Below, piece after piece: positions 1 through 40,428 of a DNA stretch of 40,428 nucleotides; the first letter of the stretch is position 1, and each line of letters opens with the position of its first letter. The stretch is from the NCBI GenBank assembly GCA_021777495.1, contig JAJYDL010000004.1:1-40428 (forward strand), given 5' to 3'. Origin of the DNA: a bacterium (lineage in GTDB: Bacteria; Patescibacteriota; Minisyncoccia; UBA6257; 2-01-FULL-56-20). The notes below the pieces were generated by a model, which did not search any database, was not told where the DNA came from, and saw nothing but the letters and a program-made list of their open reading frames with translations. Position numbers and translations under genes: made by a program.

Positions 1-483
1 GAGACGGAGCGGATGCTCGCCTTGGCCCAGATCGAAGCGATCAGGGCGAATGCGAGACTCACGGAAGCGAAGGCAACCACGGAGGAAGGTCTTCTGCCAT
101 TGCGGAAAAACGCGATGGCGGCGGATACCAACCTTGTAAATATGAAGGCGGGCTATCTGAAGCACGACCACCTGTGGCAGCTGTTAGGCCATATGGTCGA
201 TGCTACGGGGTTCTCGATGGGTATGGCCTATCAGAACGTCGCCGGCATCAACGTTTCCCAGCAGGGAGGGGGTGCAAGTGTTTCGAACGCCGGCAACGTG
301 ACCGCAAAGGCCGATGGCGGCAATGCCTCGAGTTCGAGCTCAAGCGCAAGCCAGAGCCAGAGCAAGAGCGAAAGCTCGAGTTCAAGCTCGAGCGTCAGCA
401 GCTCGAAGTCCGACTCCGGCGCGAGCGCAAGCGCGGCCTCAACCGGACCGGCACTTCCCCCGCCGGACAAAGACGCTCATTGA
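1..483 (+). CDS. Hypothetical protein, 5' partial, with Ser-rich low-complexity C-terminal tail
   Basis: Frame is open from base 1 (ETERMLALAQIEAIRANARL...), TGA stop at 481-483; tail SSSSSSASQSQSKSESSSSSSSVSSSKS. Confidence 0.6.
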   Translation, partial: ETERMLALAQIEAIRANARLTEAKATTEEGLLPLRKNAMAADTNLVNMKAGYLKHDHLWQLLGHMVDATGFSMGMAYQNVAGINVSQQGGGASVSNAGNVTAKADGGNASSSSSSASQSQSKSESSSSSSSVSSSKSDSGASASAASTGPALPPPDKDAH

Positions 484-497
484 CAACAGATTTATCC

Positions 498-545
498 AAG
501 GACCTTCATCGCCCGCAATCGCGGCGCGAAGAAGGTCCTTTTTTT
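498..545 (+). terminator. Intrinsic terminator
   Basis: aaggaccttc ... gaaggtcctt followed by a T tract, just after the stop at 483. Confidence 0.8.
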
Positions 546-640
546 ATCGTTCGACTATTTCCACTCCACCCATAGGCTCAGGACCCCCCATGCGTTCAAA
601 TTTTTCATAATCATTGCGATATGCTAGGATAGTCCAGTCT

Positions 641-1387
641 ATGACCACAAATAAGATCATCATGGAGGTTCGCGCGGGCGCGGGCGGCGACGAAGCATCG
701 ATCTTCGCGGGTGATCTCGCACGCATGTATCAGCGCTATTGTGCGAAGCGGGGGTGGAGCTTTTCCATACTCGACGCGAACGACAACGGCCAGGGATACA
801 AGCACCTTGTGGCGGAAGTGAAAGGTGAGGGCTGCTATGAGGCGTTCCGAAACGAATCGGGCGTGCACCGGGTCCAGCGCATCCCCGTCACGGAAAGATC
901 CGGCCGGGTACACACCTCGACCGCCTCGGTCGCGATCCTTCCGATCGTGGAAGCGAAGGAGGTGCGCATTGCGGATACCGACCTCGAAGTGACGTTCTCC
1001 CGTGCAGGAGGGCCCGGCGGCCAGAACGTCAACAAGGTGGAAACCGCGGTGCGCATCCTCCACAAGCCCACGGGAATCGTCGTGGCATCGCGCGAAGAAC
1101 GCTCCCAGTATGCGAACCGCGAGAAAGCGATGGATGTCCTCCGCGCAAAGCTTTATGAGATAGAACAACTGAAGGCCACCGGCAACATCACCGACATGCG
1201 CCGCGAACAGATAGGTTCGGGTGACCGTTCAGAGAAGATACGCACCTACAATTTTCCCGATGACCGCATCACGGACCATCGGATAGGCAAAAAGTGGCAT
1301 AACATCGAAAAAATCCTGGAAGGCGACTTCGACCCCATTGCAAAGGCATTCGAAAAGGAAGAGGGCGCAGGCGCGCCGCAGCAATAG
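641..1387 (+). CDS. Peptide chain release factor 1-like protein lacking N-terminal domain 1
   Basis: GGQ motif in [21 protein letters not shown] (PxT-type) in [25 protein letters not shown] at 641 gives [19 protein letters not shown]. Confidence 0.88.
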
Positions 1388-1410
1388 AAAATCCCCGCGG
1401 GGGGATTTTC
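1387..1410. terminator. Bidirectional terminator hairpin between convergent genes
   Basis: gaaaatccccgcggggggattttc. Confidence 0.8.
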
Positions 1411-1423
1411 CATTTTCATCCGT

Positions 1424-1888
1424 TTACTTTGCCGATACCGCGAAATTGATGAGTTCGTCGCCCGACTCGTCGAAGAAAAAGCGTCCTTCGACGCGCTTTC
1501 CCGCGAGCACGAGCGGCACCCAATGCGGGTCGTCGGCCCACATCTGCTCGAACGGAAGATCGCGGATGGAATGCCAGGCAGGACGCATTTCGTCCGACTC
1601 TCCCGGTTCCCCCGTCCAGTCTTCGGCCGCGAAGAGATGGCAATGATTGTCCCATGACGGGTTGTCCTTGAATGTGAAGGTGAGCGATCCCGCGTCCCGG
1701 AGATGAGCGGGGTCCACCGCAATGCCCGCCTCTTCGGCGATCTCTCTCGCTACGCCCCTCTTCGGATCCTCTCCCTCGGCGAGCTTTCCGCCGAATCCGT
1801 TCCATTTCCCGGACCCGAAACCCCGCTTCTTCATCCCAAGAAGGACCTTTCCGTCCCGCACAATGAAGCAGAGGGTGGTCTCTTTCAT
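1424..1888 (-). CDS. NUDIX hydrolase (MutT/MTH1-like)
   Basis: Nudix box GGKLAEGEDPKRGVAREIAEEAGI, WNGFGGK context. Confidence 0.92.
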   Translation of the reverse strand: MKETTLCFIVRDGKVLLGMKKRGFGSGKWNGFGGKLAEGEDPKRGVAREIAEEAGIAVDPAHLRDAGSLTFTFKDNPSWDNHCHLFAAEDWTGEPGESDEMRPAWHSIRDLPFEQMWADDPHWVPLVLAGKRVEGRFFFDESGDELINFAVSAK

Positions 1889-1893
1889 CGGAT

Positions 1894-2388
1894 CTACTGC
1901 TTAAGGGTAAGGTGGGTATACGAAGGAGTATGGGCCACGAGCTCTCCGGGCGCGAACCAGACGGCGATCTCCTGCTCTCCTTCCTCCTTCGAACCGGATG
2001 CATGGATGAGATTGAACACACCCATCTTATGCTCGTCGGCATGCTTGAAAGAGACATGCGCGAAATCGCCCCGGATCGTTCCCGGAGCGGCCGACTTCGG
2101 TTCCGTTGCGCCCACCATCTTCCGGACCACCTCCACCACCTCCACGCCTTCAAGCGCAAGCGCGACGATGGGCCCTGACGATATCATTTCGATCATAAGA
2201 TTGCGCACCGCTTCGCCGCGGCGCACCGCAAGGTCCTCGGTATAATGCTTCCGCGCGGTTTCCGCCGAGGCCATCACCATCTTCATGCCGACAATCTTGA
2301 TCCCCGTCCGTTCGAAACGGTGGATGATCTCTCCGACGATCCCGCGGTCCAATGCATCCGGCTTGAGCAATACGAGCGATCTCTCCAT
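1894..2388 (-). CDS. ndk: Nucleoside diphosphate kinase
   Basis: MERSLVLLKPDALDRGIVGEIIHRFE; active-site region NLIHASGSKEEGEQEIAVWF. Confidence 0.93.
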   Translation of the reverse strand: MERSLVLLKPDALDRGIVGEIIHRFERTGIKIVGMKMVMASAETARKHYTEDLAVRRGEAVRNLMIEMISSGPIVALALEGVEVVEVVRKMVGATEPKSAAPGTIRGDFAHVSFKHADEHKMGVFNLIHASGSKEEGEQEIAVWFAPGELVAHTPSYTHLTLKQ

Positions 2389-2401
2389 GGCAATAATGTT
2401 A

Positions 2402-3802
<1,401 letters not shown>

Positions 3803-3826
3803 ATATGTTATGGTAATATTAATACA
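3803..3826. promoter_or_regulatory. 24-bp divergent promoter between aspS and the MgtC/SapB gene
   Basis: TACCAT (complement of 3810-3815) is 7 nt from the aspS ATG; TAATAT (3814-3819) is 7 nt from the MgtC-family ATG. Confidence 0.55.
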
Positions 3827-4321
3827 ATGTTGACGTTTGAACAAATGCTCGGCCGTTTCCTCATCGCGCTTCTCCTTGGGGCGCTCCTCGGCCTTGAGCG
3901 CGAACTCGTCGGAAAGGAGGAGGCGGGAATCCGCACCCTCGGCCTCGTGACGTCCGGCGCATCCATCTTCGCCATGATCGGCCTTTCGCTCCCCTACATC
4001 GTCTCCGCGGGAACGGGCAATCTTGCGGATGTCATCGCGCGGAACAGCGGATTCCTCACCGTGATCGCGAATATCGTGGTCGGCGTGGGATTCCTCGGCG
4101 CGGGCATCATCATGAAAATGAACGACCATCCGCGCGGCGTGACGACGGCGGCCCTCATCTGGTCCGCGGCGGCGATCGGCGCGCTCGTCGGCATAGGGCT
4201 TTCGTGGTTCGCGGGCGCCGCAACGGTCATCCTTGCGGTCGTCCTCTACTTCCTGAGAACGGTAAGTATCGCGGAGCGCATCGAGCGGAAACGGGAAGCG
4301 GCGGAACGCGGCAACGCATAA
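3827..4321 (+). CDS. MgtC/SapB family membrane protein
   Basis: FLIALLLGALLGLERELVGKEEAGIRTLGLVTSGASIFAMIG...VGVGFLGAGIIMK...GVTTAALIWSAAAIGALVGIG. Confidence 0.9.
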   Translation: MLTFEQMLGRFLIALLLGALLGLERELVGKEEAGIRTLGLVTSGASIFAMIGLSLPYIVSAGTGNLADVIARNSGFLTVIANIVVGVGFLGAGIIMKMNDHPRGVTTAALIWSAAAIGALVGIGLSWFAGAATVILAVVLYFLRTVSIAERIERKREAAERGNA

Positions 4322-4333
4322 CGATCCCGGTCC

Positions 4334-5230
4334 ATGCCTTCCTGGCTGGCATTCGCACTTGCTTCACCGGCGCTTTTCGGCGCGTCGACCATCATCGATA
4401 AATTCCTCATCGACAAACGGATCAAGGATCCGGTCTTTCTGACCGCCTTCGGGGGCTTCATCGTGCTCGCGGGCGCCGCCGCCATCTTCGCCATTCGGGG
4501 CTTCGGCACGCTGCCCGGAGGACAGATCGCCGCGCTCATCGCGATCGGCATCATGGACGAAATCGCGCTCGTCCCCTACTATAAAGCGCTTTCCTACGAC
4601 GATGCATCGAGTATCATGCCGTTCTTCCAGCTCGTCCCGGTGCTCGTGCTCACATTCTCCTATTTTTTCCTCCGGGAAGCGCTCACCGCCGCCCAGGTCG
4701 CCGCATTCGTTCTCATACTTTCGGGAAGCTTCCTTCTCGCCGCGGAAAAGATCGATGCGGGGATGTTCCGCCCGAGGAAGTCACTCCCCTGGGTCGTGCT
4801 CACGAGCGTGCTGTGGGCGGCGCCTGCCGTGATCTTCAAGTCGATGACGGTCGACCGGGGATTCTGGCATGCCGCAGCCTACACCCTGCTCGGCATCGCC
4901 GCGGGGGCGTTCATCCTCTTTGCCGCGTCGTACCGCCGCAGCATCGCGCAGCTCGGCGTATTGCGTGCGGATACCTGGGCCGCAGTGGGAATGAATGAAG
5001 TGATCTACTTCCTGGGACAGATGTTCTGGTTCTACGCGATCGCGCTCGGGCCCGTCTCCCTCGTATCGGTGATGGGAGGGCTCATACCCCTCTTCGTATT
5101 CCTCTACGGGACCGCGATCTCCCTCTGGCTCCCGAAGATCCTCCGCGAAGACCTTTCGCGCGGCACCGTGATGCTGAAGATCGCCGCCCTTGCGCTCGTG
5201 CTCGGAGGGGTATGGTTCATAAACCGATAG
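4334..5230 (+). CDS. EamA/DMT-superfamily transporter
   Basis: Multi-TM protein with two repeat halves; MPSWLAFALASPALFGASTIIDKFLIDKRI. Confidence 0.8.
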   Translation: MPSWLAFALASPALFGASTIIDKFLIDKRIKDPVFLTAFGGFIVLAGAAAIFAIRGFGTLPGGQIAALIAIGIMDEIALVPYYKALSYDDASSIMPFFQLVPVLVLTFSYFFLREALTAAQVAAFVLILSGSFLLAAEKIDAGMFRPRKSLPWVVLTSVLWAAPAVIFKSMTVDRGFWHAAAYTLLGIAAGAFILFAASYRRSIAQLGVLRADTWAAVGMNEVIYFLGQMFWFYAIALGPVSLVSVMGGLIPLFVFLYGTAISLWLPKILREDLSRGTVMLKIAALALVLGGVWFINR

Positions 5231-5244
5231 CTTCCGCAGAAAGA

Positions 5245-7812
5245 TTACCGTTCGATAAGCCCTCCGTACCGCCGATAGAAATACTTCTTCGCGATCTCCA
5301 CGGTAACGAGGTATGCGGCCACGATGACGAGGATGAGGCCGAGAACGGGGATGCCGAGCCGTAAAAATCCGAATGCCGGACCGAGCGGAGAATATGCCGC
5401 AAGCCATGCGACCGCCACCGCGCCGAACGAAGCGCCGAGAAGCGCCTTGCTCGGCCCTCCGTTCGCCCAGAAATTGAGGCGGCTCCGTATGATGTTCACG
5501 ACAAGCGTCTGCGTGGCGATGGATTCGAGGAACCATCCCGTCTGGAACGCGGCCCCCGAAAAGCGGAACACGAGGAGCATCCCGGCGAAAGTGAGGAAAT
5601 CGAACACCGAGGAAAGCGGACCGAAGATCAGCATGAACTTTTTCATGAAAACGATGTCGAAGCGCTTCGGGCGCGCAAGAAAATCCGGATCGACGTTGTC
5701 GAACGGGATCGCGAGCTGCGATGCGTCATAAAGGAAGTTATTGAAAAGGATCTGCGGCGCGGTCATGGGAAGGAAGGGCAGGAAAAGCGACGCGATGGGC
5801 ATGCTGAACATGTTGCCGAAGTTCGAGGAAAGCGCCATCATGAGGTATTTGAACGTGTTCGCAAAGGTCTTCCTTCCCTCCACGATGCCGTCGATGATCT
5901 CGCCGAGCCCCTTCCGGAGAAGGATGATGTCCGCGGTCTCCTTTGCGATATCGACGGCGTTGTTGACCGAGATGCTCACATCGGCCTCTTTGAGCGAAAG
6001 GACATCATTCACGCCGTCCCCCATGTAGGCGACGACGTGGCCGTTCGCACGGAGCGCGCGGAGGATAAGCTCCTTCTGTTCGGGATTGACGCGGGTGAAC
6101 ACGTTCGTCGTTTCGACGCGCTTCGCGAGGCGGTGTTCGTCGAGCCCGGCGAGATCGTCGCCCGTAAGGGGGTCCCGCACCGCAAGCCCGATCTCCTCGG
6201 CGATATGCTTCGTGACGAGAAAGTTATCGCCGGTAATGATCTTGATGTCGACGTTATGCGCCGCCATCCGCTCAAGAGTCTCCTTCACCGTCTTTTTCGG
6301 AGGATCGAGGAACGCGAGAAACCCGAGGAAAGAGAGATCACGCTCATCCTCCTTGCCGTACGCCTTCTTCTGCGGCACTTTCCGCACGCCGACCGCCAGC
6401 ACGCGGAACCCCTCCGCGGAAAGCGCATCGTACGCCGCCGCGATCTTCTTCCGGGACGCCGCTGCGAGCTTTTTTGCATGCTCCGGGGTGCCGTAGTGGG
6501 AGGCGGCCTTCAATATCCCTTCGGGAGCGCCCTTCGCGATGATGACCGCCTCGGCCCCTTTCCCCACGATCACCGACTCGATCCTCCGCTCCGCGTCGAA
6601 AGGCACTTCGTCGAGCTTCTTCCAGGAGGCGGCATCCTTCGCTTCCGCCGCGGCGCCTTTGAACTCCTCGATGGCGCGGTCAAGCACGCCGCGCACCCCG
6701 GTAAGGTTCGTACTGCTCACGTATCCCCAGAAAAGGGTGTCCTCGCTCTCCTTGCCGAAGGGATCGAGGCACTTCACGAGCGAGATGCGATCCTCCGTGA
6801 GCGTGCCCGTCTTATCGGTGCAAAGGACATCAACGCTCCCGAAATTATGGATGGCGCCGAGGCGCTTTACGATCACGCCCCCCTCGGCCATGCGGATCGC
6901 CCCTTTCGCGAGATTGCTCGTCACGATAAGCGGCAGAAGTTCGGGGGTGATCCCGACCGCGATGGCGACGGCGAAAAGGAATATCTGAAGGGGGTCGTTT
7001 CGGAGGAAAATATAATCGAGGAGAATGACCGCGAGCACGAGCAAGATCGTGGTCCTGAATATGAACATGCTGAAATCCTTCAGGTTCCGCTCGAATTCCG
7101 TGGGCTGGTCCGGCTTCACGAGGCGCCCCGCGATCGCGCCGACCTTGGTGCGCGAACCGGTGTCGACGGCGACGGCAATGCCCTTGCCGCTCACCACGCT
7201 CGTCCCGAGGAAGACGGCGCGGACGCCGCCGTCCTTCGCTGCCGCGCCGCGGAGAGGTTCCGCGAACTTTTCCACCGGCGCCGATTCCCCGGTCAGCATG
7301 CTCTCGTTGAGAAAAAGGTCCTTTGCTTCGAAGAGGATGCCGTCCGCGGGAACAAGATCGCCCGCTTCGAGATTGAAGATGTCGCCGGGGACCACTTCCC
7401 GCATCGCGCGCTCCTTGAGCTCACCCCCCCGTACGACCGCAGCGGTGATCTTCACCTGCTCGCGGAGCGCCTCCGCCGCCTGCGCCGAGCGGTAGCTGTT
7501 CAGAAAATCGATGAACGCACTGCCGAACACGATCGCAAGGATGATCGTCGCTTCGATATGCGACCCGAGAGAGAACGTCACGAGCGCCGCGACGATAAGA
7601 AGGATCTGAAGAGGGTTCCGGAACTTCGACAGGAAGATGAGGATGGGACCGATCTTCCTGCGTTCCGCAAACTCGTTCGGACCGTATTCCCGGAAGCGTG
7701 CGGCGGCCTCCGCAGGAGTAAGCCCTTTCGGACCCGATTTCAGCGGGCGAAACACATCCTCGCCGCCGAGAGCGGCGAGGGATTCAAGCATGGCTTCCGG
7801 GGTGTCGGACAT
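5245..7812 (-). CDS. mgtA: Magnesium-translocating P-type ATPase (MgtA-like)
   Basis: DKTGTLTEDRISLVKCLDPFG, LNESMLTGESAPVEKF, GDGVNDVLSLKEADVSISVNNAVDIAKETADIILL. Confidence 0.9.
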   Translation of the reverse strand: MSDTPEAMLESLAALGGEDVFRPLKSGPKGLTPAEAAARFREYGPNEFAERRKIGPILIFLSKFRNPLQILLIVAALVTFSLGSHIEATIILAIVFGSAFIDFLNSYRSAQAAEALREQVKITAAVVRGGELKERAMREVVPGDIFNLEAGDLVPADGILFEAKDLFLNESMLTGESAPVEKFAEPLRGAAAKDGGVRAVFLGTSVVSGKGIAVAVDTGSRTKVGAIAGRLVKPDQPTEFERNLKDFSMFIFRTTILLVLAVILLDYIFLRNDPLQIFLFAVAIAVGITPELLPLIVTSNLAKGAIRMAEGGVIVKRLGAIHNFGSVDVLCTDKTGTLTEDRISLVKCLDPFGKESEDTLFWGYVSSTNLTGVRGVLDRAIEEFKGAAAEAKDAASWKKLDEVPFDAERRIESVIVGKGAEAVIIAKGAPEGILKAASHYGTPEHAKKLAAASRKKIAAAYDALSAEGFRVLAVGVRKVPQKKAYGKEDERDLSFLGFLAFLDPPKKTVKETLERMAAHNVDIKIITGDNFLVTKHIAEEIGLAVRDPLTGDDLAGLDEHRLAKRVETTNVFTRVNPEQKELILRALRANGHVVAYMGDGVNDVLSLKEADVSISVNNAVDIAKETADIILLRKGLGEIIDGIVEGRKTFANTFKYLMMALSSNFGNMFSMPIASLFLPFLPMTAPQILFNNFLYDASQLAIPFDNVDPDFLARPKRFDIVFMKKFMLIFGPLSSVFDFLTFAGMLLVFRFSGAAFQTGWFLESIATQTLVVNIIRSRLNFWANGGPSKALLGASFGAVAVAWLAAYSPLGPAFGFLRLGIPVLGLILVIVAAYLVTVEIAKKYFYRRYGGLIER

Positions 7813-7834
7813 GGAATGGGGATCGGCGGATATA

Positions 7835-8410
7835 TCAGCCGAGGGCCTCGAGGATCTCCTTCGTGGAACGCACGCGGCCCATGCGTGTGAAGATGCCCTT
7901 CATCGCATGTACGTGCTCATCTTCTGAACGCGCCGCGGATGCGTCCTCCACGAACACCTGATCGTATCCGTATTCATAGGCGAAGCGTGCAGTGCTTTCG
8001 ACGCCGATATTGGTCGATATGCCGCACAGCACGATCGTCCGAATGCCGCGCCTGCGAAGTTGAAGGTCAAGCTCGGTACCGTAGAACGCACCCCACTGCC
8101 GCTTCGTAATGACGAAATCGCCCGCCTCCGGACCCATCTCCGGTACGATCTCGGCCCAGTCCTCCGGACGGGAAAAGTGCATCGGCTCCGCATCCATCGC
8201 CGGATGAAGGCCATCCCTGCCGTCCGCGGAAGGCGTGACCCGTACAAGAAACACGGGCATCCCCGCGGCGCGGAACGCCTTTGCGATCGAAGAAGCGTTC
8301 GCGACGACGTCCGCCGAGGCGTGCGGAGCCGAGGTCATTCCCACGATTCCTTTTTGGAGGTCAATGACCACAAGTGCGGTCTTTTCTTTATCGATACGGA
8401 TCGGTTCCAT
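7835..8410 (-). CDS. Isochorismatase-family cysteine hydrolase
   Basis: MEPIRIDKEKTALVVIDLQKGIVG...ITKRQWGAFYGTELDLQLRRRGIRTIVLCGISTNIGVESTARFAYEYGYDQVFVEDA. Confidence 0.9.
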   Translation of the reverse strand: MEPIRIDKEKTALVVIDLQKGIVGMTSAPHASADVVANASSIAKAFRAAGMPVFLVRVTPSADGRDGLHPAMDAEPMHFSRPEDWAEIVPEMGPEAGDFVITKRQWGAFYGTELDLQLRRRGIRTIVLCGISTNIGVESTARFAYEYGYDQVFVEDASAARSEDEHVHAMKGIFTRMGRVRSTKEILEALG

Positions 8411-8427
8411 TGGTATGAAGTTATTTT

Positions 8428-9591
8428 TTATGCGTTCTTTACGATCCTCTCCCAGAGGAACATCGCAAGGGATCCGAAGGATGCAAGATAAATGGCGCCC
8501 GCCACGATCCATCCGACGAACGGCACAAGCGCCACAACGGCGAAGATCGCGGTCCCGAAGAGGATATGGTACCATCGCAGATTTTCCTTGCGGCGGCGCC
8601 AGATGAGGGAGGCGCTCACGATCCCGGCCACGGGCGCCGCGGCAAGCATGACCGTCGCATACGCAAGAAGCGCCACGATCCCCGGCAAGGCCCCGATAAC
8701 GGTGAATATGGCGACGAGGGAAGCGATAGGAAGCGCGACGGCAACGACGAAGCCCCGAAGAAGCTCCTTCCAGAAGCCCCGCGCGGCACGGAACACCACA
8801 AGCACCGAATCCTTGCGGAACGCATACCAGAAGAGATAGGCACCCGCGAGGATGGTAGCGAGCTTCAAAAGCCACCAAAGAGTGAGGATCGCGAGGAACG
8901 GTCCCGCCCACGCATCGCGTTCCGCGGGCGTCGGCGCCTTATGGAAAAGCGTGGTTCCGCCGATATGCGCGCTTTGCGCGATCGAAGCGGCGCGGGGGGC
9001 GGTATATTCAAGATTCCCTTCGATCGCCGCATCCGGCCCGATCGTGACATCCTTGGCATTCCTGATCACAAGATTGCCGCCGGTCCTGCCGTCGAAATAC
9101 ACGGTCCCACCCGTCACATACAACGTCCCCGATGCATCGCCGTCGAACGAAAGATTGCCTGCCGCAATATAGGAATCCTTCGCGATCGCGGTCCCCGGAG
9201 TGACCGTCACCGATGCGCCGGCGGCAAGGAGCTCCCCGCTGAAGGTGCCGCCCACGGTAAGGTTGGCCGCAGCCGTACGAACGTCCTGTGCCTCGGCGCC
9301 CTGGATCATCACCGTGCTGCCAAGCGCCATGATATCGCCCGTTGCCCGGCTTGAAATATAGACGACATCGCCTGCCGCAAGCACGTCGCCCGTCACCGGC
9401 GCCGAAACCGCGACATCCACTCCCGCCGCGTAAACGTTCTGATCGAAAGTCGCCGGAGCATCGACGGTCACGTTCCTTCCCGTGCCGAAATACGCCGCAT
9501 GGGCCGACGGTATGGCGATCGCCGCCGCACACGCGAATGCCGCAATGCCGCCGATCATCGCCACTATACCCTTTCCTATGTTCTTTTCCAT
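8428..9591 (-). CDS. Secreted/membrane bactofilin-like polymer-forming protein with C-terminal TM domain
   Basis: Signal peptide then repetitive short beta repeats (VTVDAPATFDQNVYAAGVDVAVSAPVTGDVLAAGDVVYI...), then TM segments. Confidence 0.7.
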   Translation of the reverse strand: MEKNIGKGIVAMIGGIAAFACAAAIAIPSAHAAYFGTGRNVTVDAPATFDQNVYAAGVDVAVSAPVTGDVLAAGDVVYISSRATGDIMALGSTVMIQGAEAQDVRTAAANLTVGGTFSGELLAAGASVTVTPGTAIAKDSYIAAGNLSFDGDASGTLYVTGGTVYFDGRTGGNLVIRNAKDVTIGPDAAIEGNLEYTAPRAASIAQSAHIGGTTLFHKAPTPAERDAWAGPFLAILTLWWLLKLATILAGAYLFWYAFRKDSVLVVFRAARGFWKELLRGFVVAVALPIASLVAIFTVIGALPGIVALLAYATVMLAAAPVAGIVSASLIWRRRKENLRWYHILFGTAIFAVVALVPFVGWIVAGAIYLASFGSLAMFLWERIVKNA

Positions 9592-9637
9592 GAAATAATT
9601 ATATCATTTCAGGCAAGAAAGACCATAAAAAAACACC

Positions 9638-10375
9638 ATGGAGAAACATTCTATGCGCGAAAGCGTCCCGGAGGAAGAAATGCTCCGGGAAGAGAGGGAG
9701 AAACGCGAACGGGCCATGGAGGAACTGAAAGCGGAATTCCAAAGGGAGATAGCATGGCGCGATACGGCGATAGAACATCTCACGCGCCTTGCCTATACGG
9801 ATGACCTGACGGGCCTCTATAACCGAAGGAAATTCAATGAGGAATTTTCGAGAAGGAACAAGGACCGCGAGGGAACGGCTGCCGAAAAAGAAGGCGCTCA
9901 GGACATATTCCTCCTCCTCGATCTCGATAATTTCAAAATAGTGAACGATGCCTTCGACGAGGGGCACGTCGGCGGAGACCGGGTGCTCAAGGAAGCAGCC
10001 CGGCACCTTTTCGAAAAAATAAAGGATATATTCCGGAAGGACGACCTCGTCGCGCGGTATGGAGGCGAAGAATTCGCGGTGCTCCTGAAAGATGCCGATG
10101 TGGAACAGATCGAAAAGCGCCTCCGCCTCGGCCTCACCGTAATGCTCGACAAAGAGCACGTCCCCATAACGTTCAGCGGCGGTTATACCGTCGTCGAACC
10201 AGGGGAAGATCTGAGCGAGGTCTTCGCGCGCGCAGACCGGGCCCTCTTTGTCGCAAAGGAGGATGAAGAGCTCCCGGATGGCCGCATCAAGAGGGGAAGA
10301 AACAGGATACTCCCCTACTCGCCCGAAATAGAAAATGAAATAATGGAAAAAAGGGAGGAGCTTGCCGAAGAATGA
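9638..10375 (+). CDS. GGDEF-domain diguanylate cyclase
   Basis: YTDDLTGLYNRRKF; LDLDNFKIVNDAFDEGHVGGDRVLKEAA; RKDDLVARYGGEEFAVLL (I-site RxxD five residues before GGEEF). Confidence 0.92.
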   Translation: MEKHSMRESVPEEEMLREEREKRERAMEELKAEFQREIAWRDTAIEHLTRLAYTDDLTGLYNRRKFNEEFSRRNKDREGTAAEKEGAQDIFLLLDLDNFKIVNDAFDEGHVGGDRVLKEAARHLFEKIKDIFRKDDLVARYGGEEFAVLLKDADVEQIEKRLRLGLTVMLDKEHVPITFSGGYTVVEPGEDLSEVFARADRALFVAKEDEELPDGRIKRGRNRILPYSPEIENEIMEKREELAEE

Positions 10376-10470
10376 TTCCGGGAACATTGACCGCATTTCC
10401 CCGCGCATGGTAAATTTGCGGCAGAACGGCATTCGCTGGAACAGGGAAACCCGCCGGAAAGGAGCGGACC

Positions 10471-10695
10471 ATGAAACGTCCGAGCGCGGAGTGGAACAAG
10501 AAGGAACGGCTCGAGCTCATAGGAACGATCGGCCGAACGCTCATCGAGGAATCCAGGCGCGCAAATACCGTCCCCGGAAAGCTCGTATTCGAAGCTGCGG
10601 AGCGGATAACGCTCATCGCCGGAGAATCGGCGTATTTCCTCGAAACGAACCGGGAAGAGATGCTGAAAGGAATCCATTTCGAAGGACGCGCGTAG
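10471..10695 (+). CDS. Small hypothetical protein (74 aa)
   Basis: ORF with GGAAAGGAG SD-like sequence upstream, followed by a terminator hairpin. Confidence 0.5.
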   Translation: MKRPSAEWNKKERLELIGTIGRTLIEESRRANTVPGKLVFEAAERITLIAGESAYFLETNREEMLKGIHFEGRA

Positions 10696-10698
10696 CCG

Positions 10699-10731
10699 AA
10701 ACCCCACGCATATCTGCGCGGGGCTTTTGTT
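10699..10731 (+). terminator. Intrinsic terminator
   Basis: accccacgcatatctgcgcggggcttttgtt. Confidence 0.65.
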
Positions 10732-10891
10732 AAATGAGATACGATAAAACGGGAGTTTGGGATAACTGCCCAAGCAGATACATCCATGCTGCGGTGATAT
10801 ATAAGCCTACTTTTTTATAGTTTTGACAAGAATATACAAAGGGTATATCACTTATATAAAGGCCGAAGCGGAAAAATAACCAACCAACACA

Positions 10892-11416
10892 ATGAAAAAA
10901 ATATTGATAGGAGCGGCGATAACGCTCGCAGCCGCAGGAATGATGGTGGTTCCCGCATTCGCGGCAGGCGGATTCAATTCGTATGGCTATAATTACGGCG
11001 CCCGGGTATTCGTCGGTACGTACCTCTCCTGGTGCGAAAGCGGCGGAGGCACCCCGGCAAGCTGCCAAACGAGTCTTGGCGTCTACGCGAACGATCAGCT
11101 TGTCATGAAGTGGAATGCCCAATGGGACGCATGCAATGCGAATGAATGGAATAATCCCACCTATTGCCTTGGCGCATGGGACTCCAATGAACTGAATGGC
11201 CGCTTCCCCGGAGGAAGTGGAGAAAACTGGCACTACAAAATAATCTGGGTCGGCTCAGAGGGTAGCAACAGTCCCTATTGGCTGCCCGGAGGATACCCGG
11301 TTTGGGGAAACTACGAGGTGATCATGGATCAAGGGTCGGATCCGAATTTCGGTCCCGGCCATACGTGGAACGCACTCGCAACTCCCGCAGGATATGGCGC
11401 GGTAAACAGCCGCTGA
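10892..11416 (+). CDS. Secreted hypothetical protein, Gly/Trp/Tyr/Asn-rich
   Basis: Signal peptide MKKILIGAAITLAAAGMMVVPAFAA; upstream TTGACA-like -35; terminator downstream. Confidence 0.75.
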   Translation: MKKILIGAAITLAAAGMMVVPAFAAGGFNSYGYNYGARVFVGTYLSWCESGGGTPASCQTSLGVYANDQLVMKWNAQWDACNANEWNNPTYCLGAWDSNELNGRFPGGSGENWHYKIIWVGSEGSNSPYWLPGGYPVWGNYEVIMDQGSDPNFGPGHTWNALATPAGYGAVNSR

Positions 11417-11435
11417 TCAACGCCCATGTCCGTAG

Positions 11436-11463
11436 AAATCCCGCTTCACGCGGGATTTTTTAT
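11436..11463 (+). terminator. Intrinsic terminator
   Basis: aaatcccgcttcacgcgggatttttta. Confidence 0.8.
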
Positions 11464-11503
11464 TGCGAAGACGATCTCCTTGTTCATTGACGGCTGCGAC
11501 AAT

Positions 11504-11533
11504 CAAAGCCCCGCCATTTCTGGCGGGGCTTTG
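11504..11533 (-). terminator. Terminator hairpin downstream of RNase P RNA
   Basis: caaagccccgccatttctggcggggctttg. Confidence 0.75.
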
Positions 11534-11538
11534 GATGC

Positions 11539-12009
11539 GGGGCACACTATAAACCGGATTCTGTCGCCGCGCGCGGACGCGCAGGGACGATCATTCATCT
11601 GGACCCTTGATTGCTCGCGGGTTCGTGCGGCACTCTCCGCGCGCACGCAATGCCTTGCGGCACGGTGAACGCACGGAGCACGGCCTTGCACCCGGTAAGG
11701 ATTTTGCCGTTTCACTTCCGCCTTGTTATCCCTATAACGGAATTGGACCTTCTACGTCGGGATGGGGTCCTCCCTCGGCTTTCGCCTCGGGACGTCACTG
11801 CTCGCACCTCTATCCTTGCGGACGCCCGGCGTTTCGCCGGGTACCTTTTTATCTCCGCCGCACCGGTGGCGCGTCCCGCCGTAGCGGGTCCCGGTCCCGC
11901 ACGAATGCGGTACCGGAGCGGAGAGAGTGTCCGGATTTTCCTCTCCCCGCCCCCGCACAACGGCATATGCCGCGCGCAAAGATCGGAAAGCGATCGTCCG
12001 TGCTGCCTC
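11539..12009 (-). ncRNA. rnpB: RNase P RNA (bacterial, with expanded helices)
   Basis: Minus strand: GAGGAAAATCCGGACACTC (P4/CR-I), AAATCCTTACCGGGTGCAAGGCC (J11/12 region), CCAGATGAATGATCGTCC, ACAGAATCCGGTTTATAGTGTGCC (CR-V/3' end); P1 pairing GGCAgCAC/GTGTGCC. Confidence 0.93.
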
Positions 12010-12017
12010 GCAGGCTC

Positions 12018-12023
12018 ATTATA
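12018..12023 (-). promoter_or_regulatory. -10 element of rnpB
   Basis: TATAAT on the minus strand about 10 nt upstream of the predicted rnpB 5' end. Confidence 0.6.
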
Positions 12024-12046
12024 TCATATTTCCGGGGAAAAATCCA

Positions 12047-12074
12047 TTGACTTGCCGGCGCGTTCCCGTATCAT
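12047..12074 (+). promoter_or_regulatory. Promoter of XRE-family gene
   Basis: TTGACT, 16 nt, TATCAT. Confidence 0.6.
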
Positions 12075-12111
12075 TGTAAACGGTTCACAATCCAACCGGG
12101 AGAAAAAAGAG

Positions 12112-12393
12112 TTGGCACACATCGAAGCACCTGAAGGAAGACCGGAAGCACCCGAGGCGCATGCACCCGTCAAGGAACCCGCAATGGGATCGATCGCACG
12201 GGCGGGGCAGAACATCGCCGAAGCGCGTACCAAACTGAAAATGACCCAGGTTGACTGCGCGAAGCAAGCGATCTGGACGGTAAGCGAACTTCAACGCTTC
12301 GAACAGGGATTCGGAAATCCGAGCATCGGCATGGTGATACGCCTTGCCGCCGTCGTGGAATTCGGCCCCTGGTACGAACTCTTCACCAGGTGA
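12112..12393 (+). CDS. XRE-family HTH transcriptional regulator (probable TTG start)
   Basis: GQNIAEARTKLKMTQVDCAKQAIWTVSELQRFEQGFGNPSIGMVIRLAAVV; SD-like gggagaaaaaagag before TTG. Confidence 0.75.
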   Translation: MAHIEAPEGRPEAPEAHAPVKEPAMGSIARAGQNIAEARTKLKMTQVDCAKQAIWTVSELQRFEQGFGNPSIGMVIRLAAVVEFGPWYELFTR

Positions 12394-12415
12394 CCTCCCG
12401 CGAGGAATCCCCATC

Positions 12416-12452
12416 AGCCGGCCGCGTGCGCTGCACGCCGTGCCGGCTTTTT
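12416..12452 (+). terminator. Intrinsic terminator
   Basis: agccggc...gccggctttttc. Confidence 0.7.
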
Positions 12453-12466
12453 CATATCGTGCGCCG

Positions 12467-13108
12467 CTATCGATGGAACCCGAGATCCGCAGGATTATCA
12501 TCGCCCGGAATACGCATGACGGCACCGCCCGCATCCTCGAAACGGTCGCGGAGCGCCGCAACCTCGTCCGCAAGCGCCACCGTCTCCGGAGCGATCTCCT
12601 TACGCTTGATCTTCCGCCGGGACCAGTAATCGATCACAAGCTTGCTGTCCCCGAAAACCCTCTTCACGCCGGTCTCCATGGCTATCTCGAGCGCGAAGCG
12701 AAACGCGAGGAGTTCGCCGTAATTGTTCGTTGCCGCGGCATCGCCGACGCGATGCTTGCCGAAACGATTAAGAGCATCGGCTGCGACGGCCTTATGGAGA
12801 AGATCGATCCCCTTCTCGTCGGTGACGCTCACCTCCACCCCGTCGCCCCTCCCCGTTCCCGCATCGAAATACACGCCCGGATCGAGCGCGGCGCGACGGC
12901 GCGGCGCGGCAGGATGAAGTTCGTACATCGCGCCTCCGGCAAGCCATCGCTCCGCGGCGGCGCGGTCCTCGAAAGATTTATAACGCGCACCGGTCACCCC
13001 GGAAACGATGGATTCGCACACGCTCCATTCGGACGTCACTCCCTGCCGCACCGCGACGCCTTCGCCCGGCACGAAATACGCATAATATTTCCTTTTTTTC
13101 GGAGGCAT
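12467..13108 (-). CDS. Viroplasmin-domain RNase H-like protein
   Basis: N-terminal viroplasmin/HBD KKRKYYAYFVPGEGVAV...GARYKSFEDRAAAERWL; RNase H fold residues DAGTGRGDGVEV, NNYGELLAFRFAL, FGDSKLVIDYW, IPGDDNPADLG. Confidence 0.85.
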   Translation of the reverse strand: MPPKKRKYYAYFVPGEGVAVRQGVTSEWSVCESIVSGVTGARYKSFEDRAAAERWLAGGAMYELHPAAPRRRAALDPGVYFDAGTGRGDGVEVSVTDEKGIDLLHKAVAADALNRFGKHRVGDAAATNNYGELLAFRFALEIAMETGVKRVFGDSKLVIDYWSRRKIKRKEIAPETVALADEVAALRDRFEDAGGAVMRIPGDDNPADLGFHR

Positions 13109-13118
13109 TGCGGTGTGC

Positions 13119-14105
13119 TTATTTCCCGTTGAGCACGGGCACGATGGCATCGATCGCGGCCCGCACGGCACGCTTCGAGGAGATCTCGCATGCACCCGCA
13201 TTTTTATGACCGCCGCCGCCGAACTTCCGCATAAGCTCGCCGATATGGACGTCGGCGTGCTTCTTCCGCAGAGCCCCCTTGAGCCACGGGTTCGCACCGA
13301 CCCCCAGATGATAGAATTTCCCTTTCTTCGTGAGTCTCACGGCATAAAGCACCCCGGGATGGAGATAGTAAGGCGCAAAGCGGAGCGAGGAGATCTCGGT
13401 GCCCGAAAGATCGATGAGGGACGCATCGCCAATAACCTTGAGATGCTTCCGGTAATATGCGAGTCCCTTCAGATTCTCCTTCTGCGCGGCCTTCGCCATT
13501 GCCTTCACGGCCTTCAATTCGGCGATCTCTCCGAGCGGCTCTTCGGCAAGCAGTTTCACGAACGCTACCGTGGCGGAAAGATCGTCTTCCGTGCCGTCAA
13601 CGTATGCCATGACCTGGAGCGCGGGCTCCTTGAGCATGATCGTTTGTTCCGCGGATACGAAACGCGCGCCGTCGATCACATCGAGCCATTTCACGAGGTC
13701 CTTGAAACGCGCGGGCGGCTTCCATCCGAAATTCTCCTTGAGGGCCGTATAGGTGAGATGGCAGTTCGAAAGGTACTCCGGGTCGAGCCGGTGGAACTTG
13801 TCCTTGCGGAACTTCTTCTTCCACTCCTCCTTTTTGAATGCCGTCGGATGGTGATCGAACCAGATCGCGGCCCCCGGATGATAGGGAAAATCGAGAACGA
13901 TGGCGGGATTGCGGGGGCCCTTGAACAGCGCATGCCGCGCAAAGAACCGGTCGTCGAGCCACTGCTTCGTGAGATCGAAATTCACGGGAACGAAGTGCGC
14001 GATATCGTCGCCGCGGCTCCGGAGAAAGGCGAGCATCACCGCCGCGCTCGCACGGCCGTCGAAATCGTTATGGAAATAGGCATCGTAGATCATGGTGGTA
14101 TGCAT
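13119..14105 (-). CDS. DHH/DHHA1-family phosphoesterase
   Basis: HNDFDGRASAAVM, AIWFDHHPTAF, FGGGGHKNAGACEI. Confidence 0.88.
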   Translation of the reverse strand: MHTTMIYDAYFHNDFDGRASAAVMLAFLRSRGDDIAHFVPVNFDLTKQWLDDRFFARHALFKGPRNPAIVLDFPYHPGAAIWFDHHPTAFKKEEWKKKFRKDKFHRLDPEYLSNCHLTYTALKENFGWKPPARFKDLVKWLDVIDGARFVSAEQTIMLKEPALQVMAYVDGTEDDLSATVAFVKLLAEEPLGEIAELKAVKAMAKAAQKENLKGLAYYRKHLKVIGDASLIDLSGTEISSLRFAPYYLHPGVLYAVRLTKKGKFYHLGVGANPWLKGALRKKHADVHIGELMRKFGGGGHKNAGACEISSKRAVRAAIDAIVPVLNGK

Positions 14106-14107
14106 CG

Positions 14108-15277
14108 CTACTTTCCCCCGCGCTTCGTCTTCCGCGCTCCTCTTCCTTCGAGGGCCGCAATGCCGGGAAGCCGTTCGCCCGCCAGGAAATCGAGCATCGC
14201 GCCGCCGCCGGTCGAGATGAAGCTGAACCCCTCATCGAGCTTGTACTTCTTGAGGAACATCACCGTCTCGCCGCCGCCGGTGAGCGAAAACGCCTTCCGG
14301 TTCTTCCCGATCGCACGCGCGGCGGCAATGCTCGCCTTCGCGTACGGCGCGCGCTCGATGAACCCGAGCGGTCCGCTCCAAACGATCGTCCTTGCCGATG
14401 CGATCTTCTTCGCGAAGATCTCCTGCGACCGCGGACCGAGATCGAGGATCTTTCCCGCATCCTTGCCCCGTCCCCATACGAAATCCACGGGAAGGACGAC
14501 CTTGGGATCGCGCGCGAGGGGTTTCAGTGCGGCGAGAATCTTGGGATCGGTCTCGCGGAGCGATGCCTTCACGTCCTCGCCGCGGAGCGCGAGCACGCTG
14601 TTTGCCGACCCACCCCCCAAAAGGAACGCATCGGCCCGGGAACGGAAATGGCGGATGACGCCGAGCTTGTCGGATGCCTTCGCGCCTCCGAGGATAAGCA
14701 CCACCGGATGCGCGGGCGCCACGATCGCGCGGGAAAGCCCGTCAATCTCGTCCTGCAATTCAAGTCCGCCGTAGCTCGGAAGGAACTTGGTCACCGCGGC
14801 GACCGATGCGTTCGCCCGGTGCGAGACCGCGAAGGCGTCGTTCACGTAGTAATCGGCGAGCGATGCGAGCGTGCGGGCGAACGCGGGATCGTTCTTTTCC
14901 TCGCCGGGCATGAAGCGGAGATTATCGAGGAGGAAAACGGACCCCTTGGGCGCGGCGGCGATCCGCGCTTTTATTTCGGAAAAGCGGAAATGACCGATGA
15001 ACGCAACCCGGCGGCCGATCAGTGCGGAAAGCTTTGCGGCATCCTTCCGAAGGCGCAGGTCGGCGGGAAAGCCGGTAGGAACGCCTTTCACGATCGAGCC
15101 TCCCGAGGGACGGCCCCGGTGGCTCACGACGACGATCGTGGCCCCGGCCTTGAGCAGGAACTTCACGGTGGGGACCACGGCGCGCATGCGCCAATCGTCC
15201 TTCGTGTTGAAATCGAGACGGAGAAGCGCCGTCCCGGCAAGCGAGGACGGCGTTGCACTGCGGAGATAAGTGATCAT
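14108..15277 (-). CDS. pgk: Phosphoglycerate kinase
   Basis: LLRLDFNTKDDWRMRAVVPTVKFLLKAGATIVVVSHRGRPSGG; LLDNLRFMPGEEKNDPAFA; FISTGGGAMLDFLAGERLPGI. Confidence 0.93.
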   Translation of the reverse strand: MITYLRSATPSSLAGTALLRLDFNTKDDWRMRAVVPTVKFLLKAGATIVVVSHRGRPSGGSIVKGVPTGFPADLRLRKDAAKLSALIGRRVAFIGHFRFSEIKARIAAAPKGSVFLLDNLRFMPGEEKNDPAFARTLASLADYYVNDAFAVSHRANASVAAVTKFLPSYGGLELQDEIDGLSRAIVAPAHPVVLILGGAKASDKLGVIRHFRSRADAFLLGGGSANSVLALRGEDVKASLRETDPKILAALKPLARDPKVVLPVDFVWGRGKDAGKILDLGPRSQEIFAKKIASARTIVWSGPLGFIERAPYAKASIAAARAIGKNRKAFSLTGGGETVMFLKKYKLDEGFSFISTGGGAMLDFLAGERLPGIAALEGRGARKTKRGGK

Positions 15278-15284
15278 GGCTTCC

Positions 15285-15313
15285 ATTTTACCAGATACGG
15301 GGACCGCGTCCAA
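15285..15313 (-). promoter_or_regulatory. pgk promoter
   Basis: TTGGAC (15313-15308), 17 nt, TAAAAT (15290-15285), 7 nt, ATG at 15277. Confidence 0.75.
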
Positions 15314-15316
15314 CTA

Positions 15317-15360
15317 TAAAAAATCGAGGCCCGGGATCCTCGAAAGGACCCGCGGGCTCG
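15317..15360 (-). terminator. Intrinsic terminator upstream of pgk promoter
   Basis: CGAGCCCGCGGGTCC-TTTCGA-GGATCCCGGGCCTCG-ATTTTTTAT on minus strand. Confidence 0.65.
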
Positions 15361-15418
15361 CGGTGCCTCACCTGGCAGATTTTCCGAGGCTGGCACTATT
15401 AGGTGTACGGCATGCGTT

Positions 15419-17464
15419 CTATCCCCGCAAGCGCTTATAAATCTCATCCTCGATCGCAGCGCGATCCATGCCGTACTTCAGGCGCGAGTATTCCTTGAGC
15501 TTCGGCACAATGTCCGCATTTCCCGGCGACCACGATTGCGTACCGATCCGGAGGTTGAAGGGGCGCGAGGTCTGCCCGTTCACAAGGATCTTCGCATACG
15601 CATTGAAGTTGTCGATATTGATGAGGTCGTTCTCGTTGAACACCGGCGTAAACTGCTTCGCGAGAAATTCGGCGTCCTCTACGCCCACGCGCATCACGAG
15701 CTCCGATCCCACGTTACCGAAAACCGCAGCCTTGATGGGGTCGGTAAGCTGGCCGATGAACTGATGGGCCATCGTAAGGGAAAGATGGTATTTCCGCGCC
15801 TCGCTGAGGATCGTCGCGATGGAATCCGTCGTGAAGTTCTGGAACTCGTCGATGTAAAGATTGAAATCACGGCGGGAAGCGGCATCACTGTCGGTGCGGG
15901 AGAGCGCGGCCATGAGGATCTTTCCCGTGAACACCATGCCGAGCAGGCTCGCATTGATATCCCCTATCTTCCCTTTCGAAAGATTGATGAGGAGGATCTT
16001 CCCGGAATCCATCACCTCGCGGAAATTGAACGCTGATTTCGCCTGGCCGATGATCGGCCGCATATAGTCGTTCGTGATGAACCCGCCGAACTTCGAGGTG
16101 ATGTAAGGCGTCATGTTCGCGAGGGAGGCATCACCGCCGGCCTTCGCGGCCTCTTTTTCCCAAAAATCGACGACGACCGGATTCGCGATCCGCGCGAGCT
16201 TCCGATTGCGATATGCGCTGTCGGTAAAAACGCGCGGCACCTCGACGAGCGTCGCCGGCTCATTCGGCATATCCTCCATGAGGAGAAGAAGTGCGTTTCT
16301 CATGTATTGCTCGAACATCGGCCCCATGGTCTCTTTATCGAAAAGCTTGTCGAAGATGCTCTGCATCTCGTTCACGATGAACGTGCGCTCCTCGGGCTTC
16401 GCGAGGTTATGGTCGAGCATATTGAGGCCGATCGGCCGCGTAAGATCGCCCGGATCGAAGTAGATCACGTCATCAAGGCGTTCCTTCGGCACGAATGCGA
16501 GCGCCTTTTCAACGAGCTCGCCGTGCGGATCGATCACGGCAACGCCCTTCCCCTGAGCGATGTCCTCGATGATGAGATTGCTGAGGAGCGTCGATTTTCC
16601 CGTTCCCGTCTGCCCCACCACGTAAATGTGGCGCCGCCGATCCTCGTCCGTGAGATAAATCGGCCGCATCTGTCCCCGGAACACGCTGTCCCCGAGGAGA
16701 AGTCCTTGCTTCGGCATATTGTCCGGGGGCGGAGCCTCTTTCGCCTTCAGCCACTTCACTCGGGGCGTCTCCGTGGAGGCGATGGGGAAATGATAGAAGC
16801 TCGCGATCTCTTCGGCGGAAAGGGTCATCGCATGGGAAGGGTCGAATTCCCGATAGATGAACTTCTCGATGAGCGACCGGGGGTTCCTCGGCTTCACGAG
16901 CCTGAACTCGTTGCGCATGGGGCTCGCGAACTGGCTGAAGCCCGCCGCGAGGCCGTCGAGGATATCGTCCGCCTGGAACTTCGATGCGGCGCTTGCGACG
17001 ATGCGCACATTCACGTCGAAAAGGGGCTTCGACGCCTTCGCGGTAAGAGCCTTCACCGCCTCCTCGTCCACCACTTTCTCGCGTTCCTTCTTTTCCTCCT
17101 CTTTTTTGGAATCGGGATTCAGAAGCTTCACCGCATCCTCGAGGCCGGTGATGAATCCGGCTTTGAATACCTTCTCGAGCTTTTCGCCTCTTTTCAGGAG
17201 CTCGATGTAACCCTGGATCGTCTTTTTGGCACTCGGAAACGCGGGACGGAGAATGACCTGAAGCGATGCTCCTTCACCTATTTCCGCGATCTTGGAGAAC
17301 GAGCCCACGATCGATTCGAAAGAATCGATCCCGAGTTCGCCATAGGTCCTTAGGGGGAGAGCGAAATTCTCCTTCTCGGCGACATAGGCCGCCACCGTCG
17401 TGCCATGAACATTGAAGATATTGAAATCGTCGCCCACGAGCTCCACGCTCGCGCCGTTCCACAA
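15419..17464 (-). CDS. HerA/TraG-like type IV ATPase, C-terminal part
   Basis: VVGQTGTGKSTLLSNLIIEDI (Walker A), VAVIDPHGELVEKAL, FNLYIDEFQNFTTDSIATILSEARKYHLSLTMAHQFIGQL. Confidence 0.85.
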   Translation of the reverse strand: MWNGASVELVGDDFNIFNVHGTTVAAYVAEKENFALPLRTYGELGIDSFESIVGSFSKIAEIGEGASLQVILRPAFPSAKKTIQGYIELLKRGEKLEKVFKAGFITGLEDAVKLLNPDSKKEEEKKEREKVVDEEAVKALTAKASKPLFDVNVRIVASAASKFQADDILDGLAAGFSQFASPMRNEFRLVKPRNPRSLIEKFIYREFDPSHAMTLSAEEIASFYHFPIASTETPRVKWLKAKEAPPPDNMPKQGLLLGDSVFRGQMRPIYLTDEDRRRHIYVVGQTGTGKSTLLSNLIIEDIAQGKGVAVIDPHGELVEKALAFVPKERLDDVIYFDPGDLTRPIGLNMLDHNLAKPEERTFIVNEMQSIFDKLFDKETMGPMFEQYMRNALLLLMEDMPNEPATLVEVPRVFTDSAYRNRKLARIANPVVVDFWEKEAAKAGGDASLANMTPYITSKFGGFITNDYMRPIIGQAKSAFNFREVMDSGKILLINLSKGKIGDINASLLGMVFTGKILMAALSRTDSDAASRRDFNLYIDEFQNFTTDSIATILSEARKYHLSLTMAHQFIGQLTDPIKAAVFGNVGSELVMRVGVEDAEFLAKQFTPVFNENDLINIDNFNAYAKILVNGQTSRPFNLRIGTQSWSPGNADIVPKLKEYSRLKYGMDRAAIEDEIYKRLRG

Positions 17465-17488
17465 TCCCTGAACCTGCTTCGCCGCGAT

Positions 17489-17812
17489 CTACGAGGAAAG
17501 CTTGGGAACACCGAGATAGAAATGGATCTCTTCGCCGACGTGCGGCACGGCAACCTCGAACGTGAACGGCTTCCGTATCGCCGCAAGCGAACCAAGGAGC
17601 TGCTCGAAGTGGGCAAGTTCCGTTTTAAAGTCGTTTCCTTCCGAGGAACCGGCCTTATCGTCGGGAAATGCCTTGGGGATCCGCACGAGAAAAAGCGATG
17701 TCTGCAGCGAATCGAATATCTTCCGCCGGGCGACGGCGCGCACGATGAAAAACGCGGCGACTCCCGCGGCGACGCCGAGCACGATCGCAAGAAGTATCCA
17801 AAATGCGGCCAT
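17489..17812 (-). CDS. HerA/TraG-like ATPase, N-terminal TM part, separated from the ATPase by one in-frame TAG
   Basis: MAAFWILLAIVLGVAAGVAAFFIVRAVARRKIFDSLQTSLFLVRIPK...FTFEVAVPHVGEEIHFYLGVPKLSS*; same frame as the downstream ATPase ORF. Confidence 0.7.
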   Translation of the reverse strand: MAAFWILLAIVLGVAAGVAAFFIVRAVARRKIFDSLQTSLFLVRIPKAFPDDKAGSSEGNDFKTELAHFEQLLGSLAAIRKPFTFEVAVPHVGEEIHFYLGVPKLSS

Positions 17813-17859
17813 TGCATTTATTGTAGCACAGCGCACGGCCCGGAGACGGGCAAAGCGGC

Positions 17860-18309
17860 CTACTTCACTATTCCGCGTTTTTGAAGCTCCGGATAAAGAC
17901 GTCCCGCAAGCGCATCGTGGAACGCGTCCTGCACGAAGTAGGGCGACTTCTCGGATTCCGTAAGCGCTTTCCCGATGCCGTGGCGCAACGCCACATCGAG
18001 AAGATACTCGATCTCGAGCTTCACCTCCGGCGGCGCGCTTTGCGCATATTCGGGCAGGGGGCTTGCCGTTGCCGCAGGGACGGCAGGGGCCGGTGCGGGC
18101 GGCGTAGAAACCGGCGCCGTTCCCGACGATGCCTGGGGCGTACGCTCGAAGCTCGGAAATGCCCGAATGGCCTCTTTTACAAGCTCCCGCTCGCTGTAAT
18201 CCTTCACGGTGATACTCTCTTTCCGATTCCGTATATCGGCCGCAAGCGCGGCAAGATCGTGTTCAAGGCCCTGTTCGAACGACGCGGATTGGGATGATGC
18301 CTGGTCCAT
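17860..18309 (-). CDS. Hypothetical protein with Ala/Pro-rich linker
   Basis: MDQASSQSASFEQGLEHDLAALAADIRNRKESITVKDYSERELVKEAI...; directly upstream of the HerA/TraG-like gene. Confidence 0.65.
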   Translation of the reverse strand: MDQASSQSASFEQGLEHDLAALAADIRNRKESITVKDYSERELVKEAIRAFPSFERTPQASSGTAPVSTPPAPAPAVPAATASPLPEYAQSAPPEVKLEIEYLLDVALRHGIGKALTESEKSPYFVQDAFHDALAGRLYPELQKRGIVK

Positions 18310-18347
18310 TGATGGGATATCGGAAAATTTATATTGGTTCGATTTGA

Positions 18348-18353
18348 TATACT
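18348..18353 (+). promoter_or_regulatory. -10 element of GT39-like gene
   Basis: TATACT, 7 nt, ATG at 18361. Confidence 0.6.
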
Positions 18354-18360
18354 GGAATAT

Positions 18361-19920
18361 ATGCCGAAACAACTCCGCTGGCTGCTCCTTATAGGTATTC
18401 TCATTATAGCAACCTTCCTCCGTTTCTACCATTTGACGACGATCCCGGGAGGGCTCTACCCGGACGAGGCGATGAACGGCAACAACGCGACGGAGGTCGC
18501 CGAAACGGGACACTTCCTGCCGTTCTATGTGGAGGACAATGGCCGTGAAGGGCTCTATATAAACATCCTTGCGATCACCCTGAAGATCGCCCCCGTAACG
18601 GACAGGACGGAGCCATGGATCGTGCGCGTACCGGCCGCGATTGCGGGCGTGGCCACGGTATGGGGGCTCTATCTTCTCGTGGGAGAACTCCTTGGCGATG
18701 CCGCGGGACTCTTTGCGGCATTCCTCCTCTCCGTAAGTTTCTGGGGCATCATTTTTTCCCGCATAGGATTCCGTGCGATCCTCGCTCCCCTTTTCCTTGT
18801 TTGGGCGCTCTGGCTTCTCATAAAGGCATTCCGGGCGAAACACGGCGGGGACGGCGATGCGCATGCGACGAACGGCGGCGTTGGATGGTGGTACGCCGTG
18901 CTTGCGGGAGCGGTATACGCCGCCGGATTTTATACCTATATCGCATACCGTGATACGCCGGTCCTTTTCCTTCTTTTCATTCCTTTCTTCCGCAAAACCC
19001 CGGGCTTTTGGAAAAAGACCGCTCTTTTCATTGCCGCCACATTCATCGTCTCTCTTCCGATCGGATGGTACTTCGTAAGCCATCCCGGAAGCTTCTTCGG
19101 CCGTACTACGGAGATAGCGGTCACCGCCGGAACAAACCCGATCCATGATTTTGCGGTAAATATCGGAAAGGAACTTTTCATGTTCAACTGGCACGGCGAC
19201 TACAACTGGCGGCAGAACGTGAGCGGCGCACCGGAACTCTTCTGGCCCGTAGGGATCCTGTTCCTTCTCGGGATCGCGGTATCGGGGATATCCCTCTGGA
19301 AAAGCTGGCGATCCCTGCGGACAAAGAATCCTGCGCACGCCGCTTCCCCCGAGCCTGGCGGCATGTTCCCTCCCTTCGCCCTCCTTCTCACATTCGCGTG
19401 GTTCGCGTTCGGGATATTGCCCGCGGCGGCATCGGACGAAGGCATCCCGCATGCGCTGCGTTCGATCCTCGCCCTTGCCCCGGCGCTCATTTTCGCCGCG
19501 ATCGGGGGAATATGGGCATTCCGCCTGATGACGGAACGCTTGGGATGGAAACCCGCGATAGTAAAAGCGATCGCGGCGGCATTCCTTGTCTTCACCGCGA
19601 TGGGCGGCTATACGGAGTACTTCGTCACCTGGGCCAGGAACCCCAACGTACCGGGGGCATTCAATGCCGACTATGTGGCGATCGGCAATGCAATGAACGC
19701 GCTCCCCGCAGCCACGCCGAAATACGTTATCGTGAATGCGGGCGGAGTTCCTGCGCGAGGCATTCCGGTCCCCGCGGAAACCGTGATGTTCGTCACGCAC
19801 TCCTTCACTCCCGCCGATGCCGCGGCAAAGAACATCCATTACGTGGTGCCGTCGGGCCCGAACGCGACGGGCACCGTCCCCCAAGGCACCCCCTCCGAAG
19901 ATATCTTCTACGTGAATTAA
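18361..19920 (+). CDS. Glycosyltransferase family 39-like (ArnT/PMT-type) membrane protein
   Basis: RFYHLTTIPGGLYPDEAMNGNNATEVAETGHFLPFYVEDNGREGLYINILAITLKI...EPWIVRVPAAIAG; multi-TM. Confidence 0.82.
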   Translation: MPKQLRWLLLIGILIIATFLRFYHLTTIPGGLYPDEAMNGNNATEVAETGHFLPFYVEDNGREGLYINILAITLKIAPVTDRTEPWIVRVPAAIAGVATVWGLYLLVGELLGDAAGLFAAFLLSVSFWGIIFSRIGFRAILAPLFLVWALWLLIKAFRAKHGGDGDAHATNGGVGWWYAVLAGAVYAAGFYTYIAYRDTPVLFLLFIPFFRKTPGFWKKTALFIAATFIVSLPIGWYFVSHPGSFFGRTTEIAVTAGTNPIHDFAVNIGKELFMFNWHGDYNWRQNVSGAPELFWPVGILFLLGIAVSGISLWKSWRSLRTKNPAHAASPEPGGMFPPFALLLTFAWFAFGILPAAASDEGIPHALRSILALAPALIFAAIGGIWAFRLMTERLGWKPAIVKAIAAAFLVFTAMGGYTEYFVTWARNPNVPGAFNADYVAIGNAMNALPAATPKYVIVNAGGVPARGIPVPAETVMFVTHSFTPADAAAKNIHYVVPSGPNATGTVPQGTPSEDIFYVN

Positions 19921-19942
19921 GCGCGGGGACGATGCGAAAAAC

Positions 19943-19971
19943 AAAAAGGCCCCGGATCCGGGGCCTTTTTC
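19943..19971. terminator. Bidirectional terminator
   Basis: aaaaaggccccggatccggggccttttt between convergent genes. Confidence 0.85.
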
Positions 19972-20285
19972 TATATCGCAGTGATCTCGACTTCCGTGAA
20001 TTCCTGGCGATGCCCTTTTTTGCGGCGATTGCGGGTTTTCGGATGATACTTGAAGATGATCTTCTTCTTGTCCTTTGCATTCCTGAGGACCTTCGCCTCG
20101 GCCTTCGCGCCGGCGACGTTCGGAGCGCCCACCTGGATCGTTCCTCCTTCGGAGCGGAGAAGGACTTCGTCGAAAATGACGGTGCCTCCTTCTTCGGCGG
20201 AGATCTTCTCCACTTTGATCTTGTCCCCGGCGGAAACCTTATACTGCTTCCCTCCGGTCTTTATGACTGCAAAATCATTGGCCAT
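19971..20285 (-). CDS. rplU: 50S ribosomal protein L21
   Basis: MANDFAVIKTGGKQYKVSAGDKIKVEKI...KIIFKYHPKTRNRRKKGHRQEFTEVEITAI. Confidence 0.95.
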   Translation of the reverse strand: MANDFAVIKTGGKQYKVSAGDKIKVEKISAEEGGTVIFDEVLLRSEGGTIQVGAPNVAGAKAEAKVLRNAKDKKKIIFKYHPKTRNRRKKGHRQEFTEVEITAI

Positions 20286-20295
20286 GGCTTTGGTT

Positions 20296-20664
20296 TCAAT
20301 TGACACTTATTATAGCGGCACAAGCAATAAAAAGCAAGACCGCCGCGGCAAGGACAACGGCAGCGGCCAATTTGCCGAGAACGCGGTCCCGTCGATCGAG
20401 TTCGAAGGCGACGGCGATGCCGGCTGCGGCGGCAACGAGCGCGAACACCCCGGCAGCGAGGAGATCCGCCGCCGTCCCGATCCTCGTAATGCCGGAAAGT
20501 TCATTGAAGTGGAGAATCACCGGCCTCCCGGAAAGGCCCACCTGGAACGCTCCGAGCGCGATAAGCGCCCAGCCGAACCCGCCCGCAATGAACGCGATCG
20601 CCGCCGCGCCCATCCCGACGACCGCATTGTGCCGCACGGTGGTTTTCCCCATGGCAGTTGTCAT
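20296..20664 (-). CDS. Small multi-TM membrane protein
   Basis: Hydrophobic segments; ATGA-type overlap with the upstream galT-like gene. Confidence 0.6.
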   Translation of the reverse strand: MTTAMGKTTVRHNAVVGMGAAAIAFIAGGFGWALIALGAFQVGLSGRPVILHFNELSGITRIGTAADLLAAGVFALVAAAAGIAVAFELDRRDRVLGKLAAAVVLAAAVLLFIACAAIISVN

Positions 20665-21647
20665 TTATCTCCGCGCAAGATCGCCGCGGCATTATCGGGG
20701 TCTACCACATTAATGATGATGCTCGTCGAAAGTTCAAAACCGGCATCGATGGTGACCCTGGGAACCATTTCGATATGCCAATGATGGTGACGGTAATCTC
20801 CGGACCCGAGCGGAGCATCGTGGATGAAAAAGTTGAAATCCGGATCTCCAAGGCGACGCTTTATGGCTTTTGCGACGTCCTGCGCAAGGACGGCGATCCC
20901 CTTGAGTGCCGCGGGCGAAGTATCGCGCAGCGAAGAAACGTGACGTTTGGGAAGGATGCTCGTCTCGAACGGCTTCTTTGGAGCATACGGGGCGATCGCG
21001 ATCGCATGGGCGTTCTCGCCGATGACGCGCACCTTGGCGTTCCGTTCGTCCCGGATGATGTCGCAACGCACGCATCGTCCATGGGATTTGAAATACCGTT
21101 CGCCTCCCCGGAGCGAATGCTCCACATGTTCGGGGATAACGGGAAGGGCGAGCATCTGATAGTGCGGATGCCAGACCGACGCACCCGCCGAAGGACCGTA
21201 GTTATAGAACGAGGAAATATAGCGGGCATACTTGTCCTTCGCCGCAATCAGATGGAAGCGCCGTATCGTGGCAAAAAGCGCCGCCGCATCCTCCGGCGGA
21301 AGATCCGCAAAATGAAGCGTATGGGCGCGCGTAATGAGGAGATTGTGCGTCCCCACTCCCGTGCGAACGGGATAGATGCCGCGGTAAAAGATGCGCGACC
21401 GCGCGCCGTCTTCTTCCACGGCGGGATATTTGTTGCGGATCACCGCGATCTTCCAGTCCTTTTCCGCGGGATACCGATAAAGCGGAGGCGCCGAACTCGC
21501 ATGAGAAAGGTCCTCGAAGGGACACTCCCGTACGGGGAGCGGCTTGCGCACCTCTTTCTTCCGGTCCAGAAACCGCGGCCGTGCCGCGCGGCCCGGCGCA
21601 AGAAGCACCCAGTCGCCCGATACGATGTCCTGACGAAATTCGCTCAT
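20661..21647 (-). CDS. Galactose-1-phosphate uridylyltransferase-like (GalT/HIT superfamily)
   Basis: GASVWHPHYQMLALPVIPEHVEHSL, CVRCDIIRDE, FFIHDAPLGSGDYRHHHWHIEMVPR. Confidence 0.83.
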   Translation of the reverse strand: MSEFRQDIVSGDWVLLAPGRAARPRFLDRKKEVRKPLPVRECPFEDLSHASSAPPLYRYPAEKDWKIAVIRNKYPAVEEDGARSRIFYRGIYPVRTGVGTHNLLITRAHTLHFADLPPEDAAALFATIRRFHLIAAKDKYARYISSFYNYGPSAGASVWHPHYQMLALPVIPEHVEHSLRGGERYFKSHGRCVRCDIIRDERNAKVRVIGENAHAIAIAPYAPKKPFETSILPKRHVSSLRDTSPAALKGIAVLAQDVAKAIKRRLGDPDFNFFIHDAPLGSGDYRHHHWHIEMVPRVTIDAGFELSTSIIINVVDPDNAAAILRGDK

Positions 21648-23623
21648 TGAGTGATGGTGGAGGATGGGATCGGCAATGACGATGACGCACTCGTTCCCTG
21701 TGCCTTTATACGGTTATCATAATACCAATTAAAGACGGTATTGGCGATAGGCACCGCATTCAAGCTCCCCTGTTTCGAGTTTTCGATGAGGATGAGAAGT
21801 GCGATCTGCGGAGGCCCGTCGTCGGGCGCATTCGGATTGCACGGCAGGTATCCTACGAAAAGCGCATTTTCCTCGGAATTGTTCTTCACCTGGGCGCTTC
21901 CGGTCTTCGCGCACGCCTGGATGGGAAGATCGGAAAGCATGTGCGATGTGCCGCGCGGCGAATTGACGCCCGCAAGCATTCCCTGTTGCACGTCGCGGAT
22001 ATAGGGCGCAAGAGATGTGAGATCCGCATTCATATGGGGCGTGGAGCTTGCGTTAAGGAACGGGCGCCAGAGCGTGCCGCCGTTCGCAATGGCATCGATG
22101 TAGCTAAGAAGCTGCAGCGGCGTTACCGTAAGCGATCCTTGGCCGATCGCGACATTGTAAGTATCGCCGAGGAGCCATCTCGTGCCGGTCGTCTGTTCTT
22201 TCCATTGGGGCGTGGGGAGAAAACCCGAAGCCTCTCCGGGAAGATCGATGCCGGTCTTTACCCCAAGCCCGAATGTCTTCCACCAATCGAATAATTTACT
22301 CACGCCAAGCCCGCCGACGCCGTAATCGCTCGCATCATTGATGGGCGGCGTCGTCATTGCGGGAGACCCTCCCACGGTCACATAGAAATAGACGTCCGAC
22401 GATTGCGCAAGGGCCGACATAAGATCGACATTCCCCTGATACTGCCAATCGAGATACTTCGTGGGATGGGAAGGATCGTAAGGGTTCGGGACCATGAGAT
22501 AACCGGGCGAGAAAATCTCGCGTGTGGGAGATACGACCCCCTCTTTCATGATCGCGACGCCGTCGAGCGGCTTGATCGTGGATCCGGGATTGTAGTTTCC
22601 GGAAACGATGCGATCGAACATGGGCTTGAGGGGTGAAGTGAGAAAACCCGTGATCTCGGCGGAACTCGTCGGAGAAGGCTGGGCAAATGCATTGTTGTCG
22701 TAGCCCGGAACGTTCACGAGGGCAAGCACTGCCCCCGTGCGCGGATCGATGGCAAGCCCGAGCCCGATCTGCCGCCCAAGGATGGCAAGCTCGTTCTGAA
22801 TGGCATCGTAAAGCTCCTTTTGAAGGGCGCCGTCGATCGTAAGATGGATGGAATCGCCTACGGTCGGTGCGGATTGCTGCTTCTCCCCAAGTACGTGCCC
22901 TTGGGCGTCCGTGAAGGTGATGTTCACCCCGGGTTTTCCTTGGAGCACGGTATCATACTGCGCCTCGATCCCCATTTTGCCGATGAACCCGTCGGAAGAA
23001 ATGCGCGGATCGGCCGCAAGATCGGCCTGGGTCACGCGTCCGATGTATCCCACAACGGAAGAAAAGACGGGCCCGGAGGGATACACGCGCTGGAAATTGC
23101 TCACGATCTTGATCGTGGGAAGCGCAAGCGCCTGGAGATTCACAAGCTGGCTCTGGGCGAGACTCTCGGAAAGCACGACCGGGATCGCAAAGTCCTGCGC
23201 GGAACTCGAAGCGAGGAGCGACCAGAATGTGGAAGTGGGGATACCGAGCACGGAATTTACCGCGGAAACAGTCGAACTTTCGAGCGACGCATCGGCGCGG
23301 ATGAACTTTTCGGAATCGAGCTCCGCCGTGAACACCGTCCGATTCTCGGCGATGGGATCCCCCTCCGCATCATAGATGATGCCGCGCGGCGCGGCGGCCT
23401 GCGTCGCTTGGGATGCGTTGTCCGCGGCGCGCGACGCATAATAGGATGCGCCGAAAATATTCAGATATCCTATCCGGAAAACGACCGCGATCACGGCTCC
23501 CAGAACCACGATCGCGAGCACGAGGAGCGATCTGTTGCCCAAAGGGACCTCGACCATATTAAGATCGCGGCTCCAGTCGTCGTTCAACGAATCTTCGAAC
23601 GGAATGTCCTGCCGGCGCTTCAT
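21644..23623 (-). CDS. mrdA: Penicillin-binding protein 2
   Basis: APRGIIYDAEGDPIAEN; NPGSTIKPLDGVA (SxxK); SSDVYFY; CAKTGSAQ (KTG); adjacent to mreCD. Confidence 0.9.
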   Translation of the reverse strand: MKRRQDIPFEDSLNDDWSRDLNMVEVPLGNRSLLVLAIVVLGAVIAVVFRIGYLNIFGASYYASRAADNASQATQAAAPRGIIYDAEGDPIAENRTVFTAELDSEKFIRADASLESSTVSAVNSVLGIPTSTFWSLLASSSAQDFAIPVVLSESLAQSQLVNLQALALPTIKIVSNFQRVYPSGPVFSSVVGYIGRVTQADLAADPRISSDGFIGKMGIEAQYDTVLQGKPGVNITFTDAQGHVLGEKQQSAPTVGDSIHLTIDGALQKELYDAIQNELAILGRQIGLGLAIDPRTGAVLALVNVPGYDNNAFAQPSPTSSAEITGFLTSPLKPMFDRIVSGNYNPGSTIKPLDGVAIMKEGVVSPTREIFSPGYLMVPNPYDPSHPTKYLDWQYQGNVDLMSALAQSSDVYFYVTVGGSPAMTTPPINDASDYGVGGLGVSKLFDWWKTFGLGVKTGIDLPGEASGFLPTPQWKEQTTGTRWLLGDTYNVAIGQGSLTVTPLQLLSYIDAIANGGTLWRPFLNASSTPHMNADLTSLAPYIRDVQQGMLAGVNSPRGTSHMLSDLPIQACAKTGSAQVKNNSEENALFVGYLPCNPNAPDDGPPQIALLILIENSKQGSLNAVPIANTVFNWYYDNRIKAQGTSASSSLPIPSSTITQ

Positions 23624-23650
23624 TGCGCAGAGTATATCACAAACGCGGAT

Positions 23651-24085
23651 TTACCGCTCCGCCCGTGAAAGAACGGCAAGCGCGATCTCTCCGTAGATGA
23701 GGGCCCCAAAAACATCGAATACGATCGATGGCGCGGCGGTCGCGAACATTCCGGGAGCGATCGCAAGATAAAACGCCGCGAATCCGAGAATCGTCACGAG
23801 AGGGATCCCCGCCCAGGGGGCCCACGCAAAGAACCTCCTGAATAGATACGCAGCGAACGGGATCGCGGCAAACACGAGCATCGTCGGCGTGATCGCGGGC
23901 TGCCAGTCGATCATAAAGACGGCGACAAGAACATAGACCGCGAGTTCCGGCCATTCGAAGAAGAACGCAAAGGCGATGAGTGCCGCAAGCATGAGGTCCG
24001 TAAACATCCCCGCGGAACCGAGAAGGAATTGAAGGCTCGCGGCGATAAAGAGAACGAGAAGGGCGATGAGGGATCGAAAGCTCAT
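23651..24085 (-). CDS. mreD: MreD-like membrane protein
   Basis: Small multi-TM protein between mreC and mrdA; assignment mainly positional. Confidence 0.65.
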   Translation of the reverse strand: MSFRSLIALLVLFIAASLQFLLGSAGMFTDLMLAALIAFAFFFEWPELAVYVLVAVFMIDWQPAITPTMLVFAAIPFAAYLFRRFFAWAPWAGIPLVTILGFAAFYLAIAPGMFATAAPSIVFDVFGALIYGEIALAVLSRAER

Positions 24086-24786
24086 GAATGCGCAATAAGG
24101 ACCGTCTGGATCTGGTTGATGTCGTAAGGAAATACGATGGCCCCTTGCGTGAAAAGATTGTCAGGCGACGTACTCGTCGATTGGAGCGCGCCCACGGGAA
24201 CGGCATAGGGAACGCCCGGCGCGGAACTCATGACGATGTCCCCGGGAGCAACGGGAGAATCCTTCGCGATGGAGGCCACGTAAGGATAGGACCCGCCGGT
24301 GAGAAGCCCGTCATATCCCGCTTTGCCGATGCGCACGGGAAGGCGGAAATTATTATCGAACACGGTCTCGACGGCGGCGTAATGCGGCCATGTCTGTACG
24401 ACCCTTCCCACAAGAAGTCCCTCGTAAAGGACCGCGCTGCCGGTCGCCACGCCGTCATCCCCGCCCGCGTTCACAAAAAGCTCGTTCTTGAAATTCAAGG
24501 GGTACCGCGAATATACCATGGCACGCAGGTAGTTCGGCGAAGAGGTCGGCAGCTCGGCGACGATTCCCTGCAGTTCGGCAAGCTGGGCCTTCAACTGGTC
24601 GTTCTCGGCCATGAGGACGCCCATCGCGCTGCCGCTCGCCGCCGAACCCGCGCCGACCGCGATGTCCGAGGGCATGAGAAACGCACGAAGACGCCATCCG
24701 TAGGAGGGCTGGAAAAGCACAAGGATGAGCAATATGCACACAAGGACACCGAGAAGTGCGAGATTGGGCTTCCGTTCGGGTGTCAT
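24082..24786 (-). CDS. mreC: Rod shape-determining protein MreC
   Basis: N-terminal TM, coiled coil ENDQLKAQLAELQGIV, VLYEGLLVGRVVQTWPHYAAVETVFDNNFRLPVRIG. Confidence 0.88.
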   Translation of the reverse strand: MTPERKPNLALLGVLVCILLILVLFQPSYGWRLRAFLMPSDIAVGAGSAASGSAMGVLMAENDQLKAQLAELQGIVAELPTSSPNYLRAMVYSRYPLNFKNELFVNAGGDDGVATGSAVLYEGLLVGRVVQTWPHYAAVETVFDNNFRLPVRIGKAGYDGLLTGGSYPYVASIAKDSPVAPGDIVMSSAPGVPYAVPVGALQSTSTSPDNLFTQGAIVFPYDINQIQTVLIAHS

Positions 24787-24802
24787 CGCGTTCTCCCTTG
24801 GA

Positions 24803-25846
24803 TTAAAGATTGATTGAAAGCGGCTTCAGAGGATTATCGAGAAGCTCCCGATGGGCATCGAAATCGTCCACCATCTGCCCGAGGCCGCGCGCCACGCAGG
24901 TAAGCGGATCGTCGGCAACGGAAACCTTCACTCCGGTCTCTTTTTCGATGAGTTGATCGAGGCCGCGCAGAAGCGCGCCGCCGCCGCACATCACGATACC
25001 CTGGCGAAGCACGTCTCCCGCAAGCTCCGGCGGAGTTTCCTCGATCACCTCATGGACCGAATCGATGATCGTGCGCAAAGATTTCGCAAGCGCCATGCGC
25101 ACATGGTTGTTCTTCATCGCGATCTCGCGAGGAAGGCCCGTTTCGAAGTCGCGGCCCCGGATCGGCACTTCGATGCGCTCGTCGAGCGGCACCGCGGACC
25201 CTACCGCGATCTTCGCATACTCGGCGGTGGGTTCCCCGATGGCAAGATGGAATTCCTCGCGCACAAAATGGATGATTTCCTCATTGAAACGGTCGCCCGC
25301 GATCTTGAGCGTGCGGGATACCACGATGCCTCCCATCGAGATCACGGCGATATCCGTCGTCCCTCCGCCGATGTCGATGATGAGGCTCGCTTCGGGAACG
25401 GTGATCGGAAGGCCGGCGCCGAGGGCTGCCGCGATCGGCGATTCCACGAGATATACCTTCGCGCAGCCGGCATTCAGCGCGGCATCCTCCACCGATTTCC
25501 GCTCCACCTCGGTGAGGTTGTTCGGTATGGCAAGAAGCGCACGGCGATAGGACATGACGGGATGCGCCTTCGGACGGTTGAGCAGATGGCGGAGCATCTC
25601 CTCGGTCATCTCGAAGTCCGAGATCACTCCGTTCACGAGCGGGCGGATGACGCTGATATGGGGCGGCACGCGGCCGAGCATTTTTTTCGCCTCGTCGCCC
25701 ACCGCAAGGACGTGGTTCGTCTTGGTGTTGATCGCGGCCACGGAAGGCTCGTTCACCACGATGCCCCTCCCTTTTATATAGATAAGCGAGTTCGCCGTAC
25801 CAAGATCGATGCCGATATCTTTGAACACGTTGTCGAATAATGCCAT
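24803..25846 (-). CDS. mreB: Rod shape-determining protein MreB
   Basis: DIGIDLGTANSLIYIKGRGIVVNEPSVAAI; VESPIAAALGAGLPI; IDIGGGTTDIAVISMGGIV. Confidence 0.97.
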   Translation of the reverse strand: MALFDNVFKDIGIDLGTANSLIYIKGRGIVVNEPSVAAINTKTNHVLAVGDEAKKMLGRVPPHISVIRPLVNGVISDFEMTEEMLRHLLNRPKAHPVMSYRRALLAIPNNLTEVERKSVEDAALNAGCAKVYLVESPIAAALGAGLPITVPEASLIIDIGGGTTDIAVISMGGIVVSRTLKIAGDRFNEEIIHFVREEFHLAIGEPTAEYAKIAVGSAVPLDERIEVPIRGRDFETGLPREIAMKNNHVRMALAKSLRTIIDSVHEVIEETPPELAGDVLRQGIVMCGGGALLRGLDQLIEKETGVKVSVADDPLTCVARGLGQMVDDFDAHRELLDNPLKPLSINL

Positions 25847-25856
25847 AAGGAATGAA

Positions 25857-27083
25857 TTATTGTTTAACGGCCGCAAGGACCTCTTCCATGCCGAGGATAC
25901 GCGATTCCTTTTCCGCGCGGCGTTTGAGCTCCACCTTTCCTTCGCCGACTTTCGGACTGACGACGAGCCGCCACGGGATCCCGATAAGATCGGCATCCGC
26001 GAACTTCTCGCCAGGAGTCGCTTCCCTATCGTCATAGAGTACGTTGACCCCCGCTTTTTGTAAAGCATCGTATACGGCATCCCCGTTCGCGCCATTCAGG
26101 GCGAGAAGATGGGCCGTAAACGGCGCGATTGCATCCGGCCAGATGATGCCTTTTTCATCGTGATAGATCTCCACGATCGTGCCCATAAGGCGCGAAATGC
26201 CTATGCCATAGGACCCCATGACCACATCCTTCTTTTCGCCCTTCTCGTCGGTAAAGGCAAGGCCGAACGCCTTCGAGTATTTCGCGCCGAGCGGGAAGAT
26301 GTTTCCCACTTCGATCGCCTTTATCTCCCGCATGGCTCCTCCGCATTTCGGGCACGCGCTTCCTTCGCGCAACCGGGATATCTCGTTGTTCTCCGCATAT
26401 TCGCACTTTCCGCAAACGTAGACCGTATCCTCGCCGACGGACGATTCCACCTGGAACTCGTGCGTATTGCTCACGGTGAAATCGCCGCCCGCGGCAAGCG
26501 TGTAATACGCCTTGAGGCCGCAGCGCGTGAAGACCTTCTTATACGCATCCGCAACGCGGTCATAATAGCGATAAAGATCTTCCTCGGACACGTGGAAGCT
26601 GTAGAGATCCTTCATGAGGAATTCCCGGCCGCGGAGCAGGCCCGACTTTGCGCGGGGCTCATGGCGGAATTTCGTCTGGATCTGATATGCGGCGAACGGA
26701 AGGTCCTTGTAGGAATTCACGTATCGGGCGGCGATCTCGGCAAGGATCTCCTCGTGCGTCCAGCTGATGTTGAATCCCGGCTCTTTGTCTCCGCCGGCAA
26801 TCACTTTGTAGACCACATCAACGCCCCATCGCCCCGTCGCCTGAAGATAGTGCTTGTCGTGGAGCGCGGACATGAGCATCTCCTGCCCGCCGATCGCATC
26901 CATTTCCTCGCGGGCAATCTGCGAAATGTTGCGTATCACCCTCCACCCGAGCGGAAGATAAGAATAGACTCCGGCGGAATTCTTATAGATGAACCCGCCG
27001 CGCGTAAGAAGCTGGGCATTCTGCGCGACTTCGTCCTTTGGCGCGGTCTTTTGCGTCTTCGTGAACAGCTGGGATTGGCGCAT
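25857..27083 (-). CDS. proS: Prolyl-tRNA synthetase, bacterial-type core without INS editing domain
   Basis: MRQSQLFTKTQKTAPKDEVAQNAQLLTRGGFIYKNSAGVYSYLPLGWRVI; FNISWTHEE; FRHEPRAKSGLLRGREFLMKDLYSF; YGIGISRLMG. Confidence 0.94.
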   Translation of the reverse strand: MRQSQLFTKTQKTAPKDEVAQNAQLLTRGGFIYKNSAGVYSYLPLGWRVIRNISQIAREEMDAIGGQEMLMSALHDKHYLQATGRWGVDVVYKVIAGGDKEPGFNISWTHEEILAEIAARYVNSYKDLPFAAYQIQTKFRHEPRAKSGLLRGREFLMKDLYSFHVSEEDLYRYYDRVADAYKKVFTRCGLKAYYTLAAGGDFTVSNTHEFQVESSVGEDTVYVCGKCEYAENNEISRLREGSACPKCGGAMREIKAIEVGNIFPLGAKYSKAFGLAFTDEKGEKKDVVMGSYGIGISRLMGTIVEIYHDEKGIIWPDAIAPFTAHLLALNGANGDAVYDALQKAGVNVLYDDREATPGEKFADADLIGIPWRLVVSPKVGEGKVELKRRAEKESRILGMEEVLAAVKQ

Positions 27084-27138
27084 ATAGCGCCATAATAGCA
27101 TAAAATCAGGCGGAATCAAAAAGGGATCCGCAGAGCGA

Positions 27139-27408
27139 TCAATGCGGCGTTTCCCGGCTTCGGAACCAAAGGCTCAGGAAAAGGACGGTCCATGAACCGA
27201 TCACGCCAAGGCCGAAGCTCAGCAGGATGACGGGGTCGCGGAGATACACTCCGTATGCGAACCACGATGCGGTTCCGACAGCGAAGATGGCGAAAGAAGA
27301 TACGGAGATATCGCCCGCCGATCGCGTACGCCATATCTTCCACGCCTGGGGATAATATCCGAGCGACATGAGAATCCCCGTGATCGTGGCGAGCGCGGAA
27401 ACGATCAT
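27139..27408 (-). CDS. SemiSWEET/PQ-loop family transporter
   Basis: ITGILMSLGYYPQAWKIWRTRSAGDISVSSFAIFAVGTASWFAYGVYLRDPVILL; 3-TM size. Confidence 0.85.
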   Translation of the reverse strand: MIVSALATITGILMSLGYYPQAWKIWRTRSAGDISVSSFAIFAVGTASWFAYGVYLRDPVILLSFGLGVIGSWTVLFLSLWFRSRETPH

Positions 27409-28031
27409 TTCTTTTTTTGCTGTTTCTTCTTCTTGATGAACTTCGGATCGCGGGACACGAACCACTTGTCGTCCGAATCGAACCACCAGGAATCCGAATG
27501 CGTCGCAAGGAGATACTTCCCCACCGCCCGGCCCTGGGGCGTCTTCAGGCGCTTAAAGGCGCTCTTCTGCCACGCCTTCGCCTTGGCGTTGCCCTTCAGT
27601 TCCTCTTCTCGCAGGGTCGCAAGCCACTCAAGCTGATCCGCATCCTTCACAAGCCGGGCCTCGAGCGTCTCCTTCGCCTGCTCTTCCGCGTAAAATGCGG
27701 CCATTTCCTTTCCGAACGGAACCTCGGCGGCAATATCCTTGAATGCTTCGGACTCCGCAAGTCGACCGTACCGCTGATGGACATAATTCAGATCGGAAGT
27801 CCTTCCTTCCGCAAAATCATGGAAAATGCTCATCAGGATCACCCGCGAGCGATCGGCGGTTGGTGTGAGATGGCAAAGGGCGTACGCAATATACGTGGTA
27901 CGCAGGAGGTGTTCGGCAACCGACTGTTTGCCCGTGCCGAGAAACCAGAATCCCGAACGCGGGGTATTCGCGAGGATCCCCGCCTCATAGATGAAACGGG
28001 CGATCGATTGGAGCTCATCCTCCTTATTCAT
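27405..28031 (-). CDS. HD-domain phosphohydrolase (YfbR-like)
   Basis: SVAEHLLRTTYIAYAL...ILMSIFHDFAEGRTSDLNYVHQRYG...LVKDADQLEWLATL; Lys-rich tail. Confidence 0.87.
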   Translation of the reverse strand: MNKEDELQSIARFIYEAGILANTPRSGFWFLGTGKQSVAEHLLRTTYIAYALCHLTPTADRSRVILMSIFHDFAEGRTSDLNYVHQRYGRLAESEAFKDIAAEVPFGKEMAAFYAEEQAKETLEARLVKDADQLEWLATLREEELKGNAKAKAWQKSAFKRLKTPQGRAVGKYLLATHSDSWWFDSDDKWFVSRDPKFIKKKKQQKKK

Positions 28032-28043
28032 AGACTGATGATA

Positions 28044-29156
28044 TCACACTGCGGATGGCGCGGCGATCACGCCGCCGCCCAGCATCTCGCCTTTCGGCCC
28101 GTAAAACACCGCCGATTGGCCTTCCGCCACGAATTTCTGGGGGGATGCAAAGGAAAGGACATGGCCTCCTTCGGCCGATTTTACGAGCATCGCCGGCGCA
28201 AGAGGCTGACGGTAGCGCACCCGCGCCATGACGGGTCCTTCGTATTCCACGCCGCGGATGAAACTCGTCTGCACAAGCCGAACCTCCGTACGGAAGAGCG
28301 CGGGATCGTCGCTCCCCTCCGCAACGACGATCGTATTCGCGAGAATATCCTTCGCGGCCACGTAAAGCGGTCTGCGTGCCGCCGGCGATCCCGTCGCCCC
28401 TGTTTTGGGAAACGCAAAATCGGCATCAAGGTGGCGCTGGCCTATCGTATAGAAATGGGCGCCCTTGTGCTCTCCGATCTTCTCCCCGCGGGTCGTGAGG
28501 ATCGCACCGCGCCGTTCGGGAATATACTCTTTCAAAAAATCGCCGATGGAAACCTGGCCGAGAAAGCAGATCCCCTGCGAATCCTTTTTTTCTGCCGTAG
28601 GCAGGCCGGCGCGGCGCGCGATCTCCCGCACCTCCGGCTTCCGATAATCCCCTATCGGAAAAAGACTGTGCGCAAGCTGGTCCTGGGTGAGGGTCCAGAG
28701 AAAATAGGATTGGTCTTTGTTCGAATCTTCGGCGGAGAAGAGCGCGAAGCGCGCCTTCAATCCCGCACCGGTCTTCCGCATGATGACATAATGGCCGGTC
28801 GCGACGTGATCCGCCCCCATCGCAAGCGCCTTTTCAAGAAAAATGCCGAACTTGATCTCCCGGTTGCACATCACATCGGGATTCGGGGTGATCCCCGCGC
28901 GATAGCCGTCGATCATATAATGCACGACGCGCTGTTTGTATTCCTCCTCGAAATCCCACACGTAAAAAGGTATGCCGATCCGTTCGGCGACGCGACGCGC
29001 ATCCTCCGCGTCGCGCTCCGCGCATCCGTCGATGTTGTAGCTGCGCATAAAGACGCCCACCACGCGGTGGCCTCGCCTTTTGAGAAGCAGGGCGGCGACG
29101 GAGCTGTCGACCCCGCCCGACATTCCCACGAAAACTGTTTTTCTGCGTTCGGCCAT
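28044..29156 (-). CDS. mnmA: tRNA 2-thiouridine synthase MnmA
   Basis: VFVGMSGGVDSSVAALLLKRRGHRVVGVFM; PNPDVMCNREIKFG; KKDSQGICFLGQV. Confidence 0.94.
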   Translation of the reverse strand: MAERRKTVFVGMSGGVDSSVAALLLKRRGHRVVGVFMRSYNIDGCAERDAEDARRVAERIGIPFYVWDFEEEYKQRVVHYMIDGYRAGITPNPDVMCNREIKFGIFLEKALAMGADHVATGHYVIMRKTGAGLKARFALFSAEDSNKDQSYFLWTLTQDQLAHSLFPIGDYRKPEVREIARRAGLPTAEKKDSQGICFLGQVSIGDFLKEYIPERRGAILTTRGEKIGEHKGAHFYTIGQRHLDADFAFPKTGATGSPAARRPLYVAAKDILANTIVVAEGSDDPALFRTEVRLVQTSFIRGVEYEGPVMARVRYRQPLAPAMLVKSAEGGHVLSFASPQKFVAEGQSAVFYGPKGEMLGGGVIAAPSAV

Positions 29157-29174
29157 GGAAAGGATGGTTATGCG

Positions 29175-29210
29175 AAAACACGGGGCTCCGCTTCACGCGG
29201 ACGCCCCGTG
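29175..29210 (-). terminator. Terminator-like hairpin downstream of efp
   Basis: CACGGGGCGTCCGCGTGAAGCGGAGCCCCGTGTTTTCG on minus strand. Confidence 0.6.
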
Positions 29211-29227
29211 CACGCGCGAAGCGGCCG

Positions 29228-29791
29228 TTACACGCGTTCGACGTATTCTCCCGTCTGGGTATTGATGCGGATAAGATCGCCTTCGTTCACGAAGAGCGGC
29301 ACATTGATCTTGGCGCCCCCTTCGATGGTGACCTGCTTGTTCCCGCCCTGAGCCGTATTGCCCTTGATCGCCGGCGGCGCTTCGGTGACCTTGAATTCCA
29401 TCTTGACGGGGATCTCCACCTGGATCACTTTGCCCTGGAACACGATCGTCGTCACTTTGATGTTCGGCTTGAGGAAACGTCCCTGTGCTCCCATCACCTC
29501 GCCGTCAAGCGAAAAACGGTTTTTGGGATTGCCCTCTTCGTGGAACCAATACTCGCCCTTGGATTCATAAATGAAGACCGCGGTTTTGCGCTCCACCTCC
29601 GCTTCTTCGAACGAATCGCTCGCCTGGAAGTTGCGGTCGAGAAGCTTGCCCGTGATGAGGTTGCGGATACGCGTCTGCACTACGGCTTTGCGCTGCTGCA
29701 TGCGAAGGAAGTGCATGTCGACCACTTCGTACGGAGCACCATCCATGATGAAGAGAACCCCTTTTGTGAGATCGGTGTATGAGAGTGCCAT
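29228..29791 (-). CDS. efp: Elongation factor P (non-canonical tip loop)
   Basis: MALSYTDLTKGVLFIMDGAPYEVVDMHFLRMQQRKAVVQTRIRNLITGKLLDRNFQASDSFEEAEVERK...VPLFVNEGDLIRINTQTGEYVERV. Confidence 0.92.
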   Translation of the reverse strand: MALSYTDLTKGVLFIMDGAPYEVVDMHFLRMQQRKAVVQTRIRNLITGKLLDRNFQASDSFEEAEVERKTAVFIYESKGEYWFHEEGNPKNRFSLDGEVMGAQGRFLKPNIKVTTIVFQGKVIQVEIPVKMEFKVTEAPPAIKGNTAQGGNKQVTIEGGAKINVPLFVNEGDLIRINTQTGEYVERV

Positions 29792-29837
29792 AACGGTAGT
29801 AATGATAATTGCGAGAAATCTCTTTTGCAAGCACCAT

Positions 29838-29858
29838 AAAAAGCCTCCTCGGCCTTTT
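29838..29858 (-). terminator. Probable terminator downstream of KH-domain gene
   Basis: AAAAGGCCGAGGAGGCTTTTT on minus strand. Confidence 0.5.
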
Positions 29859-29896
29859 ATGCGGGCCGCAGTACGACCCTTCCGTTTGCCGAAGAG

Positions 29897-30205
29897 CTAA
29901 TAATCGAGCGGCTTGTCGGGACCGTCGGCTCTGGGCTGGCGCATGCCTCCCTCGGGCTCCTCGATCTTAAGGTTCACGCGGGCGTTGTTCTTTACGCCCA
30001 CGATCTTGAGAAGCGAGCGGATGGACTTTGCGGTCGCGCCCTGGCGGCCGACCACCTGACCCATATCCATAGGATTCACGCGAAGAGTGAGCAGCACGCC
30101 CATTTCATCGACCTTTCGGTCGACCTTCACGTCCTCAGGATGGTCCACGAGGGACTTGATGAGATATTCCAGAAATTCTTGGTCTGCGGGAATCGCGTTC
30201 GTCAT
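29897..30205 (-). CDS. khpA: KH-domain RNA-binding protein (KhpA-like)
   Basis: FLEYLIKSLVDHPEDVKVDRKVDEMGVLLTLRVNPMDMGQVVGRQGATAKSIRSLLKIVG; downstream of rpsP. Confidence 0.9.
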   Translation of the reverse strand: MTNAIPADQEFLEYLIKSLVDHPEDVKVDRKVDEMGVLLTLRVNPMDMGQVVGRQGATAKSIRSLLKIVGVKNNARVNLKIEEPEGGMRQPRADGPDKPLDY

Positions 30206-30294
30206 TGCGGTTATTGTCGGGATACTGAAAATGCTCTCGACCTTTCGCTGCGGTCCTTCCTTTCCTTATTCTAAACGAAAATGTCCTCCTGAAA

Positions 30295-30618
30295 CTAGGC
30301 CGCCGCTTCGGCGGACGCCGAAGCTTCCGCTTTTTCCGCCTGCTTCTGTACCGGTTTCGGCATCTTCACCGCCTTCTTTGCGGAAGAAACCACGCCTTCC
30401 TTCACGAGAAGGTTATGCGCGGTGACCGTGGGCTGTGCACCGGTCTTCAACCAATACTCAGTGCGGTCCTTTTTAATCGTCGCTTTCTTCGTGAAAGAAT
30501 TGTAGGAACCGAGATCTTCCACGGGAGGAGCTGCCATTTTCGAACGGCTCTCCGCCACCACGAGGCGATAGCTCGGCTGATGCTTCTTTCCGATGCGCTG
30601 TAATTTGATGGCCAACAT
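30295..30618 (-). CDS. rpsP: 30S ribosomal protein S16
   Basis: MLAIKLQRIGKKHQPSYRLVVAESRSKMAAPPVEDLGSYNSFTKK...EYWLKTGAQPTVTAHNLLVKEGV. Confidence 0.94.
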   Translation of the reverse strand: MLAIKLQRIGKKHQPSYRLVVAESRSKMAAPPVEDLGSYNSFTKKATIKKDRTEYWLKTGAQPTVTAHNLLVKEGVVSSAKKAVKMPKPVQKQAEKAEASASAEAAA

Positions 30619-30625
30619 GAGGGTC

Positions 30626-30655
30626 ATTATATACCGAAAAGGACGGGACGGTCAA
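30626..30655 (-). promoter_or_regulatory. rpsP promoter
   Basis: TTGACC, 18 nt, TATAAT, 7 nt, ATG at 30618. Confidence 0.8.
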
Positions 30656-30682
30656 GATGAGCCGCGGGGTCCCCGGCCTAAA

Positions 30683-30860
30683 AGCTAAAACGCTCCGCAA
30701 ATGCGGGGCGTTTCGCCAAAGCCCAATGGGCGTTTTGTAGGTCCAACCGAAGATCTCTGGCGTAAAGCCAGGTGGGTGGACTCAGCCTGCAATCCACGGA
30801 CAGCAGGTGCTCTCGTCCTCCCTTTTAGTAATGTTTGATCCGAGATCTAAGGCCAGACCC
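30683..30860 (-). ncRNA. Candidate stand-alone structured RNA of unknown family
   Basis: TATAAT at 30871-30866 just upstream; closing stem 30860-30842 with 30757-30739; two hairpins with complementary loops; hairpin CTGGC-TTTAC-GCCAG; terminator at 30687-30713. Confidence 0.65.
30687..30713. terminator. Intrinsic terminator at 3' end of candidate RNA
   Basis: aaaacgctccgcaaatgcggggcgttt. Confidence 0.75.
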
Positions 30861-30865
30861 ATCTT

Positions 30866-30871
30866 ATTATA
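30866..30871 (-). promoter_or_regulatory. -10 element of candidate RNA
   Basis: GTATAATAAG on minus strand. Confidence 0.6.
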
Positions 30872-30985
30872 CAAAAGGAGTATCCGGTTTGCTACATCGA
30901 ACATCGCGGATGGGCGTAAAACCGCACACCCGCCCGAGATACGGACCTGGATTATTTGAAAAATCAAACCTACAATGGATATGAT

Positions 30986-32344
30986 ATGACGATCCGTTCG
31001 CGAAGAATCCTTTTTTACGGGCTATTCGCCCTTTTTTTGGTGATGGGCACCGGAATTGCGTTCTACGCCCAAGGATGGCGATTCGATTTCATGACGTTCA
31101 AAACGGAAAAAGTGGGCGCCATTTATGTGGAATCCCATCCGGAAAATGCCGAAATAACCCTTAACGGGAAACCGATCCAAAATGCAAGCGGGTTTCTGAG
31201 CCACGGCACGCTCATTTCGAACCTTTTCCCCAAAAATTACATCCTTTCCCTTAAAGCTCCCGGATACGACGCCTGGTCCGAAAACGCCAGGGTAGCCCCC
31301 ACGCTCGTCACGGAAATGAAATATGCCGTACTTGTCCCTTCGAACGCGTCGAGCGTCTCCCCCATCGCCAATGTGACCGATTTCTTCGAGGCGGGAGGGA
31401 ACGTGGTGACGGAAGCATCGGACGGAACGATCGCCCGGGCAACGACGACCATCGTACGCGGTACGATCGTAAGTCATGGAAGCGACTTCGCGACCATCGT
31501 CACGCAGTCGGCCAAAGGGGGTTATTCGGCGTACGACCTCCTGAACGGAACGAGTACGAATCTTTCGGCCCTCCTCGCGTCCGCCGGAGCGACAAGGAGC
31601 GCCATTTCCGCCGTAATCGCGAACCCTTACGACGATGCGAGCATCTTCGCGGAAACCCCGAGGAAGTTCTATGCGATCGATCTCGCCGGAGGAGGAGCAC
31701 GCAATACCGTCACGGCCTTTGCGACGGCACCCGTCGGGGAATCCCTCGAAACGCCTCTTGCGATATCGTCGTCATGGCTCGCATGGGCGCAGTACCATGT
31801 CGCATCCGACACGTCCCAGATCGTGGTCTACGATCCTTTTTCGGGCGATACGATCGACTCGTCGCTCTCCATTCCGGGAACGGTGGCATCGCTCAAGTGG
31901 GTACGGGGCACGCTTCTCGGGATCCTCGGCGCGGACGGGAGCCTTTATCGGTACGACATCCCCTCCGAGACGCTCACCAAAATGGCGGATGACGTAAAAT
32001 CGTTCTTCCCCACGGACGACGGATCGACCGTGGCGGCCCTTGAGGGGCGGAGTGTCGAGATATTCTCGCTCACCCTTCCCGCGGACCAAGGCGGATACTA
32101 CCGTTTCAATCTCCCCGATATGGGCTCGGTACGCTCACTTGCCTGGTACCGCGACAACAGCCATCTTTTCGTCGCGTATCCCACCCACGTCAACTTCCTC
32201 GATCTTGCGGATCTTTCGCTGCGGAACCTCACGGAAATATCCGCGCTCGCTCCGGAAACGGATCCGTTCTACGACGCATCGCAAAACTCCCTCTATCTCA
32301 TCGATCAGGGCTGGAAGCTCATACGGTTCGATTTTCCGAGCTGA
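30986..32344 (+). CDS. PEGA-domain protein with N-terminal TM and beta-propeller-like C-terminal part
   Basis: KVGAIYVESHPENAEITLNGKPIQNASGFLSHGTLISNLFPKNYILSLKAPGYDAW; start codon uncertain. Confidence 0.78.
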   Translation: MTIRSRRILFYGLFALFLVMGTGIAFYAQGWRFDFMTFKTEKVGAIYVESHPENAEITLNGKPIQNASGFLSHGTLISNLFPKNYILSLKAPGYDAWSENARVAPTLVTEMKYAVLVPSNASSVSPIANVTDFFEAGGNVVTEASDGTIARATTTIVRGTIVSHGSDFATIVTQSAKGGYSAYDLLNGTSTNLSALLASAGATRSAISAVIANPYDDASIFAETPRKFYAIDLAGGGARNTVTAFATAPVGESLETPLAISSSWLAWAQYHVASDTSQIVVYDPFSGDTIDSSLSIPGTVASLKWVRGTLLGILGADGSLYRYDIPSETLTKMADDVKSFFPTDDGSTVAALEGRSVEIFSLTLPADQGGYYRFNLPDMGSVRSLAWYRDNSHLFVAYPTHVNFLDLADLSLRNLTEISALAPETDPFYDASQNSLYLIDQGWKLIRFDFPS

Positions 32345-32351
32345 CGCGCGC

Positions 32352-32909
32352 TCAGCGCACGTTCATGATGCGCTCACCCACAAGCATATACGTGGAGGTC
32401 GCGCGAGCGCGCCCGTCCGTCTTCATGTTGATCGTAAGCACCCCGTCCGCGATTTCGTGAAAATAAACGGTGGTGGAAGCACCGAGGGGAAGATCGGCGA
32501 TATTGAACATGACGCCTCCCTGGTTGAGGAACATCGCAAGATCCGCTCTCGCGGATGTCCCGTTCCCCACCTCTACGATGGCGGCCGCATCATCGAAGCC
32601 GTCGCCATTGAGGTCCCCGAAAGAAATGGTCGGCTGATCGAGGACGACGCCATCGCCCTGAGGCGCATAGGACCCGTTTTCCGTGCGATATGCCGACTGC
32701 ATAAGATCGCCGACATTCGGCCAAATGCCGTTGTTCTGCGGGACCGCAAACCCGATCTTCGCTTCGGCCTGTGCGACAACCTGGACCGCTCTTCCCGCAA
32801 CCGCCACTGCCTGCACGGCGGCAGGACGCGGGATCGAAGGATTGTTCTGTACGCCCGCAAGAAGCGATGCGGCCATCTGAAGAAGCAATGCGACGGAGGA
32901 GGTGTTCAT
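32352..32909 (-). CDS. Hypothetical protein with FG-GAP/VCBS-like DLNGDGFDDAA motif
   Basis: MNTSSVALLLQMAASLLAGVQ...FGDLNGDGFDDAAAIVEVGNG; TACAAT 7 nt upstream of ATG. Confidence 0.75.
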   Translation of the reverse strand: MNTSSVALLLQMAASLLAGVQNNPSIPRPAAVQAVAVAGRAVQVVAQAEAKIGFAVPQNNGIWPNVGDLMQSAYRTENGSYAPQGDGVVLDQPTISFGDLNGDGFDDAAAIVEVGNGTSARADLAMFLNQGGVMFNIADLPLGASTTVYFHEIADGVLTINMKTDGRARATSTYMLVGERIMNVR

Positions 32910-32935
32910 GAAAAGTATTGTATACGGCGCGGGCG

Positions 32936-33505
32936 TCACGAGGCAATACCCCGCCTGCGCCGCGGCTCATATGCGTCGCCCTCTCCTTCGCCGCCCACGG
33001 CGTGTCTCCGCGCCCTGAGAAGCAGTTCCTTTTGGACCAATCGGGCCCTTTGCGCCGCAACGGCGGGGAGGACGATCTTGGTGTGCGGAGTATCGTATTG
33101 TCCGCCCGCAAGGAAGATGACGATGCTGCTCACCCCGGTCATGCGGTCGGTCATGCTGCGCTCGATGTTTACGTTCTGGATCTGATGATAGAGCGTCGCG
33201 GTCTCGGTACGGGTGATGTAGCCCCGCGTCACCACAAACGCATTTCTCAGGAACGAATAGGTGTACGCGCGGTATTCCATGTACGTCCGTAGCAGAATGA
33301 AAAGGAGATAGGCTATACTTATAAGAAGGAGCACCTGCGCGGCGTAGTTTCCCCAGAGCGCCGAAAGTCCGGAAAGCCATTGCTCCGAAGCGAACCATGC
33401 GGCCGCCGTAACGAGGAACAGGAATACGGCGAACTTGATCCGCCGCGAAAGGAAGAGTACGAACGCGCGATGCCCGAGCCGGTGTATCCGACGACTCTCA
33501 CTCAT
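32936..33505 (-). CDS. PH-domain (bPH2-like) membrane protein
   Basis: TM pair, then YRAYTYSFLRNAFVVTRGYITRTETATLYHQIQNVNIERSMTDRMTGVSSIVIF. Confidence 0.83.
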   Translation of the reverse strand: MSESRRIHRLGHRAFVLFLSRRIKFAVFLFLVTAAAWFASEQWLSGLSALWGNYAAQVLLLISIAYLLFILLRTYMEYRAYTYSFLRNAFVVTRGYITRTETATLYHQIQNVNIERSMTDRMTGVSSIVIFLAGGQYDTPHTKIVLPAVAAQRARLVQKELLLRARRHAVGGEGEGDAYEPRRRRGIAS

Positions 33506-33526
33506 GAATCAATTATAACAGATACC
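33506..33526. promoter_or_regulatory. 21-bp divergent promoter between PH-domain and DoxX-like genes
   Basis: Minus TATAAT (33517-33512) 6 nt from ATG; plus TATAAC (33514-33519) 7 nt from ATG. Confidence 0.65.
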
Positions 33527-33988
33527 ATGGCAGCGCCCTCCAAGATCCCCCACTCCCTCCGCATGGCGATATTCCTTCTCCGCATCGCGATCGGACTCAA
33601 TTTCTTTTCCTTCGGGTTCGCGGTGCTCTTCGATCCCGTATTCGGCAAGGGATTGCGGGAGCAATCGTTCAACAATCTGTATTCGTGGCTCTCGGCGCCC
33701 GCCGCGGGAAGCTGGATCCAACCCTTTGCGCAATGGGCGTTCCTCGTGATCGGGGCCTGTCTCATCCTTGGCCTCGCCGTTCGGCTCGCATCGGCGGTAG
33801 GCGTCGGCATCACGCTCCTCAGCTTTCTTCCCGGCGTAAATTATGCAACGCTCAGTCTGGCACAGTTCATCAACGACGAATTGATCGTGGTCATCTGCCT
33901 TCTCATCCTCTTCCTTGCGAATGCGGGGGCGTACCTCGGTCTCGACAATTTCCTTCACATTTCTTTCCGCCGCAAGCACGCAGACTGA
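33527..33988 (+). CDS. DoxX-family membrane protein
   Basis: 4-TM protein; LLRIAIGLNFFSFGFAVLFDP...WAFLVIGACLILGLAVRLASAVGVGITLL. Confidence 0.7.
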   Translation: MAAPSKIPHSLRMAIFLLRIAIGLNFFSFGFAVLFDPVFGKGLREQSFNNLYSWLSAPAAGSWIQPFAQWAFLVIGACLILGLAVRLASAVGVGITLLSFLPGVNYATLSLAQFINDELIVVICLLILFLANAGAYLGLDNFLHISFRRKHAD

Positions 33989-34023
33989 CGTTCCGGAACG
34001 GCCTTCCCGGAAAGATACAGACG

Positions 34024-34057
34024 ATACGCGCACCCTTATAGGGTGCGCGTATCGGGT
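34024..34057. terminator. Perfect 13-bp hairpin terminator
   Basis: gatacgcgcaccc-ttata-gggtgcgcgtatc then gggttt. Confidence 0.75.
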
Positions 34058-34076
34058 TTACGCGGGAAAGCGCCGG

Positions 34077-37000
34077 TTAACGATTTACCGATGAATGGAG
34101 AAGTGCAAGATACTGCTCAAGGAGCGAAATAAGCTGCTCCTGAAGGAGATGAACCTGCTCCTCGAGCGCCGCGTTGCCGCTGATGCTCGCGCCGAGGACC
34201 ACTCCCCCGCCTTCCTCGGGCGAGTTTCCCCCTCCGACGATCACGATGAAGGGGGGCTCATCGGAACGGTATGTTTCGGTAATCGTACATATCGCGGAAT
34301 TGCCCGGAGGAAGGCCGCTTTCGTCGTGGCAGTCCCCCGCAAATCCCTGAATATAATGGTCATGGGACTCGATCACATTCACCCCGAAGTTCGTGTCGGG
34401 TTCGAGCGTAACGGTGGTCCCCTCGGCGTTCCCGGGGAACGTCGATGAACTCGTCCCGCTTCCGAATATCTTGACCGTGAAGTCGGACGAGGTCGCGCTC
34501 CCTCCCGAACCGTTATCAACGATCACCTTGACCGTAAGCATGCTGACGGTCGGCGCCGCAACGGAGAATGAGACGGTATACGTCTGGACGGAAGAACCGT
34601 TCTGCGCCGTCACGGTCACGGTCGCGGTTCCCGTCGTGCTCGTAGCCTGCACGATATTCACGGTCGCATTCGGATCGGAGGATGTCGCCGTAACAACAGG
34701 CGTCATCGTCGTGTTGTAGGGCAGCACGTCCGTGTAGGATAGCGTCCCCGGATCGAACGAGGGTGAAATCGCTCCCGCGGACACGCCGAGCGCGCTCAAG
34801 GTATCGTCGCTGCCGAGCGCAACGGTCGTAAAGGACTGCATCGCTCCGGGATGCCACGCACCGTTCACGTATGACCACGCCACGTAATGATACGTGGTGC
34901 CGGGCTGTACGGCGGGCATAGTCCCGAGCGATTGTCCGTAGACGTAGGCGTTCGTCTCGAGTGACGAGAGCGCGGCGGAAAACGGGGTGTCCGACGCGAT
35001 TGCGCCGAAGTCGGGGGTCGAATAGACGCCCTTCGGTATCACGGGGCTTGCGGTGCTGAACGTCGACGTGGAAACCCAGAACGAATGTCCGGCGGCATCG
35101 TAATCGCCGTTCATCGCATTCAAGGTGGCATCGGTCCGGCCTATCCCCGTCGCCGCATTGGTCGTCACGAAGACAGGGGCCTGGCACGCATACACGTTGA
35201 CCGAAAGGCTTCCCGAATTATCACCGCACCACGAGGGATCGGGTGCCGGGGAGGAAGACGAGGAATTCCCGTCAAACACCATAAGGCTCAATGGCTGGCC
35301 CGTGCCCGTATACAGATAAGAATACCGATGACTCGGCTGGTATGCTCCCCAATCGACGAACGAACCGCCAACCCGGAGCTGGAACTCCCCATACCCGAGC
35401 TGCGCCGATCCAATATGGTATCCCTGCATGTACGTGCTCCAATTATCCACGCTTGCATATGCCGTATCGGCAACATTGATGCCGCCGTTCTGCCAGGTTC
35501 CCGAAGACACAAGAAGGTACGTCTGCCCGTCGGCAAGCGTAGTTGAACCCACTGTCGGAACATAATCCTTCGAATTGACCGCATCCGTTTCCAGGAACAC
35601 CTGCTTCGTTCCCGCCGGGCATGCCGCGATCGCCGGCGGCGGAACGGTGTTGAGCGTCACGGCCCACACGGAGCTCCAGGGGCTCATATTGCCCGCGGAA
35701 TCGATGGCGCGCACCTGCCAATACCATGTCCCGTCGGGAGCGCCGGACGAAAGGAGCGACGTCGTGGAAAGCCTTCCCGAATCCCAAAGGCCGGTGGTGA
35801 GAACACCGTTCGTCTCCGCAGGATTCATGCTCGAATGGAACTCGTACGACAGTGAGCCCGGTATGGGGCTCGTCGTGGGATTCCATCGGAACGTGAAGAC
35901 GTTCGTCGGAGTGATGTCCCCGTTCACTGGCCATGCAAGCACAGGCGCGGGAATGATCACGGCCTCATGGCTCACGACGAAAGGCATTGATGCGGTCGTA
36001 ATGTTCCCCGCAACGTCGGTCGTACCCGCGCGCAACGTATACGTACCGTCGGAGTACGCGGAAACGTTCAGCGTACAGTCATAGGTATAGCTCGGAATCC
36101 CCTGAAGGCTCGGATTCCCCGATCCGCAGGACCCCAGAAGGGTGCCGGTCGCATTGTACACATGAACGAAGACGTTCGCGATGCCGGTCTGCCCGTCGCT
36201 CGCGGTCACCGAAACGGAAAGCGTGGAGCTTACCGTCGTGGTCGCCGTCGGCGCGACAAAGACGAGCGTCGGAGGCGTCATGTCGCAGTAGGAGTTCGTG
36301 CACCATCCTGAATACTTCACCGCGCCGATGACCGGCGACCCGGTCCCGCTTGCGTTCGTAACGGGGATGCTCCCGTCGCCGGAAACGGTATCCGCGGGTC
36401 CGGTGGAAGCTCCCCACCAGTTCCCGGAAGCGTTCACATTCGCGGCAGTGATCACCGTCGAAGAATTCTGCACGCCGGCAGTGCCTTCTCCAGAAAAATT
36501 ATTGCCGGAAATATTCACCGTGGCGGAAGAGGTGAATGCGCCGCCGTCATCGCCGAGATACACGCCCCGCAGATTGCCGGAAAGATCGTTGCCGTTGATC
36601 GTGAAGGTTCCCGAATTGGGCGCATCGGGCGTGCCATAGGCATCATTGCCGTGAATGCTCACCCCGCTGCTCCCTCCCCCGGTGATGACGTTGTCCGTAA
36701 CAGAAGCGGTACCCGAAACATCGCCCCAGAAAAAGAGCGCGGAACCGCTTATGCCGGTTGCATGGTTATCGGATATCACGATGCCGTCCGTGATGCCCGA
36801 AAGCGCCACGAAGCTGCTTCCGTTCGCATTCCCGTTGTCCATATTCCCCGAAACGGCGACATTTGAGGAATGGCTTCCCGTGCAGGAGAAATTGATATCC
36901 GCACCGCCGTTGTTCGAGGCGTCCATGAAGACGTTATGCACCACCTGGGTGCCGCTGCACCCTCCGGTCATGCCGTCCGATTTGATCTGCATCGGCTCCG

Positions 37001-38017
37001 AATTCGGGGCCGGCGCAGTAAAGAGGTTCCCCTCAATGAGCAGGTCCCCCGCATGATCCGTAGGCATGCCCACGCTCGAATACCCGTTGAAGATATTGTT
37101 TTCGATGGCCACGCCGGAAAGTATGGCGGTGGAAGAAACGATATTCATCTGGACGCCCGGATTGGTGAAGGTGAAACCGTTCACCGTGACGCCGTTCGCC
37201 GAAACGTTCATGGCGTCCACGACCGATTCATCGCCGGAGCGCGGGACGAAGCTCTCGCTCGCCCCGGGAACGCCGGCCTGAATACCGTTCAACGCAAGGG
37301 GTTTGGCGATCGATACCGTTTCGGGATAGGTACCCGCCGCAACATCGATCGTATCGCCCGGCACCGCGGCATCCACCGCCTCCTGGATCGTGGAGTACCC
37401 CGTATTCGTTCTCATATTCACCGCAGGACCGATATCTCCGGAGTCGCCGCCCGAAAGCGGATCGGCGTCCGTCCACGTGCCGTCATGCGGCGTCACATAG
37501 GTGAGCGAATAGGTATTGGTATAGCTCGAACCGCTGCTCGTAGCCATTGCAGGGAATACGTTATTGACCCACCACGAGAATCCCGCCGTGGCACTGTCGG
37601 GCAAAGTCACCGACTTCGGCGACGAAGTGCTGTAATCCGGGGAAAGCGCGAAGGTTCCCGGAATGGTGTAATTCTCCCCTCCGGTGAACGTACCCGTAAT
37701 GCCCGCCGCGAGCGGCGTACCTTTTTCCGGAGAAATAAGCCCCGCGGTAACAAACGTTCCGTCCGCGGTGCTGGCATTCGCACAATAAGTCACGCCATCG
37801 GTACCAAGCCACACGTTCACCTTTTCCGTGAACGCATCTATCGCCCAACTCCCGATGACCCCCGAATCGGGATCGTTCGTGATGCGCTGGGTGATGGTCA
37901 CGAACGGAGTGCCGACCGTGGCGCAAGGCGCCGGCGATGGGGCAAGCGCCGCATGGACGATCCCGTGCATCCCCGCAAAGAAAACAAAAACAAAACCGGC
38001 AAAAGCGATTTTTTCAT
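34077..38017 (-). CDS. Large modular surface protein: beta-helix, fibronectin/cadherin-like and wall-associated modules, C-terminal coiled coil; likely start codon out of frame by 1 nt
   Basis: Signal peptide-like KIAFAGFVFVFFAGMHGIVHAALA; parallel beta-helix STIQEAVDAAVPGDTIDVAAGTYPETV; LSALGVSAGAISPSFDPGTLSYTDVLP; C-term ALEEQVHLLQEQLISLLEQYLALL. Confidence 0.82.
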
Positions 38018-38257
38018 TGCGATATTTTATTATTTCTTGGCTATCCTTGTTTGTTGGATATCTGGCAGACGGGTTACGGCCTTGTCCCGTCTCACTGGCC
38101 GATAGTCCCACGCGATCACATGCAAAGATCAATATTTCACAATACTATTCCTGACCCGTCCATCATAGAAGCGTGCCTCAAAGAAAGTCAATGGTAAAAA
38201 GCGCCGATTTATGCAGAATTTATGCACACGATATGCACCGGCAAGGATATACGCAAC

Positions 38258-38284
38258 ACAAAAGCCCCTTCCGGGGCTTTTGTT
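38258..38284. terminator. Terminator hairpin
   Basis: acaaaagccccttccggggcttttgttg. Confidence 0.8.
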
Positions 38285-38312
38285 GTCGGACAAGATCGGT
38301 TATTTTTCGGGT

Positions 38313-39533
38313 CTAGTTTCCGCCGCGCCCGTTCCCTCTTCCGTTGGTATGACCATTCCCGTTCTCACGGTTCTGGAATATGTTCTGGAGATTGTGGAAC
38401 TGAGTAAGCAGCTGCTGGAGACGGGCGTTGAGGCTTTCCACCGAAGAGGTCTCTGCCGTAGTGGTGGCGATACTGCCCGGAAGAGAAGCGCCAAAGAAAT
38501 TCTGGCCTCCATTCCCCTTTCCGTTATAGAACGGACTTTCGAACTGCCCCTCGCGCCTGCCGGGACGGAGCGCCATGATGCTGTAATCGCGCACGACGTT
38601 CGCCTGCACAACCAAGGGGTTCGACTGCGAAACGATGCCCGAAACACCCACTTCGTCACCGACCTGCAGCTGGGTCACGGGATTCGTTGCGCCGCCGCCA
38701 TTGCCATCGCGAAGATAGAATTCCGGATACAATCCTCCGGACCAATTCACCGTGTAGGTGATCCCCCAGACGGTGCCCTGGAACGAGCCGGAAGCAACGC
38801 TCGTCACGATCATGCCGTGGACGAGGAACCTTCCGTCGCCGTTGATCGTAAGCTCGGGCTTATAGACCCGCGGGAGCGGAGGGGTTGTCGTCGGCGTTAC
38901 CGCCGAAGGAACATAGGTTTCCGTGACCGCACACGCATCGGAAGCGCCGGCCGCGAGAGGACCCGTGCAGTTTCCCGTCATGCTCGCGGAATAATTCGGG
39001 AGCGCGGAAACCGTGATCGCATAGGTCGAACTGGCGCCCACGACGACCGGCGTGCCGGACGCGTTCCCCGGGAACGAGCCGGGATTCGCATTCGCGCCGG
39101 AAACGTTCACGGTGAAGCCGGAAGGCGTCGCAGAGCCGCCCGCGGCATTATTGACCGAAAGCGAAACATTGAGAGTCCCCGTGGAAACCGTCGGATAGGC
39201 CGAAACCGTCGCTGCGCAGCTCGAGGTCGCTACGGAAGACGATGCGTCCGTGACTTGGACCATTGCCGTATAGGTCGCATTGGCCGGATATGCCACCGTA
39301 AAGGCCGTGCTGGTCGTCCCGCTCGCAACGCCGCTGCCGGACCAAAGATACGTGTACGGGGCAACGCCTCCCGTCGAAGTGGCGGTCCAGGTGATCTGAT
39401 CCCCCGAAACGGCCCCTGAACAGGAAACCGTAGGCGCGGTTGCCGCGTGGGCCATGAGGGCAAACGCCGCAACGGCAAAAATACCGGCAGCAAGCGCACC
39501 CCAAAGCGTTTTCTTGGATGTTTGTATGTTCAT
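38313..39533 (-). CDS. Secreted PKD-like repeat protein with C-terminal coiled coil and Asn/Gly/Arg-rich tail
   Basis: Signal peptide LWGALAAGIFAVAAFALMAHAATA; APTVSCSGAVSGDQITWTATSTGGVAPYTYLWSGSG; SVESLNARLQQLLTQFHNLQNIFQNRENGNGHTNGRGNGRGGN. Confidence 0.8.
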   Translation of the reverse strand: MNIQTSKKTLWGALAAGIFAVAAFALMAHAATAPTVSCSGAVSGDQITWTATSTGGVAPYTYLWSGSGVASGTTSTAFTVAYPANATYTAMVQVTDASSSVATSSCAATVSAYPTVSTGTLNVSLSVNNAAGGSATPSGFTVNVSGANANPGSFPGNASGTPVVVGASSTYAITVSALPNYSASMTGNCTGPLAAGASDACAVTETYVPSAVTPTTTPPLPRVYKPELTINGDGRFLVHGMIVTSVASGSFQGTVWGITYTVNWSGGLYPEFYLRDGNGGGATNPVTQLQVGDEVGVSGIVSQSNPLVVQANVVRDYSIMALRPGRREGQFESPFYNGKGNGGQNFFGASLPGSIATTTAETSSVESLNARLQQLLTQFHNLQNIFQNRENGNGHTNGRGNGRGGN

Positions 39534-39715
39534 GTCTTGTTTTTTGTTGATTTATTCTGACCTTTTAACGTTATTGTGTAACGATCGACCGATCTTCATA
39601 AAATTGAACGCCTATCCCCTCCGAAATGTTACAGAACGGCATTTTCCACCAAAACCCTCGATGCGCAAAATATCCGCACTTCGGAAACCGAATAGGACCC
39701 GGAAAAGATTCGGCG

Positions 39716-40428
39716 TTAGATGAGCGCAGCGGCCCTCTCCACGTGCTGGATGAGCGTCGAAACATACCCCGCCTCGTTATCGTACCAGGAGAACACCTTC
39801 ACCATATCGCCATCAATGACCTTCGTAAGGTCGAGCGACACGGTCGCACCGTACTTTTCTCCGACGATATCCGACGAGACAATCTGATCGCGCGTAACCT
39901 TGAGTATCCCTTGCCATCGCGGGGAGTTGGCGGCATCGGTGAGGATCTGATTGATCTCCTCGACCGTGGTCGGCCGCTTGGCGATGAACGTGATATCGGA
40001 GATGGAACCCGTGATATTCGGCACGCGGAACGATACCCCGTCGAACTTCCCCGCGAGCGAAGGAATCGCCCTCGCGACGCTGATCGCCGCTCCCGTGGTC
40101 TCGGGCACGGTGTTGTGCGCGGCCGCGCGCCCCTTCCGGAAATCGTGCCCCGTGCGGATCGGGCCGTCGACGAGCGCCTGGGTCGAGGTATATGCATGCA
40201 CCGTGGAAAGCGACGCCTTCACGATGCCGGGGTTCTCGCTCAATATCTGCATCACCGGCGATGCGGAATTTGTCGTACAGGAACCGTTCGAGCTGATCGC
40301 GCATGTTTTGAGATTTTCTTCGTTCACGCCGACAAGCACCGTCTGTCCCATCGTTCCGTCCGCATCCTTGGCCGGCGCGGTGATGACGACCCTCTTTGCC
40401 CCCGCGTCGAGATGTACCTTCGCTTTTT
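39716..40428 (-). CDS. gap: Glyceraldehyde-3-phosphate dehydrogenase, 5' partial
   Basis: ISSNGSCTTNSASPVMQIL, STVHAYTSTQALVDGP, VPNITGSISDITFIAKRPTTVEEIN, WYDNEAGYVSTLIQHV; extends past window end. Confidence 0.95.
   Translation of the reverse strand, partial: KAKVHLDAGAKRVVITAPAKDADGTMGQTVLVGVNEENLKTCAISSNGSCTTNSASPVMQILSENPGIVKASLSTVHAYTSTQALVDGPIRTGHDFRKGRAAAHNTVPETTGAAISVARAIPSLAGKFDGVSFRVPNITGSISDITFIAKRPTTVEEINQILTDAANSPRWQGILKVTRDQIVSSDIVGEKYGATVSLDLTKVIDGDMVKVFSWYDNEAGYVSTLIQHVERAAALI

Follow-up and report, generated by a model that had tools for sequence, protein, structure and literature searches.

6S (SsrS) RNA restrains RNA polymerase by mimicking an open promoter; in E. coli, pRNA synthesis on this RNA starts at U44. 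The family is described as widespread in bacteria except Actinobacteria, where Ms1, an RNA with a 6S-related fold and a central bubble, binds core polymerase (PMC9130861). In B. subtilis 6S-1 RNA, the 3' strand of the bubble carries a small hairpin that is already formed in the free RNA (PMC8876501), a feature of the B. subtilis and lactic acid bacteria type (PMC8876501, PMC8414754). A truncated 6S-1 consisting of the bubble and two short arms supports binding, pRNA synthesis and release in vitro, with an affinity that is about tenfold lower (PMC8876501). In the published pattern for pRNA templates, GG occupies positions 4/5 or 5/6 of the pRNA and a conserved A immediately precedes the start (PMC8414754). 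We found no description of 6S RNA in Patescibacteria in the literature searched, which lay outside the main distribution surveys (Barrick 2005, Wehner 2014), so that prior reports are possible.

A small RNA gene with its own promoter and terminator

The structured RNA at 30740–30860 on the minus strand of the window (the whole stretch of DNA analysed here, 40,428 nucleotides long) is a real small RNA gene, and its parts are listed in Table 1. The initial annotation had described an independent, promoter-driven and terminated structured RNA that is not an rpsP leader, and this description held: the TATAAT element is read directly in the sequence, a terminator-like hairpin is present, rpsP has its own promoter past that hairpin, and rpsP is absent downstream in most homologs. 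Within the 20 nt upstream of the RNA, 54 of 60 homologs have a TATAAT-like hexamer (at least 5 of 6 matches); at a control distance, 2 of 60 do. Terminator-like sites follow the RNA in 30 of the 60 homologs versus 8 of 60 in an upstream control; the window's own terminator is modest, and strict terminator scans did not list its hairpin. With its own promoter and terminator and its intergenic position, the window RNA shares a feature of 6S/SsrS genes. A search of the window for tRNA and tmRNA returned none.

Only about 7 nt separate the −10 element of the rpsP promoter from the likely ATG at 30618 (window 30655–30615, minus strand; likewise in locus L003), and the rpsP mRNA may be leaderless or nearly so.

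Table 1. Features of the RNA gene and its surroundings in the window.
Feature	Position	Strand	Basis
−10 promoter element TATAAT of the RNA gene	30866–30871	minus	sequence
Very probable divergent 6S-type RNA, body about 122 nt	30740–30860	minus	R1 match, sub-threshold RF00013 match, covariation
Closing stem, outer part, 5' strand	30851–30859, pairs with 30740–30748	minus	9/9 pairs with compensatory changes
Closing stem, inner part, 5' strand AGAUCU	30843–30848, pairs with 30751–30756	minus	6/6 pairs with compensatory changes
Central bubble, 5' strand CGGAUCAAACAUUACUAAAA	30823–30842	minus	column conservation, 60 homologs
Predicted start of the putative pRNA (G)AUCCGAGAUCUAAGG, across from U30838 or C30837	30837–30838	minus	by comparison with U44 of E. 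coli; precise nucleotide ambiguous
Base of the apical arm, 5' strand GGG-A-GGAC	30815–30822, pairs with 30774–30781	minus	covariation
Apical terminal hairpin CCUGC-u-GUC(CGUG)GAU-u-GCAGG	30786–30807	minus	6/6 modelled pairs with compensatory changes
Base of the apical arm, 3' strand GUCC-A-CCC	30774–30781	minus	covariation
Hairpin CUGGC-uuuac-GCCAG on the 3' strand of the central bubble, inside conserved CCCACCUGG	30757–30771	minus	covariation
Closing stem, inner part, 3' strand	30751–30756	minus	covariation
Closing stem, outer part, 3' strand	30740–30748	minus	covariation
Likely intrinsic terminator AAACGCcCCGC-auuu-GCGGaGCGUUUU	about 30687–30713	minus	sequence
Separate rpsP promoter TTGACC-18-TATAAT	30655–30626	minus	sequence, after the terminator-like hairpin

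Distribution of the RNA

Searching with blastn matched 20 of 101 related genomes. A covariance model built from 18 of the relatives found in this way (R1) scores the window RNA at 119.4 bits over its full length, the window being among its training sequences, and it matched 139 of 200 genomes of the order with one full-length match per genome and a single exception with two. A later model raised this to 151 of 200, about three quarters of the genomes sampled, and in the phylum the new models matched 131 of 380 and 150 of 362 genomes. Named relatives with the conserved sequence are Candidatus Parcubacteria assemblies. The distribution shown by these searches is wide and mostly single-copy. Two neighbouring copies occur in one genome (G123; L094, 144–269 and 486–610), an arrangement reminiscent of 6S-1 and 6S-2, and three further genomes (G269, G026 and G035) have two matches each with R2 or R3, the models described below.

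The conserved fold

The predicted fold of the window RNA has a free energy of −76 kcal/mol (z = −4.8), and none of 200 shuffled sequences was as stable. In an alignment of 60 homologs that was fitted to a covariance model, and is therefore biased toward the modelled structure, compensatory changes occur in 30 of 33 pairs and 91.9% of cells are paired, compared with 68.5% after shuffling and no more than about 50% when the structure is slid. An unfitted MAFFT alignment, folded by RNAalifold's own prediction, agreed on the apical arm, on its terminal hairpin and on the hairpin of the bubble; the closing stem was not recovered from it. After the addition of 6S loci to the alignment, 92.3% of cells are paired versus 61.5% when shuffled, and the covariation is kept.

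A closing stem, a large bubble with a hairpin on its 3' strand, and one continuous apical arm make up the fold that the homologs support. Both the closing stem and the CUGGC/GCCAG hairpin had been proposed in the initial annotation; the stem is borne out in its outer and inner parts by sequence and covariation and the hairpin by sequence, and the homologs and covariation that it had named as a check are found in related genomes. The base of the apical arm is paired in 98.3% of cells, with compensatory changes in all four GGAC/GUCC pairs, and the bubble hairpin in 93.5%, with compensatory changes in four of its five pairs. On the 5' strand of the bubble, CGGAUCAA is the most conserved stretch among the 60 homologs. 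The segment GAUC-UCG-GAUC (30837–30848, minus strand) is conserved with little variation and could fold on itself into a small hairpin, in competition with the inner closing stem.

Relationship to Rfam 6S RNA

As the initial annotation had suspected, the window contains no match at or above the gathering score of any Rfam family. A permissive cmscan matched RF00013, the 6S family, to the window RNA end to end and on the correct strand at 18.5 bits (gathering cut-off 46.4); the other two weak matches of the RNA concern the opposite strand and the terminator end. The same RNA was matched by RF00013 in 4 of 20 diverse homologs (25.0, 24.2, 21.6 and 16.2 bits), on the correct strand and in one case partially; 6S was the only Rfam family to recur at the RNA itself at low threshold. 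RsmY, Leu_leader, TD-2, rimP and other low-threshold families gave scattered matches that were not repeated across homologs, and they were set aside. A whole-genome search of the window's own genome with RF00013 gave no match; in the window's family no match exceeds the cut-off, and of the weak ones only one (G005) falls on the RNA. Across the phylum, RF00013 matched 31 of 380 sampled genomes at E ≤ 1, only 4 of them above the cut-off (up to 60.2 bits) and 27 more weakly.

Since the scores at the window RNA and its homologs lie below the cut-off, a bridge through other Patescibacteria RNAs was needed. A model built solely from the window's relatives in its order (R2) coincided in position and strand with RF00013 at each of the 20 RF00013 loci fetched (E ≤ 5e-4 at 19), and in whole-genome searches it found 26 of the 31 RF00013 places of the phylum, including all 4 above the cut-off. 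A wider model with phylum-wide members added (R3) recovered three of the remaining places (G528, G357 and G234), all outside its training set. In L150, E. coli ssrS was not spanned in full by any R2 or R3 match, so the window RNA is connected to Rfam 6S by way of intermediate RNAs of Patescibacteria. As judged from these model matches, homology of the window RNA to Rfam 6S is shown through intermediates in the same phylum. Rfam misses the RNA in the window, as it does in most tiny-genome Patescibacteria in which the RNA occurs.

Comparison with described 6S-type RNAs

The internal architecture of the RNA had been said to differ from that of 6S, a view overturned by the covariation-supported fold and the link to RF00013 via intermediates. 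The window RNA has the closing stem, large asymmetric central bubble, 3'-strand hairpin and apical arm of 6S/SsrS RNA, with covariation in every helix and a model match from end to end, together with the invariant GG/CC pairs (GGG/CCC) that close the bubble, the CCCACCUGG motif and the conserved 5' bubble strand. It differs in its length of about 122 nt versus about 184 (E. coli ssrS, 183–184 nt), in its shorter apical arm, in a score far below the gathering cut-off, and in the absence of the outer closing stem (Rfam consensus UGUUCG...CGGCA), that is, the outer half of the stem. The −10 element, ending 5 nt before the RNA begins, leaves no space for this part, and we take the loss of the outer stem as what makes the window RNA a variant, given that a truncated 6S-1 lacking long arms remains functional in vitro (PMC8876501). 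The Patescibacteria 6S RNAs above the cut-off (L096–L099) are found at the same place and strand by RF00013 and by the model of the window's relatives; L096 and L097 retain an outer closing stem with UGU...CGGCA, outside the part that the window-type model matches.

B. subtilis 6S-1 shares the small hairpin in the 3' bubble strand, the equivalent here being CUGGC/GCCAG; it is longer, and its pRNA start has been mapped experimentally at nt 40, whereas that of the window RNA is predicted (PMC8876501). The activity of the truncated 6S-1 in vitro makes a short natural form plausible. Ms1 resembles the window RNA in its central bubble and differs in its length of about 300 nt, its extra terminal hairpins and its binding of core polymerase (PMC9130861). 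We regard it as very probable that the window RNA belongs to the 6S (SsrS) RNAs, in a divergent and shortened form carried by a Parcubacteria-type Patescibacterium; it would probably bind the RNA polymerase holoenzyme with housekeeping sigma and be released by pRNA synthesis.

Alternative explanations

A new RNA class with a kissing-loop core, as first envisaged for this locus, seems to us next to impossible. The five-base complementarity of CCUGC and GCAGG is present in the window, but the two hairpins that were to present these segments in their loops (GGAC/GUCC and GUGGA/UCCAC) are paired in 68.4% of cells versus 67.9% in shuffles across the 60 homologs, with no clear excess covariation, and both hairpins and the kissing interaction were rejected. 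Their letters fall in the covarying apical arm GGG-A-GGAC/GUCC-A-CCC and its terminal hairpin, so CCUGC and GCAGG covary as part of a nested, continuous helix, and RF00013 ties the RNA to 6S. Hardly more credible is a cis-regulatory leader of rpsP or of the neighbouring gene for a PEGA-domain protein. Although the RNA lies directly upstream of rpsP in the window, that gene has a promoter of its own, the RNA is followed by a terminator-like hairpin, and rpsP lies downstream in only 4 of the 40 flanking loci searched, those of the four nearest relatives; as a general role, an rpsP leader is contradicted by this loss of synteny while the RNA structure is retained. The PEGA-domain gene is divergent to the RNA beside it across the family; it lies on the opposite strand. 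It occupies 30956–32341 on the plus strand of the window and is found in most family relatives (most of L002–L020, L036, L039, L044 and L045), a wider synteny than that of rpsP.

The loss of the outer closing stem and the large sequence divergence could also point to a 6S-derived or 6S-like RNA with a changed function, one that targets core polymerase or a different sigma holoenzyme and is not used as a pRNA template. Ms1 offers a precedent as a 6S-related RNA that binds core polymerase in Actinobacteria; it is longer, however, not shorter (PMC9130861), and the 5' bubble strand, from which pRNA synthesis starts in known 6S RNAs, ranks with the best conserved stretches of the window RNA. We consider such a change of function unlikely.

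Proposed mechanism

As a 6S RNA, the window RNA would probably bind the holoenzyme with the housekeeping sigma factor by mimicking an open promoter, with the closing stem standing for downstream DNA, the internal bubble for the melted region and the apical arm for upstream DNA, and polymerase would be held off promoters under slow growth. The genome encodes one RpoD-sized sigma factor and five smaller ones, and the target holoenzyme therefore exists. In all, six proteins with sigma-70 region 2 are present in this genome of about 0.7 Mb (G000; contigs C4, C14, C15, C18, C22 and C25), the five small ones being ECF-sized.

For release, the 5' strand of the bubble would serve as the pRNA template, with synthesis starting at about 30837/30838 and proceeding toward the 5' end to give a pRNA like (G)AUCCGAGAUCU. 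The conserved CGGAUCAA sits where the E. coli pRNA starts (U44). Set against the published template pattern, the consensus AUCCGG places GG at positions 5/6 if the start lies opposite U, while the conserved A would suit a start across from the following C; the sequence in the window is AUCCGA. Synthesis of the pRNA would open the inner closing stem and thereby release the polymerase. By analogy with helix P2 of B. subtilis 6S-1 (PMC8876501), this part of the stem is expected to be unwound during pRNA synthesis.

Implications

It is conceivable, if speculative, that these RNAs form a natural minimal 6S lineage that lacks the outer closing stem, has a release mechanism or polymerase target of its own, is near-universal across large sections of the Patescibacteria and has so far escaped annotation. 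If the window RNA works as 6S RNA does, global control of polymerase by an RNA extends to bacteria with reduced genomes. These RNAs also offer naturally short forms in which to test the need for individual parts of 6S.
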